Source of the DNA: Pararhodobacter aggregans
Lineage (GTDB): Bacteria; Pseudomonadota; Alphaproteobacteria; Rhodobacterales; Rhodobacteraceae
DNA length: 64,000 nucleotides
Direction: 5' to 3'
Assembly (NCBI RefSeq): GCF_003075525.1
Contig: NZ_QDDR01000002.1
Span: 434,001 to 498,000 of the forward strand
Shown here: positions 1 to 64,000 of the stretch, one piece after another
Layout: every line of letters begins with the position of its first letter
How positions within the stretch are numbered: position 1 is the first letter of the stretch
The notes under the pieces: generated by a model
Told to the model about the DNA's origin: nothing
Seen by the model: only the letters and a program-made list of their open reading frames with translations
Database searches by the model: none
Made by a program: the position numbers and the translations under genes

Positions 1-123
1 AGCATCCCGCCAGCCCGCTGGCAAATCACAGCTTTGCGCACAAAGCCTGTGCGGCGATGTGCCCGTGACGCGGGCGGACACAAGGGCCATGTTGCACCCA
101 GCAGACAACAATGGAGACCCCCC

Positions 124-711
124 ATGACCCAGAAACCCCGTATCGCCGTCATCATCGGCACGACCCGCGACAGCCGCTTCGGCCATGTCCCGGCGCAATG
201 GATCTTCGACAAGGCGCAGGAGCGCGGCGACTGGGACGTCGAGCTGGTCGACCTCAAGGATTTCGACCTGCCGCTCTTCAACGAGATGGCCTCCAACGCC
301 TGGATGCCCTCGTCGGATCAGCGCGCGGTCGCCTGGCAGAAGAAAGTGGCCTCGTTCGACGGCTACATCTTCGTCACCGCCGAATACAACCGCTCGATCC
401 CGGCGTCGCTGAAAAACGCGCTGGACCAGAGCTATGTCGACTGGAACCACAAGGCTTTCGGCATCGTCAGCTATGGCTCGGTCGGCGGCACCCGCGCGGC
501 GGAACACCTGCGCACCATCGGCATCGAACTGCAGATGGCCGCGGTCCGCGCTGGCGTGCATATCGGCGGCGGCGATTTCTTCTCGGTCCACCCGCTGGGC
601 GGCAACCCGCAGCCGATGTCGGCGATCGAAGGTTCGGTCGGCCCCTCGGCCAAGGCGATGCTGGACGATCTGGACTGGTGGACCCGCGCCACGATGGCCG
701 CGCGCGGCTGA
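124..711 (+). CDS. NAD(P)H-dependent FMN reductase family protein
   Basis: Flavodoxin-like reductase of 195 residues. Members of this family use NAD(P)H to reduce FMN, quinones or azo compounds in the cytosol. The N-terminus shows the usual beta strand and FMN phosphate loop (IAVIIGTTRDSRFG, residues 6-19). A flavin-contacting segment follows (TAEYNRSIPASLKNALD, about residues 85-101), then SYGSVGG. GGAG at 113-116 precedes the ATG at 124 and fixes the start; a longer reading from base 34 lacks a ribosome site. A UUCG-type terminator follows 27 bases after the stop, so the gene is probably monocistronic. A second, more distant member lies at 40174-40740. The substrate is unknown. Confidence 0.9.
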   Translation: MTQKPRIAVIIGTTRDSRFGHVPAQWIFDKAQERGDWDVELVDLKDFDLPLFNEMASNAWMPSSDQRAVAWQKKVASFDGYIFVTAEYNRSIPASLKNALDQSYVDWNHKAFGIVSYGSVGGTRAAEHLRTIGIELQMAAVRAGVHIGGGDFFSVHPLGGNPQPMSAIEGSVGPSAKAMLDDLDWWTRATMAARG

Positions 712-738
712 CGCCTTTTCGGTTGGTGACGCGTGATG

Positions 739-759
739 CGGCCCCCTTCGCGGGGGCCG
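739..759 (+). terminator. Rho-independent terminator of the FMN reductase gene
   Basis: An 8-bp GC stem (CGGCCCCC pairing with GGGGGCCG) closes a TTCGC loop and is followed by a short T run (760-762). It sits between the reductase stop at 711 and the convergent racemase-fold gene ending at 767, so it may also act on that gene. Confidence 0.7.
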
Positions 760-766
760 TTTCAGT

Positions 767-1456
767 TCAGAGCGCGGCGCGGCCGGTCGCCAGATCCGCG
801 AGCCGCGCGACATGCACGTCGAGCGCGTCGATCACCCGGTAGCCGGGCGTCTGGCCGTCGAAGGCGAGGTTGAGGTCGGTCCCGGCCAGCACCACCGCCT
901 CGGCCCCCCGGTCGATGAGCTGCTGCCCGGCCTCCAGAAAGGTGGCGCGGGCCTCGGCCGAGCAGGCGCCTGCGACGGCAAGATCCTGATAGAGCTGGCC
1001 GATCTCGTCGATGCGGTCGTCGAGCGCCAGCGCCCGGGTCTTTCGGAGCTGGCCGTAGAGCCCGGTGCGCATCACCACCCTTGTGCCGAGGAGGCCTACG
1101 GATTGCAGCCCCTCGGCCGCGAAGTAATCATCGAGCGGGGCGACAGCCGAGACGAGGGGCAGGGGGCTGAGCGCGACGGTTTCCTCAAAGCAGAAATGCC
1201 CGCCAAGCGAGGTGATCGCCGCGCAATCGCAGCCCGCGGCCTTGAGCCGGTGCAGGAGTGGTGCATAGGCTTCGGCCTGTTCCTGGCGCAGATCGCTGGT
1301 GTTGGTGCGGATGAGGGTCTGGATGTCGGCCTGGACGATGGTCAGGGACAGGGGCTGGCCAGCCCGGGCAACGGCGGCGCAAAGGCGCTGGTAATAGACG
1401 ATGGTGGCGGCGGGGCCGATGCCGCCGATCAGGCCGATGTGCAGGGGGCGGGGCAT
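767..1456 (-). CDS. Aspartate/glutamate racemase-fold protein lacking both catalytic cysteines
   Basis: This 229-residue protein has the racemase N-terminus (IGLIGGIGPAATIVYY, residues 7-22) and the right family length. Active Asp/Glu racemases use two cysteines, in a CNT/CTNT-type motif and in a GCTE-type motif. Aligned by eye, the first position is Thr82 (ITSLGGHF) and the second is Gly192 (VLAGTDLNL), so classical two-base racemisation looks impossible. A role as a different isomerase or a binding protein is open. The start at 1456 overlaps the end of the transposase-like gene by 28 bases; GGAG lies about 8 bases upstream. A perfect palindrome (1469-1496) sits in the leader. Confidence 0.8.
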   Translation of the reverse strand: MPRPLHIGLIGGIGPAATIVYYQRLCAAVARAGQPLSLTIVQADIQTLIRTNTSDLRQEQAEAYAPLLHRLKAAGCDCAAITSLGGHFCFEETVALSPLPLVSAVAPLDDYFAAEGLQSVGLLGTRVVMRTGLYGQLRKTRALALDDRIDEIGQLYQDLAVAGACSAEARATFLEAGQQLIDRGAEAVVLAGTDLNLAFDGQTPGYRVIDALDVHVARLADLATGRAAL

Positions 1457-1959
1457 GAGGCGGGCTCCGTAGGATGGGCAATATTGCCCATCCTACCGCG
1501 CGGCGCGGCGAAACTGCCATAGGGCCAATCCTCGGGCCGGGTCACCAGACCGGCCAGCACCGGCGCCCTGCGGCAATCCTCCAGCGCGCGGTCGAGCGCC
1601 GCGGCATCGCGCAGGCAATGTTCCCAGTAGCGCCGCTGCCAGATGCCCCGTTCGCGCTTGCGCCGCAGGCTGTCGCGCGGGGCGAAATCACCGCTCACCG
1701 CGCGGGAAAACCGGGCCTTGATCCGCCGCCAGCGCTCGGGGAACAGCGCCGCATCCTCGGGTTCGGTCCAGATCGCGTGCAGCCGGTCGGGCAGCACCAC
1801 CACAGCCTGTCGCCGCACCGGCAATTCCGCCAGCGTCCGCGCCCAGGCCTGCCGCAAGAGCGCGACCTCGGCGATCAGCAGCCCGCGCGCGGGCTCCTCC
1901 AGACAGAGCGTGAATTGATAGGTGGCGCCGTTCAGGCGCAGGCGGCGATAGGCGGTCAT
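1429..1959 (-). CDS. REP-associated tyrosine transposase (RAYT)-like protein, active site degraded
   Basis: The 176-residue product matches the Y1/REP-associated transposase family in length and in its conserved C-terminal block (IWQRRYWEH, then GLVTRPEDWPYGSF). Active members carry a His-x-His metal motif in a PDHxHAIW context and a nucleophilic Tyr in a YIHxNPVKHG context. Here the first His is Arg59 (LPDRLHAIW), and the tyrosine segment reads EDCRRAPVLAG without Tyr or His. The protein is therefore probably unable to cut DNA. Its last codons run through the 28-bp palindrome. It lies 41 bases after cobS on the same strand. It may be a decaying or domesticated RAYT. Confidence 0.8.
   Translation of the reverse strand: MTAYRRLRLNGATYQFTLCLEEPARGLLIAEVALLRQAWARTLAELPVRRQAVVVLPDRLHAIWTEPEDAALFPERWRRIKARFSRAVSGDFAPRDSLRRKRERGIWQRRYWEHCLRDAAALDRALEDCRRAPVLAGLVTRPEDWPYGSFAAPRGRMGNIAHPTEPASCPAPCTSA
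1469..1496. repeat. 28-bp perfect palindrome, REP-like, copy 1
   Basis: The half-site GTAGGATGGGCAAT is followed directly by its exact reverse complement. The identical 28 bases occur again at 43038-43065. This copy lies inside the 3' end of the RAYT-like gene and 13 bases upstream of the racemase-fold start codon. RAYT proteins are known to act on short palindromic REP elements, so the pairing fits a REP/RAYT relationship. Confidence 0.85.
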
Positions 1960-2000
1960 GCCGCCAGTCTCGCCCCCGTCCGGTTAAGAAAACGTGTGCC

Positions 2001-2975
2001 TCAGGCCATCGCCGCCGAGGCGGCGCTTTCGGGCAGTTCCTCGCCAAAGCAGCGCTGATAGAACTCGGCCACCGTCTGCCGTTCCAGCTCGTCGCATTTG
2101 TTCAGGAAGGTCAGCCGGAAGGCATAGCCGATGTTGCGGAAGATCCGCGCATTCTCGGCCCAGTTGATGACCGTCCGGGGCGACATCACCGTCGACAGCT
2201 GCCCCTTCATGAAGGCGGTGCGGGTCAGATCCGCGACCGTCACCATCTGGCTGATTTCCTGCCGCCCCTTCTGGGTGTTGTAATGGGGGTTCTTGGCCAG
2301 CACGATGGCGCTTTCGGCGTCATGCGACAGGTAGTTCAGCGTCGCGACCAGCGACCAGCGGTCCATCTGGGCCTGGTTGATCTGCTGCGTGCCATGGTAA
2401 AGGCCGGTGGTATCCCCCAGACCCACGGTGTTCGCCGTCGCAAACAGACGGAAGGCCGGGTGGGGGGTGATGATCTCGTTCTGATCGAGCAGCGTGAGCT
2501 TGCCGTCATGCTCCAGCACGCGCTGGATCACGAACATCACGTCGGCGCGGCCCGCGTCGTATTCGTCGAAGACGATGGCGCAGGGGTTGCGCAGCGCCCA
2601 GGGCAGGATGCCCTCGTGGAACTCGGTCACCTGCTTGCCGTCGCGCAGCTTGATCGCATCCTTGCCGATCAGGTCGATCCGGGAGATGTGGCTGTCGAGG
2701 TTGACGCGCACCGTCGGCCAGTTCAGCCGCGCCGCGACCTGTTCGATATGGGTCGATTTGCCGGTGCCGTGATAGCCCTGGATCATGACGCGGCGGTTGT
2801 AGGCAAAGCCCGCCAGGATCGCCAGCGTCGTATCGGGGTCGAATTTGTAGGTCGGGTCCAGTTCCGGCACCCGGTCCGTCGCCTCGGCGAAGGCCTTGAC
2901 CTTCATGTCGGTCTCGACGCCGAACACCTCCCGGACAGAGATTTCTTCGGTCGGTTTGACAGCAGTATCGAGCAT
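2001..2975 (-). CDS. cobS: Aerobic cobaltochelatase subunit CobS
   Basis: AAA+ ATPase subunit of the CobNST complex, which inserts Co2+ into hydrogenobyrinic acid a,c-diamide during aerobic cobalamin synthesis. The 324 residues show Walker [10 protein letters not shown] (67-75), Walker B IVFDEYD (about 133-139) and a sensor region [11 protein letters not shown], all typical of CobS. The length is usual for the family. The start at 2975 has a weak AAAGGCG upstream. CobT, the usual partner encoded next to CobS, is absent on both sides; the RAYT-like gene follows instead. CobN and CobT must be encoded elsewhere. Confidence 0.95.
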
Positions 2976-3071
2976 GGACGGTCGCCTTTGGTGCTTGGCG
3001 GGGCCAAAACCGCCCCGTTTCAGGGTTTGTGGATCATTCCGGCGGCCTGCGCAAGGGGGCGGGCCGGTTCC

Positions 3072-3809
3072 TCAGGCGCGCAGCCCCTGCACGATCAGCA
3101 GCGCGCCGCCCAGCACCACCACCGCGTCCAGAAATGCCACATGCGAGGCCGGACCCAGCCGCGACGCCAGCCGCTTGGCCAGGAATGCGCCGGGCAGGGC
3201 GGCAAGGCCAATCACCATCGCCACCCCGGCCAGCGGCCATGTCAGCGCCCCGGTGCCGGTGAAAACCGCGCTTTTCGCCAGCCCCAGCAGGAACGACACC
3301 GCGGCATCTGTGGCGATCACGCCCGGCCCGCCCAGCCCCGCGGCCAGCAGGATCGACAGCAGCAGCACGCCCGAGCCCGAGGTTCCGCCGTTCAGCAGCC
3401 CGTAGCCCGCCGCCGCCAGCGTCACGCCGCCCGGACCCAGGGCGCCATGCCGCCGCATCAGCCAGCGCCGGAGCGGCACCAGCGCCACCAGCGTGGCGCC
3501 GATCAGCACCATGACCTTGGGGCCCGACAGCAGGGAATAGAGCGCGGCGCCGACCCCCACGCCGGGCGCGGCGGCCAGCACCACCCGCAGCGCCAGCGGC
3601 CGGTCGAGCCGGGGCCACCAGGCGGCGACCCGCCCGGCATTGGTCAGCAGCGCCGACAGGCCGATCACCGGCACCACCGCCTCGGCGCCGATCAGCGGGA
3701 TCAGCACCGGCGGCAGCAGGAGCCCGGTGCCATAGCCGGTGACACCCCCCAGGACCGAGGCCAGAAAGGCCACGGCGGCAATCAGCAGCGTCTGCGACAG
3801 GGTAATCAT
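3072..3809 (-). CDS. TauE/SafE family sulfite exporter-like membrane protein
   Basis: Inner-membrane protein of 245 residues with about seven to eight hydrophobic segments and the family's two-repeat arrangement. Glycine-rich motifs occur in each half (GGVTGYGTGLLLPPVL near the N-terminus, YGLLNGGTSGSGVLLL near residue 120). TauE/SafE proteins export sulfite, sulfoacetate or other organic anions; the substrate here cannot be read from sequence. The start is uncertain. ATG at 3809 (MITLSQ) is chosen, but ATG at 3818 is equally possible, and neither has a clear ribosome site. It is transcribed toward cobS with a 96-base gap. Confidence 0.85.
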   Translation of the reverse strand: MITLSQTLLIAAVAFLASVLGGVTGYGTGLLLPPVLIPLIGAEAVVPVIGLSALLTNAGRVAAWWPRLDRPLALRVVLAAAPGVGVGAALYSLLSGPKVMVLIGATLVALVPLRRWLMRRHGALGPGGVTLAAAGYGLLNGGTSGSGVLLLSILLAAGLGGPGVIATDAAVSFLLGLAKSAVFTGTGALTWPLAGVAMVIGLAALPGAFLAKRLASRLGPASHVAFLDAVVVLGGALLIVQGLRA

Positions 3810-3931
3810 GACAGGCATCCGGGGATCATGATGGCCGCGGCTCTGCGCCCGCCCGCGGCCGCTGTCAAGGACGTGCATTGCGCGGTGTGCGGCGCGGTTC
3901 TAGCGTGATCCGGCCCCTCAGGAGGTTCCCG

Positions 3932-4867
3932 ATGCGCCCGTCCCTGACCCGCCGCCATCTGCTGACCTGTGCCGCCGCCGCCCTCGCGCTTCCGGCCGCG
4001 GCCCAGACCGATCCCAAGCCGCCCCCGATCCCCGAGCTGCTGGCCCGGATCGAGCGTCAGCGGCTGTTCGACACCGTCACCGGGCTGGCCGCCTTTCCGA
4101 CCCGCTGGACTCCCGGCCCGGATTTTCCCGCGGTCGAGGCCTGGGTGCATGAGGCCTTCAACCGCTCGGGCGGCGGCGCGCGGATCTTCACCCAGGGCTA
4201 TGCCCACCGCGAGGCCGGCGCGCGGCACAACATCGTCAGCGGCGACCCGATGGATCCGCGCGGCGTGGTGCTGGTCGGCGCCCATGTCGACAGCATGTCG
4301 GAAATGCCCGCGACCTATGCGCCCGGCGCCAATGACAACGCCACCGGCGTCGCCGCGATGATCGAGGCCTGCCGGGTCCTGAGCCGGGTGCCGCTGCGCA
4401 AGGGGCTGGTCTTCGTGGCCTTTTCTGGCGAGGAGCAGGATCTCCAGGGCTCGACCGCCTGCGCCCAGATCGCTCGGCGGCAGGGCTGGCCGATCGAGCT
4501 GATGATCAACCTCGACATGCTGGGCCACCATCCCGCCCGGCCCGACGCGCCCCTCTATCTCGAGTACGACCAGGGCAACGCGGTCGCCGCCAATGACGCC
4601 CCGGCCCGCCGCTATGGCCTGATGGCCGCGCGTCTGGCCGCCGCTTTCACCACGCTGCGGACCGAGCATACCGATATCTGGGACAGCGATTACATGCCGT
4701 TCGAGGCGCAGGGCTATCCCTGCATCGGCTTCTACGACGGCGGGGCCGAGGCGCCGGAATACCATTCCACCTCGGACGTGCCCGAGGCGGTTGACCTCGA
4801 CCGGCTGGAACAGGCGACGCGCCTCCTGGTCGCGACCCTCGCGGCGGTGGCGGGGCTGGGGGGCTGA
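3932..4867 (+). CDS. M28-family zinc peptidase with Tat signal
   Basis: Exported metallopeptidase of 311 residues. A twin-arginine signal (SLTRRHLLTC) and an Ala-rich stretch ending at AAAQ suggest Tat export to the periplasm. M28 peptidases use two zinc ions, and the ligand set is complete: GAHVDS (His, Asp), ANDNATG (bridging Asp), GEEQD (catalytic and ligand Glu), NLDMLGH (Asp) and YHSTSD (His). Family members are mostly aminopeptidases; the specificity is not readable. GGAGG at 3921-3925, 6 bases before ATG 3932, fixes the start. The gene stands alone, divergent from the TauE/SafE gene. Confidence 0.9.
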   Translation: MRPSLTRRHLLTCAAAALALPAAAQTDPKPPPIPELLARIERQRLFDTVTGLAAFPTRWTPGPDFPAVEAWVHEAFNRSGGGARIFTQGYAHREAGARHNIVSGDPMDPRGVVLVGAHVDSMSEMPATYAPGANDNATGVAAMIEACRVLSRVPLRKGLVFVAFSGEEQDLQGSTACAQIARRQGWPIELMINLDMLGHHPARPDAPLYLEYDQGNAVAANDAPARRYGLMAARLAAAFTTLRTEHTDIWDSDYMPFEAQGYPCIGFYDGGAEAPEYHSTSDVPEAVDLDRLEQATRLLVATLAAVAGLGG

Positions 4868-4960
4868 AAAAGCCTGAAGGTTCCAGCAGCGGGCCGGATT
4901 GCCAAGGGCAGGGACCCCCCCTAGGGTCCGCGGCGAACCGCCTGGCCGAAAGCCCTTCCG

Positions 4961-5884
4961 ATGTCCCTGATCCTTGCCACCCTGCCGATGCTGCTTCTGG
5001 TCCTCGCGGGCTATGTGCTGCGCGTCTCCGGCACCATTCCGCAGGCGCAATGGGCGGGCATCGACACGCTGGCCTTCCGGCTGCTGATCCCGGCGATGCT
5101 GGTCGGCGCCATCACCGAGGCCAATCTGGCCGAGGTCGCCGCCGGTCCCTTCGTGCCCGCGCTGCTGCTGGTGCTGGCGCTGATGGCGCTCGCCGCCTTC
5201 GCGCTGAAGGCGCTCTGGCCCGGGCTGCCCGACCCCAGCTTCACCACGCTCTTCCAGATCGGCACGCGCTGGAACGCCTTCATCGCCCTGACCGCCGCCC
5301 AGCAATTCGCCGGGCCCGAGGCGCTGACCTGGCTGGCGGTGGCCATGGCGGTGACCATCGTCGTCATCAACCTGGCCAATATCGCCGTGCTGGGCCTGTG
5401 GGGCCGCCCGCCCGAGGGCGCGCCGCGGGGTGCTGCGGGCATGGTCAGGGTGGTGCTGACCAACCCGCTGGTGCAGGCCTCGGTCATCGGCCTCGTGCTG
5501 AACCTCACCGGGTGGGGCCTGCCCGATTTCCTGGCGGTGACGCTGGATCTGGCCGGGCGCGCGGCGCTGAGCGTCGGGCTCCTCTGTGTCGGCGCCGGGC
5601 TCATGCCGCGCAGGCTCTTCAGCGCCTCGGCGCCGATGTGGGCCGGGCTCTTCCTCAGGCCGGTGCTGGCGCCCTCGCTGTTCCTGGCGATTGGCTGGGG
5701 CTTCGGGCTGGCGCCCGCTGCGATGCTGGCCGGCGCGCTGGTGTTCCTGGTCCCGGCCGCGGCCAATGGCTATATCGTCGCGCGGCAGATGGGCGGCGAC
5801 GCGGAACTCTATGCCGCGATCCTGACCTGGCAGACGCTGCTGTGCCTGCCGCTCTTGCCGCTTCTGGCCGCGCTGGTGCTCTGA
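4961..5884 (+). CDS. AEC (auxin efflux carrier) family transporter
   Basis: Hydrophobic protein of 307 residues with about ten predicted membrane helices in two five-helix halves. It shows the polar break typical of AEC carriers (FQIGTRWNAFIAL, about residues 98-110) and a C-terminal half with VPAAANGYIVARQMGGD. AEC proteins carry malate, malonate or other organic acids; the substrate is unknown. It begins 93 bases after the peptidase. No strong ribosome site is seen before the ATG at 4961. Confidence 0.85.
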   Translation: MSLILATLPMLLLVLAGYVLRVSGTIPQAQWAGIDTLAFRLLIPAMLVGAITEANLAEVAAGPFVPALLLVLALMALAAFALKALWPGLPDPSFTTLFQIGTRWNAFIALTAAQQFAGPEALTWLAVAMAVTIVVINLANIAVLGLWGRPPEGAPRGAAGMVRVVLTNPLVQASVIGLVLNLTGWGLPDFLAVTLDLAGRAALSVGLLCVGAGLMPRRLFSASAPMWAGLFLRPVLAPSLFLAIGWGFGLAPAAMLAGALVFLVPAAANGYIVARQMGGDAELYAAILTWQTLLCLPLLPLLAALVL

Positions 5885-5897
5885 GGGCGCCTTTCGC

Positions 5898-5926
5898 TTG
5901 ACACAGGCCCCGCCACCTTTACCTAT
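5898..5926 (+). promoter_or_regulatory. Candidate sigma-70-type promoter for the DUF808 gene
   Basis: A consensus -35 hexamer TTGACA (5898-5903) is followed by TACCTAT (5920-5926), giving a 16-base spacer to TACCTA. The -10 is weak, so only the -35 is convincing. It lies about 60 bases before the next start codon. Confidence 0.4.
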
Positions 5927-5962
5927 GGTCCAAGGTTTTCAAGGCATTCCAGCAGGTTTTTC

Positions 5963-6931
5963 ATGAGCGGACTTCTGGCGCTTCTCGACGACGTCGCAGG
6001 GATCGCCAAGGTGGCGGCGGCGCAGATCGACGATATCGCCGGACAGGCGGCCAAGGCCGGGGCCAAGGCCGCGGGCGCGGTGATCGACGATGCCGCGGTC
6101 ACGCCGAAATACCTGCACGGCTTTGCCCCCGCCCGCGAATTGCCCATCGTCGGCAAGATCGCCCTCGGCTCGATCCGCAACAAGCTGCTGATCCTCCTCC
6201 CCGCGGCGCTGATCCTCTCGGCCTTCGCGCCCTGGGCGATCACGCCGCTGCTGATGCTGGGCGGCTCCTATCTGTGTTTCGAGGGGGCCGAGAAGATCTG
6301 GCACCTGTTCCGCCCGCATACGCCCCATGCCGACGGGCAGGTGCTGAACGGCGATCCCACGCATCTGGAACAGCAGAAGGTGGCGGGCGCGATCAAGACC
6401 GATTTCATCCTCTCGGCCGAGATCATGACCATCATCCTGTCGAACCTCGACGCCGATCAGGGCATCTGGGTCGAGGCCGCGGCGCTGGCCATCGCCGGGA
6501 TCGGCATCACCGTCGCGGTCTATGGCGGCGTGGCGCTGATCGTGAAGGCCGATGACGTGGGCCTGTGGCTGGCGCGGGTCGGCCGCTGGTCGGGCACCCG
6601 GGCGCTGGGGCGCGGCATCGTGCGCTTCATGCCGTGGTTCATGAAGGTGCTGATGATCGTCGGCACCGCGGCGATGATCTGGGTCGGCGGCTCGATCCTG
6701 CTGCACGGGCTGGCGGAACTGGGCTGGTCAGTGCCCTATGACTGGATCCACCACCGGGCCGAGGAGGCCGCGCATCTCGTGGGTCAGGCTCAGGGCTTCG
6801 TCGCCTGGGCGGTCACGGCGTTCTTTGACGGCATCGCCGGGCTCGCCTATGGCCTGGCGCTGATCCCGGTCGCCACCTGGGTCATCAACCCGGTGCTCGG
6901 CAAACTGACTGGCGCCAAAGCCGCCCACTAA
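5963..6931 (+). CDS. DUF808 (YedI-like) inner-membrane protein
   Basis: Integral membrane protein of 322 residues that matches the DUF808 family from its first residues (MSGLLALLDDVAGIAKVAAAQIDDIAGQAAKAG) and from SYLCFEGAEKIWH near residue 100. An amphipathic N-terminal stretch of about 60 residues precedes several hydrophobic segments (about 70-110, 150-195, 225-255, 275-310). The function of DUF808 proteins is not known. ATG 5963 follows a plausible promoter. The stop is followed within 3 bases by an intergenic repeat (6934-7023). Confidence 0.9.
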   Translation: MSGLLALLDDVAGIAKVAAAQIDDIAGQAAKAGAKAAGAVIDDAAVTPKYLHGFAPARELPIVGKIALGSIRNKLLILLPAALILSAFAPWAITPLLMLGGSYLCFEGAEKIWHLFRPHTPHADGQVLNGDPTHLEQQKVAGAIKTDFILSAEIMTIILSNLDADQGIWVEAAALAIAGIGITVAVYGGVALIVKADDVGLWLARVGRWSGTRALGRGIVRFMPWFMKVLMIVGTAAMIWVGGSILLHGLAELGWSVPYDWIHHRAEEAAHLVGQAQGFVAWAVTAFFDGIAGLAYGLALIPVATWVINPVLGKLTGAKAAH

Positions 6932-6933
6932 GC

Positions 6934-7023
6934 CTTCATCTTTGTTCTGAAAATATCCTCGGGGGTTTCCAAAGGGGGCCCGAGGGTCCCCTTTGGCGGG
7001 GGGCGCGGGGGGCTGGCCCCCCG
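6934..7023 (+). repeat. Hairpin-rich intergenic repeat, copy A
   Basis: This copy opens with CTTCATCTTTGTTCTG, then AAATATCCTCGGGGG, then a stem of CCAAAGGGG with CCCCTTTGG, and ends in a G/C-rich stem (GGGGGGC...GCCCCCC). The same order of parts is seen at 49809-49890; shorter relatives lie at 11580-11632 and 62564-62599. It begins directly after the DUF808 stop and may act as a terminator or mRNA end. Confidence 0.7.
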
Positions 7024-7071
7024 CCCTTTCCGTCTCCGGGGGGCTGGACGCCCGGTATGACCCGGCCCCTC

Positions 7072-7707
7072 TCAGTCGCGGAAGCTGCGGCTTTCCTTGA
7101 TCTGGTCCCAGGCCCAGACCACCTCCTGCAGGCGCTCCTCGTCGGCGCGGTTGCCGCCGTTGAGGTCGGGGTGCAGATCCTTGACCAGGCTCTTGTATTG
7201 CTTGCGGATCTCGGCCCGGCTCCAGGTGTCGCGCGCGTCGAGGATCTCCAGCGCGCGGCGCTCGGTGGCGGGCAGCTTGCGGGTGTGATGGGCGCGGGCA
7301 TGGCCGGTTTCCGGCCGCCGGCGCGTCGCGTTCTCGCCCAGCACCTGATAGGGGTCGTCGATGCCGTGGCGCGACCAGTCGCGGTTCTCGCCCTTGCCGA
7401 AGGCGCTGGTCGCCCGGCCCCAGACGCGGTCGCGCTCCATGGAATCCTGCATCTCGGCCTCGGTCTGGCCCGAGAAGAAATTCCACTTCAGGTTATATTC
7501 GCGCGCGTGTTCCTTGCAGAACCACAGGTAATCGTCCAGCGCATCGGGCGAGCGCGGGGCACGGTATTGCCCGGCCTCGGTGCAGCCGGGATGCTGGCAC
7601 TGGCGCGCCGATGTCTCGACGGCGCCGGACATGCCGCGCCGCCCTCGCGCCTTCTTCTTCTTGTCGGTCGAGGCGCGGATATCGAAATTGAACGGGTCGC
7701 GGGTCAT
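7072..7707 (-). CDS. DnaJ-like J-domain protein
   Basis: Cytosolic co-chaperone candidate of 211 residues with a C-terminal J-domain (about residues 148-211). It holds the HPD motif (DLHPDLNGG) needed to stimulate DnaK ATPase. The N-terminal half has paired cysteines (CQHPGCTEAG near 38-47, LWFCKEHA near 66-73) that could bind zinc. No Gly/Phe region or classical zinc-finger domain is present, so this is a type III J-protein; similar proteins are common in alphaproteobacteria. The client is unknown. The start at 7707 gives the fullest conserved N-terminus. Confidence 0.88.
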   Translation of the reverse strand: MTRDPFNFDIRASTDKKKKARGRRGMSGAVETSARQCQHPGCTEAGQYRAPRSPDALDDYLWFCKEHAREYNLKWNFFSGQTEAEMQDSMERDRVWGRATSAFGKGENRDWSRHGIDDPYQVLGENATRRRPETGHARAHHTRKLPATERRALEILDARDTWSRAEIRKQYKSLVKDLHPDLNGGNRADEERLQEVVWAWDQIKESRSFRD

Positions 7708-7871
7708 GGCTCTGCTGTCTGCCTGCTGCTCGGCCTTCGGTCATGGCGGACCGGCCCGGAGCTGCCGGACATCCGGGGCCGCGAGTCGGAGGCGCAAGTC
7801 TATCGTTTTTTGCGGGGGAAAGGAAAGGGTTGCGCAGCGCACCGGCGCGCAACCCGGCGGCTGGCGGCGGA

Positions 7872-8348
7872 TCAGCCCTGCGCGTCGTCCTCGGCCCCGC
7901 TGCCGCGGGGGCGCAGCACGGGTTCGGCGCGCGCCGAACCCTCGGCCCGCAGCATGGCGCCCGAGCGGAAGAGCGGCTCCTGCCGGCGCACCGGCGTGGC
8001 GAGGGGGGTGGCGACCGGCGCCGCGCTGACGGCGGGCGCGGCGGGTTCGGGCGCCTCCGGGACCGGTGCCGCATGGCCCTGCGCTGCGGCCAGGGCCGCA
8101 CCCGCGTCGGGCCGCGTGGCACCCAGTTCACGGGCGAAGATCATCACCACCTGTTGCGAGACCCGGACCGAGCCCAACCGCGAGCGTTCCTCGCAGGGCA
8201 GGGTTTCGGTCCGGACGAAGTGCCAGCCGCCCGCCGCCTCGGCGTTGATCCGTTCGGCCAGCGTATGGGCGAAGCGGTCGGCAATGGTCTTCAGACCTTT
8301 GGATTTTGCCGCGCGCTGAGGGGCGGGGACGACCTTGTATTCGTGCAT
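7872..8348 (-). CDS. DUF4177-like small protein with Ala/Pro-rich tail
   Basis: A 158-residue protein. The first ~75 residues (HEYKVVPAPQRA ... AERINAEAAGGWHFVRTETLP ... QVVMIFARE) match the small alpha/beta DUF4177 domain, whose function is not known. The last ~70 residues are low-complexity, rich in Ala, Pro, Arg and Glu, and probably disordered. The start at 8348 is chosen because the conserved domain begins there; the reading frame continues 26 codons upstream without family similarity. Confidence 0.75.
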   Translation of the reverse strand: MHEYKVVPAPQRAAKSKGLKTIADRFAHTLAERINAEAAGGWHFVRTETLPCEERSRLGSVRVSQQVVMIFARELGATRPDAGAALAAAQGHAAPVPEAPEPAAPAVSAAPVATPLATPVRRQEPLFRSGAMLRAEGSARAEPVLRPRGSGAEDDAQG

Positions 8349-8588
8349 CGGGGTTTCCGGCTTTTGCGTGCCGGATCGCTCCGGCCGGCTTCCGCGCCTT
8401 TTGCGGCAATCGGCCCCGCATTGCAAGCGGCTGAGGCGGCCGCCCGCCCGGGATCGGCCGGGCCTTGCCGGTCGCCCGGGCCGAAGCCAGCCGGACCACA
8501 GGATATTTCACCCGATCAACAGGCTTTTGATTGTCAGGTGAAAAGCCGCGGTGATAGCGTCCTGAGACGTTTTCTCGGAGGGATTACC

Positions 8589-9146
8589 ATGATTTCAGTA
8601 CGCCTTTTCGCCGTCCCTGCGCTGGTCGCGCTTCTGGGGACGGGCCCGGTCCTGGCGCAGCAATCGCTGAACGGGACGATTACCGGAAATGATGTCGATC
8701 GCATCGCCGAACTTGCCCGCGCCTATGGCACGATCGAGCGGCGCGAGGACGAGGACGGCGTCTGGCTGCGCGGCGAGATGGACGGCATCGTCTACACGAT
8801 TTCGTTCCTCAACTGCAACGACGCGCATCAGGACTGCACCTCGGTCCAGTTCCGCGCCTGGTGGGAATCGAACGGCGCCCATTCCATGGACCGCATGAAC
8901 CAGTGGAACCGCGACCGCCGCTTCTCGGCCGCTTATCTCGACTCCAACAACAACGCCACGATCGAATGGGACGTGAACCTGGCGGGTGGGGTCACGGCGA
9001 CCAATTTCGACGATTCCATCCAGTGGTGGCAGGCCGTGGTGCGCCAGTTCCGCGAGCAGGTGGTCGATCCGGGCTTTGCCGCCGCGGGCATGTCGACCAC
9101 GGCGCCCAGCACGCCCTCGGCCCCGCCCGCCGCGCGCGGCAAGTGA
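8589..9146 (+). CDS. YbjN-domain secreted protein
   Basis: A 185-residue protein with a Sec signal peptide (ISVRLFAVPALVALLGTGPVLAQ, cleavage after Ala-Gln near residue 23). A YbjN/sensory-chaperone-like domain (about residues 30-155) follows, with WLRGEMDGIVYTISFLNCN and MNQWNRDRRFSAAYLD as recognisable blocks. A Pro/Ala-rich tail ends the protein. It probably works in the periplasm; the function is unknown. GGAGGG at 8577-8582 precedes ATG 8589 and fixes the start. The 240-base upstream gap holds an imperfect inverted repeat (TTCACC 8507-8512, GGTGAA 8537-8542). Confidence 0.8.
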   Translation: MISVRLFAVPALVALLGTGPVLAQQSLNGTITGNDVDRIAELARAYGTIERREDEDGVWLRGEMDGIVYTISFLNCNDAHQDCTSVQFRAWWESNGAHSMDRMNQWNRDRRFSAAYLDSNNNATIEWDVNLAGGVTATNFDDSIQWWQAVVRQFREQVVDPGFAAAGMSTTAPSTPSAPPAARGK

Positions 9147-9193
9147 TCCGGGCCTGACGGGCCCCTAGGCCGCCGCCCTCAGCCCCGCGCCGC

Positions 9194-9760
9194 TCAGCTG
9201 GCGCATTGCGGCAGGGCGGCGGTGAATTCCGCGATCTCGCGGCGGTGGTCGGCATTGCGCATCGGTGGCCAGTCGGCGGCCACGCCGCCCGCGCCCTGCA
9301 CCAGCACCCCGTCCCGCGCCACCGCGGCCGAGGCGATGCGCACCGCGCAGGTCAGATTGTCGGCGCCGTCGTAGAGCCCGTCCGCGCCCAGGTCGCAGCC
9401 ATGATGGCGCGCCGTCGCGGGCGAGATCTGCAACAGCCCCTGATAGGCGCCGCCGCCGCCCGCCGCCCGCGGGTTCCAGGTGCTTTCGAACCGCGCGAGC
9501 CCCGAGAAGAAGGCGACATAGAAGGCCGCGCGCTGGCTGGGCGAGGCCTCGGCGTAATCGGGGCAGAAGGTCTCCACATCGGCGGGCACCGCCTCGACCA
9601 TGTCCGTGCCATGGGTCAGCAGCGCCTCGATCATCGCCGTGTTCCATTCCGCCGCCTCGGGTCGGAAGTTCCAGCGCGCAGCGACCTCGGGGGTATTGTC
9701 CTCGTGCGGGGTGGCGGCGCAGGCTGCAAGCAGCGGCAGAAGAAACAGGGCGGAGCGCAT
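9194..9760 (-). CDS. Lipoprotein with transglycosylase SLT domain
   Basis: A 188-residue lipoprotein: the signal peptide ends in a LAAC lipobox (LLPLLAACAATP), so Cys14 should be lipidated. A soluble lytic transglycosylase-type domain spans about residues 80-150. It carries the catalytic-Glu block (LARFESTWNPRAAGGG) and YQGLLQISPATA, the usual second motif. It should cut peptidoglycan glycan strands, giving 1,6-anhydro ends. It is short for the family, with no extra binding domain. Start 9760 is chosen for the signal peptide. It converges on the YbjN-domain gene. Confidence 0.85.
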   Translation of the reverse strand: MRSALFLLPLLAACAATPHEDNTPEVAARWNFRPEAAEWNTAMIEALLTHGTDMVEAVPADVETFCPDYAEASPSQRAAFYVAFFSGLARFESTWNPRAAGGGGAYQGLLQISPATARHHGCDLGADGLYDGADNLTCAVRIASAAVARDGVLVQGAGGVAADWPPMRNADHRREIAEFTAALPQCAS

Positions 9761-9948
9761 CGGGGGAGCCAGGGTTGTTGACGATGTCGTTTTCCTGACT
9801 CCGTGCCGGAATTTGCGCAAGACGGAGTCTGGCGGCCTCGGCAGACATGCGCGGAAAGGCGCCGGGGCGGAAAAGCGCTTTTCCTTATCCTGCGGGCGTT
9901 CTAGAACCGCGACCAAGAACCGCGGCCCCGCCGGATAAGGATTGTGAC

Positions 9949-11463
9949 ATGCTCGATCTCAGCTTTGACGCCCCCAAACCCAAGGTCATCGCCGGTGCCA
10001 AGGGCGATTGGGAACTGGTCATTGGCATGGAAATCCACGCCCAGATCTCGACCCAGGGCAAGCTCTTCTCGGGCGCCAGCACAACCTTCGGGGCCGAGCC
10101 GAATTCGAACGTGGCCTTCGTCGATGCGGCGATGCCCGGCATGCTGCCGGTGGTGAACGAGTATTGCATCGAGCAGGCGGTGCGCACGGGCCTTGGCCTC
10201 AAGGCGGCGATCAACCTGTGGTCGGCCTTCGACCGGAAGAACTATTTCTACCCCGACAACCCGCAGGGCTATCAGATCAGCCAGCTTTACCATCCCATCG
10301 TCGGCGAGGGCGAGGTCATCGTCGAGATGGGCCCAGGCGTCGCCCGCGTGGTGCGGATCGAGCGGATCCATGTCGAGCAGGACGCGGGCAAGTCGATCCA
10401 CGACATGGACCCGTCCATGTCCTTCATCGACTTCAACCGGACCGGCGTGCCGCTGATGGAGATCGTCAGCCGCCCCGACATCCGCGGGCCCGAGGAAGCG
10501 GCGGCCTATGTCGCCAAGCTGCGGCAGATCCTGCGCTATCTCGGCACCTGCGACGGCAACATGCAGAACGGCAACCTGCGGGCCGACGTGAATGTCAGCG
10601 TCTGCAAGCCCGGCCAGTACGAGAAATATCAGGCGACGCAGGATTTCAGCCATCTCGGCACGCGCTGCGAGATCAAGAACATGAACTCGATGCGCTTCAT
10701 CCAGCAGGCCATCGACTATGAGGCCCGCCGCCAGATCGCCATTCTGGAGGATGGCGGCAAGGTCGATCAGGAGACCCGGCTCTACGATCCGGACAAGGGC
10801 GAGACCCGCTCCATGCGTTCGAAGGAAGAGGCGCAGGATTACCGCTATTTCCCCGATCCCGACCTGCTGCCCCTGGAGATCGAACAGGCCTGGGTCGACG
10901 GCATCGCCGCCTCGATGCCGGAACTGCCTGACGCCAAGAAGGCCCGCTTCATGGGGGATTTCGGCCTGACGGATTACGACGCCTCCGTGCTGACCGCCGA
11001 TGTCGAGAACGCCGATTTCTTTGAATCGGTGGTGGCCGTGGGCGAAGACGGCAAGCTGGCCGCGAACTGGGTCATCAACGAGCTGTTCGGCCGCCTGAAG
11101 AAGGAAGGCCAGGAGATCGGCGAAAGCCCGGTCTCGCCCGCGCAACTGGGCGGGGTGATCCGGCTCATCAAGTCGGGCGACATCTCGGGCAAGATCGCCA
11201 AGGACCTGTTCGAGATCCTGTGGACCGAGGGCGGCGATCCGGCTGGAATTGTCGAGGCGCGCGGCATGAAGCAGGTGACGGATACCGGTGCCATCGAGAA
11301 GGCGGTGGACGAGATCATCGCCGCCAACCCGGCGCAGGTGGAAAAGGCCAAGGCCAATCCGAAGCTGGCCGGCTGGTTCGTGGGGCAGGTGATGAAAGCC
11401 ACTGGCGGCAAGGCCAACCCGGCCGCGGTCAACGATCTGGTGACGGCGAAGCTGGGCCTCTGA
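9949..11463 (+). CDS. gatB: Aspartyl/glutamyl-tRNA(Asn/Gln) amidotransferase subunit B
   Basis: GatB of 504 residues, the kinase and tRNA-recognition subunit of GatCAB, which converts Glu-tRNA(Gln) (and Asp-tRNA(Asn)) to the amidated form. It begins [12 protein letters not shown], has the cradle-domain signature [14 protein letters not shown], and ends with the helical and YqeY-like tail ([14 protein letters not shown]). AAGGA at 9937-9941 sets ATG 9949; an in-frame extension to 9847 has no family similarity. gatA and gatC are not adjacent. Confidence 0.97.
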
Positions 11464-11579
11464 GACGGGGCAGGGCGGCCGGGGCACGCTCCCGCCCGCC
11501 CACCCCGGGTGCCCCGGCCGCGGCAGCCTCGCGCCCGGCCTGACGGGCGCCGGTCCCGGCCCTCTCGCGAAACGCCGGC

Positions 11580-11632
11580 CCCTTCTTTGCGCCTCAAATA
11601 TCCCGGGGGTCCGGGGGCTGGCCCCCGGCTTC
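11580..11632 (+). repeat. Intergenic repeat, copy B (short form)
   Basis: CTTCTTTGCGCCTC, AAATATCCCGGGGGT, then a stem GGGGGCTGGCCCCC. It shares its first two parts with the repeats at 6934, 49809 and 62564. It lies in the 184-base convergent gap between gatB and the LOG gene. Confidence 0.55.
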
Positions 11633-11647
11633 CTGCCCGCCGCCGCC

Positions 11648-12208
11648 TCAGCCCGGCAGATGCGCCGCCAGCGCCACTTCCAGCATCGCCACATCCGGCA
11701 CCACGGTGACCAGATCGCGCAGGAAGGCCGGCGCGAAGCCCTGGGCGATCACATGCTCGATCAAGGCCAGCAGCGGCTGCCAGAAGCCGTTCTGATCGAC
11801 CAGCACGATGGGTTTGCGGTGGAGCCCGATCTGCGCCCAGGTCACCACCTCGAAGAATTCGTCCAGCGTGCCCGCGCCGCCCGGCAGCACCACGATGGCG
11901 TGGGAATTGGCGAACATGACCTTCTTGCGCTCGTGCATCGTCTCGGTGATGACCAGCGCGTCAAGCCCCGCGCGCGCCACCTCGCCCTGCATCAGATGCG
12001 TCGGGATCACGCCGAAGGTGCGCCCGCCCGCCGCCTGCGTGGCCCGTGCCGTCTCGCCCATCAAGCCGATGTCGCCCGCGCCATAGACCAGCCGCCAGCC
12101 GCGCCGGGCCAGCATCTGCCCGGTATCGCGGGCCAGCCCGACCATGGCCGGATCGCTGCCGGGACGCGAGCCACAGAAGACGCAGACCGAGGGGGGGAAG
12201 GCCGACAT
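11648..12208 (-). CDS. LOG-family (TIGR00730) nucleoside 5'-monophosphate phosphoribohydrolase
   Basis: A 186-residue Rossmann-type protein. LOG enzymes cleave N6-modified AMP (cytokinin nucleotides) or related nucleotides to base and ribose 5-phosphate. The diagnostic motif PGGAGTLDEFFEVVTW (about residues 104-119) and the ERKKVMF segment are intact. SVCVFCGSRPG marks the N-terminus. AAAGGA about 7 bases before the ATG at 12208 fixes the start. Older annotation calls such proteins lysine decarboxylases; the motif does not support that. The physiological substrate in bacteria is uncertain. Confidence 0.9.
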   Translation of the reverse strand: MSAFPPSVCVFCGSRPGSDPAMVGLARDTGQMLARRGWRLVYGAGDIGLMGETARATQAAGGRTFGVIPTHLMQGEVARAGLDALVITETMHERKKVMFANSHAIVVLPGGAGTLDEFFEVVTWAQIGLHRKPIVLVDQNGFWQPLLALIEHVIAQGFAPAFLRDLVTVVPDVAMLEVALAAHLPG

Positions 12209-12315
12209 GGAGGGTCCTTTCGCAAGACCTTGGGGGATGAATATTGTTTTGCCCATAGATACGGGCGTTGGTACAAGGGAACAAGGGCAGAGGCCCACGG
12301 GGAGAATTAGGCAAG

Positions 12316-14760
12316 ATGGCGCGAAACCTGGTCTGGATCCTGGGGGGCGGCACGATGGCCGCGGCGGCGGCCGTTGCGGTCTGGCTCGCAGCCGGGATGC
12401 AGGGGGACGGGGGGCTGCCCGCCGCCGGATCCGGCGCGCCCCCGGGGTCGGATCAGGCACCCGCCGTCCCGCCCCTCGCCGCCAACACGCCCCAGCCTCC
12501 GGCCGCCGCGCCGGTCGAGCCGCCGCCGGTCCAGGAGCAGGCCGCACAGGAACAACCCACGCCGCCGCGTTTCGACGTGGTCCGCGTGGCCCGCGATGGC
12601 GAGGCCCTGGTTGCGGGCTCGGCGGCGCCCGGTTCGGCGGTGACGCTCAGGGTTGACGGAACGATGGTGGCCGAGGCGGCGGCCGATGGTTCGGGCCAGT
12701 TCGTGGCGATGTTCTCGCTGGGGTCGAGCGTCGATGTGCAGGTCATGACGCTGGAAATGGCCGATGCGGCGGGCCTCGTGACGATGGGTGAGGATACCGT
12801 CGTCCTGACCCCGCGCCCCGAGCAGGTGGCGGCGCTGGAGGCACCGGAAGCACCGGAGACCGTCGCGGCATTGGCCGAGGCATCGCCCGAGGTGCCGGGT
12901 CAGGAGGTCGCGGAACAGCCGGTGGCGACCGAGGGCGACGCGCCCGCCGAGACGGCGGCGGCAGAACCCTCGTCCGAAGGCCCGGCGGGGATGCCCGGGG
13001 CGCAAGCTGCCGGAGCGGTCGCGTCCGCGGCGCCAGAGGCGGCGCCGGTCGCGGCCGAAGCCCCCGGCGCTGAGACGGGGGCCGCTGACCTGGCCTCGGC
13101 CGAAGTGCCCGACCTGCCGACCGCCTTCCTGTTGCGTGGTGACGGCGAGGTGGAGGTGCTCGACCAGGGGCCGAGCGTCATGGACAATGTGGTCATCGAT
13201 TCGATCAGCTATTCCGAGGCGGGCGAGGTGCAGATCTCGGGCCGCGCCGCCGGAAGCGCGCCGACGGCGACTTTGCGCATCTATCTCGACAACCGGCCGA
13301 TTGCCGTGGCGCAGGCGGAGCGGGGCGATTGGCGGCTGGATCTGCCCGCCATCGCCCCGGGCATCTACACGCTGCGCGTCGATCAGCTGACCCCTGAGGG
13401 CGGCGTGGAATCGCGCTTCGAGACCCCCTTCCAGCGCGAGGCGCCCGAGGTGATCGCCGCGGCGCGGGCCCGGGCCGCCGGGGGCGACGCGGCTGAAAGT
13501 GCCGCCGCAGCGACCCCGGAACCCTCGGCGATTGACGCGGCGACGCCCGCACCGGAACCGGCGGGACCGGAGGCTGCGACCACCAGCGCCGCAACGGAGG
13601 CGGTGACGCCGCCCAGCGACGGCCCGCCGATCGCGGCAGCCCCGGAAACCGCGGCGCCCGCGGCGGGCGCCAGCGAGACCGGGACCAGCGCGACGGATCT
13701 GGCAGGCGCGACGGGGACCGCCGGGGGAACTGGCAACGGCGACGGCGGGGCAGCGATACCCCCAGACGCCGGGGCGGATAGCGGGACGCTGGCGGGCGCC
13801 TCGGGCACCGTCGAGGGGACCGGCAACGGCAACAATACAGCCACAGCGAGCGGCGCCTCGGCGAGCGCGACGCCGCTGGCGGGCGCCTCCGGCACCGCCG
13901 AGGGGACAGGCAACGGGGAGGGCGGGGCAGCGGTGCCCGCAGGCGCCGGGGCGGTGAGCGGGACGCTGGCGGGTGCCTCGGGCAACGGCGAGGGGACCGG
14001 CAACGGCGACAATACAGCCCCAGCGAGCGGCGCCTCGGGGAGCGCGACGCCGCTGGCGGAGGCCTCCGGCACCGCCGAGGGAACCCGAAACGGGGAGGGC
14101 GGGTCGGTGGCGTCGGCGAGCGGCGAGGCGAATGACGGGACGCTGGCAAGCGGCTCGGCCTCTGTCGCGGGCACCGGCAATGGTGCCGATGCGGCCGGGG
14201 CAACCGCCAGCGAAGGCCCGGACGAAGGAACATTGGCGAGCGCCTCCGACACCGCCGGGGGAACCGGCAATGGCGACAGCGGCGCCTCCGTGAGTGCTGG
14301 CGGGGCGGCTCGGGCCGAGACCTCCGGGACGGCCGAGGCGACAGGGAATGCCGAAAGCGGCTCGGCCAGCGCCCCGGTCGCGGGTGAGGGCGCGGCCGGT
14401 GCGAGGGTTCCGGTGACCGCGCCCGGCACCGTCCCGGCGGCGGGGAACACGGGCGGGGCAAGCGCCAGCACGGCGACGGGTCAGAGCGCGGCCGCCGGGG
14501 CAAGCGCCAGCACCCAGACCGCCGAGGCGGCGGCATCGGCGCCGGTCTCGGGCAGCGCTTTCGAGGCGGCCCCCACCAGCAGCAGCGCGCCCCGGGTCGC
14601 GCTGATCACCGTGCAGCCGGGCCATACGCTCTGGCATATCTCGCGCGAGCGCTACGGGGCGGGCGAGCGCTATGTCATCATCTACCGCGCCAACCGCAGC
14701 CAGATCCGCAATCCCGACCTGATCTACCCGGGGCAGGTCTTCACCCTGCCCGAGAACTAG
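12316..14760 (+). CDS. LysM-domain protein with long internal Gly/Ala/Ser repeat
   Basis: An 814-residue envelope protein: a membrane anchor (about residues 5-26), a Pro/Ala linker, an Ig-like beta domain (about 90-165), a second beta domain (about 275-370), eight repeats of 29-30 residues (about 462-690), and a C-terminal LysM domain (about 760-813; VQPGHTLWHISRERYG and PGQVFTLP). LysM binds GlcNAc-containing glycans, so the protein probably bridges inner membrane and peptidoglycan. Similar LysM proteins with long linkers occur in Rhodobacterales. The start at 12316 gives a clean anchor. A role in wall organisation is inference. Confidence 0.88.
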   Translation: MARNLVWILGGGTMAAAAAVAVWLAAGMQGDGGLPAAGSGAPPGSDQAPAVPPLAANTPQPPAAAPVEPPPVQEQAAQEQPTPPRFDVVRVARDGEALVAGSAAPGSAVTLRVDGTMVAEAAADGSGQFVAMFSLGSSVDVQVMTLEMADAAGLVTMGEDTVVLTPRPEQVAALEAPEAPETVAALAEASPEVPGQEVAEQPVATEGDAPAETAAAEPSSEGPAGMPGAQAAGAVASAAPEAAPVAAEAPGAETGAADLASAEVPDLPTAFLLRGDGEVEVLDQGPSVMDNVVIDSISYSEAGEVQISGRAAGSAPTATLRIYLDNRPIAVAQAERGDWRLDLPAIAPGIYTLRVDQLTPEGGVESRFETPFQREAPEVIAAARARAAGGDAAESAAAATPEPSAIDAATPAPEPAGPEAATTSAATEAVTPPSDGPPIAAAPETAAPAAGASETGTSATDLAGATGTAGGTGNGDGGAAIPPDAGADSGTLAGASGTVEGTGNGNNTATASGASASATPLAGASGTAEGTGNGEGGAAVPAGAGAVSGTLAGASGNGEGTGNGDNTAPASGASGSATPLAEASGTAEGTRNGEGGSVASASGEANDGTLASGSASVAGTGNGADAAGATASEGPDEGTLASASDTAGGTGNGDSGASVSAGGAARAETSGTAEATGNAESGSASAPVAGEGAAGARVPVTAPGTVPAAGNTGGASASTATGQSAAAGASASTQTAEAAASAPVSGSAFEAAPTSSSAPRVALITVQPGHTLWHISRERYGAGERYVIIYRANRSQIRNPDLIYPGQVFTLPEN
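13699..14322 (+). repeat. Tandem repeat within the LysM gene, with a 177-bp higher-order unit
   Basis: Units begin with CTGGCRGGCGCC or a close variant at 13699, 13789, 13876, 13966, 14053, 14143 and 14233, so unit lengths run 90, 87, 90, 87, 90, 90, 90. Each encodes LAGASGTxEGTGNG plus a variable tail. Tails alternate (GGAAxPxxAGAxSGT, then NTAxASGASxSATP) in units 1-4, so 13699-13875 and 13876-14052 form a two-copy 177-bp repeat. A degenerate eighth unit follows. Confidence 0.9.
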
Positions 14761-14895
14761 GCGCCCCCGCCACAGCCCCCGGGACATGTGCGGCACCCGA
14801 TGCGGCAGGAAAGCCCCTGATCCGGCTGGTTTTCAGCGGACGGGGGCATTACCTCTGCCCCCTGCCGCCCCATCCGCCTGCCAGCCCGGAGCCCC

Positions 14896-16740
14896 ATGCG
14901 CTATCGCCCCTCGAATTCCGCCTTGCCCGCCGACCCCGACCAACCCCGCGCCTCGGGCTGGGCTACCATCGCCAAGGTGGCGCCCTATCTCTGGCCTCCG
15001 GGTCAGAAGGGGCTGCGGACCCGCGTCGTGCTGGCCATGGTGGCGCTGCTCATCTCGAAGCTGATCGCCGTGGGCTCGCCCATGCTTTACAAGGGCGCGG
15101 TCGATGCGCTGGCGCCGACGCCTCTGGACGCGGGCTGGCTGGTCGGCATCGGCGCGGTCGGGCTGACCATCGCCTATGGCCTGGCGCGGCTGATGAACAA
15201 CGGCTTCCAGCAATTGCGCGACGCTTTCTTTGCCGCCGTCGGGCAGCGGGCGCTCCGGCAACTGGCGCTGGAGACCTTCACCCATATCCACGCGCTGAGC
15301 CTGCGGTATCACCTGACGCGCAAGACCGGCGGCCTGAGCCGGATCATCGAGCGCGGCGTCAAGGGCGTCGATTTCCTGCTGCGGTTCCTGCTGTTCTCGA
15401 TCGGGCCGCTGGTCTTGGAACTGCTGATGATCGCGGTCGTCATGCTGGTCCTCTTCGACGTCTGGTATCTGGCGGTGATCGTCGTCACCATCGCGCTTTA
15501 TGTCTGGTTCACCTTTGCCGTGACCGAATGGCGGGTGAAGATCCGCCGGGTGATGAACCAGCAGGACACCGACGCCAACCAGAAGGCCATCGACAGCCTG
15601 CTGAACTTCGAAACCGTCAAGTATTTCAACGCCGAAGAGCGCGAGGCGCGGCGCTATGACGGGGCGATGGCGGGCTATGAGGCGGCGGCGCTGAAGACGC
15701 AATATTCGCTGGCGGTGCTGAATTTCGGCCAGACCGCGCTCATCACCACCGGCCTTGTGGTGGTCATGGTCATGGCGGCGGTCGGCGTGCAGAACGGCCA
15801 GCTGACGGTCGGCGATTTCGTCATGGTCAACGCCTACATGATCCAGATCACCATGCCCTTGAACTTCCTCGGCACGGTCTATCGCGAGATCCGGCAGGCG
15901 CTGGTCGATATGGGCGAGATGTTCGGCCTGCTGGGTCAGGCGCCCGACGTGACCGAGAAGCCGGGCGCGGTGCCGCTGCGACTGTCAGGCGGGCATGTGC
16001 GGCTGGACGCGGTGCGCTTCGCCTATGACCCGGAACGCGAGATCCTGAAGGGGATCACCGTCGATGTGCCGGCGGGGCAGAAGATCGCGCTGGTCGGGCG
16101 CTCGGGCAGCGGGAAATCGACCATCGGGCGGCTCTTGTTCCGCTTTTACGATGTGAGCGGCGGGCGGCTGACCATCGACGGTCAGGATATCCGCGACGTG
16201 ACACTGGACAGTCTGCATGCAGCGATCGGCGTGGTGCCGCAGGATACCGTGCTCTTCAACGACACGATCTATTACAACATCGCCTATGGCAAGGACGACG
16301 CCACGCGCGAGGAAGTCGAAGCGGCAGCCCGCGCCGCCCGGATCCACGATTTCATCAGCATGCTGCCCGAGGGCTACCAGACCCAGGTCGGCGAACGGGG
16401 GCTGAAGCTGTCGGGCGGTGAGAAACAGCGGGTCGGCATTGCCCGGACGCTGCTGAAGGACCCGGCGATCCTGCTGCTGGACGAGGCGACCTCGGCGCTG
16501 GATACCCATACCGAGCGCGGCATTCAGGAGGCGCTGGCGGCGGCGGGCAGCGGGCGGACGGTCATCACCATCGCGCACCGCCTGTCCACGGTGGTCGATG
16601 CCGACCGGATCGTGGTGCTGGAAGAGGGCGTGGTGGTCGAGGAGGGCCCGCATGCCGTGCTGATGGCGCGGGGCGGGCGCTATGCCGAGATGTGGGCGCA
16701 TCAGCAGGCCTCCGAGGGGCAGGCGGAAGCGGCGCAATAG
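14896..16740 (+). CDS. Atm1/ABCB7-type ABC exporter (fused permease and ATPase)
   Basis: Half-transporter of 614 residues that should form a homodimer in the inner membrane. Six membrane helices occupy about residues 45-330, followed by a nucleotide-binding domain with Walker A GRSGSGKST (about 399-407), signature LSGGEKQRV, Walker B ILLLDEATSALD and an H-loop (TIAHRLST). The permease has the Atm1-type DxNQKAIDSLLNFETVKYFNAE block. Bacterial Atm1 homologues export glutathione-linked or metal-glutathione species for detoxification. It starts at ATG 14896 and stands as a single gene; a palindromic terminator candidate follows. Confidence 0.92.
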   Translation: MRYRPSNSALPADPDQPRASGWATIAKVAPYLWPPGQKGLRTRVVLAMVALLISKLIAVGSPMLYKGAVDALAPTPLDAGWLVGIGAVGLTIAYGLARLMNNGFQQLRDAFFAAVGQRALRQLALETFTHIHALSLRYHLTRKTGGLSRIIERGVKGVDFLLRFLLFSIGPLVLELLMIAVVMLVLFDVWYLAVIVVTIALYVWFTFAVTEWRVKIRRVMNQQDTDANQKAIDSLLNFETVKYFNAEEREARRYDGAMAGYEAAALKTQYSLAVLNFGQTALITTGLVVVMVMAAVGVQNGQLTVGDFVMVNAYMIQITMPLNFLGTVYREIRQALVDMGEMFGLLGQAPDVTEKPGAVPLRLSGGHVRLDAVRFAYDPEREILKGITVDVPAGQKIALVGRSGSGKSTIGRLLFRFYDVSGGRLTIDGQDIRDVTLDSLHAAIGVVPQDTVLFNDTIYYNIAYGKDDATREEVEAAARAARIHDFISMLPEGYQTQVGERGLKLSGGEKQRVGIARTLLKDPAILLLDEATSALDTHTERGIQEALAAAGSGRTVITIAHRLSTVVDADRIVVLEEGVVVEEGPHAVLMARGGRYAEMWAHQQASEGQAEAAQ

Positions 16741-16796
16741 TGACAGGCAGACGCCGCGCTCAGGCCCCCGCAAGGGGAGCCTTCGCGCGGCGTGTC

Positions 16797-16814
16797 GGGA
16801 CCCCTTGGGGTCCC
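16797..16814. terminator. Palindromic bidirectional terminator candidate
   Basis: GGGACCCC is followed by TT and the complementary GGGGTCCC-type arm, in the convergent gap between the ABC exporter and the DUF2892 gene. No T run is present, so termination strength is doubtful. Confidence 0.4.
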
Positions 16815-16841
16815 TCCGGGCGCCCGGTTACGGGCGTTGCG

Positions 16842-17048
16842 TCAGGGGCGCTTCACCGGGCAGGTCGAGAGGCCGAAGATCGAATAGAGCGGGCAGGTGC
16901 CGACAAGCCCGGTCACCAGCGGGATCACCCCCAGAAGGAAGGCCCAGCGATAGGCGGCCTCGGGGAAGACGAAATACCCGGCCAACAGTGCCAGTCCGAC
17001 GATGACCCGGAGGATGCGGTCGATTGACCCTTCGTTGCGCGTGAACAT
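16842..17048 (-). CDS. DUF2892 (YgaP-like) small membrane protein
   Basis: A 68-residue protein with two hydrophobic helices (LRVIVGLALLAGYFVF and WAFLLGVIPLVTGLVGTCPLY). It carries the conserved NEGSIDRILR start and GTCPLYSIFGLSTC end of the DUF2892 family. Such domains form the membrane part of YgaP-type rhodaneses and often sit with sulfur or redox genes. The function is unknown. It follows the Crp/Fnr gene on the same strand after 98 bases and may be its target; that is inference. Confidence 0.85.
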   Translation of the reverse strand: MFTRNEGSIDRILRVIVGLALLAGYFVFPEAAYRWAFLLGVIPLVTGLVGTCPLYSIFGLSTCPVKRP

Positions 17049-17146
17049 GGCGGTCTCCTTTGCTGTTCGCGGTCAGGAGGATGTCTAGCGCGGCCTTCGC
17101 GAGTCGGTCTGTGACGTGGTCACGCGCGCGGGGCGGCGGGCCTGCG

Positions 17147-17791
17147 TCATTGCGCCTCGGCCAGACGTTTCAGCGCCGGAGGGTCGCGCAGCTCGACCCG
17201 GCCGCGGTCGGTGGCGACGAGGCCGCGTTTCGCCATCGCCTCCAGCCGGCGCGAGACCACCTCGCGGGCCGAGCCGATGCGGGCGGCGAGTTCGGCATGC
17301 GTGGCCTCGACCGCGCCGCTGCGGCCGAGGTCCAGAAGCGCCGCCGCCAGCCGGGCCTCGACCCGGGTGAAGGCGACCCGTTCCAAAAGCGCGGTCATGT
17401 CGTTCATGCGGCTGGCCAGCGCCCGGAAGACGAAGCCGCGGAAGGCCTCGGACCGTGCCATCAGCGCGTGGAACAGGGTGGCCGGGATCACCACGATCCG
17501 CGTGTCGCTGACGCAGAGCGCTTCGCCCGAATAGGGCTCGTCGCCCAGAAGGCCCAGCGTGGTCTGGATACAGCTTTGCCCGGGTTCGACGGCATAGAGC
17601 AGGATCTCGCGTCCCGAGGGGCCGGTCAGCGAGACCTCGATACGACCCGACAGGACCATGGCGAAGCCCTGCGGCGCCTCGCCCGGGCCAAAGACCCGGG
17701 CGCCGCGCGGCAGGGTCGTCACCGGCAGGGCGTCAAGCCGCGCCGCCTCCTCGGGGGCGAGGCCGGGGAGGCTGGCTGCGGCCCAGCCCAT
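17147..17791 (-). CDS. Crp/Fnr-family transcription regulator
   Basis: A 214-residue regulator with an N-terminal cyclic-nucleotide-binding-type beta roll (about 10-125; FAMVLSGRIEVSLTGPSGREILLYAVEPGQ) and a C-terminal winged helix (about 150-205; recognition region GSAREVVSRRLEAMAKRGLV). It lacks the N-terminal cysteine cluster of oxygen-sensing Fnr, so the signal is unlikely to be an Fe-S cluster; the ligand is unknown. Its ATG overlaps the mmsB stop by one base (TGATG), which suggests translational coupling to the valine operon. DUF2892 follows downstream. Confidence 0.9.
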   Translation of the reverse strand: MGWAAASLPGLAPEEAARLDALPVTTLPRGARVFGPGEAPQGFAMVLSGRIEVSLTGPSGREILLYAVEPGQSCIQTTLGLLGDEPYSGEALCVSDTRIVVIPATLFHALMARSEAFRGFVFRALASRMNDMTALLERVAFTRVEARLAAALLDLGRSGAVEATHAELAARIGSAREVVSRRLEAMAKRGLVATDRGRVELRDPPALKRLAEAQ

Positions 17792-18660
17792 CAGCCGCGC
17801 CCGCGTTTCTCGAAACGAGGCAGCATGGCCGAGAAATCCATGCCGCGCCCGTCCTCGCGTTCCACGAATTGCTCGTAGAGGGCGGCGGCGAGCTGGCCCA
17901 TCGGCGTGTCGGCATCGGCGCTGTCCGCCGCCTGCTGGCTGAGGCGCAGGTCCTTCAGCATCAGCTCCGCCGCGAACCCCGGCTTGTAGCCGTTGTCGGC
18001 GGGGGATTTGGCGCCGACGCCGGGGGCCGGGGTATAGGCGTTCATCGTCCAGCTGTAGCCAGAGGAGGTGCTCACCACATCGAACATCTTCTGCCGGTCG
18101 AGGCCCAGCTTGTCGGCCAGTGCGAAAGCCTCGCAGGTGGCGATCATGGTGACGCCGAGGATCATGTTGTTGCAGATCTTGGCGGCCTGTCCGGCGCCCG
18201 CCGCGCCGCAATGCACCGCCTTCTGGCCCATGATGTCGAAAAGGGGTTTGACCGTGGCGAAGGAAGCGTCCGAGCCGCCGACCATGAAGGTGAGCGTCCC
18301 CGCCGCCGCGCCGCCGATCCCGCCCGAAACCGGGGCGTCCAGCGCGCCCAGACCGGCGGTTTCGGCCTGTCCGGCCACCGCCTTGGCGCTGTCGACATCG
18401 ACCGTCGAGCAATCGCAGAGCACCGCGCCCGGTTTCATCGCCGGGATGACCTGATCGGCGACGGCGCGCAGGATGGCGCCATTGGGCAGCATGGTGATGA
18501 CCACATCGGCGCCCCGGGCGGCCTCGGCCGCGCTGGCGGCCATGCTCAGGCCCTCGGGTTTGGCCATCGTGTCGAAGCCGGTGACGGTGTGGCCCGCCGC
18601 GCTCAGATTGGCGGCCATCGGCGCGCCCATGTTGCCGAGGCCGATAAAGGCGATGTTCAT
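17791..18660 (-). CDS. mmsB: 3-hydroxyisobutyrate dehydrogenase
   Basis: NAD-dependent beta-hydroxyacid dehydrogenase of 289 residues that oxidises 3-hydroxyisobutyrate to methylmalonate semialdehyde in valine breakdown. It shows the nucleotide-binding loop IGLGNMGAPMAANL (residues 6-19), the substrate motif DAPVSGGIGGAAAGTLTFMVGG (about 118-139) and the catalytic-Lys region GAGQAAKICNNM. The length is typical. It overlaps the upstream GST gene by four bases (ATGA) and the downstream regulator by one. The next enzyme, MmsA, is encoded at 22732-24231. Confidence 0.95.
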   Translation of the reverse strand: MNIAFIGLGNMGAPMAANLSAAGHTVTGFDTMAKPEGLSMAASAAEAARGADVVITMLPNGAILRAVADQVIPAMKPGAVLCDCSTVDVDSAKAVAGQAETAGLGALDAPVSGGIGGAAAGTLTFMVGGSDASFATVKPLFDIMGQKAVHCGAAGAGQAAKICNNMILGVTMIATCEAFALADKLGLDRQKMFDVVSTSSGYSWTMNAYTPAPGVGAKSPADNGYKPGFAAELMLKDLRLSQQAADSADADTPMGQLAAALYEQFVEREDGRGMDFSAMLPRFEKRGRG

Positions 18661-19304
18661 GATTTTTCCTCCTCAGGTTCGGGACGCCAGCCGGTGGCCA
18701 TGGCCTCGGCGGCGGAATAGGGGGCGGCGGCGAAGGGCGGCTGCGCCTCGCACCAGCGCGAATGACGCATCAGGGCCGGTCGCTCGCCCAGCCGCCGCGG
18801 CTGTTTCTCGGCGAGGTATCGGGTGGCGCAGCCCAGCGCCAGATCGGCGCGGGTCAGGCGTTCGAACAGGGGCGCGGTGGCGGCGCGGTCCTCCAGCCAG
18901 TCAAGGGCGCCGGTGATCTGGGTCTGCAACCGGGCGATGGCTTCGGGGTCGCGCAGCGCCACGGGGCGGCGGATCAGTTCGCCCATCAGCAGCACCGCCT
19001 TGTCGGCCAGCGACAGCGCCACGGCCTCGACCTGGAGGACCGGCAGCATGGCGTCGCCCGCGGGCGTGAGCGAGGTCGCGGGATGCGTTGCGTCCAGCCA
19101 TTCGAGGATGGCGCGGCTGTCGGTCAGCACCGCACCCGAGGGCAGGGTCAGCACCGGCGCCTGACCCAGCGGATTGGTCGCGCGCATCGTCTCGAAATCG
19201 CGAAACACCGAGAGCGGGCGGCGCTGATAGGCGCAGCCGTGATGATGCAGCGCCACCGCCACCCGGCGCACGAAGGGCGAATCCATCAGGCCCCAGAGTA
19301 TCAT
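18657..19304 (-). CDS. Glutathione S-transferase family protein
   Basis: A 215-residue cytosolic GST. The N-terminal thioredoxin-like domain (1-78) opens MILWGLMDSPFVRRVAVAL, with Ser9 where many bacterial GSTs place the glutathione-activating residue, and has NPLGQAPVL with the cis-Pro and DSRAILEWLD. An all-helical C-terminal domain follows. It is read between the 3-hydroxyisobutyryl-CoA hydrolase and mmsB, overlapping mmsB by four bases. This places it in valine breakdown, where thiol-reactive methacrylyl-CoA arises. The substrate is not proven. Confidence 0.88.
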   Translation of the reverse strand: MILWGLMDSPFVRRVAVALHHHGCAYQRRPLSVFRDFETMRATNPLGQAPVLTLPSGAVLTDSRAILEWLDATHPATSLTPAGDAMLPVLQVEAVALSLADKAVLLMGELIRRPVALRDPEAIARLQTQITGALDWLEDRAATAPLFERLTRADLALGCATRYLAEKQPRRLGERPALMRHSRWCEAQPPFAAAPYSAAEAMATGWRPEPEEEKS

Positions 19305-19316
19305 CGCCGCGCCCCT

Positions 19317-20339
19317 TCAGAAGGTCAGCTCGTCCGCCCCGAGCGGCGCCAGCATGGCAGCGACCTCGGCCTCTGTCACGGCCCCGGGTGCGGGGTGCTT
19401 CCACGTCGGGTTGCGGTCCTTGTCAAGGATCTGCGCCCGCACCCCTTCGATGAAATCGCCGTGCTCCATCGAGCGCCAGGTCCAGCGGTATTCCTGTTTC
19501 AACGCCTCTTCCAGCGTCAGCGGCGCCGGGCGCAGCATGGCCAGCGTGCAGGCCATCGACAGGGGCGAGTTGCGGCGGATGGCCTTCAGCGCCGATCGGG
19601 CGAGGGGGCTGTCGTCGCCCTCCAGCGCGGCGATGATCGCGGGCATCGTCGGCTGGCCGAACAGCCGGTCGATGCGCGATTGCTCGGCCGCCATCGGGCT
19701 TTCGGGCGTGTGGCGGACGGGCAGGGCGTCCAGATCGCCGGTCTCGCAGAGCGCGGCCTTGGTCGCGTCCCATTCCGCCTCGGGCAGGAAGCGGTTGGCG
19801 AACCCGGCGTGGATCGCGTCGCCCGGGCCCATGCGTGCGGCGGTCAGCGCCAGATAGAGGCCCAGCTGCCCGGGCGCCCGGCCCAGAAGATACGTGCCGC
19901 CCACGTCGGGTATCATGCCGATGCCGCATTCAGGCATGGCCATCTGCGTCGTCTCGCCCACCACCCGGTGCGGGATATGGCAGCCGTAACCCACGCCGCC
20001 GCCCATGACGAAGCCGTGCAGGAAGCTGACGATGGGCTTGGGATAGGTCGCGAGCAGCCGGTTCATGCGGTATTCGTCGCGCCAGAAGTCGCGGCCCATG
20101 GCGTAATCGCCCTGTTTGCCCGCGGCTGTCACCTGGGCGATGTCGCCGCCCGAGCAGAAGGCCCGCTCGCCCGCGCCGTCCAGAATGACCAGCGAGACCG
20201 TGGGATCGTCGCGCCAGCGTTCCAGCGCCGCGGTGGTCTCAAGGCAGATCTCATGGGTCAGCGCGTTCAGCGCCTTGGGGCGGTTCAGGGTCAGCCGACC
20301 GGCGCGGCCTTCGGTGCGGATCAGGAGGTCGGGTTCCAT
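19317..20339 (-). CDS. 3-hydroxyisobutyryl-CoA hydrolase
   Basis: Crotonase-fold enzyme of 340 residues, longer than ordinary enoyl-CoA hydratases (~260) and matching the hydrolase subfamily (HIBCH). It should release 3-hydroxyisobutyrate from its CoA ester, the valine-specific step before MmsB. Seen are the oxyanion-hole blocks CSGGDI (about 62-67) and HGFVMGGGVGYG, then AMPECGIGMIPDVGGTYLLGR with the HIBCH-type acidic residues, and the typical C-terminal EYRWTWRSMEHGDFIEGVRA. Start and upstream stop share one base (TGATG). Confidence 0.92.
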   Translation of the reverse strand: MEPDLLIRTEGRAGRLTLNRPKALNALTHEICLETTAALERWRDDPTVSLVILDGAGERAFCSGGDIAQVTAAGKQGDYAMGRDFWRDEYRMNRLLATYPKPIVSFLHGFVMGGGVGYGCHIPHRVVGETTQMAMPECGIGMIPDVGGTYLLGRAPGQLGLYLALTAARMGPGDAIHAGFANRFLPEAEWDATKAALCETGDLDALPVRHTPESPMAAEQSRIDRLFGQPTMPAIIAALEGDDSPLARSALKAIRRNSPLSMACTLAMLRPAPLTLEEALKQEYRWTWRSMEHGDFIEGVRAQILDKDRNPTWKHPAPGAVTEAEVAAMLAPLGADELTF

Positions 20340-21484
20340 CAGCCCCTCTCGGCCAGCAGCGCGCGGGCGGTAATCAGGCGCATGATCTCGTTGGTGCCCT
20401 CAAGGATCTGGTGCACCCGCAGGTCGCGGACGATCTTCTCGATCCCGTAGTCCGCCAGATACCCGTAGCCGCCATGCAATTGCAGGCATTGGTCGGCGAC
20501 ATGGCTGCCGGCCTCGGTCACGAATTTCTTGGCCATGGCGCAGAATTTGGTGGCGTCGGGGGCCTTCTGGTCCAGCTTCCACGCTGCCTGCCTGAGGAAG
20601 GTGCGGGCCGCCTGCAACTCGATCTCCAGATCGGCGAGGCGGAATTGCAGGGCCTGGAACTGGTCGATGGTCTTGCCGAAGGCCCGACGCTCGCCCATGT
20701 AGGTCAGCGTCTGGTCGAGCGCCGCCTGCGCGCCGCCCAGCGAACAGGCCGAAATGTTCAGCCGCCCGCCATCGAGCCCGATCATCGCGTATTTGAAGCC
20801 GTCGCCTTCGGTGCCGACAAGGTTTTCATGCGGCACGAGGCAATCGTCGAACTGCACCTGCCGCGTGGGCTGCGCGCGCCAGCCCATCTTGTCCTCGAGC
20901 CCGCCGAAGCTGAGGCCGTCGCTGCCACTTTCCACCACCAGCGTGGAAATCCCCTTCGGCCCTTCGCCGCCTGTCCGGCACATCACGACATAGGCGTCGG
21001 AATAGCCCCCGCCCGAGATGAAGGCCTTGGTCCCGTTCAGCCGGTAGCCCGCGTTCGATTTCTCGGCCCGGGTCTTGAGCGAGGCGGCGTCCGAGCCCGC
21101 GCCGGGTTCGGTCAGGCAATAGCTGAGCAGCGTCTCCATGGTCACGGCCGGGGCGAGGATCCGGGCCTTCAGGTCCTCGGAGCCGAACTTGTCCAGCATT
21201 GCCGCGCACATGTTGTGGATCGAGAGGAAACTGGCCACCGCCGGGCAGGCCATGCTGAGCGCCTCGAACACCAGCGTGGCGTCCAGTCGCCCCAGCCCGG
21301 TGCCGCCCGAGGCCTCGCCGACATAGAGCCCGCCGAAGCCCAGCTCGCCCACCTTGTGCCAGAGGTCGCGCGGGATCGTGCCCTCGGCTTCCCATTGCCG
21401 GGCGAAGGGGGCGATATGCTCCTGCCCGAATTCATAGGCCATGTCGAAAATGGCGCCCTGTTCCTCGCTCAAGGCGAAATCCAT
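20339..21484 (-). CDS. Acyl-CoA dehydrogenase, probable isobutyryl-CoA dehydrogenase
   Basis: FAD enzyme of 381 residues, first gene of the valine operon, expected to oxidise isobutyryl-CoA to methacrylyl-CoA. It has the family signatures SYCLTEPGAGSDAASL (about 131-146) and QCLQLHGGYGYLADYGIEKIVRD, with the catalytic Glu expected in ILEGTNEIMRLI near the C-terminus (about 362-368). Specificity for isobutyryl-CoA comes from context (HIBCH and mmsB downstream) and is not certain. The 241 bases upstream hold TTGCAGCAA (about 21535) but no clear promoter. Confidence 0.9.
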   Translation of the reverse strand: MDFALSEEQGAIFDMAYEFGQEHIAPFARQWEAEGTIPRDLWHKVGELGFGGLYVGEASGGTGLGRLDATLVFEALSMACPAVASFLSIHNMCAAMLDKFGSEDLKARILAPAVTMETLLSYCLTEPGAGSDAASLKTRAEKSNAGYRLNGTKAFISGGGYSDAYVVMCRTGGEGPKGISTLVVESGSDGLSFGGLEDKMGWRAQPTRQVQFDDCLVPHENLVGTEGDGFKYAMIGLDGGRLNISACSLGGAQAALDQTLTYMGERRAFGKTIDQFQALQFRLADLEIELQAARTFLRQAAWKLDQKAPDATKFCAMAKKFVTEAGSHVADQCLQLHGGYGYLADYGIEKIVRDLRVHQILEGTNEIMRLITARALLAERG

Positions 21485-21725
21485 GCCTGCTCCCCCCGTG
21501 GCGCATTGGAATTGAACGGGTTTTTAGCTCCCGGTTGTTGCAGCAATGTTTCAGCCGCGCCCCAGGGCCGCAAGGGCGGTTGAACCGTGACGCGGCGTCG
21601 CGCGGCTGACCGGAAAGAGCCCGCCCGGAGGTGCCGAGGTTCCGCGAGCCCTCGCTGCCGCACGCCCCGCCGGGGCCGCGGTTTTCGGGCTGATGGGCGC
21701 GCGCGCGGCTGTCCGGCGCCGGTCC

Positions 21726-22175
21726 TCAGCCCGCCGCCGACAGCAGGTCGTGCATGCGCCGCTCGGGCTGGCCGAGGATATCGAGCGCCTCGGCCTCGTG
21801 CCGCTGGATCGTCGCCATGACCGAGGTCACGCCCTGCCAGGACCGCAAGATCAGCTTGGCCATGGCGAAACCCTCGTCATGGGGGGCGTAATAGACCAGC
21901 AGCGTCTGGATGCCGTCCGCCGGGCGGAACAGGTCGGCCTTTCCGGCCTGCAGCTTTATCAGTTCGACGATGTCGTCCTCGAACCCGGTGACATCCGACA
22001 GGTCGACCAGCTGCATCTGCCCCGGGCGACTGGCGGGGTGGCGCAGGTAATCGGCGATGGCGTCACGGGTGTCACCGATGGTGACGAAGCCCGAGTAATG
22101 CACGTAGACCAGGCCACGCTCGGGCAGGATGGTGAAACTCGCGGGCAAGGGGCCTCCGGCATTGCGAGGGGACAT
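21726..22175 (-). CDS. Hypothetical protein, possibly STAS/SpoIIAA-like
   Basis: A 149-residue soluble protein of unknown function. Its order of strands and helices (GLVYVHYSGFVTIGDTRDAIADYL, then MQLVDLSDVTGFEDDIVELI, then QTLLVYYAPHDEGFAMAKLILRSW) resembles SpoIIAA/STAS-like domains, but I see no diagnostic motif. The start at 22175 is the only good upstream ATG. It shares strand but no tight linkage with the cupredoxin gene upstream. Confidence 0.65.
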   Translation of the reverse strand: MSPRNAGGPLPASFTILPERGLVYVHYSGFVTIGDTRDAIADYLRHPASRPGQMQLVDLSDVTGFEDDIVELIKLQAGKADLFRPADGIQTLLVYYAPHDEGFAMAKLILRSWQGVTSVMATIQRHEAEALDILGQPERRMHDLLSAAG

Positions 22176-22228
22176 CCTAGCCGGATTTCCGGGCCGTTCC
22201 AGCGCTCTGTGGCCCGCGAGCTCCCGGT

Positions 22229-22561
22229 TCAGCCGGTGACGACGACGCGGCCGCGCATCGAGGGGTGGATGGCGCAGACGTAATCATAGGTGCCCGGTTG
22301 CGCGAAGGTCAATTCGCCGGTGCCGCCGCGGCTCAGCCGCCCGGTATCCATCCCGGCGGCCTGGAAGGTCGCGGTATGCGGCGCCCCGTCCTGATTGGTC
22401 CAGCGCACCGTGTCGCCGGCGGCGATGGTGATGGTCTGGGGGGCAAAGGCCATGCCCTGGATGGTGACGTCCTGCGTCGCGGCGGCGGCGGGCAGGGCGG
22501 CGAGGGACGCCGGGACGGCAGCGGCGGTGATGAGGAAGGCGCGGCGGGAAATATCGGTCAT
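22229..22561 (-). CDS. Amicyanin/pseudoazurin-like cupredoxin with Tat signal
   Basis: Type I copper protein of 110 residues, exported by a twin-arginine signal (ISRRAFLITAAAVPASLAALPAAAA). The copper ligands are all present: His in GAPHTATF, then Cys, His and Met in YVCAIHPSMRG. The close C-x2-H-x2-M spacing is that of amicyanin. It should carry single electrons in the periplasm; no methylamine dehydrogenase genes are nearby, so the partner is unknown. A perfect 18-bp palindrome lies 61-78 bases upstream of the start. Confidence 0.9.
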   Translation of the reverse strand: MTDISRRAFLITAAAVPASLAALPAAAATQDVTIQGMAFAPQTITIAAGDTVRWTNQDGAPHTATFQAAGMDTGRLSRGGTGELTFAQPGTYDYVCAIHPSMRGRVVVTG

Positions 22562-22621
22562 GAAAGCCTCTCGGGTTGCAGTGTCGGAATGAACAGAATG
22601 CAGTAAAGGGGCCGACTGGCC

Positions 22622-22639
22622 CTGTTCCCGCGGGAACAG
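22622..22639. promoter_or_regulatory. Perfect 18-bp palindrome upstream of the cupredoxin gene
   Basis: CTGTTCCCG is followed directly by CGGGAACAG. It lies in the 170-base gap between mmsA and the cupredoxin gene, and is separate from the mmsA terminator at 22706-22727. A dimeric regulator site is the simplest reading; the regulator is not identified. Confidence 0.5.
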
Positions 22640-22705
22640 AGCCCTTGAAACGCTAAAGCCGCGCGGCGGGTTCAGGCAAGAAATTTGATCGGTGGCGGAA
22701 CAGGA

Positions 22706-22727
22706 AAGGGGCCCCGCAGGGCCCCTT
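22706..22727 (-). terminator. Terminator of mmsA
   Basis: Read on the minus strand, AAGGGGCCC pairs with GGGCCCCTT around a TGCG loop, directly after the mmsA stop (22732), and is followed by TTTCC. The T tract is short. Confidence 0.6.
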
Positions 22728-22731
22728 CCGT

Positions 22732-24231
22732 TCAGTCCATCGCCTTGAAGTTCAGGGCGGCGCCCTCCTTGATGCCCGAGGGCCAGCGCGCGGTGATGGT
22801 CTTCGTGCGCGTGTAGAAGCGGAAGCCGTCCGGCCCGTGCTGGTTCAGATCGCCGAAGCCCGATTTCTTCCAGCCACCGAAGGTGTGATAGGCCAGCGGC
22901 ACCGGGATCGGCACGTTGATGCCGACCATGCCGATGTTGATCCGGTTGGCAAAATCGCGCGCCGTGTCGCCGTCGCGGGTGAAGATCGCCGTGCCGTTGC
23001 CGTATTCGTGGCTGATGGCGAGGTTGATCGCCTCCTCGTAATCCTGGGCGCGGACCATCGACAGGACCGGGCCGAAGATCTCGGTCTTGTAGATGTCCAT
23101 GTCGGGGGTGACGTGGTCAAACAGATGCGCGCCGACGAAGAAGCCGTCCTCGTAGCCCTGCAGCCGGAAGTCGCGCCCGTCGACCACCAGTTCCGCGCCC
23201 TGCTGGACGCCGGTTTCCACCAGCCGCAGGATATTGGCCTTGGCGGCGGCGGTGACGACCGGGCCGAAATCCACGTCATCGCCCGCGGTCCAGGGGCCGA
23301 TTTTCAGCTTCTCGATCTTGGGGATCAGACGCTCGCGCAGGGCTTCCGCCGTGCCTTCGCCCACCGGCACCGCGACCGAGATCGCCATGCAGCGTTCGCC
23401 CGCCGCGCCGAAGCCCGCGCCGACCAGCGCATCGGCCGCCTGATCCATGTCCGCGTCGGGCATGATGATCATGTGGTTCTTGGCGCCGCCGAAGCATTGC
23501 GCCCGCTTGCCGGTCGCGGCGGCCCGTTCGTAGATGTATTGCGCGATCGGGGTCGAGCCGACGAAGCCCACCGCCTGGACGACCGGCGAGTTGAGGATGC
23601 CGTCGACGGCCTCCTTGTCGCCGTTGACCACCTGCAGCACGCCGTCGGGCAGGCCCGCTTCCTTGCAGAGCGCGGCGAGCATCAGCGGCACCGAGGGGTC
23701 ACGCTCGGAGGGCTTGAGGATCATCGCATTGCCCGAGGACAGCGCCGGGCCCATCTTCCACAGCGGGATCATGGCGGGGAAGTTGAAGGGGGTGATGCCC
23801 GCGACCACGCCCAGGGGCTGGCGCATGGAATACATGTCGATGCCCGGACCGGCCGAATCGGTGAATTCGCCCTTCAGCATCTGCGGTGCGCCGATGCAGA
23901 ATTCGATCACTTCCAGCCCGCGCTGCACGTCGCCCTTGGCGTCGGGGAAGGTCTTGCCGTGTTCGGACGACAGCGCCTCGGCCAGCTTGTCCATGTCGCG
24001 GTTGATCAGGCCGACCAGCGCCATCATGACCCGCGCGCGGCGCTGCGGGTTGGTGGCGCCCCAGGCGACCTGCGCCTTGGCGGCCGAGGCGATGGCGGCA
24101 TCGAGTTCCTCGGTCGAGGCGAGCGCGACCTTGGCCTGAACCTCGCCCGTCGCCGGGTTGAAGACATTGGCGAAACGCCCCGAGTTTCCGGCGACGAGCT
24201 TGCCGTCGATCCAGTGGCCGATTTCCTTCAT
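22732..24231 (-). CDS. mmsA: Methylmalonate-semialdehyde dehydrogenase (CoA-acylating)
   Basis: Aldehyde dehydrogenase of 499 residues that converts methylmalonate semialdehyde to propionyl-CoA, the last valine-specific step. It opens GHWIDGKLV, has FNFPAMIPLWKMGPAL in the active-site channel, and the catalytic Cys281 in GERCMAIS. Two Arg residues in the substrate pocket region are typical, but I did not map them. The gene is divergent from a LysR regulator with 97 bases between them, and is separated from the other valine genes by the cupredoxin and a hypothetical gene. Confidence 0.95.
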   Translation of the reverse strand: MKEIGHWIDGKLVAGNSGRFANVFNPATGEVQAKVALASTEELDAAIASAAKAQVAWGATNPQRRARVMMALVGLINRDMDKLAEALSSEHGKTFPDAKGDVQRGLEVIEFCIGAPQMLKGEFTDSAGPGIDMYSMRQPLGVVAGITPFNFPAMIPLWKMGPALSSGNAMILKPSERDPSVPLMLAALCKEAGLPDGVLQVVNGDKEAVDGILNSPVVQAVGFVGSTPIAQYIYERAAATGKRAQCFGGAKNHMIIMPDADMDQAADALVGAGFGAAGERCMAISVAVPVGEGTAEALRERLIPKIEKLKIGPWTAGDDVDFGPVVTAAAKANILRLVETGVQQGAELVVDGRDFRLQGYEDGFFVGAHLFDHVTPDMDIYKTEIFGPVLSMVRAQDYEEAINLAISHEYGNGTAIFTRDGDTARDFANRINIGMVGINVPIPVPLAYHTFGGWKKSGFGDLNQHGPDGFRFYTRTKTITARWPSGIKEGAALNFKAMD

Positions 24232-24306
24232 GGGATCCTCCTGTCAGTTCGGGGCAGATTACTCTTGCAGAAATGACCTGAACAGGGGCAGTTCCTCAAA
24301 AGGCGT

Positions 24307-24322
24307 TTTGCAGGATTGCAAA
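24307..24322. promoter_or_regulatory. Inverted repeat in the mmsA/LysR intergenic region
   Basis: TTTGCA, GGAT, TGCAAA form a perfect 6-bp inverted repeat ending 6 bases before the LysR start codon. It contains the T-N11-A spacing of LysR sites. The position over the LysR ribosome site suggests autoregulation. Confidence 0.4.
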
Positions 24323-24328
24323 GGGAAC

Positions 24329-25231
24329 ATGGCCGACTGGGACGATCTGAAGGTGTTTCTGGCCGTGGCGCGGGGCGAGAGCCTGTCGCGGGCCGGGCGG
24401 GTGCTGAAACTCGACGCGGCGACGGTGGGCCGCCGCGTGGCGCGGCTGGAGGAGGCATTCGGCGCGCGGCTCTTCACCCGCTCGCCGCAGGGCTATGTCC
24501 TGACCGACGAGGGGGCGCGGCTGGTCGCCCCGGCCGAGGCGATCGAGGCGCAGATGGCCCGCGCGGCCGAGGCGCTGGCCGGCCCGGCCGAGGGGATCAG
24601 CGGGCAGGTCCGCATCGGCGCGCCGGACGGGGCGGCGAATTACCTGCTGCCGCAGGTGGTGGCGCGGATCGTGGCCGCGAACCCGGGGCTGGAGGTGCAG
24701 ATCGTGGCCTTGCCCCGCGTCTTCAGCCTGACCCGGCGCGAGGCGGATATGGTGATCGCGGTCTCGAAGCCGGAACAGGGCCGGGTCATCGCCACCAAGA
24801 TCACCGATTATCGGCTGTCGCTGGCGGCGTCCGATGCCTATCTGGGCAGCGCGCCGCCGCTCACGTCGCTGGCCGATCTGCCCGCGCATCGGGTGATCGG
24901 CTATATCCCCGACATGATCTTCGACCGCGAGCTGGATTATCTGGCCGATCTGGGGGTGGAACAGCCGCCCGTCGCCTCGAATTCCGTTTCCGTCCAGCTG
25001 AACCTGATCCGGCAGGGGGCGGGGGTCGGCGTGGTGCATGATTTCGCGCTGCCCGCGGCGCCGGGGGTGCGGCGGGTGCTGACGCGGGACTTCGGCCTCA
25101 CCCGCGCCTTCCACCTGATCCGCCACGCCGACGACCGCCGCGTGCCGCGCATCGAGCGCTTCGCCGAGGTGCTGGTCGCGGGGCTCAGGGCCGAGGTGGC
25201 GCGGTTGGAACGTCAGTCGCAGGGGGAATGA
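24329..25231 (+). CDS. LysR-family transcription regulator
   Basis: A 300-residue regulator: winged helix at 1-60 (WDDLKVFLAVARGESLSRAGRVL ... ATVGRRVARLEEAFGARLFTRSPQG) and a periplasmic-binding-type effector domain (about 90-290). The divergent position relative to mmsA suggests control of mmsA, with an effector from valine breakdown; that is inference. AAGGGAAC precedes ATG 24329; the long upstream frame has no family similarity. The last 19 bases overlap the convergent secreted-protein gene. Confidence 0.9.
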   Translation: MADWDDLKVFLAVARGESLSRAGRVLKLDAATVGRRVARLEEAFGARLFTRSPQGYVLTDEGARLVAPAEAIEAQMARAAEALAGPAEGISGQVRIGAPDGAANYLLPQVVARIVAANPGLEVQIVALPRVFSLTRREADMVIAVSKPEQGRVIATKITDYRLSLAASDAYLGSAPPLTSLADLPAHRVIGYIPDMIFDRELDYLADLGVEQPPVASNSVSVQLNLIRQGAGVGVVHDFALPAAPGVRRVLTRDFGLTRAFHLIRHADDRRVPRIERFAEVLVAGLRAEVARLERQSQGE

Positions 25232-25881
25232 GGCGTGCCGTCCACCCCCAACCTTGGACAGACCTGCAGCGAGAACATCAGACCGCCGCGCTGCCGCCAC
25301 CGGGCGGTGTCGACGGCGCCCGGGTCATGGGTAGGGCCGCGCTCGGCCCAGTGCAGTGAATAGGTCGCGTGATCGGTGATGAAATACTGGATCATCGCAT
25401 CCTCGCTCCGCGGCTGCCCGTGCAGCCTGCCACAGCCGAACCGGAAGCCGATCATGGCGCGGTAGCCATGGACGCCCCGCTGGTCAACGTCCGCGACGAT
25501 CGACGGGTTCTGCGCGCAGCGCTCGGCGAACTCGATCGCGAAGGGACGCAGAAGATCGACCACGAAAGCTGCCGGGTCTTCGCCGGCGCGGGGCAGGGCG
25601 GTGGTCGATGCCAGGGCGATGATCTGCGTCCAGTCCGTGACACTCTCGTCTTGCGGGACCCACTGGGCAAGGAACCGGCCAGGCCCGGTCTCGCCCTGAA
25701 AATCCGGTGCCGCGGGGAGCTGCGGCCCGAAGGGATAGGGGAACGAGACGTCGTGGCCCTGGATCGTCTGGTGCACGACGAAGATTACGTCCTTAAGCGG
25801 TCGGCTCTGCGCCTCCGCCGTGACGGCACAAGCCAGCACAACCAACACCGCCAGGATCTGCCGATAGTCGCCGCGCACCAT
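25213..25881 (-). CDS. Secreted protein of unknown function (tandem paralogue 2)
   Basis: A 222-residue protein with a Sec signal peptide (ILAVLVVLACAVTAEAQ). It shares an ordered set of blocks with the upstream neighbour: VSFPYPF, FQGETGPGRFLAQWVP, WTQIIAL, YSLHWAERGP and a terminal C-x-n-PC-D end. Cysteines are several, which fits disulfides in the periplasm. No known domain is recognised. ATG 25881 is preferred over an in-frame GTG at 25890 because GGTGAG lies just upstream. It begins about 12 bases after its neighbour's stop, so the two are probably one transcript. Confidence 0.7.
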   Translation of the reverse strand: MVRGDYRQILAVLVVLACAVTAEAQSRPLKDVIFVVHQTIQGHDVSFPYPFGPQLPAAPDFQGETGPGRFLAQWVPQDESVTDWTQIIALASTTALPRAGEDPAAFVVDLLRPFAIEFAERCAQNPSIVADVDQRGVHGYRAMIGFRFGCGRLHGQPRSEDAMIQYFITDHATYSLHWAERGPTHDPGAVDTARWRQRGGLMFSLQVCPRLGVDGTPHSPCD

Positions 25882-25893
25882 GCCGCTCACCGT

Positions 25894-26529
25894 TCAGTCG
25901 CAGGACGGGTAGGGTTCGCCCTCGCCCGGGGCGGGGAGGCAGAGGCGGGCCTGCGACAGACTCTCGATCCGCGGGCGCCAGCGGTCGAAGGCTTCGGCAT
26001 CGAAGGCGGCGCGGGCCGGGCCGCGTTCGGCCCATTGCAGGGTGTAGCTGTCCTCGGCCCCGACCATGACCAGGATGACCATTTCCTCGGAATGCTCGGT
26101 GCCGGTGACCCGCGGGCAGCCCAGATAGGCCGCGAAACTGGCCCGGCTGCCCTGATCCAGCGTCAGGGGCAGGGGCAGGGCCGCGACCTCGGCCTGGCAG
26201 GCGCCGCGATAGCCGTTGAGGAAATGCACGGCGATCGACTCGCCCACCCGGGCGGCGCCGTCGGCATCGAGGCCTTGACCCACGCCCTGATGGCCGGTCA
26301 GGGTCTGCATCTGCGTCCATTCCTCGGCGCTGTCGCCCTCGGGCACCCATTCCATCAGGAAAAACCCCTCCGGCGTTTCGACCTGAAAGACCGGGGCGGC
26401 GGCCAGGGTGAGGGGGAAGCTCACCACCTGGCCATAGACCGGCAGGCGCGCCTGGATCGGGCTTTGGCCCATGGCCGCCAGCGGTGAAACAAGCGCCAGG
26501 GCAAGGGTCAGGGCAGGCAGGGTGCGCAT
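25894..26529 (-). CDS. Secreted protein of unknown function (tandem paralogue 1)
   Basis: A 211-residue protein with a signal peptide (LPALTLALALVSPLAAMGQ). Blocks shared with the downstream gene are VSFPLTL, FQVETPEGFFLMEWVP, EWTQMQTL, YTLQWAERGP and PYPSCD. Three to four cysteines are placed similarly. The fold and role are not recognised; the pattern suggests an old tandem duplication. ATG 26529 is chosen for the signal peptide; the frame extends 46 codons upstream without one. Confidence 0.72.
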   Translation of the reverse strand: MRTLPALTLALALVSPLAAMGQSPIQARLPVYGQVVSFPLTLAAAPVFQVETPEGFFLMEWVPEGDSAEEWTQMQTLTGHQGVGQGLDADGAARVGESIAVHFLNGYRGACQAEVAALPLPLTLDQGSRASFAAYLGCPRVTGTEHSEEMVILVMVGAEDSYTLQWAERGPARAAFDAEAFDRWRPRIESLSQARLCLPAPGEGEPYPSCD

Positions 26530-26670
26530 CGGGATCCTCGCGGCGGGGGCTGTCGGGATCACGGTTTCATGCGTCCGGGCGAAGATCAAGACCATAGGCC
26601 GCGCCGCGCCCCCGAGGCGGGCAATGGGCGGGGCCCCGGCCGCGAAAGCCTTTCCAATTGAAATCAACCC

Positions 26671-26699
26671 TTGACAGACTCCGGTCGCAAGTGTCCGAT
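26671..26699 (+). promoter_or_regulatory. Candidate promoter for the CBS-domain gene
   Basis: Consensus -35 TTGACA (26671-26676) with a 17-base spacer to TCCGAT (26694-26699). The -10 is poor, so confidence rests on the -35 and its position 58 bases before the start codon. Confidence 0.35.
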
Positions 26700-26733
26700 T
26701 TCAAGGACATAGAAGGCAACGGGAGAGGCCCCC

Positions 26734-27165
26734 ATGCTCGTCAGTCAAATCCTGAAATCGAAGGACAGCGGCGTCATCACCATCACCCCCGGTGCAACGC
26801 TGCGCGAGGTGGTCGAACTGCTGTCGACCCGCCGGATCGGGGCGGTGGTGGTCTCGAGCGATGGCAAGAAGGTCAAGGGCATCATTTCCGAACGCGACAT
26901 CGTGCGCGAACTGGGCCGCGCCGGTCCGGCCTGCCTGGACCAGAAGGTGGATTCGGTGATGACCCGCGCGATCTATGGCTGCGCGCCGGGCGACACCACC
27001 GATTCCGTGCTGGAGACGATGACCACCCGCCGCTTCCGCCACATGCCGGTGATGGAGGACAATGTCATGGTCGGCTTCATCTCGATCGGCGATGTGGTGG
27101 CCGCGCGCCTCTCGGAACTGCAGATGGAGCGGGACGCGCTGACCGGGATGATCATGGGCAATTGA
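26734..27165 (+). CDS. Two-CBS-domain protein
   Basis: A 143-residue protein made only of a CBS pair (about residues 8-62 and 72-128), with GIISERDIVRELG and GFISIGDVVAARLSEL closing the two motifs. CBS pairs bind adenine nucleotides and usually regulate a partner protein. Stand-alone CBS proteins of this length are common in alphaproteobacteria; the partner is unknown. GGGAGAGG precedes ATG 26734. The next gene is convergent and its stop lies only 4 bases away. Confidence 0.9.
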   Translation: MLVSQILKSKDSGVITITPGATLREVVELLSTRRIGAVVVSSDGKKVKGIISERDIVRELGRAGPACLDQKVDSVMTRAIYGCAPGDTTDSVLETMTTRRFRHMPVMEDNVMVGFISIGDVVAARLSELQMERDALTGMIMGN

Positions 27166-27169
27166 GCCC

Positions 27170-28177
27170 TCAGGCGGCGGGGGCGCCCCGCCGCCGCAAC
27201 CGGAGCCAGGTGCGGATCCCGGCGATCAGCGGCACCAGCCCGGTAAGGGCCAGCAGGAAGGCCACGCCGCCCACCATGCGCGCCGCGAATTCGGCGCGGG
27301 CGGCATAGCCCTCGCGGAAGGCCGCCAGATCGCCATACGCCATGATGCGGGTTTCGCGATCCTCGACGGGGCCTTCGACGCCGGCGGCGATCTCGGCCCA
27401 GAGGATGACCGGATCGCCATTTCTCAGCCCGCAATCGGTGCCATCGCCGGTTTGCGGCCAGTCCAGCGCGCGGTAGTTGTAGGCGGCGCCGGTCGAGCGC
27501 AGGCGCTGACCATCGGCAAGCTCGATATAGAGCCGGGAATTTCCCCGCACCGGCCGCGTGTAGCCCAGCGAGCGGCCGCGCTCGCGGCAGTTGAACTCGC
27601 GGATGAACAGGTCATCCGCCAGGTCCGAACCGATCCGGCCCTCGATCAGTGCGACCACCGGGTGACCTTCGCGGCGGTTGCGGTTCATCGCCACCAGCGT
27701 TTCCAGATCGCGCACCGGTTCGACGCGGTGCAGCTGGAAGAACTCGTTGGCCGGGGTGAAGACCTTCAGCGCCACGCCCAGATGCATGACAAGGAGCAGC
27801 CCGCCCAGCAGAAGCGCCACCCAGGGCCGGCCGGGTTCGATGCGGGGCATCACCAGCCGCACGAGAGCCCAGGTCACCATCCACAGCGCCAGCGGCCAGA
27901 TCAACTGCCCGGCCAGCAGTTCGAACGCCAGCCGGTCGATGCGGAAATAGAGGATCGCCACCCCGACCAGCGCCGAGGCGAGCAGAATGCCCAAGGCCGC
28001 AGCGGGTGCGCGCAGGCTCCACATGCCGACCAGCCCGACGAGCAACACCCCGGAAAGGCCCAGCATGCGCCACGGCCCCTCGGCCTCGGCGGCGATGTCG
28101 AACAGCGTGTTGGCAGCGGCGAAACCGACGATCAGCAGCGACAGGCCGATTGTCTGCACTCGGTCAGTACGGGTCAT
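27170..28177 (-). CDS. Polytopic membrane protein of unknown function
   Basis: A 335-residue protein with about five N-terminal membrane helices (residues 8-28, 40-60, 65-85, 92-112, 122-145), a soluble domain of about 150 residues, and one C-terminal helix (about 298-318). The soluble part has FIREFNCRERGRSLGYTRPVRGNSRLYIELADG and may lie outside the cytoplasm; no motif is recognised. ATG 28177 (MTRTDRV) is preferred to a longer frame because the first helix then follows at once. Confidence 0.65.
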   Translation of the reverse strand: MTRTDRVQTIGLSLLIVGFAAANTLFDIAAEAEGPWRMLGLSGVLLVGLVGMWSLRAPAAALGILLASALVGVAILYFRIDRLAFELLAGQLIWPLALWMVTWALVRLVMPRIEPGRPWVALLLGGLLLVMHLGVALKVFTPANEFFQLHRVEPVRDLETLVAMNRNRREGHPVVALIEGRIGSDLADDLFIREFNCRERGRSLGYTRPVRGNSRLYIELADGQRLRSTGAAYNYRALDWPQTGDGTDCGLRNGDPVILWAEIAAGVEGPVEDRETRIMAYGDLAAFREGYAARAEFAARMVGGVAFLLALTGLVPLIAGIRTWLRLRRRGAPAA

Positions 28178-28367
28178 GCGGAAATCCTTGATCGGAAGGG
28201 CAAGGGAACAAAATATTGGGTCGTGCGAGTGGGATAGCGGGTTCAATGCCCCCAGATCCTAGGGCCGCGTCATGCTGCGCCGCAACACTTTCCCGCCGCT
28301 GCGCCCTTGCATCTTTTCACGCAATATTGTTGCGTTGCGGCGCAATGACATCCGCAAGGGGGACGCG

Positions 28368-28874
28368 ATGCGCATCGGGCTTTATCCAGGCACCTTCGAT
28401 CCGCTGACGCTGGGACATATGGACATCATCAACCGCGCCTGCGCGCTGGTCGACCGGCTGGTGATCGGCGTGGCGATCAACCGCGACAAGGGGCCGCTTT
28501 TCTCGCTGGATGAACGGGTGGCGATGGTCGAGGGCGAGACGGCGGCGCTGAGCGAGCGCACCGGGGTCGAGATCGTCGTCCATCCCTTCGAGAATCTGCT
28601 GATCGATTGCGCCCGCGACGTGAACGCGGGCGTCATCATTCGCGGCCTGCGCGCCGTGGCGGATTTCGAATACGAATTCCAGATGGTCGGCATGAACCGG
28701 GCGCTCGACGACAAGATCGAGACGGTGTTCCTGATGGCCGATGCCCGGCGGCAGGCCATCGCCTCGAAACTGGTGAAGGAAATCGCCCGGCTGGGCGGCG
28801 ATGTCACCAAATTCGTGCCCGCGCCGGTCAATACCGCGCTGCGCGGGCGTTTCGGCCCGGCGCTGGAACGCTAA
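28368..28874 (+). CDS. coaD: Phosphopantetheine adenylyltransferase
   Basis: A 168-residue nucleotidyltransferase that makes dephospho-CoA from 4'-phosphopantetheine and ATP, the penultimate step of CoA synthesis. The signature GLYPGTFDPLTLGHMDII (residues 4-21) holds the TxxH-type ATP motif, and IIRGLRAVADFEYEFQM and the C-terminal block are intact. GGGGGAC upstream sets ATG 28368. The 190-base upstream gap contains a 10-bp inverted repeat (TGCGCCGCAA at 28276, TTGCGGCGCA at 28335). The stop overlaps that of the antiporter gene by four bases. Confidence 0.96.
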   Translation: MRIGLYPGTFDPLTLGHMDIINRACALVDRLVIGVAINRDKGPLFSLDERVAMVEGETAALSERTGVEIVVHPFENLLIDCARDVNAGVIIRGLRAVADFEYEFQMVGMNRALDDKIETVFLMADARRQAIASKLVKEIARLGGDVTKFVPAPVNTALRGRFGPALER

Positions 28875-31375
28875 AGCGCCGCCAGCGCCCCGGGATCCAG
28901 CGGCATGCCGCGTTTCTCGGCGCTGGCGAGCACCGCCTGCCGCAGCGACTCGTCGGTTTTCAGCATCTGCAGGAAGCGTGCCTCGTCTAGCGTGAGCAGC
29001 GTGCAATGGGCGATGGCCGTGGTCTGGCCGCGGCGGAAATTGCGTTTCAGCAGCGCCAGATGGCCGAACATCTCGCCCGGACCCAGCCGCAGGATCTGCG
29101 GCCCGCGCACCTGTTCGACCGCGCCCGAGGCGATGAACCAGACCTGCCGAGGCGCCTCGTCCTTCTTCAAGAGCACGGTGCCGGGCGCGACATAGACCGT
29201 CCGCATTTCGCGCATCAGCAGCTTGCGGCGGTCGACCGGCATGTCGGCGAAAAGCGGAAAGGCCGCGACCAGCGCCATGCGCTGGATGGCGAGATCCAGT
29301 TCCGGCCGCCGCGCCAGCTCGCCCCGGCGGCGGGAGATGCCGACGGTCAGCGCATGGCGCAATTCCGGCCCGATCAGCCCGTCATCGACCAGCGCCGCGT
29401 ATTCGCGTTCCTCCTGCGAGAGGGCGATCTGGCGGATCAGGCGGCGCTCCAGCTCTTCGGCATAGCCGGGGAATTGCAGGCGCAACCCGTCGAGCGCCCG
29501 GTCGGCTTCCTCGGTCCGGCGTTCCAGCAGGTCGTGCAGCAGGTCGCCGACCCGCTTGCCGTGGATGCGGCGGATGCGGGTGTCGATGAAGCTGTGCAGG
29601 TCGCGCAGGATCGGCGCCAGCGCCACCAGGTATTCGAAGCGGTCGGCGGTCTGGCGACCCAGCGCGCCCGAGAGGCGGAGCCGGTTGTGCAGGAAGACCG
29701 CCGTGCGGTGGCGCAGGTTCGAGCGGTGCGCCTTGCGCGCGGTGCTGAGATAGGCGAGGCGGCCGCCGGTCCGCGTGCCTTCGATCAGGCGGTCGGCGTC
29801 GGCGACCATCTGCGTGGCAAGCCGGGCGGGCAGCATCCCGTCGCGAAAGGCTTCGAGGATCAGATCGCGTTCGCGCCCGGCCAGCGCCACAAGGCCCAGC
29901 GTGATGCGGTCACGGTCGGGGATCTCGGCGCCCTGATCGGCGGCGGCGACGGCTTCGTCCACCCGTTCGGCGAAGCGCTTGGCCTCGTCCCTGACCGTCT
30001 CACGCGCCAGGCCGAAGTCGCGGGCGGTGTCCGAGACCGTCTCGCGCACCGTCTGCAGTGCCACGGCGACGACCTGCGCGGCCAGCGCCGAATCGAGGGG
30101 CGACAGCCGGTCGAGGCCCAGCCGGTGGATCACCCAGCGGAGCGAGGTGCCCTGCACGATCAGCGTGAACAGGGTGAAACCGGTGGCGACGATGCCGACC
30201 TGGCGCTTGATGTCGACGGGGATGCGGAAACTCTCGGTCACGACCAGCGCCAGCGCCAGCGTCACCGCGCCCCGCAGGCCACCCCAGAGGATCGCCGCCC
30301 GCTGCCGCCGTTCGACCCGGGGCGAGACCTTCAGCCGGGTCAGCAGCGGCATCAGCCCGAAGAGGATCAGCGCCCGTGCCGCCAGCGCCGCGACCACGGT
30401 GACGCCGACCAGGAACAGGTCCCAGGGCCGGACATCGGCCAGAAGCCGCGGGATCAGGATCGCGGCCAGCACGAAGATCAGCGCCCCGGCCCAATAGCCC
30501 AGCAGGTCCCAGGTATCGTTGAGCTTGGCCTTGTTCTCGGGCGAGATCTTGCCGGGCGCGTGGAAGTTCAGCGCCAGCCCCGCCGCCACGACCGCCACCA
30601 CGCCCGAGGCGCCAAGCCCGACTTCGGCCAGGATATAGGTGAGATAGGGCAGGGCGACCGACATCGAGACCTGCCCCAGCGGGTGCTGGTCCAGCCGGGC
30701 CAGGGCCTCGACCGCCAGACGCCCGGCGAACCAGCCGATCAGGCTGCCGCCGATCATCAGCCAGGGGAATTGCACCACCACATCGGACAGCTGCGGGTTG
30801 GGGATGCCGAAGGCCACGAAGGCGAAGAACAGCGAAAAGAGCGCGATGGCAGCCGCGTCGTTCAGCAGGCTCTCGCCCTCGACGATGCGGGCCAGCCTCA
30901 GCGGCGCGGGCGTGGCGCGGAAGATGCCGACCACGGCCGAGGGGTCGGTGGTCGAGACGATGGCGCCGATCATCAGGCAGGCCATCAGCGGCAGATCCGC
31001 CACCGGATACAACGCCCAGCCCACGGCCAGCGTCGATATCACCACCGCGACCACCGCCAGCAACAGGATCGGCACCCAATCGTCCAGCATCCGGCGCAGG
31101 TCGATGGTCAGCGAGACCTGGAAGATCAGCGTCGGCAGGAAGACATAGAGGAAGAAGTTCGACCGGATCGGCAGGTTCTGGATCAGCGTCGCCGCCGCGG
31201 TCAGCATCTCGGTCTCGCGCGAGGCGATGAGCCAGGCCGAGGCGACGCCGATGGCGATGCCGAGAAGGGCGAGGATCACGGTGGCAGGCAACCGCAACCG
31301 CTCGGCAAGGGGCTCGGAAAGCCCGATGACGGCGAAGAGCCCGGCGGTTATGGCAACGATTGCAACAATGTCCAT
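28871..31375 (-). CDS. CPA1-type Na+/H+ antiporter with C-terminal cyclic-nucleotide-binding domain
   Basis: An 834-residue protein. About twelve helices (residues 1-400) form a CPA1 exchanger, with an Asp-bearing ion-site helix (ESLLNDAAAIALFSLFFAF, about 165-183) and LWGGLRGAVTLALAL. A long cytosolic region of about 280 residues follows, then a cNMP-binding-like beta roll (about 700-815; PGTVLLKKDEAPRQVWFIASGAVEQV, GPGEMFGHLALL). The layout recalls SOS1-type exchangers. The canonical Arg of cAMP phosphate binding is not obvious (FGHLALLKRNFRR), so the ligand is uncertain. Convergent with coaD. Confidence 0.88.
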   Translation of the reverse strand: MDIVAIVAITAGLFAVIGLSEPLAERLRLPATVILALLGIAIGVASAWLIASRETEMLTAAATLIQNLPIRSNFFLYVFLPTLIFQVSLTIDLRRMLDDWVPILLLAVVAVVISTLAVGWALYPVADLPLMACLMIGAIVSTTDPSAVVGIFRATPAPLRLARIVEGESLLNDAAAIALFSLFFAFVAFGIPNPQLSDVVVQFPWLMIGGSLIGWFAGRLAVEALARLDQHPLGQVSMSVALPYLTYILAEVGLGASGVVAVVAAGLALNFHAPGKISPENKAKLNDTWDLLGYWAGALIFVLAAILIPRLLADVRPWDLFLVGVTVVAALAARALILFGLMPLLTRLKVSPRVERRQRAAILWGGLRGAVTLALALVVTESFRIPVDIKRQVGIVATGFTLFTLIVQGTSLRWVIHRLGLDRLSPLDSALAAQVVAVALQTVRETVSDTARDFGLARETVRDEAKRFAERVDEAVAAADQGAEIPDRDRITLGLVALAGRERDLILEAFRDGMLPARLATQMVADADRLIEGTRTGGRLAYLSTARKAHRSNLRHRTAVFLHNRLRLSGALGRQTADRFEYLVALAPILRDLHSFIDTRIRRIHGKRVGDLLHDLLERRTEEADRALDGLRLQFPGYAEELERRLIRQIALSQEEREYAALVDDGLIGPELRHALTVGISRRRGELARRPELDLAIQRMALVAAFPLFADMPVDRRKLLMREMRTVYVAPGTVLLKKDEAPRQVWFIASGAVEQVRGPQILRLGPGEMFGHLALLKRNFRRGQTTAIAHCTLLTLDEARFLQMLKTDESLRQAVLASAEKRGMPLDPGALAAL

Positions 31376-31395
31376 GTTCTTAAGATAAAAGGAAA

Positions 31396-31419
31396 ACCCG
31401 CGGGCGCACAGGGCCGCGG
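31396..31419 (-). terminator. Rho-independent terminator of gap (first copy)
   Basis: On the minus strand CCCGCGG pairs with CCGCGGG and is followed by TTTTCCTTTT. It lies 38 bases after the stop of the gap gene at 31457. Confidence 0.8.
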
Positions 31420-31456
31420 GCTCAACTTTCGGAAATGGACTGAAACAATTCGCGCT

Positions 31457-32461
31457 TTAGCCGAGTTTGCCGATCTCTGCCGCGGTATCGAGCATCCGGT
31501 TGGAAAAGCCCCATTCGTTGTCATACCAGGCCAGCACCCGCACCATCGTCCCGTCCATGACCTTGGTCTGGTCGAGGGCGACGATGGACGAGCGCCGGTC
31601 ATGGTTGAAATCGACCGAGACATTGGGCAGCGCGGTGACGCCCAGGATGCCCTTCAGGGGGCCCTCGGCCGCGGCGGCCGTGAGGGCCGCGTTCACCTCG
31701 TCCTTCGAGGTGGCGCGCCCGGCCTCGATCACCAGATCCACGGCCGAGACATTGGGCGTGGGCACCCGGATCGCCACGCCGTCGAGCTTGCCGTCGAGTT
31801 CGGGCAGCACCAGCCCTACCGCCTTGGCGGCGCCGGTCGAGGTGGGGATCATGCTGAGCGCCGCGGCCCGGGCGCGGTAGAGATCCTTGTGCAGCGTGTC
31901 CAGCGTCGGCTGATCGCCGGTGTAGCTGTGGATCGTGGTCATGAAACCCTTGTTGATGCCGATCGCGTCGTTCAGCACCTTGGCCACCGGGCTCAGGCAA
32001 TTGGTGGTGCAGGAGGCGTTGGAAATGATCTTGTGCTCGGGGCGCAGGACCTTGTGGTTCACGCCATAGACCACGGTCGCATCGGCCCCTTTCGAGGGGG
32101 CCGAGACCAGCACCCGCGTCGCGCCATTCTCCAGATGCACGCGGGCCTTTTCGGCATCGGTGAAGATGCCGGTGCATTCCAGCACCACATCGACATGCTG
32201 CCAGGGCAGCTCGGCCGGGTTGCGGATGGCGGTGACCTGGATGCGGCCGCCGCCGACATCCATCCAGTCATCGCCGGTCGTCACCTCGCCGTCATAGCGG
32301 CCATGGACGGAATCGAAGCGCATCAGATGCGCGTTGGTCTCCACCGGGCCGAGGTCGTTGATGGCGACGACCTGAAGGTCCGAGCGCTTCTGGTCCATCA
32401 GCGCGCGCAGGACAAGGCGGCCGATGCGGCCGAAGCCATTGATGGCAAGTGTGGTGGTCAT
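31457..32461 (-). CDS. gap: Glyceraldehyde-3-phosphate dehydrogenase, NAD-type residue pattern
   Basis: A 334-residue GAPDH. It has the Rossmann start [12 protein letters not shown], catalytic Cys151 in SNASCTTNC, His in [12 protein letters not shown], and [12 protein letters not shown] at the C-terminus. After the second strand the sequence is VVAINDLG; Asp36 is the residue that favours NAD in glycolytic enzymes. It has its own promoter with a palindrome over the -10. It is about two thirds identical by eye to the second copy at 33581-34582, with the cytochrome b/PepSY pair between. A glycolytic role is inferred from Asp36. Confidence 0.95.
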
Positions 32462-32501
32462 GAAAGCTCCGGGCCCCGGGGAGGCTGCATCCGGGGCGCA
32501 T

Positions 32502-32538
32502 TGTTTGCGCTAACACCACGTTTCGCCGGAAAAGTCAA
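32502..32538 (-). promoter_or_regulatory. gap (first copy) promoter with palindromic operator
   Basis: On the minus strand the -35 is TTGACT (32533-32538), with a 17-base spacer to -10 TGTTAG (32510-32515). The -10 is the first part of a perfect 14-bp operator pattern TGTTAGCGCAAACA (32502-32515), symmetrical around GCGC. The core 12 bases match exactly, in the same orientation relative to the gene, those at 34715-34726. A LacI-family repressor is the likely binder; CceR, a central-carbon regulator described in Rhodobacter, is a candidate by analogy. Confidence 0.7.
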
Positions 32539-32589
32539 CCGTCGGCGGCGGAAAACGGCTCTGCCGGTGGGGTCGGCAGAGCCAGGCGG

Positions 32590-33135
32590 TCAGTGGAGGT
32601 CGAGCACTTCGACCCCCTCGGGCACCGGCTTGTCGCCGGTGATCATGGCCCGCGCCAGGTTGATCCCGATGCGCCGGCTTTCCCAGATGACGGCGGCGAC
32701 ATGCGCCGCGACCGAGAGTTCGGCCCAGGTGACCAGCGCCTCGTGCAGCTCCTTGACCCAGCCCACGCCCCAATAGGCGAGGGTCGTCTGCATGTAGCCG
32801 GTGACGGCGATGGCGATCACGGTCAGCAGGATGTTGACGATCATCAGTGCGCCCAGCGGCGTATGGCCCAGATGGGCCCGGCGGCGATGGGCGCGGATGT
32901 CGCCGATCTGTTCGGCCACCGCGAAGGGCGTGGGCAGGAAATCGGCGAAGCGGGCGCGGGCCGGGCCGATCAGTCCCCAGACGATCCTGAGGCCGATCAG
33001 CGCCGCTACCGCGTAGCCAACCCAGCGATGCAGCCGGCTTTCAGGGTCGAGGATCAGCGCATTCAGAGCAAAGAGCGTGACCAGCGACCAGTGAAAGAGC
33101 CGCAGGAACGGGTCCCAGACATGGTAGCGGCGCAT
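32590..33135 (-). CDS. Cytochrome b561-type membrane electron carrier
   Basis: A 181-residue di-haem cytochrome b of the Ni/Fe-hydrogenase cytochrome b / b561 family with four membrane helices (about 15-33, 38-58, 95-118, 135-158). Likely haem-ligand histidines lie in LFHWSLV (residue ~15), SRLHRWVGYAV, KELHEALV and VAAHVAAVIW. It should pass electrons between quinone and a periplasmic partner. The PepSY gene ends three bases before it, so the pair is one operon. Similar cytochrome b/PepSY pairs are common in proteobacteria; the electron donor is unknown. Confidence 0.88.
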   Translation of the reverse strand: MRRYHVWDPFLRLFHWSLVTLFALNALILDPESRLHRWVGYAVAALIGLRIVWGLIGPARARFADFLPTPFAVAEQIGDIRAHRRRAHLGHTPLGALMIVNILLTVIAIAVTGYMQTTLAYWGVGWVKELHEALVTWAELSVAAHVAAVIWESRRIGINLARAMITGDKPVPEGVEVLDLH

Positions 33136-33138
33136 GGC

Positions 33139-33393
33139 TCAGCCCTCGTTGCTGCGCAGGATCTGCAGCGCCTCGTTGAGGTAGATCTCGTAGACATGGC
33201 CGTCCTTGACGGCATAGGCCTCGTAAAGCCCGTCTTCCACGGCGACGCGGCGCACCTCGTAGCCCTGCGCGGTCAGCAGGCTGGTGATCTGCGCCTGGAC
33301 CTCGGCGCTGGGGGCGGCTTCGGTTTCGGCCAGCGCCGGCAGGGCGAGCATCGTTGCAAGGGCGGCGGCGAGGGTGAGGCTGGTGCGGGACAT
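33139..33393 (-). CDS. PepSY-domain periplasmic protein
   Basis: An 84-residue protein with a Sec signal peptide (SLTLAAALATMLALPALAE) and one PepSY domain (about 30-82; ITSLLTAQGYEVRRVAVEDGLYEAYAVKDGHVYEIYLNEA). It probably partners the cytochrome b encoded three bases downstream. ATG 33393 is chosen for the signal peptide. The pair lies downstream of the second gap gene's terminator, so it should have its own promoter in 33394-33520. Confidence 0.85.
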   Translation of the reverse strand: MSRTSLTLAAALATMLALPALAETEAAPSAEVQAQITSLLTAQGYEVRRVAVEDGLYEAYAVKDGHVYEIYLNEALQILRSNEG

Positions 33394-33524
33394 GAGGGAT
33401 CCTTGATCGGTGAGGGTCGGGGCGACATGCCCCAGGCTGGCCCCGATCTGCCCCCTCCGCCGGGGCGCCGCCATTGGTCCCGGGGCGGATCCCGGTCGCC
33501 TCAACCCCGGGGTGGAGACGAAAA

Positions 33525-33548
33525 AGGGCCCGTCCGAAGACGGGCCCT
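33525..33548 (-). terminator. Rho-independent terminator of gap (second copy)
   Basis: On the minus strand AGGGCCCGTC pairs with GACGGGCCCT around a TTCG tetraloop and runs into T5. This is the clearest terminator in the window. Confidence 0.92.
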
Positions 33549-33580
33549 GGCACTCGGAACGAACCCGAATGTCTGGCAGA

Positions 33581-34582
33581 TCAGATCAGGCGGCCCATGG
33601 CGCCGGCCACATCGGCCATGCGGCACGAGAAGCCCCATTCGTTGTCATACCAGGCCAGCACCCGCACCGTGCGCTTGCCGACGACCTTGGTCTGGTCGGG
33701 GGCGAAGATCGAGGAATGCGTGGTGTGGTTGAAGTCGATGGAGACCTTGGGCTCGGGGTCATAGGCCAGCACATGGCCCATGGCACCGGCGGCGGCCTCG
33801 CGCATGATCTCGTTCACGTCGGCCACGGTCACGTCCTTGCCGGCGACGAAGGTCAGGTCCACGGCCGAGACGTTCGGCGTGGGGACGCGGATCGCGGTGC
33901 CGTCGAGGCGCCCGGCCAGTTCCGGCAGCACTTCGCCCAGCGCCTTGGCGGCCCCGGTCGAGGTGGGGATCATCGCCATGGCGGCGGCGCGGGCGCGGTA
34001 GAGGTCCTTGTGGCGGCGGTCCAGCGTCGGCTGGTCGCCGGTGTAGCTGTGGATCGTGGTCATGATGCCCGATTCGATGCCGATGGCGTCGTTCAGGACC
34101 TTGGCCAGCGGCGCCAGGCAGTTGGTGGTGCACGACCCGTTCGAGACGACCAGATGCTCGGCGGTCAGCGCGCGGTGGTTCACGCCATAGACGATGGTCT
34201 TGTCGGCGTTCTTGGCGGGCGCCGAGACCAGCACGCGCTTGGCGCCCCGGCCCAGATGCACGGCGGCCTTGTTGCGGTCGTTGAACTTGCCGGTGCATTC
34301 CAGCACCACGTCCACGCCCTGCCAGTCCAGTTCCTCGGGGTTGTAGGTCGACATGACGCGGATCGGGCCGCGGCCCAGGTCCAGCTGGTTGCCTTCGACC
34401 CGGACGGTGCCGGGGAAGCGGCCATGGACCGAATCGTATTTCAAGAGGTGCGCGTTGGTCTCGATCGGGCCGGTCGCATTGATGGCGACGACCTCGACAT
34501 CGTTGCGGGCGCTTTCCGCGATATGGGCCAGCGTGCAGCGGCCAATGCGCCCGAAACCGTTGATACCGATGGTGATGGTCAT
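33581..34582 (-). CDS. gap: Glyceraldehyde-3-phosphate dehydrogenase, NADP-type (GapB-like) residue pattern
   Basis: A 333-residue GAPDH with Cys151 in SNGSCTTNC and all core motifs. The cofactor-selecting position reads VVAINATG, so Ala36 replaces the Asp36 of the first copy. Bacillus GapB, an NADP-dependent gluconeogenic enzyme, has a similar INAS pattern, which suggests this copy prefers NADP(H) and works in gluconeogenesis or carbon fixation. Its promoter carries two operator-like palindromes. It has its own strong terminator. Confidence 0.94.
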   Translation of the reverse strand: MTITIGINGFGRIGRCTLAHIAESARNDVEVVAINATGPIETNAHLLKYDSVHGRFPGTVRVEGNQLDLGRGPIRVMSTYNPEELDWQGVDVVLECTGKFNDRNKAAVHLGRGAKRVLVSAPAKNADKTIVYGVNHRALTAEHLVVSNGSCTTNCLAPLAKVLNDAIGIESGIMTTIHSYTGDQPTLDRRHKDLYRARAAAMAMIPTSTGAAKALGEVLPELAGRLDGTAIRVPTPNVSAVDLTFVAGKDVTVADVNEIMREAAAGAMGHVLAYDPEPKVSIDFNHTTHSSIFAPDQTKVVGKRTVRVLAWYDNEWGFSCRMADVAGAMGRLI

Positions 34583-34714
34583 GGTGTGTCTCCGTCAGGG
34601 GTCGGATGGGCGTCGGGGCGAAGGGGAGGGCGCCGCCGGCCGGGCCGAAGCATGCGCAGGGTATACCGGTTCGAAGATGGCAGAGAAAGGGCGAAAAGCG
34701 ATATTTCGCAAGGC

Positions 34715-34780
34715 GTTAGCGCAAACCGGGGGTTTCCCGCCCCTGTTTGCGTTAACGCCGCGGCCTCGGCTTGGTGTCAA
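34715..34780 (-). promoter_or_regulatory. gap (second copy) promoter with two palindromic operators
   Basis: On the minus strand the -35 is TTGACA (34775-34780). GTTAACGCAAAC (34745-34756) overlaps the -10 position 17-18 bases on. The distance from TTGAC to this palindrome is 18 bases, exactly as at the first gap gene. A second site, GTTTGCGCTAAC (34715-34726), has its centre 30 bases further downstream, about three helical turns, as expected for cooperative binding. Confidence 0.68.
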
Positions 34781-34854
34781 ACACCGCCCGGACCGGCATT
34801 GCATTGCCCCGCGCCAGAACCTAAGAGGGCGCCACGAGTCAACCACCGGGGCAT

Positions 34855-35142
34855 GTGGTGTTTCTGGCACTGGCCATTCTCTATCTGTTCGTCCTGAACG
34901 CCGCGGCCTATCTCGCCTTCGCCCGTGACAAGGCGGCGGCGATCGAGGGGCGGCGCCGGATCTCCGAGGACCGGCTGCTGGCGCTGGCCTTCCTCGGCGG
35001 CTCGATCGGCGCGAAAGTGGCGCAGATGGCGCTGCGCCACAAGATCCGCAAGGAACCCTTCCGCCAGCAGCTCAACGGCATCATCGCCGTGCAGATCGTG
35101 GCGCTGGCGGCGGTCTTTGCCCTTTCCTACATGGCCCGTTAG
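34855..35142 (+). CDS. DUF1294 small membrane protein
   Basis: A 95-residue protein with an N-terminal helix (FLALAILYLFVLNAAAYLAF), the conserved cytosolic DKAAAIEGRRRISEDRLLALAFLGGSIGA of DUF1294, and a C-terminal helix (IIAVQIVALAAVFALSYMA). The function is unknown. The start codon is GTG (34855 or the adjacent GTG 34858). The stop overlaps the stop of the convergent aldolase gene by four bases. Confidence 0.82.
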   Translation: MVFLALAILYLFVLNAAAYLAFARDKAAAIEGRRRISEDRLLALAFLGGSIGAKVAQMALRHKIRKEPFRQQLNGIIAVQIVALAAVFALSYMAR

Positions 35143-36191
35143 AGCGCGGCTTTCAGCAGCGACAGGAACTGGTCGATCTGCGCCGCACTCGTCGACCACG
35201 AGGTCACGAGCCTGCATTGCTGCGGATGCGCGGGACCGGCGCCGTCGGGGGGCGGCGCGGGCCAGTCGTAATAGACCGCACCCGCGGCCCTGAGCGCCTG
35301 ATGCGCCGCCAGCGGGAATTCCGCAAACAGGATGTTGCCGCCCCGCGGATGCACCAGCCGCACGCCCGCCGCGATCAGCCCCGCTTGCAGACGCTCGGCC
35401 GCGGCATTGGCCTTGCCGGCCAGATCGAGCCACAGGTCATCCGTCAGATAGGCGTCCATCTGCGCGCTGAGATAGCGGTGCTTGGAGAAAAGATGCCCGC
35501 CGCGCTTGCGCCTGAGTTCGAATTCCCAGGCCTTCGCCGGATCGAAGAAGATCACCGCCTCGACCCCCATCAGGCCGTTCTTGGTGCCGCCGAAGGACAC
35601 GACATCGACGCCAGCCTTCCAGGTCATCTCGGCGGGGGTGCAGCCCTCGGCCACCAGCGCATTGGTGAAGCGCGCGCCGTCGAGATGCACGGCCAGACCC
35701 TTGGCCTTGGCCATGCCCGCCAGCCGGGCAATCTCGGCCACCGTGTAGCGTGCGCCGCGTTCGGTGAGGTTGGTCAGCGACAGAAGGCCCGGCTGCGGGT
35801 GGTGCACGCCGCTGTGCATCGCCGCCAGCACCTGCGCGAAGGCCTCGGCGTCGATCTTGGCGTCGGCGCCTTCCAGCAGCGTGAGCTTGGCGCCGCCCGC
35901 GAAGAATTCGGGCGCGTTGCACTCGTCCTCCTCGATATGGGCGTGGCGGTGGCAATAGATCTGGCTCCAGGGCTGCACATAGGTGGCGATGGCCAGCGAA
36001 TTGGCGGCGGTGCCGGTGGCGACCAGATAGACCGCGGCCTCGGGCGCCTCGAAGATCCGGCGGATCTTGGCCCGGACGCTGTCCATCAGCGTGTCGGCGC
36101 CATAACCCAGCGCATAGCCCTCACTGGCCTGCGTCAGCGCGGCGAGGACCGGGGCAGGGATGCCGGAGGTGTTGTCAGAGGCGAAAAACAT
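35139..36191 (-). CDS. Low-specificity L-threonine aldolase
   Basis: PLP enzyme of 350 residues that splits L-threonine or L-allo-threonine to glycine and acetaldehyde. It opens FFASDNTSGIPAPVL, has the cofactor-binding VHLDGARFTNA (Asp) block and the Schiff-base Lys204 in SFGGTKNGLMG. The length is usual. It could equally be a phenylserine or other beta-hydroxy-amino-acid aldolase. Its start shares one base with the stop of the upstream cysteine-cluster gene. Confidence 0.92.
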   Translation of the reverse strand: MFFASDNTSGIPAPVLAALTQASEGYALGYGADTLMDSVRAKIRRIFEAPEAAVYLVATGTAANSLAIATYVQPWSQIYCHRHAHIEEDECNAPEFFAGGAKLTLLEGADAKIDAEAFAQVLAAMHSGVHHPQPGLLSLTNLTERGARYTVAEIARLAGMAKAKGLAVHLDGARFTNALVAEGCTPAEMTWKAGVDVVSFGGTKNGLMGVEAVIFFDPAKAWEFELRRKRGGHLFSKHRYLSAQMDAYLTDDLWLDLAGKANAAAERLQAGLIAAGVRLVHPRGGNILFAEFPLAAHQALRAAGAVYYDWPAPPPDGAGPAHPQQCRLVTSWSTSAAQIDQFLSLLKAAL

Positions 36192-36652
36192 CAGATTTCC
36201 TCGTCGATGATGTAGTCTTCCCAGTCTTCCTCGGGGATCTCGAACTCGCCGAGGGTCTGGCCCTGCACCGAATGGCCGCCCTCATGCACCGTCGCCGCAC
36301 TGCCCGAGACGAGCGGGTGCCAGTCGGCCAGCCCGCGCCCCTCGTTCAGCCGCCGGTAAGCGCAGGATTTCGGCATCCAGTAGGAAATGTCGGCCAGCGT
36401 GTCCGGCGTCAGCACCACGCATTCGGGCACGATGCTCTTGCGGACCGCGTAGTTCGCGCATTGGCAGGTCGCGTCGTCGAAGAGGCGGCAGGCGATGCGG
36501 GTGAACCAGACCTCGCCGGTATCCGCATCCTCCAGCTTGTTGAGGCAGCATTTGCCGCAGCCGTCGCAGAGCGCTTCCCATTCGGCGGGGGTCATCTTGT
36601 TCAGCGGCACGCGTTCCCAGAAACGCGGCCTGAGAGTGGGGGTCTTGGCCAT
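36191..36652 (-). CDS. YcgN-type cysteine-cluster protein
   Basis: A 153-residue protein with the YcgN family start (RFWERVPLNKMTPAEWEALCDGCGKCCLNKLED) and eight or more conserved cysteines in CDGCGKCC, ACRLFDDATCQCANY and PECVVLTPD. They probably bind iron or zinc. DISYWMPKSCAYRRLNEGR is the usual C-terminal block. The function is unknown. It is coupled by a one-base overlap to the threonine aldolase downstream. Confidence 0.9.
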   Translation of the reverse strand: MAKTPTLRPRFWERVPLNKMTPAEWEALCDGCGKCCLNKLEDADTGEVWFTRIACRLFDDATCQCANYAVRKSIVPECVVLTPDTLADISYWMPKSCAYRRLNEGRGLADWHPLVSGSAATVHEGGHSVQGQTLGEFEIPEEDWEDYIIDEEI

Positions 36653-36690
36653 GGCGCGACCCTAGCGTTTCACGCGCGAAAGGAAAGGGG

Positions 36691-37272
36691 TCAGAGCGTG
36701 AAGCGCATGAGCGGCCGGTTGGGTTTCTGGCGGGCGACGGTCGCGAAGCCGGCCCTTTCGAAGACCGCGGTCGAGCCGACGAAGAGGCCGACGGATTTCG
36801 ACTGCTTGGCCTGATCCATCGGGCTTGCCTCCAGCACCCTTGCGCCCTGTGCCCGGGCGTGGTCGATCCCGGCCTCGACCATCACCTGACTGAGGCCCCG
36901 GCCGCGCGCCTTCGGGCGCAGGAAGAAGCAGGTGATGGCCCAGACGGCGGGGTCGTCGGCGGGCGCATCGGGCAGAGGGGTCGAAGAGCGGCGGGGATTG
37001 TTCCACTGCGGCACCTCGGCGCGCGGGCCGATCTGCATCCAGCCCTGCGGCTCGCCGTCGAGATAGAGCAGCAGCCCGGGGGGCGGCCCCTCGGCGATCT
37101 TGCCCAGCATGAGGTCGCGCTTCTGATCCCCGCTCATTGCCGCGCGGGTCTTGGGCGGCAGGCGGAAATAGGTGCACCAACAGCCGTAGCAGGCGCCGCT
37201 CGGCCCCATGACAGTCAGGAAATCGTCCCGGTATTCGGGGGTCAGCGGGCGGAGGATCAGGGCGTCGGGCAT
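36691..37272 (-). CDS. GNAT-family N-acetyltransferase
   Basis: A 193-residue protein with the acetyl-CoA motif as FFLRPKARGRGLSQVMVEAGIDHAR (about residues 117-141) and a C-terminal beta strand (FERAGFATVARQKPNRPLM). The Cys/Trp-rich CYGCWCTYFRLPP near residue 27 is typical of one uncharacterised GNAT subgroup. The substrate is unknown. ATG 37272 is chosen because the fold starts at ALILRPL. Confidence 0.85.
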   Translation of the reverse strand: MPDALILRPLTPEYRDDFLTVMGPSGACYGCWCTYFRLPPKTRAAMSGDQKRDLMLGKIAEGPPPGLLLYLDGEPQGWMQIGPRAEVPQWNNPRRSSTPLPDAPADDPAVWAITCFFLRPKARGRGLSQVMVEAGIDHARAQGARVLEASPMDQAKQSKSVGLFVGSTAVFERAGFATVARQKPNRPLMRFTL

Positions 37273-37322
37273 GGTGTTTCCTCGCGGATGTTCCGCAAGT
37301 GTTCTGCCTGACGCCCGCGCTG

Positions 37323-38249
37323 TCAACCCCGGGCGAGGATCGCCCGCGCCCGCTCGCTGTCGGCGTCCATCTGCTCGATCAGCGCCTGCAGCCCGTCGAA
37401 TTTGGCCTCGGGCCGCAGATATTCGACCAAAGCGACCGACAGGTGTTGCCCGTAAAGGTCGCCTGCGAAATCAAAGAGATGCACCTCGAAATTCGGCTTG
37501 TTCTCGCCGAACATCGGCCTGACGCCAAGGCTGGCCACCCCGTCATAGAAGCCCCGATGCGGGCCGCCCAGAACCTCGACCTTGACGGCATAGACGCCGA
37601 GGCGGGGCAGGTGCAGCCCCTCGACCGCCATGTTCGCCGTGGGATAGCCCAGCGCCCGGCCGCGCTTTTCGCCGTGCAGGACCTCGCCGTCGATGCGGTG
37701 GTAATGGCCCAGCATGTCGGCCGCGTCCTGCACCCGGCCCTCGGCCAGCGCGGTGCGGATCGCGGTCGACGAGATCGCGCCGTCCTCGCCGCCGACCAGC
37801 GGCTGGTTCGTCACGTCAAAGCCGAAGCGGCGGCCCAGTTCCTGCAGCACCGCGGCGGTTCCGGCGCGGCCCTTGCCGAACTGGAAATCGGCGCCGACCA
37901 CGACATGGGTGATGCCCAGCCCCTCGACCAGAACCTCGCGCGTGAAATCCTCGGGCGTGAGCCCGGCCAGATCGCGGGTGAAAGGCAGTTCGTAAAGCCG
38001 CGAGACGCCCAGCTTCGCCAGCCGGTTCTGCCGCGCCTCGGCGTTCATCAGCCGGAACGGGGGCGCGTCGGGGGCAAAGACCTGCCGGGGATGCGGCTCG
38101 AAGGTGATGACGCCCAGCGGCACGTCCGGGCGGCGCGCCGCGTCGATCACCGCCTGATGGCCGCGATGGACGCCGTCGAAATTGCCCATCGCCACCGAGG
38201 CGCCCTTCAGCGCCGGGTCGATGTCGGTCCAGGTGGTGATGATCTGCAT
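37323..38249 (-). CDS. ribF: Bifunctional riboflavin kinase / FMN adenylyltransferase
   Basis: A 308-residue enzyme that makes FMN then FAD. The N-terminal nucleotidyltransferase domain (1-180) has AMGNFDGVHRGHQAVI and the ISSTAIR block; the C-terminal kinase domain (about 185-305) has GRALGYPTANM and the metal-site PxxGVYAV region (LPRLGVYAVKVEV). The length and order are those of bacterial RibF. It is followed downstream by the acetyltransferase. Confidence 0.96.
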   Translation of the reverse strand: MQIITTWTDIDPALKGASVAMGNFDGVHRGHQAVIDAARRPDVPLGVITFEPHPRQVFAPDAPPFRLMNAEARQNRLAKLGVSRLYELPFTRDLAGLTPEDFTREVLVEGLGITHVVVGADFQFGKGRAGTAAVLQELGRRFGFDVTNQPLVGGEDGAISSTAIRTALAEGRVQDAADMLGHYHRIDGEVLHGEKRGRALGYPTANMAVEGLHLPRLGVYAVKVEVLGGPHRGFYDGVASLGVRPMFGENKPNFEVHLFDFAGDLYGQHLSVALVEYLRPEAKFDGLQALIEQMDADSERARAILARG

Positions 38250-38285
38250 TCTGCCCCGCGGCCCGGTCGCGCCGGGCGCGACACG

Positions 38286-38744
38286 TCAGTCGAACTTGCG
38301 GCTGGGCGCCAGAACCAGCGCTTCGCCCTTCAGGACGGTGGTATTGCCCACAAGGCACCGACAATCAAGGGTGACGCGGCGCTTGGCGTAATCGATCTCG
38401 CGCACCGAGACCTCGGCCGTGACCACATCGCCCGGACGCACCGGGGCCAGGAACTTGAGGCTCTGGCCCAGATAGATCGTGCCATGACCCGGCAGCTGCT
38501 CGCCGATCACCGCCGAGATCAGGCCCGCGGTCAGCATCCCGTGGGCGATGCGCCCCTCGAAGATCGTGTCGCGGGCATATTCGTCGTCCAGATGCACCGG
38601 GTTGCGGTCGGTCGAGACCTCGGCGAACAGCTCGATGTCGCGGTCGGTGATTTCCTTGCGCAGATGGCGCATGAGACCGACCTCGAGATCCTCGATGCAG
38701 ATCGTGCCGCGGGGCAGGTTGTCGTTCGGGCGGATGTCGAGCAT
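38286..38744 (-). CDS. MaoC-like hot-dog dehydratase
   Basis: A 152-residue hot-dog-fold protein. The (R)-hydratase motif is present as FAEVSTDRNPVHLDDEYA (Asp and His of the catalytic pair) followed by RIAHGMLTAGLISAVIGEQLPG. Such proteins hydrate enoyl-CoA or enoyl-ACP. The length fits single-domain PhaJ/MaoC proteins. The start is uncertain: ATG 38744 has GGAAA upstream and matches the family; ATG 38771 is possible. Confidence 0.85.
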   Translation of the reverse strand: MLDIRPNDNLPRGTICIEDLEVGLMRHLRKEITDRDIELFAEVSTDRNPVHLDDEYARDTIFEGRIAHGMLTAGLISAVIGEQLPGHGTIYLGQSLKFLAPVRPGDVVTAEVSVREIDYAKRRVTLDCRCLVGNTTVLKGEALVLAPSRKFD

Positions 38745-38980
38745 GGCGCTTTTTCCGGGCTGATTTCCCATGGGAGACTCATGGTTTCGCTGCAATGCAA
38801 CATAGCCCGTCCGGCGCGGTGCGGCAAGATGCTTGGGTAATTAATGTTCAATCATTGCCAAAAAGTCGCAACTTAATTGCTTGTCCATTTGCCCGGCCCC
38901 GGGGTAATTTCCGCGACAACACGCAACACGTGTGGAAATCCCCGCGCCGAGCGGCTAGCCAAGGCGCCGAGGAGATTTCC

Positions 38981-40177
38981 ATGCAGCGCCGAGAACGAAC
39001 CGCCTGGGCCGCCGTGGCCCTGATCACGCTGGCCGGTGCCATGGCTTCGGCCCAGGTCGGCAAGCTGCCGCCCGCCCTGCCGCTGATCCGCGAGGAGCTG
39101 GGCTTCGGTCTGGTCGCCGGTGGCTTCGTCCTTTCGGTCTTCAACGTGCTGGGGATGAGCATCGCCGTGCTGGTCGGCGGTCTGGCCGAGCGGATCGGCC
39201 GGGCGCGGATGGTGGGCTTCGGCTTTGCCTCGATCATGGCGGGCTCGGCGCTTGGCGCGCTGGCGCCCGATATCGCCGTCCTGATGGCCAGCCGCCTGGT
39301 CGAGGGTGTCGGCTTCGTCGCCATCACCGTGGCCTTGCCCTATGCGATGGTTGCGGCCTCGGCGCCGCGCGATCAGGGCATGGTGCTGGGGATCTGGAGC
39401 ATCTACCACCCGACCGGCATGGCGGCGACGATGCTGCTGGCGCCGGTGGCGCTGCAGTCGGTCGGCTGGCGGGGCCTGTGGTGGATCATCGCCGCGCTGG
39501 TGCCGCTGGTGGCCTGGGCCGTGCTGCGGCAGATGCGGCGGCTGGAGCTGCCGCCGCCCTCGCAGACACCGTTCCTGACGCTGGCGCGCGAGGCGATGGG
39601 CGTGCGGGGGCTGCAATGGGTGGCGCTGGTCTTTTTCGCCTATGCCTTCCAATGGGTGACGCTGATGGCCTGGCTGCCGACCTTCCTGACCGAGAGTGTC
39701 GGCGCTGACCTCGCCTTCGCCGCGTTGATGACGGCGCTGGTGGTGCTCATCAACGTGCCGGGCTGCCTGTTCGGCGGCGCGCTGGTGCGGCGGGGCTTCC
39801 GGCCGGGGCCGATGATCCTGACCGGCACGGGCATCATGGCGCTGTGCACGCTGGGGATCTTCCTGCCCGGCCCGCCGGTCGGTGTCAGGCTGGCGCTGTG
39901 TCTGGTGTTTTCCTTCTGGGGCGGGCTGGTGCCGCCGGCGCTGTTTACCAGCGTGCCGCGCTTCGCGCCCTCGATCCGCCATGTCAGCGCCGGCAACGGC
40001 ATGCTGATGCAGGGCTCGGCGCTGGGGCAGTTCATCGGCGCGCCGCTGGTCGCGGCTGCCGTCGCCATCGGCGGCGGCAACTGGGTCTGGGCGCTGGTGC
40101 CGATGCTGGCCTTCTGCGTGCTGACCGCGCTGGGGGGGCTGATGCTGGGCCGCCAGCCCGCCCCGTCAGGCCCTTAG
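38981..40177 (+). CDS. MFS transporter (CynX/NimT-like)
   Basis: Twelve-helix carrier of 398 residues with the loop 2-3 signature as GGLAERIGRARMVGFGF and a short central loop. The overall form resembles the cyanate/nitroimidazole (CynX/NimT) group; the substrate is unknown. GGAG at 38971-38974 sets ATG 38981. The 236-base divergent gap before it is unusually AT-rich for this genome (38839-38885) and probably holds the promoters of both this gene and the MaoC gene. Confidence 0.86.
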   Translation: MQRRERTAWAAVALITLAGAMASAQVGKLPPALPLIREELGFGLVAGGFVLSVFNVLGMSIAVLVGGLAERIGRARMVGFGFASIMAGSALGALAPDIAVLMASRLVEGVGFVAITVALPYAMVAASAPRDQGMVLGIWSIYHPTGMAATMLLAPVALQSVGWRGLWWIIAALVPLVAWAVLRQMRRLELPPPSQTPFLTLAREAMGVRGLQWVALVFFAYAFQWVTLMAWLPTFLTESVGADLAFAALMTALVVLINVPGCLFGGALVRRGFRPGPMILTGTGIMALCTLGIFLPGPPVGVRLALCLVFSFWGGLVPPALFTSVPRFAPSIRHVSAGNGMLMQGSALGQFIGAPLVAAAVAIGGGNWVWALVPMLAFCVLTALGGLMLGRQPAPSGP

Positions 40178-40740
40178 GCGCGGATCGTCTTCAGGGCCTT
40201 GGCCCATTTGGCGGTCTCGTCCAGCATCAGGGTCAGGCCTTCGACCATCTTCTCGTTGCCGGTGAAGACGCCCTTGTCGTCGATGTGGTTGGCGAACATC
40301 GGCAGCGGCACCGATTGCGGCACGGCCATCACGCCCATGTTGCCCAGAAGGCCCCGCAGCACCTGCGACGAGCGCAGCCCGCCCGAGATCCCGCCATAGG
40401 AGACGACGCCCGCCGCCTTGTATTTCCATTCCTGGCTCAGGCACTGGATGGCGTTGACCAGCGCGGCCGGGGCGAAGAAATCGTATTCCGGGGTGACAAA
40501 GACGAAGGCGTCGGCGGCCTCGATGGCCTTGCTCCAGCGTTTGGTGTGCTCGTGCTGGTAATCCTTCATCGCCGGGTGCTTGGGCTCGTCCAGAAGCGGC
40601 AGCTCCATATCGGCGAGGTCGATCGCGGTCACCTTGAGGCCGGACTGGCCGCGGGCGACCTCGGCCACCCATTGGGCGACGGCGGGGCCCTTGCGGCCGG
40701 GACGGGTGGAGCCGGTGATGATGGCGAGGGTCAGGGTCAT
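40174..40740 (-). CDS. NAD(P)H-dependent FMN reductase family protein
   Basis: A 188-residue flavodoxin-like reductase with the FMN loop LAIITGSTRPGRKGPAV (residues 4-20), FVTPEYDFFAPAALVNAI in the middle and SYGGISGG after it. It is a distant relative of the gene at 124-711, sharing order but not close sequence. The substrate is unknown. The stop overlaps that of the MFS gene by four bases. Confidence 0.9.
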   Translation of the reverse strand: MTLTLAIITGSTRPGRKGPAVAQWVAEVARGQSGLKVTAIDLADMELPLLDEPKHPAMKDYQHEHTKRWSKAIEAADAFVFVTPEYDFFAPAALVNAIQCLSQEWKYKAAGVVSYGGISGGLRSSQVLRGLLGNMGVMAVPQSVPLPMFANHIDDKGVFTGNEKMVEGLTLMLDETAKWAKALKTIRA

Positions 40741-40807
40741 GGGCGTTCCGTTTCTGTGGCGGGTGATTGGGTCACGAGGTAATGCCGGGCCGGGTCACAG
40801 CAAGGGC

Positions 40808-41689
40808 TCAGCGCAACCGGCCCATGCTGTAGCGGGGCGAAAGCCCGATTTCCGCGAGCCAGGCGTCGAGGAGCGCTGCATCCGGCGCCTCGGAATCGGC
40901 GCCGAACCGCGCCGCTTCCAGCCCGCCGGTGATGAAGAGCGCGTCGATCCCCTCGGCCTGGGCGCCCCTGATGTCGGTGCGGAATCCGTCGCCGATGGCC
41001 AGCACCGCGTCATTGTCGACGCTGATGCCCTTGTCGGCCAGCGCGCTGCGGGCGGTGTCGTAGACCGGCGGATAGGGCTTGCCGAACTGCAGGACCTCGC
41101 CGCCCATTTCGGCGTAAAGCTCGGCCAGCGCGCCCGCGCAGTAAATTCGGGTCTCGCCGAAATCCACCACCAGATCGGGGTTGGCGCAGAGCATCTTCAG
41201 CCCCCGCACCTTGGCCGACAGGAACCGGCCGCGGTAATCCTCGGGGGTTTCGTTGAACTCGTCGAAAGGGCCGGTGCAGATGATGCCCTCGGCCTCGTCC
41301 AGACTGACGCGCTCGATGGGCGGCTGGTCCTGCAGCCAGTCGGGGATCAGGCTGAACAGATCCTCGTCCTTGCCCGGCCCGAGGTGCCAGAGCTTGCGCC
41401 CCGCCGCGCCCTGCAGCATCGCCACCTGCGTCGCATCGCCCGAGGCGGCGATCGCGTCATAGGCGTCTTCCGGCAGGCCCATCTGGTCGAGCCTGCGCTT
41501 CACCGCATGCCTGGTGCGCGGCGCGTTGGTCAGAAGGACCACGGCGCCGCCCTTCCTGCGGAACGCCTGCAACGCGGAAACCGCCTGCGGGAACAGGGCC
41601 TTGCCGTTATGCAGGCACCCCCAGAGGTCGCAATAGAGCACGTCATAGGGGGCGGAAATCTCGGCGAGCGAGGCGATGATCCGGGTCAA
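40808..41689 (-). CDS. HAD-superfamily hydrolase, TIGR01459 type, TTG start
   Basis: A 293-residue phosphatase-like protein of the class IIA HAD group. Motif I is DLWGCLHNG (residues 20-28), motif II follows as VVLLTNAPRT, and motif III/IV is FGKPYPPVYD ... AIGDGFRTDIRGAQ. The first Asp is present but the second motif I position is Trp-Gly rather than the usual DxD, as is normal in this subgroup. The substrate is unknown. The start is TTG at 41689: GGAGG lies 5 bases upstream, the product begins TRIIASLAE, and there is no ATG nearby. Confidence 0.85.
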   Translation of the reverse strand: MTRIIASLAEISAPYDVLYCDLWGCLHNGKALFPQAVSALQAFRRKGGAVVLLTNAPRTRHAVKRRLDQMGLPEDAYDAIAASGDATQVAMLQGAAGRKLWHLGPGKDEDLFSLIPDWLQDQPPIERVSLDEAEGIICTGPFDEFNETPEDYRGRFLSAKVRGLKMLCANPDLVVDFGETRIYCAGALAELYAEMGGEVLQFGKPYPPVYDTARSALADKGISVDNDAVLAIGDGFRTDIRGAQAEGIDALFITGGLEAARFGADSEAPDAALLDAWLAEIGLSPRYSMGRLR

Positions 41690-41794
41690 GGGTTCCTCCG
41701 GGAGCGTTGAAGTCTTGGGGGCGTTGACGGCAGGCAGAGGGGGTTTATCCTTCCGGGCGCAAGGGGGCAACGCCCCGTATCCGAAGGAAACGCG

Positions 41795-43030
41795 ATGCAA
41801 GACCCGATAGATCCCGTCAAACTGGACCGGCTGGCGCAGGTCGCCGTCAAGGTGGGGCTGAACCTGCAACCGGGGCAGGATCTGGTGATGACGGCGCCGG
41901 TCTCGGCCCTGCCGCTGGTGCGGCGGATCGCCGAACACGCCTACAAGGCGGGCGCCGGGCTGGTCACGCCGATCCTGTCGGACGATGCGGTGACGCTGGC
42001 CCGCTATCGCCATGCGCGCGACGAGTCTTTCGACGCGGCGGCAGGCTGGCTCTATGACGGGATGGCCGCGGCCTATGACAAGGGCGCGGCGCGGCTGGCG
42101 ATCGCCGGGGGCGATCCGATGCTGCTGTCGGGTGAGGACCCCGACAAGGTGGGCCGGGCCAATCGCGCCATGTCGATGGCCTATTCCGGCGCCCGCGACC
42201 GGATCACCCGGTTCGCCACCAACTGGACCATCGTCGCCTGGCCGGATGCCGCCTGGGCGCGGCTGGTCTCGCCGGACCTGTCCGAACACGACGCGCAGCG
42301 CAAGCTGGCCGAGGCGATCTTCGCCGCCTCGCGGGTTGACGACGACGATGCCGTGGCAAGGTGGGAGGCGCATAACGAAGAACTCGGCCGCCGCGCCGCC
42401 TGGCTCGACGGGCAGAACTTCGCCTCCCTGCATTTCACCGGGCCGGGGACCGATCTGTCGGTGGGGCTGGCGGATGGCCATAAATGGGTGGCGGGCGCGA
42501 CCGAGACGCTGAGCGGGATCCTCTGCAATCCCAACATCCCGACCGAGGAGGTCTTCACCACGCCGCACAAGCTGCGGGTCTCGGGCCATGTCTCGGCCAC
42601 CAAGCCGCTGTCGCATCAAGGCACGCTGATCGAGGAGATCCGCGTGCGGTTCGAGGACGGAAGGATCGTCGAGGCCCATGCCTCGAAGGGCGAGGGCGTG
42701 TTGCAGAAGGTGCTCGACACCGACGAGGGCGCGCGGCGGCTGGGCGAGGTGGCGCTGGTGCCCCATGCCTCGCCCATCTCGCAATCGGGGATGCTGTTCT
42801 ACAACACGCTGTTTGACGAGAATGCCGCGAGCCATATCGCGCTGGGGCAATGCTATTCGACCTGCTTCCAGGGCGGCGAGACGATGGACAATGACGAGGT
42901 TGCGCGCCGCGGCGGCAACAGCAGCGCCATCCATATCGACTGGATGATCGGCTCGGACAGGATCGACATCGACGGGCTGAGCCAATCCGGCGAGCGGGTG
43001 CCGGTGATGCGCAAGGGCGCCTGGGTGTGA
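41795..43030 (+). CDS. M29-family aminopeptidase
   Basis: Metallo-aminopeptidase of 411 residues related to aminopeptidases T/S/II. The metal-site region is visible: ATETLSGILCNPNIPTEEVFTTPHKLRVSG with its Glu residues (about 238-265), HASPISQSGMLFYNTLFDENAASHIALGQCY with Glu and His, and SSAIHIDWMIGSD near the C-terminus. It is cytosolic, with no signal peptide. GAAGGAAA precedes ATG 41795. The 28-bp palindrome follows 8 bases after the stop. Confidence 0.92.
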   Translation: MQDPIDPVKLDRLAQVAVKVGLNLQPGQDLVMTAPVSALPLVRRIAEHAYKAGAGLVTPILSDDAVTLARYRHARDESFDAAAGWLYDGMAAAYDKGAARLAIAGGDPMLLSGEDPDKVGRANRAMSMAYSGARDRITRFATNWTIVAWPDAAWARLVSPDLSEHDAQRKLAEAIFAASRVDDDDAVARWEAHNEELGRRAAWLDGQNFASLHFTGPGTDLSVGLADGHKWVAGATETLSGILCNPNIPTEEVFTTPHKLRVSGHVSATKPLSHQGTLIEEIRVRFEDGRIVEAHASKGEGVLQKVLDTDEGARRLGEVALVPHASPISQSGMLFYNTLFDENAASHIALGQCYSTCFQGGETMDNDEVARRGGNSSAIHIDWMIGSDRIDIDGLSQSGERVPVMRKGAWV

Positions 43031-43037
43031 GGATCCG

Positions 43038-43065
43038 GTAGGATGGGCAATATTGCCCATCCTAC
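43038..43065. repeat. 28-bp perfect palindrome, REP-like, copy 2
   Basis: Identical over all 28 bases to the element at 1469-1496. It lies between the convergent aminopeptidase and acetyltransferase genes (12 bases before the latter's stop), with no transposase next to it. It could fold as a strong hairpin in either transcript. Confidence 0.88.
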
Positions 43066-43077
43066 GCCACAAGCGGG

Positions 43078-43533
43078 TCAGGCTTCGAGCCGCAGGTGGA
43101 GATTGGCGTGGGGCAGCCCCTCGTCATCGACCTCGCGGCGCGAGATTTCCCGGAAGCCATAGGCGAGATAGACGCGCAGCGCGTGCTCGTTCTCGACATA
43201 GACCTCGAGTTCCAGCGCGCTGCGCCGCCTGCGGGCCAGATCCAGCAGGGCCCGGCCGATGCCCCGGCCCTGCGCCCCGGGTGCGACGAAAAGCCCGCCG
43301 ATGTAGCCCTCCAGCAGGCTGATGAAGCCCAGCGGCGTGCCGTCGGGCGCCTCGGCCACCCAGGTTTCGGCCATCGGCAGATAGCGTGTCTCGATCAGCG
43401 CCTTGTGTTCGAGAAGCTTCTCCTGCCCGAGAAAGGCATGCGCCCGCAGCGAGGCGGCATACCACAGGGCCGAGAGGCAGGTGGGATCGGAAGCCGGGTC
43501 ATGGGCCCGGATATGAAAGGATGGGGTCGTCAT
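43078..43533 (-). CDS. GNAT-family N-acetyltransferase
   Basis: A 151-residue acetyltransferase. The acetyl-CoA loop is GGLFVAPGAQGRGIGRALLDLARRR (about 82-106), followed by ELEVYVENEHALRVYLAYGFREISRREVDDEG, typical of single-domain GNATs. The N-terminus has a helix with CLSALWYAASLRAHAFLG. The substrate is unknown. The gene is short but complete. Confidence 0.85.
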   Translation of the reverse strand: MTTPSFHIRAHDPASDPTCLSALWYAASLRAHAFLGQEKLLEHKALIETRYLPMAETWVAEAPDGTPLGFISLLEGYIGGLFVAPGAQGRGIGRALLDLARRRRSALELEVYVENEHALRVYLAYGFREISRREVDDEGLPHANLHLRLEA

Positions 43534-43667
43534 GAGTCATCCACAGAGAAAAGGAAAAAGACGGCGCTCCCGGTGGGGGATGCCGTGGATGGAACCGCCG
43601 GGCGGCTCGACTTTCAACCTCTGCGCATAACTCTCCTTGTCCGGGGCGGGCCGGGCCCGCGGGGGAA

Positions 43668-43689
43668 CGCCCGGCCGCAAGGCCGGGCG
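43668..43689 (-). terminator. Probable terminator of tkt
   Basis: On the minus strand CGCCCGGCC pairs with GGCCGGGCG around TTGC, 11 bases after the tkt stop. Only two Ts follow, so it may need Rho or act as an mRNA end. Confidence 0.5.
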
Positions 43690-43700
43690 ACACGTCTTCC

Positions 43701-45713
43701 TCAGAGCAGCGCCTTGACCTTGGCCACGGTCGCCTCGGCGGTGATGCCGAATTCCTGATAGAGCCGTTCGGCCGGAGCCGAGGCGCCGAACGAGGTCATG
43801 CCGACGAAATCGGATTTCCGCGCCCGCTCGCCCAGCAGCCAGCGGTCCCAGCCGCCGGCGCGCACCGCCGCCTCGATGCCGACGCGCACCGGACCCGCGG
43901 GCAGGACGCGCTTGCGATAGGCCTCGTCCTGCTGGGCAAACAGCTCCATGCAGGGCATCGACACCACGCGCGTGCCGATCCCGTCGGCTTGCAGCAGGTC
44001 GCGGGCCTTCAGCGCGATCTCGACCTCGGACCCGGTGGCGATCAGGATCGCCTGGCGCTTGCCCTCGGCCTCGGCCAGGACATAGCCGCCCTGGGCCACC
44101 AGGTTCTTCGCCGTGTTCTGGCTGCGGGCCGGGGCGAGGTTCTGGCGCGAGAGCGAGATGACCGAGGGCGTGGCGGTCTGTTCCAGCGCCACTTCCCAGG
44201 CCTCGGCGGTTTCCACCAGATCGGCCGGGCGGAACACCAGCGTGTTGGGCGTGGCGCGGCTGATCGCCAGATGCTCGACCGGCTGGTGGGTCGGGCCATC
44301 CTCGCCCAGACCGATGGAATCATGGGTCATGACATAGACCACCGGGATCCCCATCAGCGCCGACAGGCGCATCGAGGGGCGGGCGTAATCGGTGAAGGCC
44401 ATGAAGGTGCCCGAATAGGGCCGCACGCCGCCATGCAGCGCCATGCCGTTCATCGCCGCGGCCATGCCATGCTCGCGGATGCCCCAATAGACGTAGCGGC
44501 CCTTGCGGCTGTCCACGTCGAAGACGCCCAGATCCTCGGTCTTGGTGTTGTTCGAGCCGGTGAGGTCGGCCGAGCCGCCCATCGTGTCGGTGACGATCGG
44601 GTTGACCGCCTTCAGCACGATCTCGGAGGCCGAGCGCGAGGCCATGGCCTTCGGCGCCTCGATGGCGGCTTTCTTGACGGCGCGGATCGCGGCGCCCAGG
44701 CGCTTGGGCAGGCCACGGGCAAAGATCCGCTCGAATTCGGCGCGCTTGGCCGGGGCCAGCGCGGCGATGCGGGCTTCCCATTCGGCGCGCTCAGTGGCGC
44801 CACGGCTGCCGATGGCTTCCCATTCGGCCTTGATGTCGGCCGGGATCTCGAAGGCGCCATGCTCCCAGCCATAGACGGCGCGGGTGTCGGCGATGAGCTT
44901 GGCGTCGGTCAGCGCGCCGTGACCCTTCGAGGTGTCCTGCGCGGAGGAACCCACGGCGATATGCGTCTTGCAGGCGACCAAAGCCGGGCGGGCCGAGGCC
45001 TTGGCGGCGGTGATGGCGCGGTCGATGGCCACGGGATCATGCCCGTCACATTCGAACACATCCCAGCCCGAAGCCGCAAACCGCGCCTTCTGGTCGGTCA
45101 CGTCCGACAGCGACACCTTGCCGTCGATGGTGATGCCGTTGTCGTCCCACAGGACAATCAGCTTCGACAGCTTGTGCCGCCCGGCAAGGCCGATGGCCTC
45201 CTGGCTCACGCCCTCCATCAGGCAGCCGTCGCCGGCGATGACATAGGTGTAATGGTTCTGGATCTTGGCACCCCAGCGGGCGCGCAGATGCTCCTCGGCC
45301 ATGGCGAAGCCGATGGAATTGGCGATGCCCTGACCCAGCGGGCCGGTCGTCGTCTCGACGCCCTTGGCATGACCGTATTCCGGGTGACCGGCGGTGATGG
45401 CGCCCCATTGGCGGAAGTTCTTGATCTGCGCCAGCGTCATGTCCGCGTAGCCGGTCAGGTGCAGCAGCGCGTAGATCAGCATCGAGCCATGGCCCGCCGA
45501 CAGGATGAAGCGGTCGCGGTCGGCCCAATCGGGGGCCGAGGCGTCGAATTTCAGATGGTTCTTGAACAGCACGGTCGCGACATCGGCCATCCCCATCGGC
45601 ATGCCGGAATGCCCGGACTTGGCGGCGGCGACCGCATCCATGGCGAGAACGCGGATGGCGGTGGCCAGGCGCCAATGGTCGGGGTGCTGGGTACGAAGCG
45701 AGGCGTAATCCAA
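43701..45713 (-). CDS. tkt: Transketolase, TTG start
   Basis: A 670-residue thiamine-diphosphate enzyme of the pentose-phosphate and Calvin pathways. The N-terminal domain has [13 protein letters not shown], and [18 protein letters not shown] is the ThDP motif (GDG...N-type). The middle domain has [21 protein letters not shown] with the catalytic Glu. The length is usual. The start is TTG at 45713: AAAGGA lies 8 bases upstream and the next in-frame ATG would remove conserved residues. The promoter carries half of the operator seen at both gap genes. Confidence 0.95.
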
Positions 45714-45735
45714 GGCAGCGGTCCTTTCGACGGGG

Positions 45736-45774
45736 TGTTAGCGCGCCTCATAGCAGGCTTGGGACCGAGATCAA
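45736..45774 (-). promoter_or_regulatory. tkt promoter with GCGCTAACA half-operator
   Basis: On the minus strand the -35 is TTGATC (45769-45774), the spacer is 16 bases, and the -10 is TATGAG (45747-45752). CGCGCTAACA (45736-45745) lies at the predicted start site and matches one half of the gap operators (GCGCTAAC). The opposite half is not conserved. Confidence 0.55.
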
Positions 45775-45806
45775 GCGCGCTGGCCGGGGGCTGCGGCGGG
45801 GATCGG

Positions 45807-45835
45807 TTGGAATGGCGGGATTTTCCCCCTATTCT
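45807..45835 (+). promoter_or_regulatory. Promoter of the coiled-coil/zapA operon
   Basis: TTGGAA (45807-45812), a 17-base spacer and TATTCT (45830-45835). The -10 sits inside a small inverted repeat (TCCCC 45824-45828, GGGGA 45836-45840). The gene starts 75 bases on. Confidence 0.55.
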
Positions 45836-45909
45836 GGGGACAAAACGACCCGCGGCGGCCGGGCGCGTGATTCGCGTCCCCGATCCCGGGCACTATCGAG
45901 GAGAAGCGA

Positions 45910-46440
45910 ATGAGCGATCTGGCCCCCGTCGAACGCCGGCTGTCGTCGGCTCTCGAACGGATTGCGCGGCAGTTGGACAAGGGACCGGCACGGGCCGCGG
46001 CCAAGGCTCCGCTCTTCGGGCTGGGCGGGCAGCGCGATCATGCGCCCGATCCCGAACAGGCCGCCACCATCGCCAGCCTGCGCGACGCGCTGGAGAAAGA
46101 GCGCGCCGCCAATGCCCAGCTCTCGGAGCGGGTGCATCAGGTCAAGCAGCGGCAGGAGACGACGATCGGCCAGCTGGAACGCCGTCTGGCCCGGCTGACC
46201 GAACAGCTCGACCTGCAATCGCTGGAGATGCTGCGGCTGAAAAAGGCCAATTCCAAGCTGATCGAGTCGAACGGCGCGCTGCGCGAGGCGCAGATCGAGG
46301 GTTTCCCCGACGCCACGCTCATCAACAAGTCGATCTCGGCCGAGCTGGAGGCGCTTCAGGCCGAACGCCGGGCCGAGATGGCCGAGATGGAAGAAATCCT
46401 CGCCGAGTTGAAGCCGCTGATCGCGGCCGAGTCGCGCTGA
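45910..46440 (+). CDS. Coiled-coil protein of unknown function, linked to zapA
   Basis: A 176-residue soluble protein. Residues about 45-140 form a long heptad-rich coiled coil (IASLRDALEKERAANAQLSERVHQVKQRQETTIGQLERRLARLTEQLDLQ), followed by a conserved C-terminal segment (FPDATLINKSISAELEALQAERRAEMAEMEEILAELKPLI). No domain name is recognised. AGGAGAAG precedes ATG 45910. It begins the operon with zapA 13 bases downstream, so a role in division or Z-ring organisation is likely by association only. Confidence 0.8.
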   Translation: MSDLAPVERRLSSALERIARQLDKGPARAAAKAPLFGLGGQRDHAPDPEQAATIASLRDALEKERAANAQLSERVHQVKQRQETTIGQLERRLARLTEQLDLQSLEMLRLKKANSKLIESNGALREAQIEGFPDATLINKSISAELEALQAERRAEMAEMEEILAELKPLIAAESR

Positions 46441-46453
46441 CAGGGAGGGGCTT

Positions 46454-46825
46454 ATGCCCAACGAGACGATCACCATTGGCGGCAAGTCCTTCGACGTGGC
46501 CTATCAGCCGGGCGAGGAGCAATACCTGCGCGCCGCCGCCGCCATGCTGGATGTCGAGGCCACCGCGCTCATCGGGCAGATCGGCCGCCTGCCGGAATCG
46601 CGCATGCTGCTGATGGCGGGGCTGATGCTGGCCGACAAGACCGCGGGCGCCGAGGATCGCGTGCGCCAGCTGGAGCAGCAGTTGGGCGAGATGCAGGCCG
46701 AGATCGACCGCCTGCGCGCCACGCCCGCCGCCGGGGTGGCGGGTCTGCCGCCCGGTACGCTGGAACGGATGAACGCGCTGGCCGAGCGGGCGGAAACCCT
46801 GGCCGATCAGTTCGAAAGCCGCTGA
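46454..46825 (+). CDS. zapA: Cell division protein ZapA
   Basis: A 123-residue protein that bundles FtsZ filaments at midcell. The N-terminal ZapA domain (TITIGGKSFDVAYQPGEEQYLRAAAAMLDVEA, residues 5-36) and the long C-terminal coiled coil (about 70-121; AGAEDRVRQLEQQLGEMQAEIDRLR) match the family. GGGAGGGG precedes ATG 46454. It follows the coiled-coil gene by 13 bases. The downstream gene is convergent and only 4 bases away. Confidence 0.9.
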   Translation: MPNETITIGGKSFDVAYQPGEEQYLRAAAAMLDVEATALIGQIGRLPESRMLLMAGLMLADKTAGAEDRVRQLEQQLGEMQAEIDRLRATPAAGVAGLPPGTLERMNALAERAETLADQFESR

Positions 46826-46829
46826 GGGG

Positions 46830-47534
46830 TCAGGGGCGCGCCGCGGCGCCAAGATCGGCCGCCAGCGCCTGGGCCGTATCGAACAGGCGCTCGATATCCG
46901 CGGCCTCGTTCAGGGGACGCCCCAGCCGCAGCCGCGTGCCCTGGGTGCTCACCATCACCATGGCCTTTTCGTCGCCGCTGGCATTGAGCGCCCGGGCAAT
47001 CGGCGCGGCCTCGATGAAGGGCGCGGGATCGACCGTCGCCAGGATCGACAGCGGCAGGCCCTGCGGCACGGGTTGCTCGACCAGCTGCCCCAGATGATCG
47101 CCGACTTCCTCGCCCAGCAACCGGCCGATGAAGAAGCGCGCGACGGAATTGTCGAAGACCCCCAGCATGCTGCTGGCCGCCTGCGCCAGCTTGGGGTCGA
47201 GGGGCGGGGTATAGACCGCCAGCCCGCCCTGCAGCCGCGGCTCGCGCAGCGAGGCGACGGTCGAGCCGCCCTTGGTGGTCGATCCCGAGCCCGACTTGCG
47301 GGTCAGCTTGCGCGTCACGACCAGCTCGATGCCGCTGGCGGGATCAAGAAAATGCAGCTCGGCCGGGCGGTTGCCGCGCGAGCGCTCGAAGACATGCTCC
47401 CAGCCCCGCCGTTCGGCCAGCGCGACATACTCGGCCCGGCGCCGCTTTTCGGTGCGATGGCTGACGACGATCAGCGCCAGCATGCCGCCGACCAGCACCA
47501 CGACGGCAAGGAGTGCGACAATCTCTGAGGTCAT
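46830..47534 (-). CDS. Membrane-anchored protein of unknown function (tandem paralogue B)
   Basis: A 234-residue protein with one N-terminal membrane helix (IVALLAVVVLVGGMLALIVVS) and a cytosolic domain. The domain includes AERRGWEHVFERSRGNRPAELHFLDP and a C-terminal block (TRLRLGRPLNEAADIERLFDTAQALA) that matches the upstream gene. No motif is recognised. It lies 28 bases after the upstream paralogue and is probably co-transcribed with it. Confidence 0.7.
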   Translation of the reverse strand: MTSEIVALLAVVVLVGGMLALIVVSHRTEKRRRAEYVALAERRGWEHVFERSRGNRPAELHFLDPASGIELVVTRKLTRKSGSGSTTKGGSTVASLREPRLQGGLAVYTPPLDPKLAQAASSMLGVFDNSVARFFIGRLLGEEVGDHLGQLVEQPVPQGLPLSILATVDPAPFIEAAPIARALNASGDEKAMVMVSTQGTRLRLGRPLNEAADIERLFDTAQALAADLGAAARP

Positions 47535-47562
47535 GGGAGCATCCGTCCTGGCGTTGAGGGGA

Positions 47563-48219
47563 TCAGGCCGCCTGCCGCCGCGGTCCGGCGTCGAGCCGGT
47601 GCTGCAGCCTGCGCAGGGTGTCGAGGATCGGCGCCAGCGCGCCCGGGTCCTTTATCGTCCGGCCCAGCCGCAGGTGCAATCCTTCCGCGTTGAGGGCGAG
47701 CATCGCCCGGCCTCCGGGATCGGGCCTCAGGGCGGGGTCACGCAGGGTCTCAAGCAGGGCCGACAGATCGGGGCTTTCGCCCGCGGGAACCTCGGACAGG
47801 AAGGCCAGCGCATCGTCCAGATGCCGGATCTCGGGCGTCTCGCTGCCTCTCGCCACCCCGCGCAGCGCCTGATCCAGCCGCGTCCCCGGCCGGTCGGCAC
47901 CGGGGACGACCAGCGCCACGAAGCCGCGCGACAGGCGGGGCGCGGGCAGGGTCAGGCTGACGGTGCCGGGCATCTTCGTGCCGTTGCGGGTGGTGCGGGG
48001 CGCGGCCTCGACCGTCATCAGGGTGCCGGCCGCGTCGGTCAGGCGATAGAGTGCCTCGGTGCCCGGGATCCGGTAGAGTGTCAGCCCGCGTCCTTCGGCG
48101 AAATCCTCGAAGGCGGCGGCGCGGCGGGCCTGGGTATCGCGCAGGCGGCGCAGCAGCGCGAGGGCCAGCAGCGCGCCGAGCGCGAGGGCGAGGATCTGGG
48201 TGACAAGGACGACCGACAT
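47563..48219 (-). CDS. Membrane-anchored protein of unknown function (tandem paralogue A)
   Basis: A 218-residue protein with one N-terminal helix (LVTQILALALGALLALALL). Its layout is that of its downstream neighbour: an AEGRGLTLYRIPGTEALYRLTD block, a middle part rich in Pro and Arg, and a C-terminal LHLRLGRTIKDPGALAPILDTLRRL. Sequence identity is low but order is kept. The function is unknown. ATG 48219 is chosen because the helix follows; a 59-codon upstream extension is unlike anything expected. Confidence 0.68.
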   Translation of the reverse strand: MSVVLVTQILALALGALLALALLRRLRDTQARRAAAFEDFAEGRGLTLYRIPGTEALYRLTDAAGTLMTVEAAPRTTRNGTKMPGTVSLTLPAPRLSRGFVALVVPGADRPGTRLDQALRGVARGSETPEIRHLDDALAFLSEVPAGESPDLSALLETLRDPALRPDPGGRAMLALNAEGLHLRLGRTIKDPGALAPILDTLRRLQHRLDAGPRRQAA

Positions 48220-48353
48220 GAAGGAAACCCGTTGCTTTCTTGCCCATAGGTCGCGCGAGGCGGCAAAGGGTTCATCCGGCAGGGCAAGAAAGTCGCGGTT
48301 CGGCGCAGAAAAAGCCTGAGGCTTGGCCAAACGGAGGGCGCCCCCATGCAAAA

Positions 48354-48378
48354 GGGCCGGTGCACCCGGCACCGGCCC
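48354..48378 (-). terminator. Rho-independent terminator of the bolA-grxD operon
   Basis: On the minus strand a perfect 10-bp stem (GGGCCGGTGC with GCACCGGCCC) closes a 5-base loop and runs into TTTT, 23 bases after the grxD stop. Confidence 0.85.
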
Positions 48379-48401
48379 CCGATCTTGCGGCGACAAAGCC
48401 C

Positions 48402-48764
48402 TCAGGCGTTGGCTTCGCGGATCTTGTCGGCGGCGTCCTTGTCGAAACCCACGCCCTTGGCGGCGAACAGCTGGTCCAGCTCGCCCGAGAGCGTCATCTC
48501 GGTCACGATGTCGCAGCCGCCGACGAATTCACCCTTCACATAGAGCTGCGGGATGGTCGGCCAGTCCGAATATTCCTTGATGCCCTGCCGGATATCGGCA
48601 TCGGCCAGCACGTTCACGTCCTGATACTCGACGCCCATGAAGTTCAGGACCCCGGCAACGCGGCTGGAGAAGCCACATTGCGGCATGGTCTTGGTGCCCT
48701 TCATGAACAGCACCACGTCATTGGCTTTGACCAGCTGGTCGATGGAGGTCTTCACGTCGCTCAT
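48402..48764 (-). CDS. grxD: Monothiol glutaredoxin Grx4
   Basis: A 120-residue CGFS-type glutaredoxin that carries [2Fe-2S] clusters, usually as a complex with BolA. It shows VVLFMKGTKTMPQCGFS (Cys30), the cis-Pro region WPTIPQLYVKGEFVGGCDI and the EMTLSGEL tail. The length is typical. ATG 48764 is chosen because SIDQLVKANDVV begins the family. bolA lies upstream in the same operon with a short ORF between. Confidence 0.95.
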   Translation of the reverse strand: MSDVKTSIDQLVKANDVVLFMKGTKTMPQCGFSSRVAGVLNFMGVEYQDVNVLADADIRQGIKEYSDWPTIPQLYVKGEFVGGCDIVTEMTLSGELDQLFAAKGVGFDKDAADKIREANA

Positions 48765-48808
48765 GGGTCTGGGTCCTTGTCTCGCGCCCTGGGCGGGCCG
48801 GGAATGGG

Positions 48809-48955
48809 TCAATGGGAGTCGCGGTTGCGGGGGATCTGGTGCGGCGGGCGCCGCGGGTCAAGCCCGCTTGCGCGCACGGGGATCGGCACCGGCGCCGGAC
48901 CCGGGGCGACAACGGCGCCGATCAGGGCGCCCAGCGCAGCCAGCAGGCCCTTCAT
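48809..48955 (-). CDS. Small ORF between bolA and grxD
   Basis: A 48-residue reading frame whose ATG overlaps the bolA stop as ATGA. The N-terminus (MKGLLAALGALIGAVVAPGPAPVPIPV) looks like a short membrane helix or signal peptide; the C-terminus is basic (LDPRRPPHQIPRNRDSH). The start overlap and the otherwise tight operon favour translation, but I know no homologue and it may be noise in GC-rich DNA. Confidence 0.4.
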   Translation of the reverse strand: MKGLLAALGALIGAVVAPGPAPVPIPVRASGLDPRRPPHQIPRNRDSH

Positions 48956-49194
48956 TCGGGGGCCTTCGTGGTCAGGGCCAGCGCGTGCAGCTCGCCCTGG
49001 GCGCCATCCATCTTGCCTTTCAGCGCCGCGTAAACATCGCGCTGCTGCTGCACCCGGTTCTTGCCCTTGAAGCTCGGGTCGATCACCTCGGCCGCGTAAT
49101 GGTTTCCGTCCCCGGCGAGGTCGGTGATGGTGATCTTCGCGGCCGGGAAGGACTCGCGCAGCAGGGTTTCGAGTTCGGTTGCCGAAATGGCCAT
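48952..49194 (-). CDS. bolA: BolA-family protein
   Basis: An 80-residue BolA-like protein. The class II KH-like fold is marked by AISATELETLLRESFPAAKITITDLAGDGNHYAAEVIDPSFKGKNRVQQQRDVYAAL. The His in GNHY and the C-terminal His in ELHALAL are expected cluster ligands in a Grx4-BolA complex. It is encoded in one operon with grxD. ATG 49194 is the conserved start. Confidence 0.93.
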   Translation of the reverse strand: MAISATELETLLRESFPAAKITITDLAGDGNHYAAEVIDPSFKGKNRVQQQRDVYAALKGKMDGAQGELHALALTTKAPE

Positions 49195-49249
49195 GCGGGT
49201 CTCCTTGCGTTGCCCAAGATGTAAAACCCGCGCCCCCCCGGCGCAAGGG

Positions 49250-49765
49250 TCAGGGCGCTGCGACATGCGGTCTGAGCGCGGCAAGGAAGGCCCTGAGCCG
49301 CGTCTCGGCGCCCGAGACGGCAAAGCCGCGCAGGCTTTCAGGCGACCAGGGAGCCTCGGGGTGATGAAGCGCGATCAGCGCCTGCCGTTCCGCCGCCAGC
49401 GCCTCGGGCAGGGCCAGCGATTCGGCCGCGCCCAGCAGCTCCAGCCCGGCATGGATGCGCCTGAGGATCCCCAGCGCCTCGGCCATCGGTGCGCGCAGCG
49501 TCGCGTCCTGCTGCCAGTCGGCACCGGCGAAAACCTCCTGCACCACGCGCTGTCCGGCGCCGAGGCAATCGTAGAGCACACAGCCCCGGAAGCCCGAAGG
49601 CTGCAGCCGGTCATGGATGGTGCAGCCATGACCCGACAGGTGGGGGCAGGGGTGCAGCGCCGGCTTGTCCAGGGCAAAGGCCTCGCCCTTGTCGAAGGGC
49701 AGCGCCATGCAGCAGAGCGCGGCGCAGGCGGCACAATCGGCTTTGAGGGCGGGCAGGGGATGCAT
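49250..49765 (-). CDS. Cysteine-cluster protein (YkgJ-like)
   Basis: A 171-residue protein. The N-terminal half has cysteines as ADCAACAALCCMALPF, HPCPHLSGHGCTIHDRLQPSGFRGCVLYDCLGAGQ, in the CxxCxxxCC order of the YkgJ/zinc- or iron-chelating group. The C-terminal half is helical and rich in Ala and Leu. The function is unknown. The YcgN-type protein at 36191-36652 is another member of the wider cysteine-cluster group. Confidence 0.85.
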   Translation of the reverse strand: MHPLPALKADCAACAALCCMALPFDKGEAFALDKPALHPCPHLSGHGCTIHDRLQPSGFRGCVLYDCLGAGQRVVQEVFAGADWQQDATLRAPMAEALGILRRIHAGLELLGAAESLALPEALAAERQALIALHHPEAPWSPESLRGFAVSGAETRLRAFLAALRPHVAAP

Positions 49766-49808
49766 GGCCCCGATGTGCCAAGCCCGGGGCCGGTGCGCAA
49801 CCCCGCCC

Positions 49809-49890
49809 CTTCATTCTGCCGGAAATACGCAGGGGGTTTCCAAAGGGGGGCGTGCCCCCCTTTGGGCAGGGGGTGCGGGGGTGAGCGGCG
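49809..49890 (+). repeat. Hairpin-rich intergenic repeat, copy D
   Basis: CTTCATTCTGCCGGAAATACGC, then GGGGGTTTCCAAAGGGGG with CCCCCCTTTGG, then GGGGGTGCGGGGG. It matches copy A at 6934-7023 part by part. It lies between purL and the YkgJ-like gene, antiparallel to both. Further hairpins (49902-49950) fill the rest of the 202-base gap. Confidence 0.68.
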
Positions 49891-49967
49891 TCTCGGAAAC
49901 GCGCCAGTGGCGCGCCTCTCGCCGCGAACGCCGCGCCCGTGGCGCGGCCGGACCTTGCCCCCCGCCT

Positions 49968-52127
49968 TTACCCGATCGCCGCCGCGAAGGCGCCGCGATA
50001 AAGCGCCGACAGCTCCGCCAGCGGCGCCGAGGCACCGCCGAAGCTCACGCTTTCGCCGCCGAACTTGCCGACCGTCGCGACCGTCACCCCTGCCGCGCGG
50101 GCCGCGACCATCAGCGCCTCGGCCTGATCGAAGCCGCAGGCCACCAGATAGCGCGCCTGATCCTCGCCGAAGAGGAGCCCGGTTTCGGCGGTTTCCAGCG
50201 TCACGCCCAGCCCCGCGCCCTCGGCCATCTCGAAGGCGGCGAGCGCGAGCCCGCCGTCCGAGAGGTCGGTCGCCGCCTTGATGAGGGTGCGGTTCGCCCG
50301 CAGGAACTCGCCATTGGCCCGTTCGGCGGCCAGATCGACCGCGGGCGCGTCGCCGTCCTCGCGGTTGAAGACCTCGGCCAGGATCGCCGATTGGCCCAGA
50401 TGGCCGGCGGTCGTGCCGATCACCAGCGCGAAATCCCCGGCCGAGGGCTGGCCCGCGATCAGATCGTCGAGGCTGTCCAGCAGGCCCACCGCGCCGATGG
50501 TCGGCGTCGGCAGGATGCCCTTGCCGTCGGTCTCGTTGTAAAGCGACACGTTGCCCGAGACGATCGGCATGTCGAGCGCCGCACAAGCCTCGCCGATGCC
50601 TTGGATGGCGCCGACGAACTGGCCCATGATCTCGGGCTTTTCAGGGTTGCCGAAATTCAGGTTGTCGGTGGTGGCGAGGGGCCTCGCGCCCACGGCGGTC
50701 AGGTTGCGATAGGCTTCCGCCACCGCCTGCTTGCCGCCCTCGACCGGGTTCGCCTTGACGTAGCGCGGCGTCACGTCCGAGGTGAAGGCGACGGCCTTGC
50801 CGGTGCCATGCACGCGGACCACGCCCGCGCCCAGACCCGGCACGCGGACCGTATCGCCCATGACCATATGGTCGTATTGCTCCCAGACCCAGCCCTTGTG
50901 GGCGTAGTTGGGGCTGGAAATCAGCGCCTTCAGCCCGTCGATCGGGTCGATCTGGGCGACCGGCGCCATGGCCTCGGCTTCGGGCGTCGGCACCCAGGGC
51001 CGGTCATATTCCGGCGCCTCGGACGACAGTTTCGACAGCGGCAGGTCGGCTTTCACCTCGTTGCCGTGGACGATCAGGAAGCGGTCTTCCGGGATCGTCT
51101 CGCCGACGATGGCGAAATCGAGGTCCCATTTGACGAAGACGGCGCGGGCCTCGGCCTCTTTCTCGGGGTGCAGCACCATGAGCATGCGCTCCTGGCTTTC
51201 CGAGAGCATCATCTCATAGGCCGTCATCGCGGTTTCCCGCTGCGGCACCTGGTCGAGGATCAGCTTGATCCCGAGGCCACCCTTGTCGCCCATCTCGACC
51301 GCCGAGCAGGTCAGACCCGCGGCGCCCATGTCCTGGATCGAGATGACGGCGCCGGTCTGCATCAGTTCCAGACAGGCCTCCAAGAGGCGCTTCTCGGTGA
51401 AGGGGTCGCCGACCTGAACGGTGGGGCGCTTTTCCTCGATGGTGTCGTCGAATTCGGCGGACGCCATGGTCGCGCCGCCGACGCCATCGCGGCCGGTCTT
51501 GGCGCCCAGATACACCACCGGCATCCCGACGCCCGAGGCGGCCGAATAGAAGATCTTGTCGGCATCCGCGAGGCCCGCCGCGAAGGCGTTCACGAGGCAG
51601 TTGCCGTTATAGGAAGCATGGAAACGGACCTCGCCGCCCACGTTCGGCACGCCGAAGCAATTGCCGTAGCTGCCGATCCCCTCGACCACGCCCTTGACGA
51701 TATGGGCGGTCTTGGGATGCGACGGCAGGCCGAACGACAGTGCGTTCATCGCCGCGATGGGCCGCGCGCCCATGGTGAACACGTCGCGCAGGATGCCGCC
51801 CACGCCCGTCGCCGCGCCCTGATGGGGCTCGATATAGGACGGGTGGTTGTGGCTCTCCATCTTGAAGATCAGCGCCTGACCGTCGCCGATATCGACCACG
51901 CCCGCGTTCTCGCCCGGCCCGCAGATGACCTGCGGCCCCTTGGTCGGCAGGGTCCGCAGCCAGCGCTTCGAGGATTTGTACGAGCAATGCTCGTTCCACA
52001 TCGCCGAGAAGATCCCCAGCTCGGTAAACGTCGGCTCGCGGCCGATGATCTCCAGGATGCGCTGGTATTCGTCCGGCTTCAGACCATGCGCGGCGATCAG
52101 GTCGGCGGTGATCTCAGGTTCCTGCAT
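49968..52127 (-). CDS. purL: Phosphoribosylformylglycinamidine synthase subunit PurL
   Basis: Small-type PurL of 719 residues, the ATP-binding synthetase of purine synthesis step 4, working with PurQ and PurS encoded elsewhere. It has [18 protein letters not shown] (about 43-60), the ATP site [28 protein letters not shown] (about 93-120) and [11 protein letters not shown] in the second half. ATG 52127 is chosen because [10 protein letters not shown] starts the family; the frame extends upstream without similarity. Confidence 0.97.
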
Positions 52128-52350
52128 CCTATCCCCCGGGGCTTTCGCGGTTGCGGCGTCTTTAGAACGCCGGGGGGCCGGAGGAAAGGCCGCGTGCGGG
52201 CGGTGCGAAAAAATTCTGCGCCAGGTCGGCGGGGAATGTCGAAATCGGCGCCGCCCGGGCGTCGTTCCGGTGTCAGCTGCTTGCGGGCGGGGCCGGGGCT
52301 TGCCGGTTCGGCCCGGGGCGGCGACACTCACATCGGTTCAGGAGACGACC

Positions 52351-52692
52351 ATGAAGTATATCGCCCTCATCTATTACGATCCCGCCGAGGCTCCGCAATC
52401 GGGCGGCTCGATGAACGAGGCCTATATTGACTTCAACCGCCGGGCCGGGGCGGCCGGGGTGCTGGCCGGGGGCGATGCCTTGCAGGCGCCCGCGACGGCG
52501 ACGGTGGTGCGGATGCGCGGCGGCGAGGCCCAGACGATGGACGGCCCCTTCGCCGAGACAAAGGAACAGCTGGGCGGCTATTATCTCCTCGATTGCGCCG
52601 ATCTCGATCAGGCGCTGCATTGGGCGGCGCAGATCCCCGGCGCGCGCATCGGCGCGGTTGAAGTCCGGCCACTCATGATCTTCAACGCCTGA
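52351..52692 (+). CDS. YCII-related (DGPF) domain protein 1
   Basis: A 113-residue protein: MKYIALIYYDP start and the DGPFAETKEQLGGYYLLDC motif (about 67-85) that names the DGPF/YCII family. Such proteins are linked to ECF42 sigma factors in many bacteria; their chemistry is not known. CAGGAGACG precedes ATG 52351. First gene of a three-gene operon with a paralogue and a sigma factor. Confidence 0.92.
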   Translation: MKYIALIYYDPAEAPQSGGSMNEAYIDFNRRAGAAGVLAGGDALQAPATATVVRMRGGEAQTMDGPFAETKEQLGGYYLLDCADLDQALHWAAQIPGARIGAVEVRPLMIFNA

Positions 52693-52713
52693 CGGAACGG
52701 AAGGAATAACCCG

Positions 52714-53082
52714 ATGAAATATCTTCTTCTTCTCTACGGCGGCGATCTGCCCGAACCGCAGCCCGGCTCGCCCGAGTTCGACCGGATGATGCAGGAGTAT
52801 GACGGCTTCAACGCCCTGCTCGAGCGCGACGGCATCGACTGGTCCGGCGAGGCGCTCGAGGATACGGGCAGCGCAACCTCGCTGCGCAAGCGGGGCGGCA
52901 GGGTTGAGACGATGGACGGCCCCTTCGCCGAAACCAAGGAGCAGCTGGGCGGTTTCTACCTGATCGACGTGCCCGATCTGGAAACCGCGATGCGCTATGC
53001 GGCCGAAATCCCCGCCGCGCTTTATGGCACGGTCGAGATCCGGCCGATCATGGACACCGCCCCCTTGCTGCCCGGTGGCTGA
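52714..53082 (+). CDS. YCII-related (DGPF) domain protein 2
   Basis: A 122-residue paralogue of the previous gene, with MKYLLLLYGGDLP and DGPFAETKEQLGGFYLIDV (about 68-86). GGAAGGAA precedes ATG 52714. The stop is separated by one base from the sigma factor start, so translation is coupled. A regulatory or signal-sensing role for the sigma factor is inferred from this arrangement. Confidence 0.92.
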   Translation: MKYLLLLYGGDLPEPQPGSPEFDRMMQEYDGFNALLERDGIDWSGEALEDTGSATSLRKRGGRVETMDGPFAETKEQLGGFYLIDVPDLETAMRYAAEIPAALYGTVEIRPIMDTAPLLPGG

Positions 53083-53083
53083 G

Positions 53084-54397
53084 ATGGGCGCGGCCCCGAT
53101 CCTTGAGGCGATCCACCGCCACGAGAGGGGCCGCATCCTGGCGGCGCTGATGGCCGAGCTGCGCGACCTCGACCTGGCGGAAGAGGCGCTGAGCGAGGCA
53201 ATGGAATCGGCGCTGGTGCATTGGGGCAGGGCGGGCGTGCCCGACCGCCCCGGTGCCTGGCTGCTGACCGCCGCCCGGCGCAAGGTGATCGACCGCTGGC
53301 GCCGCGCCGCGCGTCTGGCGGCGCGCGCCCCCGATCTGCGGCTGCTAGCCGAAGCCGACGCCGCCGCCCGCGAGGAACCGGCGCCCGAGATCCCCGACGA
53401 ACGCCTGCGCCTCATCTTTACCTGCAGCCATCCGGCGCTGGAGGCCAAGACCCGCGTCGCGCTGACCCTGCGCACCCTGGGCGGCCTGACCACGGCCGAG
53501 ATCGCCCGCGCCTTCCTCGATACGGAGCCCGCCATGGGCCAGCGCCTGAGCCGCGCCAAGGCCAAGATCCGCGAGGCCGGGATCCCCTTTGCCGTGCCGG
53601 GGCCGGGGGATTGGGCGGCGCGGCTCGGCTCGGTGCTGGCGGTGCTCTATCTCATCTTCAACGAGGGCTATGCCGTCACGGCGGGCGCGGCGCCCCTGCG
53701 CGTCGACCTCTCGGCCGAGGCGATCTATCTCGCCCGCATGCTCGACCAGCTCCGCCCGGACGAGCCCGAGGTTCTGGGCCTTCTGGCGCTGATGCTGATG
53801 ACCGATGCGCGGCGCGCGGCGCGGCTGGGGCCGGACGGTGCGCTGGTGGCGCTGGACCGGCAGGACCGGCGGCTCTGGGACCGGGCCGGGATCGCCGAGG
53901 GCGAGGCGCTGGTCGACCGGGCCATGGCGCTCTGCGCGCCGGGGCCGTTCCAGATCAAGGCCGCCATCGCCGCGCTTCATGCCGCGCCCGAGATCGACCG
54001 CCGCCAGATCTTTCTGCTCTACGACAGCCTCCTGCGATTCGAGCCGACGCCGGTCGTGCGCCTCAACCGGGCGGTGGCGCTGGCCGAAACGGGCGAGACG
54101 GCGGCGGCCCTGGCCCTGGTCGAGGCGCTGCGCGTGGATTTGCATAGCTATCAGCCGTTCCACGCCGCCCTGGCCGAGCTCAGGCTCCGGGCGGGGCAGG
54201 GCGCCGCTGCGGCCGAAGCCTATGGCGAGGCCATCGCCCGGTCAGGGAATGCGGCGGAACGGGCTTTCCTCAGGACGCGGCTGGCAGCGGTGCAGACCGC
54301 CGCCGACCCAAAAAAGAAGGCCGAGCAAAGCTCGGCCCAAGTCCAACAGGGAGGTAAAGATACAGAAGGAACTCCTGTATCTCACGAACCCAGATAA
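53084..54397 (+). CDS. ECF42-like RNA polymerase sigma factor with TPR-type C-terminal domain
   Basis: A 437-residue sigma factor, much longer than ordinary ECF factors. Sigma2 (about 8-75; LAEEALSEAMESALVHW, ARRKVIDRWRRAARL) and sigma4 (about 115-170; TLRTLGGLTTAEIARAFLDTEPAMGQRLSRAKAKIREAG) are followed by a DUF6596/TPR-like region (about 185-400; LYLIFNEGYAVT). This is the layout of the DGPF-associated ECF42 group. No anti-sigma gene is present. The last ~35 codons run through a terminator hairpin that serves the opposite strand, so the tail may not be conserved. Confidence 0.9.
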   Translation: MGAAPILEAIHRHERGRILAALMAELRDLDLAEEALSEAMESALVHWGRAGVPDRPGAWLLTAARRKVIDRWRRAARLAARAPDLRLLAEADAAAREEPAPEIPDERLRLIFTCSHPALEAKTRVALTLRTLGGLTTAEIARAFLDTEPAMGQRLSRAKAKIREAGIPFAVPGPGDWAARLGSVLAVLYLIFNEGYAVTAGAAPLRVDLSAEAIYLARMLDQLRPDEPEVLGLLALMLMTDARRAARLGPDGALVALDRQDRRLWDRAGIAEGEALVDRAMALCAPGPFQIKAAIAALHAAPEIDRRQIFLLYDSLLRFEPTPVVRLNRAVALAETGETAAALALVEALRVDLHSYQPFHAALAELRLRAGQGAAAAEAYGEAIARSGNAAERAFLRTRLAAVQTAADPKKKAEQSSAQVQQGGKDTEGTPVSHEPR

Positions 54398-54446
54398 TCG
54401 AATCGCTACATGCGTTCAACAATTTCCTCGCTGCATGTGCATCATA
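54310..54446 (-). ncRNA. Candidate small RNA with anti-Shine-Dalgarno motif
   Basis: On the minus strand a good -10 (TATGAT, 54441-54446) precedes a region with no reading frame of note. It folds as a stem AGATACAG/CTGTATCT (54358-54382), then a single-stranded CCTCCC (54349-54354), then the terminator hairpin and T tract at 54337-54310. The length would be about 120 nt. The -35 is not clear, so it could also be the 3' UTR of the LysR mRNA or be processed from it. Confidence 0.45.
54319..54337 (-). terminator. Rho-independent terminator on the minus strand
   Basis: GGCCGAGC pairs with GCTCGGCC around a TTT loop, and on the minus strand it runs into TTCTTTTTT (54318-54310). It should end a transcript coming from the LysR gene side or from the small-RNA candidate. 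It lies within the 3' end of the sigma factor frame. Confidence 0.88.
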
Positions 54447-54501
54447 GCCGTGATGCGTTGCATGCATGCCTCACCCTAGGTCAACGCAACCGGTGGGCGA
54501 G

Positions 54502-55410
54502 CTATTCGCTGCTCGGCATGGTCCGCTGGCGGCGATAGGCGATCACACCCTCCAGCACGAAGTCGCGGAAAGCCGATACCCGCTTGGAATGACGCAATTC
54601 TTCCGGGTAGGCGAGGAATACGGGAACCTCGGCGCTTTCCACATCGGGCAGCACCCGCACCAGTTGCGAGAAATCCTCGGTCAGGTAGTCGGGCAGCACA
54701 CCGACGCCCAGATGGTTCACCACCGCCTGCAACACGCCGAAGTAGTTGTTGACGGTAAAGGTCGAGCGGATCTGCTGCGTCATCAGCTCGCGCACCAGCG
54801 CGCCGCCCGCCGCCACTTGATGGGCATTGGCGCTCTGGCAGACCAGGCGGTGATCCTTCATCTCGATCAGCGAGGTCGGCGTGCCGTTCTGGCGCAGGTA
54901 TTCGGTCGAGGCGTAGAGCCGCATCCGGACGCCCATCAGGCGCTTGCGGATCAGGTCGGCCTGGCTCGGCTCCTTCATCCTTATCGCCACATCGGCCTCA
55001 CGCATCGGCAGGTCGAGCACGCGCTCTTCCAGCATGAGGTCGATCTTCAGTTCCGGGTATTTGGCGTAGAGCGTGGGCAGGCGCGGGGCCAGCCACAGCG
55101 TGCCGAAGGCGGTGGTGGTGGTGACCCTCAGCTCGCCATAGACCTCTTCCTCGCTGTCGCGGATCCGGGCAGCGGCGGTTTCCAGCCGCTTGGTCATGGC
55201 CCGGGTCGCGTCGAACAGCAATTCCCCCTGTTCGGTCAGAATCAGCCCCCGCGCGTGGCGGTGGAACAGAATCGTGCTGAGGCTTTCCTCCAGCCCCCGG
55301 ATCTGGCGGCTGACAGCCGATTGGCTCAGGCCCAGCGTGTCACCGGCATGGGTCAGGCTGCCGGCATCGGCCACCGCGTGAAAGATTCGGAGCTTGTCCC
55401 AGTCCATCAT
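54502..55410 (-). CDS. LysR-family transcription regulator, divergent from ior
   Basis: A regulator of 302 residues: winged helix (1-62; DKLRIFHAVADAGSLTHAGDTLGLSQSAVSRQIRGLEE), a linker helix with EEEVYGELRVTTTTAFG, and an effector domain (about 92-295). It is divergent from the fused indolepyruvate oxidoreductase gene and probably controls it; the effector would be an aromatic keto acid or amino acid by context. ATG 55410 (MMDWDK) is chosen; an upstream ATG at 55485 would add residues unlike the family. Confidence 0.88.
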   Translation of the reverse strand: MMDWDKLRIFHAVADAGSLTHAGDTLGLSQSAVSRQIRGLEESLSTILFHRHARGLILTEQGELLFDATRAMTKRLETAAARIRDSEEEVYGELRVTTTTAFGTLWLAPRLPTLYAKYPELKIDLMLEERVLDLPMREADVAIRMKEPSQADLIRKRLMGVRMRLYASTEYLRQNGTPTSLIEMKDHRLVCQSANAHQVAAGGALVRELMTQQIRSTFTVNNYFGVLQAVVNHLGVGVLPDYLTEDFSQLVRVLPDVESAEVPVFLAYPEELRHSKRVSAFRDFVLEGVIAYRRQRTMPSSE

Positions 55411-55507
55411 AAAATTTCGGTCATTATCCGCCGCTGTTTCATTGCCAATCGTTTCTATGGCAACGTTGTCTACCCGAAAAGACAAGAATCCGTGGAAACG
55501 GGTTTTA

Positions 55508-55526
55508 AGGTCAGCATTTTTGACCT
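55508..55526. promoter_or_regulatory. Inverted repeat over the probable ior promoter
   Basis: AGGTCA (55508-55513) and TGACCT (55521-55526) form a 6-7-6 inverted repeat. TATACT (55526-55531) beside it is a possible -10. It lies 50-68 bases before the ior start in the LysR/ior gap and is a candidate LysR or other operator. Confidence 0.42.
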
Positions 55527-55575
55527 ATACTGGCGCTAACGCCACCCGAGTGGCGATCGGCATGGGAGGTGCACG

Positions 55576-58500
55576 ATGGGTAAGCAGACGGTGTCTCTGA
55601 ACGACCGTTTCGACCTGGATAAATCCCCGGTTCTGCTGAACGGCACGCAGGCGCTGGTGCGTCTGATGCTGGCACAGCAGGCGCGGGACCGGGCGGCGGG
55701 GCTGAAGACGGCGGGTTATGTGACGGGCTATCGCGGCTCGCCGCTGGGTGCCGTCGACCAGCAGATGATCCGCGCCAGACCCTTCCTCGATGCCGCGCAG
55801 GTCACCTTTCAGGAGGGGTTGAACGAGGACCTCGCCGCCACCGCCATCTGGGGTGCCCAGCAGGCGGAACTGAGGGGCGAGGGCAAGTACGACGGCGTCT
55901 TCTGCCTGTGGTACGGCAAGGGGCCGGGGATCGACCGCTCGGGCGACCCGATGAAACACGCCAACATGGCCGGCACGTCGAAGAACGGCGGCGTCATCAT
56001 GGCGATGGGCGACGATCACACCGGTGAAAGTTCGACCGTGCTGCATCAGTCGGACTGGGCGATGGTCGATGCCTATATGCCGATCGTCTCGCCCGCGGGC
56101 GTGCAGGAAATCCTCGATTACGGCCATTACGCCTATGAACTCAGCCGCTTTTCCGGCCTCTGGGTCGGTCTGAAGACGATGAAGGATACCGTCGAGGCCA
56201 CAGCGGTCGTCGACGGCAATCCGCACCGGATGTCCTTCGTACGCCCCGATTTCCAGATGCCTGCGGGCGGCCTGAACATCCGCCTGCAGGATACGCCGGT
56301 GGCGCAGGAAGCGCGGATGATCGACTACAAACGCTTCGCGGCCGAGGCTTTCAGCCGCGCCAACCGCATGGACAAGCGGATCTGGGGCCAGCCGGGCGCG
56401 AAGATCGGCCTGGTCGCGGCGGGCAAGAACTGGCTGGACCTCGTGCATGCCATGGGGCTGCTGGGCCTGGACGAGGCAGCCTGCGAGCGGCTCGGCATCA
56501 CCACCTACAAGGTCGGGCAGACCTGGCCGCTGGACATGACCAGCTTCCATGAATGGGCCGATGACCTCGACCTCATCATCTGCGTCGAGGAAAAGCGCAA
56601 GCTGATCGAGGTGCAGATCAAGGAGGCGATCTTCGACGACCGCCGCGGCCGCCGGGTCTATGGCTGGTACAAGGGCGGCGCCGGGGGGATGCATTCGGAA
56701 GAGCTGTTCCCGACCCGCTACGCGCTGGACCCGGTGATGATCGCCGAGAAGCTGGGCGGCATCTTTCTGGAAGAAGGCTGCGATACCGAGGGGTTGCGCG
56801 CCGGTCTTGAGAGGTTGGGTGAAGCCCGCCGGGCCGACAACGCCACCGATATCGCCCAGCGGACGCCGTGGTTCTGCTCGGGCTGCCCGCATAATTCCTC
56901 GACCAGGCTGCCCGACGGCAGCCGCGCCTATGCCGGGATCGGCTGCCATTACATGGTGCAATGGATGGACCGCGAGACGCTCGGCTTCACCCATATGGGC
57001 GGCGAGGGTGCGAACTGGATCGGCGAGAGCCTGTTCTCGCACCGCGGCCATGTGTTCCAGAACCTGGGCGACGGGACCTATAACCATTCCGGCGTGCAGG
57101 CGATCCGCGCGGCGCTCGCGGCCGGGACGACCATCACCTACAAGATCCTCTTCAACGATGCCGTCGCCATGACCGGCGGCCAGCGCAACGAGGGCGGGCT
57201 CACCGCCTATCAGATCGCGCGCGAGATCACGGCGATGGGCGTCAAGCCGGTGGTCGTGGTCTATGATGAGAAGGAAGAGCTGGATCTCTCGCAATTCCCG
57301 GCGGGGATCGAAAAGGTCGAGCGCGCCAACCTGATGAATGTGCAGGAGAAAATGGCCGAGACCAAGGGCGTCTCCGCCATCATCTACGTCCAGACCTGCG
57401 CCGCCGAGAAGCGCCGTCGCCGCAAGCGCGGCACCTTCCCCGATCCCGACCGCCGCGTCTTCATCAACACCGAAGTCTGCGAGGGCTGCGGCGATTGCGG
57501 GGTGCAGTCGAACTGCGTCTCCATCGTGCCGGTCGAGACGGAACTGGGCCGCAAGCGGGCCATCGACCAGTCGTCCTGCAACAAGGATTTCAGCTGTCTC
57601 AAGGGCTTCTGCCCGTCTTTTGTCACGGTCGAGGGGGCCAAGGTCAAGAAATCCGCGACCCGGGCGCTGGATCTGCCGGACCTGCCGGAACCGGTGCTGC
57701 CGGCGATCGAGGGCACGCATAACCTGATCATCACCGGCGTCGGCGGGACCGGCGTGGTGACGGTCGGCGCGGTGCTGGCGCAGGCGGCGCAGATCGACGG
57801 CAAGGGCGCCGGGATGATGGAGATGGCGGGCCTCGCCCAGAAGGGCGGCGCCGTGCACATCCATCTGCGGCTGGCCAACAAGCCCGAGGATATCAGCGCC
57901 GTCCGCGTCGCCGTCGGCGAGGCGGATGCGGTGATCGGTGGCGATCTGGTGGTGACGGCGGGGGCGAAAACCATCGGCCTGATGACCACGGGCCGCACCG
58001 GCGCGGTGGTCAACAGCCATGAGATCATCACCGGCGCCTTCACCCGTGACACCGAATTCCGCTTGCCGATCAATAATCTGGAGGTCGCTCTTGAAGCGCG
58101 GCTTCGCGACCGGCTGTCGATGTTCGATGCCTCGGAACTCGCGCGCGTGGCGCTGGGGGATTCGATCTATTCCAACATGATGGTGCTGGGTGGCGCCTGG
58201 CAGAAGGGGCTGGTGCCGCTGAGCCTGGAGTCGATCCGCGAGGCCATCGTGCTGAACAAGGCCGCGGTCGAGGGCAATCTGCGCGCCTTCGAGATCGGTC
58301 GTTGGGCCGTGCTTCATCCACAGGACGCGGCCAAGGTGATCGCACCCAGCGATATCAACAGCTTGCCGGTCGATCCTGTCGCCTTCCGCGAGGCCCGTCT
58401 GGTCGAATACCAAGGCAAGCGGCTGGCCAAGCGCTTCCGCAAGCTGGTCGACAGCGTCGAGGACAAGGGGCTGCGCGAGGCCGTGGCGAAGGGCTATCAC

Positions 58501-58989
58501 AAGCTGCTGGCCTACAAGGATGAATACGAGGTGGCGCGCCTGCATCTGTCGACCGAGGCCAAGCTGCGGGAAACCTTCGACGGTGATTTCGTGATGAAGT
58601 TCCACCTCGCGCCGCCGGTGATCGGCGGGAAGGATCCCTCGGGCCGGCCGAAGAAGCGCGAATTCGGACCCTGGATGATGTCCGGCTTCAAGCTGCTGGC
58701 CAAGATGAAAGGCCTGCGCGGCACGCCCTTCGACCCCTTCGGCCATTCGGCCGAGCGGAAGATGGAACGCAGCCTTATCAAGCAGTTCGAAAGCGACATG
58801 AAAGCGGTTCTGCCGAATCTCAGCCCGGCGACCCGCGATCTGATCCTGGAACTGGCCATGCTGCCCCTCTCGATCCGCGGCTATGGCCCGGTCAAGCACG
58901 CGAACGAGGCCAAGGCCGCCAAGCGGCGCGAGGAGATCCTGGCGGCCATCGCCCAGGGCGGCGCACCCACCCGGATGGCGGCGGAATAA
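55576..58989 (+). CDS. Indolepyruvate ferredoxin oxidoreductase, fused subunits
   Basis: An 1137-residue enzyme that decarboxylates indolepyruvate and other aryl-2-keto acids to aryl-acetyl-CoA with ferredoxin as acceptor. The alpha-type part (about 1-700) has GYRGSPLGAVDQQM and the ThDP domain GGEGANWIGESLFSHRGHVFQNLGDGTYNHSG; the ferredoxin-like segment has EVCEGCGDCGVQSNC and SSCNKDFSCLKGFCPSF (eight Cys, about 634-682); the beta-type gamma domain begins NLIITGVGGTGVVTVGAVLAQA. GGGAGGTG precedes ATG 55576. A fused form of this kind is common in alphaproteobacteria. Confidence 0.94.
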   Translation: MGKQTVSLNDRFDLDKSPVLLNGTQALVRLMLAQQARDRAAGLKTAGYVTGYRGSPLGAVDQQMIRARPFLDAAQVTFQEGLNEDLAATAIWGAQQAELRGEGKYDGVFCLWYGKGPGIDRSGDPMKHANMAGTSKNGGVIMAMGDDHTGESSTVLHQSDWAMVDAYMPIVSPAGVQEILDYGHYAYELSRFSGLWVGLKTMKDTVEATAVVDGNPHRMSFVRPDFQMPAGGLNIRLQDTPVAQEARMIDYKRFAAEAFSRANRMDKRIWGQPGAKIGLVAAGKNWLDLVHAMGLLGLDEAACERLGITTYKVGQTWPLDMTSFHEWADDLDLIICVEEKRKLIEVQIKEAIFDDRRGRRVYGWYKGGAGGMHSEELFPTRYALDPVMIAEKLGGIFLEEGCDTEGLRAGLERLGEARRADNATDIAQRTPWFCSGCPHNSSTRLPDGSRAYAGIGCHYMVQWMDRETLGFTHMGGEGANWIGESLFSHRGHVFQNLGDGTYNHSGVQAIRAALAAGTTITYKILFNDAVAMTGGQRNEGGLTAYQIAREITAMGVKPVVVVYDEKEELDLSQFPAGIEKVERANLMNVQEKMAETKGVSAIIYVQTCAAEKRRRRKRGTFPDPDRRVFINTEVCEGCGDCGVQSNCVSIVPVETELGRKRAIDQSSCNKDFSCLKGFCPSFVTVEGAKVKKSATRALDLPDLPEPVLPAIEGTHNLIITGVGGTGVVTVGAVLAQAAQIDGKGAGMMEMAGLAQKGGAVHIHLRLANKPEDISAVRVAVGEADAVIGGDLVVTAGAKTIGLMTTGRTGAVVNSHEIITGAFTRDTEFRLPINNLEVALEARLRDRLSMFDASELARVALGDSIYSNMMVLGGAWQKGLVPLSLESIREAIVLNKAAVEGNLRAFEIGRWAVLHPQDAAKVIAPSDINSLPVDPVAFREARLVEYQGKRLAKRFRKLVDSVEDKGLREAVAKGYHKLLAYKDEYEVARLHLSTEAKLRETFDGDFVMKFHLAPPVIGGKDPSGRPKKREFGPWMMSGFKLLAKMKGLRGTPFDPFGHSAERKMERSLIKQFESDMKAVLPNLSPATRDLILELAMLPLSIRGYGPVKHANEAKAAKRREEILAAIAQGGAPTRMAAE

Positions 58990-59019
58990 CCGTCGCCATT
59001 CTGTCACCAGCAGGCGCTA

Positions 59020-59048
59020 GGACTCGGGCATATCCTTTGCCCGAGTCC
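59020..59048 (+). promoter_or_regulatory. Perfect hairpin ending just before the acyltransferase start
   Basis: GGACTCGGGCA (59020-59030) and TGCCCGAGTCC (59038-59048) form an 11-bp perfect stem around a 7-base loop. It ends 3 bases before the ATG at 59052, and no T tract follows. It could be the ior mRNA end or a structure that controls translation of the next gene, which has no visible ribosome site. Confidence 0.55.
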
Positions 59049-59051
59049 CCC

Positions 59052-59975
59052 ATGTCCCTCGCCATCCTCGACACCCCCGTCCGCCACCGCCGCCGCCCGC
59101 TTGCCCGTGGCGTGGCGCGCGACATCACCTACGCGATGTCGGCCCGGACCCGACCCGGGCAGGCGCTGATCCGCAGCGTCGAGAATGTCACCGGGCGCCT
59201 CGCGCTCATGCGCCGGGCCGAAGGCTATGAGGCCGAGGTCGCGCAGGGCCGCGATTTCTGGCGGGTGATGATGGAGCGCTTCGGCCTCAGGCTCGACGTG
59301 ATCCGCGGCTCGCTGGGCACGATCCCCACCCGCGGTCCGCTGGTCGTGGTTTCGAACCACCCGTTCGGGATCCTCGACGGGCTGGTGCTGGGCCATATCC
59401 TCAGCGCCGTGCGGGGCGGGGATTTCCGCATCGTGGCGCATAACGCCTTCCTCGGGGCCGATGATGTGCGCCGCGCCATCCTGCCGGTCGATTTCTCGGG
59501 CAGCCGCGCCGCGCAGGCGCGCAACATCGCGACCAGGGCCGAGGCGATCGGCTATCTGCAAGCGGGCGGCGCGGTCGGCATCTTTCCGGGCGGGACCGTG
59601 GCCACCGGTCGCACACCGCTGGCCGAACCGCGCGACCCGCAGTGGCGGGCCTTCACCGCAAAGATGATCGCCCGCTCGGGCGCGACGGTGGTGCCCTTGT
59701 GGTTCGAGGGCGCCAACTCGCCCCTGTTCCAGATGGCGAGCCACCTGCATCCGACGCTGCGCATGGCGTTGCTGATCCGCGAATTCGCCGCCCGGACCGA
59801 CGGGCCGGTGCGGCTGGCGGTCGGCGATCCGATCCCGCCGCACAAGCTCGCGAGCGCCGGGCAGGGGGCCAATCAGGTGATGGATTTCCTCCGCCGCAGC
59901 ACGTATGACTTGTCGCCGAACCCCTCGGACTGGGCCCGCCTGGGCTTTGAATTCGAGGCGCAATATCGGCGATAG
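59052..59975 (+). CDS. Lysophospholipid acyltransferase-family protein
   Basis: A 307-residue protein of the PlsC-like superfamily. The catalytic block reads [10 protein letters not shown] (about 102-111) with the His and Asp one residue farther apart than in classical HX4D enzymes, as in the putative-hemolysin/OlsA-like subgroup. [10 protein letters not shown] and [13 protein letters not shown] are the other conserved motifs. It probably acylates lysophospholipid or ornithine-lipid intermediates; the substrate is unknown. ATG 59052 is chosen, although a TTG at 59037 is in frame. It is followed by murI after 8 bases. Confidence 0.85.
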
Positions 59976-59983
59976 AGGCAGAA

Positions 59984-60796
59984 ATGGCAGTAGGCGTGTT
60001 CGATTCCGGGCTGGGCGGGCTCACGGTTCTGGACGCGCTGGTCCGACGCCTGCCCGAGGTGCCCTTCGTCTATTTCGGCGACAACGCCAACACGCCCTAT
60101 GGCACGCGCGACGCGGACGACATCTACCGGCTGACCACGCAGGGGGTGCAGCGCTTGTTTGATGAGGGCTGCGATCTGGTGATCCTGGCCTGCAACACCG
60201 CCTCGGCCGCGGCGCTGAAACGGATGCAGGAAAGCTGGATCCCGCCGGGCAAGCGCGTGCTCGGTGTCTTCGTCCCGCTGATCGAGGCGCTGACCGAACG
60301 GCAATGGGGCGACAATTCGCCCCCGCGTGAGGTGGCGATCAAGCATGTCGCGCTCTTTGCCACCCCCGCCACCGTCGCCAGCCGCGCCTTCCAGCGCGAA
60401 CTGGCCTTCCGCGCTATCGGCGTGGATGTCGAGGCCCAGCCCTGCGGCGGCGTGGTCGATGCCATCGAACAGGGCGACATGATTCTGGCCGAGGCGCTGG
60501 TGCATTCCCACGTCGAGGCGCTGCACCGCCGGATGCCGAAGCCCGAGGCCGCCGTGCTGGGCTGCACGCATTACCCGCTGATGGAAGAGGCCTTCCGCGC
60601 CGCGCTCGGCCCCGGGGTGCAGGTCTATTCCCAGCCGGAACTGGTGGCGGCGAGCTTGGAGCATTACCTCGAACGCCACCCCGACCTGATCGGCACCGGC
60701 ACCGAGACGCTGTTCCTGACCACCGGCGACCCGGTGGCGGTGGGGCACAAGGCCACGCAATTCCTGCGCCGCCGGATCCCCTTCAAGGCCGCCTGA
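59984..60796 (+). CDS. murI: Glutamate racemase
   Basis: A 270-residue racemase that supplies D-glutamate for peptidoglycan. Both catalytic cysteines are intact: Cys70 in LACNTAS and Cys194 in LGCTHYP. The start [13 protein letters not shown] and [11 protein letters not shown] are typical. It contrasts with the cysteine-less relative at 767-1456. AGAGGCAG precedes ATG 59984. Confidence 0.96.
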
Positions 60797-60868
60797 TGCG
60801 GCAACGGGTCCCGTTGCCAGCCGCGCCCCGCCTTCCTATCTGAGGCATCGAAACCCCGGAGGATCCCC

Positions 60869-61369
60869 ATGGCCGGCATGAAGAGCCTGAAAAAGACCCG
60901 CCGCGTGCAGATCATTGCCGTGGCCGCGGTGGCGCTCACGCTCAGCACCGCGCTTATCGGCTATGCGATGCGCGACGGGATCAACTTCTTCCGCTCGCCC
61001 AGCCAGGTGATGGCCGAGCCTCCGGCGCCGAACGAGATCTTTCGTCTAGGCGGTATGGTCGAGGTCGGCACCCTCAGCCGCGGGCAGGGCGAATCGATCA
61101 CCTTCTCCGTCACCGATTTCTGCGCCAGCGTGCCGGTCAGCTACCGCGGCATCCTGCCCGACCTCTTCGGCGAGAATGAGGGCACGGTGGCGACCGGTCG
61201 GCTGGTCGACGGGGTCTTCGTCGCGACCGAGATCCTGGCGAAGCACGACGAGACCTATATGCCGCGCGAAGTGGCCGATGCGGTCGGCGTCCAGGGCTCG
61301 CCCAATGCTGCGGCGAACCGCCCGGAATGCGAATACCACGGCGAGACTTACCCGACCCAGGGCACCTGA
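60869..61369 (+). CDS. ccmE: Cytochrome c maturation protein CcmE
   Basis: Periplasmic haem chaperone of 166 residues with one N-terminal anchor helix (VQIIAVAAVALTLSTALIGYAM). It attaches haem covalently to His126 in LAKHDETYMP and passes it to the CcmFH ligase. FRLGGMVEVGTLSRG and FSVTDF mark the OB fold. The other ccm genes are not adjacent. GGAGG at 60859-60863 sets ATG 60869. Confidence 0.95.
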   Translation: MAGMKSLKKTRRVQIIAVAAVALTLSTALIGYAMRDGINFFRSPSQVMAEPPAPNEIFRLGGMVEVGTLSRGQGESITFSVTDFCASVPVSYRGILPDLFGENEGTVATGRLVDGVFVATEILAKHDETYMPREVADAVGVQGSPNAAANRPECEYHGETYPTQGT

Positions 61370-61446
61370 GCCGCAACGCACGCCGCCGCTACCGGATCTG
61401 AACCCGGGCCCGCGATCCTGCCTGCTTTCCAGCATGGGAGGGCGCG

Positions 61447-62058
61447 ATGCGCGACGTGCAAAGCCTTGCCGAAGAGATCGTCGCCCGCGAGGGCGGCTTC
61501 GTCAACGACCCCGACGACCCGGGCGGGGCGACCAATTTCGGCGTGACCATCGGCACGATGCGGCGGCTGGGGCTGGACCTGACCGGCGACGGGCAGGTGA
61601 GCGAGGCCGATGTCCGGGCGCTGACCCGGGCGCAGGCGGTGGCGATCTTTCTTGAGCATTATTACCGCCGCCCCGGCATCGCCGCGCTGCCCGAGGCGCT
61701 GCAACCCTCGGTCTTCGACATGTATGTGAACGCGGGCGGCAATGCGGTAAGGATCCTCCAGCGGCTGCTGGGCGAGATGGGCCATGACCTCAGTGTCGAC
61801 GGGGTGATCGGGCCGCAGACGATCCGCGCCGCGCAGGCCGCCTATCGGGCCGCGCCCGGCCATCTGGCCGATGCTTACGGCATCGCGCGGCGGGATTATT
61901 ACTACGCCCTGGGCGACCGCCGCCCGGCCTCGCGCAAATACGCAAGGCGGCGGGATGGCGGGAAGGGCGGCTGGATCCTCAGGGCCGAGGAATTCATCGC
62001 GCCCCGCTATCACCTGAGCGAGGCCGAGCACCGGGAAAGGACCGCCGCTTGGGGCTGA
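61447..62058 (+). CDS. GH108-family endolysin, GTA-lysis type
   Basis: A 203-residue peptidoglycan hydrolase without signal peptide. The GH108 domain (about 1-95) has the catalytic Glu in AREGGFVNDPDDPGGATNFGVT, and a PG-binding-3 domain (about 100-165; FDMYVNAGGNAVRILQRLLGE, VDGVIGPQTIRA) follows. The absence of a secretion signal implies release by a holin. In Rhodobacter capsulatus a GTA endolysin and holin are encoded as an isolated pair away from the GTA structural cluster, which this arrangement resembles. GGGAGGG sets ATG 61447. Confidence 0.9.
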   Translation: MRDVQSLAEEIVAREGGFVNDPDDPGGATNFGVTIGTMRRLGLDLTGDGQVSEADVRALTRAQAVAIFLEHYYRRPGIAALPEALQPSVFDMYVNAGGNAVRILQRLLGEMGHDLSVDGVIGPQTIRAAQAAYRAAPGHLADAYGIARRDYYYALGDRRPASRKYARRRDGGKGGWILRAEEFIAPRYHLSEAEHRERTAAWG

Positions 62059-62558
62059 TCGCAACACTGGCCCGCGCCCTGTTCCTGCGCGGCGGTGCGG
62101 CCGAGATCGGCCGCGTCGGCACTGATCTGGCCGAGGTCTTCCGCCCCAATGCCACACGGCAGATGGAACTCTCGCACGATGCCTTCACCGCGGCGCAACA
62201 GGCCTATGCGGCGGAATTCCAGCTGGCCCGGCAAGGCTGGTTCGACGGTTTCGTCAATGGCTTGAACCGGCTGCCCCGGCCGCTGCTGGCGCTGGCGACG
62301 CCCGCGCTCTTTGCCTATGCGATGGTCGATCCCGCGGGCTTTTCGCTGCGCATGCAGGGGCTCGCCACGGTGCCCGAACCGCTGTGGTGGCTGCTGGGCG
62401 CGGTGGTCGCCTTCTATTTCGGCGCGCGCGAGACGCATTACCGCCGCGCTCTGCGCCCGCCGGAACCCGTCGCCGCCCCGCTGCCCGAGGCCCCGCCCGC
62501 CGCCACCCGCAACCCGGCCCTGGACGCCTGGCTGGAAGAAGGCCGCCGCGGCCAGTGA
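62049..62558 (+). CDS. GTA-type holin (3TM holin family), TTG start
   Basis: A 169-residue protein. The N-terminal half has a helical segment (MGLIATLARALFLRGGAAEIGRVGTDLAEVFRPNAT) and DAFTAAQQAYAAEFQLARQGWFDGFVNGLNRLPRPLLALA; two hydrophobic helices follow (about 78-98 and 112-130). The tail is Pro/Ala-rich. This matches the GTA holin family. The start is TTG 62049, overlapping the endolysin stop by 10 bases, which ties the two genes together. Confidence 0.87.
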   Translation: MGLIATLARALFLRGGAAEIGRVGTDLAEVFRPNATRQMELSHDAFTAAQQAYAAEFQLARQGWFDGFVNGLNRLPRPLLALATPALFAYAMVDPAGFSLRMQGLATVPEPLWWLLGAVVAFYFGARETHYRRALRPPEPVAAPLPEAPPAATRNPALDAWLEEGRRGQ

Positions 62559-62563
62559 GGCCT

Positions 62564-62599
62564 GCATCTTCGTTCCCTAAATATCCTCGGGGGTGAGGG
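62564..62599 (+). repeat. Intergenic repeat, copy E (short form)
   Basis: GCATCTTCGTTCCCT, AAATATCCTCGGGGG and then a different hairpin-rich tail up to about 62700. It shares its first parts with copies A, B and D. It begins 6 bases after the holin stop; the rest of the 181-base gap holds G/C-rich stems only. Confidence 0.6.
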
Positions 62600-62739
62600 C
62601 CGCCCGGACGAGGCGCCCGTGGCGCGTCGTCAGGCCCGAACGCCCGGAGCGCAAGCGCAGGGCCGGACCAGCCCGCAGGGCAGAGGGGGGCAGACGGCCC
62701 CCCTTCCTTCGGCGCCCGGGTTCACCCGCGCGCAACCGC

Positions 62740-63612
62740 TCAGCGGCGCCCGTAGTAAAGCCCCATCACGTGCTCGGCCTCGGCAAAGAACAACCAGCGC
62801 GCGGCCAGCATGCCGCCCAGATGGCTGAACGCGGCCGGGATCAGCCCGGGCCAGCCGGGCCAGAGCCCCAGCAGCAGCGCCGGGATCAGGCAGGCGAGGA
62901 TCATGGCGATGACCCGCAGCTTCATCCGGTGGCGGCGGCCGACGACATAGGCCATTTCGCGCAGCAGGTAATTCGGGCCGGTATGCGGCGGCTCCAGCTG
63001 GCGGACCCGGCCGAGCGGGCCGAGGCCGGTCGCGGTTTCGGGGCTCTGGCCCGACCGGGCGAATTGTCGGTCGCCGAGGATCCAGTGCAGCGCCAGCGTC
63101 AGCGCCAGCCAGGGCAGCGCCAGCTCGGCCAGCTCGACCCGGGCGGTCAGGATCGCGCCACCGGCCAACGCCGCGGTCAGGAAAACCGCGGGCGTTGTCC
63201 AGTGATTCCAGCGCGGTACGGTACGAAGCTGGGCATAGATCATCGAGGTGGCGAGGATCGTGGCCAGGCAAAGCACAGCGCCCGCCATCCCCGCCAAAGG
63301 CACCGCCCGGCCCCAGAACACCAGCCCTGCGGCATGGGGCGCCAGCACCAGCAACGCCAGCGCCGCCAGCACCGCCTCGCGCGAGAGCCAGCTGGTGCGC
63401 CATTGGCTGAAGGCCCTGAGCGCCCGTTCGGGACGGCCCAGATGCAGGGCCGAGGCAGCGAGCCCGGTCAGCGTCAGCCCGTAGCCAAGGCCGAACCAGA
63501 GGAAGGCCGACCAGCCCCGCGGCGTCACGGCGCCGAAGCCGAGATAGGTCAGCAGCCCCAGGCCAAGGCCGGAGAGAGCGGTAAAGGCGATGATGGACGG
63601 CGCGGGATGCAT
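62740..63612 (-). CDS. DmsC/SoeC-like membrane anchor of a molybdoenzyme
   Basis: A 290-residue protein with eight or nine membrane helices, the size and form of DmsC-type anchors that link a molybdopterin/iron-sulfur pair to the quinone pool. Family blocks are SGLGLGLLTYLGFG near the N-terminus, SALHLGRPERALRAFSQWRTSWLSREAV (about 55-82) and YLLREMAYVVGRRHRMKLR. Whether the enzyme is a DMSO reductase or a sulfite dehydrogenase (SoeABC) cannot be told from this part. ATG 63612 shares one base with the upstream stop. Confidence 0.88.
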   Translation of the reverse strand: MHPAPSIIAFTALSGLGLGLLTYLGFGAVTPRGWSAFLWFGLGYGLTLTGLAASALHLGRPERALRAFSQWRTSWLSREAVLAALALLVLAPHAAGLVFWGRAVPLAGMAGAVLCLATILATSMIYAQLRTVPRWNHWTTPAVFLTAALAGGAILTARVELAELALPWLALTLALHWILGDRQFARSGQSPETATGLGPLGRVRQLEPPHTGPNYLLREMAYVVGRRHRMKLRVIAMILACLIPALLLGLWPGWPGLIPAAFSHLGGMLAARWLFFAEAEHVMGLYYGRR

Positions 63613-64000
63613 CAGAACCTCGATAGCGTCCGGTCGACCCAGCCGAGGAACCCGGTCAGCCCTTCGGTCCCGGGCTCGCACAGCTGGGCGAGGTCGGGCG
63701 GGGCCTCCTGCAGCCGGTCGCGCGGGCGGGGGGGCAGGTATTTGTTGACCGGTCGCGCCTTGAGGTCAGGCATCAGGTCAATGCCGCCCCGTTCCGCGAC
63801 CAGCCGCGAAACCGCGCTTTCGGGGTCGCCCAGATCGCCGAAATGCCGCGCGCCCGAGGGGCAGGTCCGCACGCAGGCGGGTTCGCGGTCGCGCTCGGGC
63901 AGCGCCTCGTTATAGATCCGGTCGACGCAGAGGGTGCATTTCTTCATCACCCCCACCAGCGCGTCGAGTTCGCGCGCGCCATAGGGGCAGGCCCAGGCGC
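63612..64000 (-). CDS. DmsB/SoeB-like iron-sulfur subunit, 5' end cut by the window
   Basis: The last ~129 residues of a ferredoxin-type subunit. The visible part has ACPYGARELDALVGVMKKCTLCVDRI and ACVRTCPSGARHFGDLGDPES, which are two of the four cysteine clusters expected in DmsB-like proteins, and ends with NKYLPPRPRDRL. The N-terminal half and the molybdopterin subunit lie beyond base 64000. The stop and the anchor's start overlap as TGATG, so the operon is tightly coupled. Confidence 0.88.
   Translation of the reverse strand, partial: AWACPYGARELDALVGVMKKCTLCVDRIYNEALPERDREPACVRTCPSGARHFGDLGDPESAVSRLVAERGGIDLMPDLKARPVNKYLPPRPRDRLQEAPPDLAQLCEPGTEGLTGFLGWVDRTLSRF

Follow-up and report, generated by a model that had tools for sequence, protein, structure and literature searches.

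Two type I GAPDH genes, termed gap1 and gap2, are read from the minus strand of a 64,000-nucleotide stretch of the Pararhodobacter aggregans genome, hereafter called the window, which also contains the transketolase gene tkt (Table 1). The coenzyme choice of GAPDH is set by an NAD-selecting Asp residue, and the change of this residue in GapB enzymes suits NADP and gluconeogenesis. In the gap2 protein the residue is changed from Asp to Ala relative to 3doc. The closest relatives of gap2 are found in the Rhodobacteraceae, and family genes at least 73% identical to it were designated gap2-type, the copies beside them gap1-type, and single or distant gap copies were classed apart as "other". Among the rows whose alignment spans the coenzyme residue, with some genes counted twice through overlapping loci, the NAD-selecting Asp is present in 39 of 39 gap1-type proteins and Ala in 47 of 47 gap2-type proteins.

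Table 1. Genes, operators and predicted promoter elements in the window; the promoter elements are assigned by consensus and conservation
Feature	Position	Strand	Remarks
gap1	31457..32461	minus	type I GAPDH, NAD-selecting Asp (AINDLG); TIGR01534 424.5 bits
gap1 operator TGTTAGCGCAAACA	32515-32502	minus	covers the predicted -10
gap1 predicted -10 TGTTAG	32510..32515	minus	inside the operator; 17 bases after TTGACT; by consensus
gap1 predicted -35 TTGACT	32533..32538	minus	TTGAC at 32538-32534; by consensus
gap2	33581..34582	minus	type I GAPDH, Ala replacing the NAD-selecting Asp (AINATG), GapB-like; TIGR01534 408.8 bits
gap2 conserved -10 TATACC (predicted)	34660..34665	minus	TATA in 17/17 aligned genus promoters
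gap2 proximal operator, GTTAGCGCAAAC on plus, GTTTGCGCTAAC on minus	34715..34726		begins 61 bases upstream of the -10
gap2 distal operator GTTAACGCAAAC	34756-34745	minus	begins 91 bases upstream of the -10
TTGACA, supposed gap2 -35	34775..34780	minus	not conserved, probably chance; absent at that place in G088
tkt, transketolase	43701..45713	minus	TTG start at 45713; TIGR00232 760.5 bits
Half-site TGTTAGCGC, GCGCTAACA on minus	45736..45744	minus	adjoins the -10-like TATGAG; upstream of the tkt TTG start

The three palindromes upstream of the gap genes are real and conserved. They agree letter for letter with those given in a preliminary description of this DNA, which had also noted correctly that the second gap2 site carries, as GTTAGCGCAAAC, the 12-mer of the gap1 site in opposite orientation and that the centres of the gap2 sites are 30 bases apart. 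A search of the window for GTTWRCGYWAAC that allowed at most one mismatch yielded three matches, all of them without mismatch, against 0.15 expected, and three matches were reached in none of 100 shuffles. The whole genome (5.08 Mb, 32 contigs) contains four matches to GTTWRCGYWAAC without mismatch, including the three in the window. When one mismatch was allowed, no genome-wide excess of GTTWRCGYWAAC was found (29 matches versus 30 for the reversed pattern), nor was there an excess of the looser pattern GTTNNCGNNAAC (32 versus 35). The signal therefore lies in the placement of the sites and not in their number. The preliminary description had regarded a random scatter of the motif as evidence against an operator; the number of sites is indeed that of a random scatter but their placement is not.

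The published motif of the Rhodobacter regulator RSP_1663, [AGT]GTT-N6-8-AAC[ACT] (PMC4344238), is matched by the operator core GTT-N6-AAC at all three sites, the comparison being limited to the N6 spacing. The outer bases of the motif are present at gap1 (T before, A after); at gap2 they differ from it, one site being preceded by C and the other followed by G. Beyond the gap promoters, GTTNNCGNNAAC occurs at 29 places in the genome, four of which precede edd, zwf, eda and pckA, genes that were named through NCBIfam models; the surroundings of 23 of the 29 places were read with a home-made ORF scorer, which also supplied the gene ends, and those of the last six by open frames only. A simple binomial puts at about 8e-9 the chance that at least four of 29 places fall into target regions of 300 bases, of which 13 were assumed, the largest number of operons per genome in the GapR regulon account (PMC4052901). 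The targets predicted there for the LacI-family regulator, which that account names GapR and others name CceR, include gapA, gapB, zwf, edd-eda and pckA, with tkt absent from the list (PMC4052901). The regulon also takes in fba, eno, pykA, pycA, tal and mdh; zwf, edd, eda, pckA and the two gap genes all have sites in P. aggregans. Matches to the pattern at unrelated genes (e.g. L012, L014 and L157) are likely, if unproved, chance occurrences.

The zwf operator lies 19 bases and the eda operator 57 bases before the start, both read in P. aggregans only. At edd the operator is found 45-101 bases before the start in 15 of the 16 genus loci in which the start can be read (L351, whose start is missing, is not counted), and in the promoter of P. 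aggregans, as we read it, it is placed between TTGCGG and TATAGG. At pckA there are two operators. The first starts 70-71 bases before TATAG in 17 of 17 genus loci, without mismatch, and the second 50-51 bases before TATAG in 17 of 17 loci at no more than two mismatches, ten of them having one; the second site of P. aggregans has two.

The P. aggregans genome encodes six LacI proteins. The candidate regulator, a GntR-like LacI protein encoded at G000:C3:23112-24224, combines a HTH domain (PF00356, 63.9 bits) with a sugar-binding domain (PF00532, 85.7 bits). Its best NCBIfam models are those of the gluconate repressors GntR (282.6 bits) and IdnR (210 bits), yet both scores fall below the model cut-offs of 400 and 500. 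GntR and IdnR are local gluconate regulators. An ortholog of the candidate scoring above 360 bits is present in 48 of 61 family genomes, including that of P. aggregans, and the recognition stretch GVSEMTVSRVLR is identical in all 19 orthologs that pass 400 bits, of 22 loci given. One of the three LacI genes of R. capsulatus encodes a protein 76% identical to the candidate, and the candidate is presumed to be the ortholog of RSP_1663. Judged from these sequence relationships, the protein is likely to be CceR. Autoregulation of the candidate cceR was considered and rejected: the best operator match in its upstream region has two mismatches.

In genomes bearing the regulator, the operator is present with at most one mismatch in 33 of 34 gap2-type regions, 24 of which contain exact GTTNNCGNNAAC, and in 16 of 17 gap1-type regions (12 exact), as compared with 6 of 20 "other" gap regions; by the looser pattern 7 of these 20 match exactly. 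When genomes are counted instead of regions, 28 of the 46 that have the ortholog show an exact site at one of their gap genes, versus 1 of the 13 that do not have it (Fisher p 0.001, ignoring descent). At no more than one mismatch the figures are 33 of 46 versus 2 of 13 (p 0.0008, again ignoring descent). Some of the 13 genomes scored as having no regulator are incomplete assemblies. The tally covers the genomes with a gap match, thus not G029 and G077, and the region available from G036 is 142 bases long. The two genomes with a site at no more than one mismatch but without the regulator are G018 and G061, the latter being the clearest exception, as it has an exact site and no match to the candidate. 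Conversely, in 13 of the 46 regulator-bearing genomes none of the gap genes read has a site, and within the genus gap1 sites are absent in 5 of the 14 genomes read, including P. aggregans among the 14 and counted apart from three third-type GAPDH rows (L306-L308).

Among the named loci, scanned except for L085, no central-CG site was found in the 300 bases upstream of rhizobial gap genes (e.g. Bradyrhizobium and Agrobacterium) or of the gap genes of Paracoccus and R. capsulatus. The latter two have relatives of the regulator (L123, L118). R. capsulatus and P. kondratievae possess the ortholog, yet no site lies in the 300 bases read at their gap loci (L071 and L073, respectively). Siteless gap genes in the presence of the regulator indicate that the sites track the gap2-gap1 pair more than the regulator alone. 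Taken together, the core motif, the recurrence of the sites at gap genes, the matches at edd, zwf, eda and pckA and the conserved ortholog lend good support to the suggestion, made in the preliminary description, that the regulator is a CceR-like member of the LacI family acting on central carbon metabolism.

The two gap promoters were initially thought to share a layout in which TTGAC is followed after 18 bases by a palindrome that lies over the -10. This arrangement exists at both genes in P. aggregans (TTGAC of gap2 at 34780-34776), but it has withstood comparison only at gap1. There, 9 of 17 family promoters and, by eye, six of the nine genus genomes having the operator show TTGAC 19-20 bases ahead of the operator's GTT. 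The retention of this placement implies that the operator of gap1 lies over the predicted -10. At gap2, TTGAC 19 bases before GTT is peculiar to P. aggregans: among 36 regions in the family and 17 genomes in the genus no other has it, not even the nearest genome, G088, whose gap2 protein is 100% identical. The shared layout was therefore rejected for gap2, the conserved -10 of which is predicted downstream of both palindromes.

The distance between the gap2 operators and this -10 is conserved. In the genus, TATA follows the start of the proximal operator after 61-62 bases in 13 of 17 genomes and after 70-72 bases in four. Distances to the -10 were tallied for the 37 of 50 genus and family gap2 promoters that have a full TATA, leaving 13 without; two gap2 regions had no operator. 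The proximal sites of the 37 promoters start 59-62 bases (31 promoters), 70-72 bases (four) or 52-53 bases (two) from the -10, the choice of which breaks ties towards 61 bases and thereby favours that peak. The 37 further sites are situated at 71-72 (2), 80-81 (8), 89-92 (19), 102 (2) and 112-114 bases (3), with one each at 94, 144 and 166. The distances thus cluster at 59-62, 70-72, 80-81, 89-92, 102 and 112-114 bases, and some sites, at 52, 53 and 94, are off the common phase. Comparison of the 14 distinct distances with a uniform distribution over 62-140, a range that two of them (144 and 166) exceed, gave p 5e-5 for the clustering in phase, ignoring descent; the spacings between operators alone gave p 0.0018, likewise ignoring descent.

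The two gap2 operators are 30 bases apart in 9 of the 17 genus genomes and 29-31 bases apart in 13; in three genomes the spacing is 19 bases and in one there is a single site. Where the spacing is 19 bases, the proximal site is displaced outwards by 9-11 bases, such that the distal site stays at 89-91. The 18-base spacer between the 30-spaced sites is on average 35% identical, compared with 71% for the 28 bases that follow the proximal site, as calculated from 35 pairs among nine genomes with the near-identical pair G000-G088 left out. Spacing at gap2 is hence kept while the spacer sequence drifts. The earlier remark that the gap2 sites are about three helix turns apart is not only borne out but can be extended, in that the sites lie mostly on one helical face across poorly conserved spacers. 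Since the -10 of gap2 is 61 bases downstream of the nearer site, both sites are upstream of it, at positions typical of an activator. At edd and gap1 the operator is on the core promoter and at pckA and gap2 it is upstream of the core promoter. The location of the operators upstream of the conserved gap2 -10 suggests opposite effects on the two gap genes. Opposite regulation is also supported by the Asp in gap1 and the Ala in gap2, in conjunction with the fact that CceR acts both ways in P. denitrificans.

In the model that we favour, with a probability of roughly 0.78, the palindromes are CceR/GapR operators by which gap1 is repressed and gap2 activated, both effects being reversed by 6-phosphogluconate, and tkt lies outside this control. 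For the mode of action at the gap genes we infer the following sequence of events. When 6-phosphogluconate is scarce, CceR would be bound to its operators. CceR on the -10 of gap1 would shut off the NAD-type, glycolytic GAPDH, while CceR at the two gap2 sites, which share a helical face and begin 61 and 91 bases before the -10, would help RNA polymerase and thereby raise the amount of the GapB-like GAPDH suited to gluconeogenesis. A rise in 6-phosphogluconate would reverse both effects; release of CceR by this compound would be in keeping with its published effector role, since CceR responds to 6-phosphogluconate (PMC4419725). In P. denitrificans, loss of cceR decreases the gluconeogenic enzymes, including PckA, and increases the glycolytic ones; GAPDH is not named in the main text of that study (PMC11323563).

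An alternative is that CceR represses both gap genes, with two dimers on the in-phase gap2 sites either blocking a promoter headed by TTGACA or excluding polymerase from the downstream promoter. Paired in-phase sites do also serve repressors, and in P. aggregans there is a TTGACA with an operator over a candidate -10. This alternative is nevertheless unlikely. The TTGAC required for such a promoter is peculiar to this one genome among the 17 of the genus and the 36 family regions, whereas all 17 genus genomes retain the TATA 61 or 70-72 bases past the proximal site. Furthermore, pckA, which is lowered in the P. denitrificans cceR mutant (PMC11323563), has a similar pair of sites upstream.

The identity of the regulator and the reality of the sites can likewise be questioned, with less prospect. 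With six LacI genes in the genome, the operators might belong to another LacI protein, such as the second GntR-like protein, L021, which shares 36% identity with the candidate and whose gene is preceded, at a distance of 190 bases, by a one-mismatch site. The gene of L021 is divergent from an L-arabinonate dehydratase gene, however, a setting typical of a local regulator, and the fact that one of the three LacI genes in R. capsulatus encodes a protein so similar to the candidate also argues against this assignment, which we regard as very improbable. Still harder to credit is the view that the palindromes arose by chance or serve a non-LacI factor. It derives some support from the lack of a genome-wide excess of the pattern but is at odds with the conservation of the sites upstream of family gap genes across divergent spacers and with the matching sites at published CceR targets.

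The CceR/GapR model places P. aggregans among known cases: a known regulatory system is found here in a further bacterium, in an unusually clear layout. It resembles the GapR regulon of the Rhodobacteraceae (RSP_1663; PMC4052901) in its LacI-family regulator, palindromic operator and shared predicted targets. The published GapR consensus is 20 bases long, and the likeness is drawn here from the targets, not from the consensus letters; the section on the GapR regulon includes neither operator-promoter geometry nor the sign of control for the two gap genes (PMC4052901). With CceR of Rhodobacter sphaeroides and Paracoccus denitrificans it has in common the core of the motif (PMC4344238) and, as modelled, the repression of glycolytic and the activation of gluconeogenic enzymes (PMC11323563) and the response to 6-phosphogluconate (PMC4419725). 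Cra/FruR of enteric bacteria, also a dual LacI-family regulator, represses genes of glycolysis and activates those of gluconeogenesis. It is classed apart from GapR (PMC4052901), and its effector is fructose 1,6-bisphosphate instead of the 6-phosphogluconate of CceR (PMC4419725).

The analysis gives a published regulon a definite promoter architecture and revises the earlier view of gap2: the same operator would block gap1 and probably stimulates gap2. The sites at gap2 and pckA lie about 51, 61, 71, 80, 91, 102 and 113 bases from the -10. The odds are slightly on the side of a more general rule, according to which operator position alone makes a single regulator act in opposite senses on two adjacent GAPDH paralogs, the sites at gap2 and pckA shift by whole helix turns and rarely leave one face, and the sign of control can be read from the sequence across the Rhodobacteraceae. 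If this face-of-helix rule is true, the sign of CceR control becomes predictable from sequence, which would aid work on the use of sugars by Rhodobacter and Paracoccus.

The third gene assigned to the regulator in the preliminary description was tkt, by way of a half-site at its start. The half-site TGTTAGCGC is there, but control of tkt through it finds no support. A full site occurs in none of 30 family and none of 17 genus tkt promoters, P. aggregans being included in both sets, and with one mismatch allowed the window contains eight such 9-mers versus 9.3 expected, not beyond chance. Within the family, P. aggregans alone has CGCTAAC near the start, and stray half-sites occur far upstream in L270 (at -135) and L272 (at -266). 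In the genus, CGCTAAC is close to the -10 in 6 of 17 promoters, including that of P. aggregans, and is always a half. The half-site was therefore rejected as an operator, and tkt, having no full site and no place on the published target list (PMC4052901), is not counted as a CceR/GapR target. Kept as it is in part of the genus, the half could alternatively be a start-site element. The genome has a third gene for type I GAPDH; it adjoins a second transketolase gene and lacks a site in the 400 bases upstream.

The genome-wide pattern search of the P. aggregans genome (G000) revealed an operator-like site with zero mismatches (L004). On one side of it is a gene resembling those for oxidoreductases, on the other a gene for an HTH_3 regulator, and it lies about 260 bases away from the called start of either. 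It is possibly a further target, or a chance occurrence. A site with one mismatch (L156) is flanked by the second GntR-like LacI gene, which likely encodes a local sugar-acid regulator, and by an L-arabinonate dehydratase gene. The operator is absent from the 400 bases upstream of the third type I GAPDH gene; this gene and the second transketolase gene that adjoins it perhaps form a Calvin-cycle operon.

Locations of the features discussed
Feature	Location	Strand	Domain (score)
Third type I GAPDH gene and second transketolase gene	G000:C1:529067-532039		
Operator-like site L004	G000:C13:83950-83961		
Operator-like site L156	G000:C10:71900		
Cytochrome b561 gene	window 32590-33135	minus	PF01292 (68.1 bits)

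In another genome, G061 (locus L204), gap2-type genes and the exact operator are present and the CceR candidate has no match in the genome. This combination might reflect gene loss, a missing contig or the action of another regulator.

Among the genus loci compared (L260, L353-L368), some carry CGCTAAC, or a comparable stretch ending in AAC, directly 3' of the tkt -10. CGCTAAC itself accounts for 6/17, and the stretch may be a start-site element.

In many relatives gap2 is followed by gap1 within about 500 bases, whereas in the window the cytochrome b561 gene separates the two.
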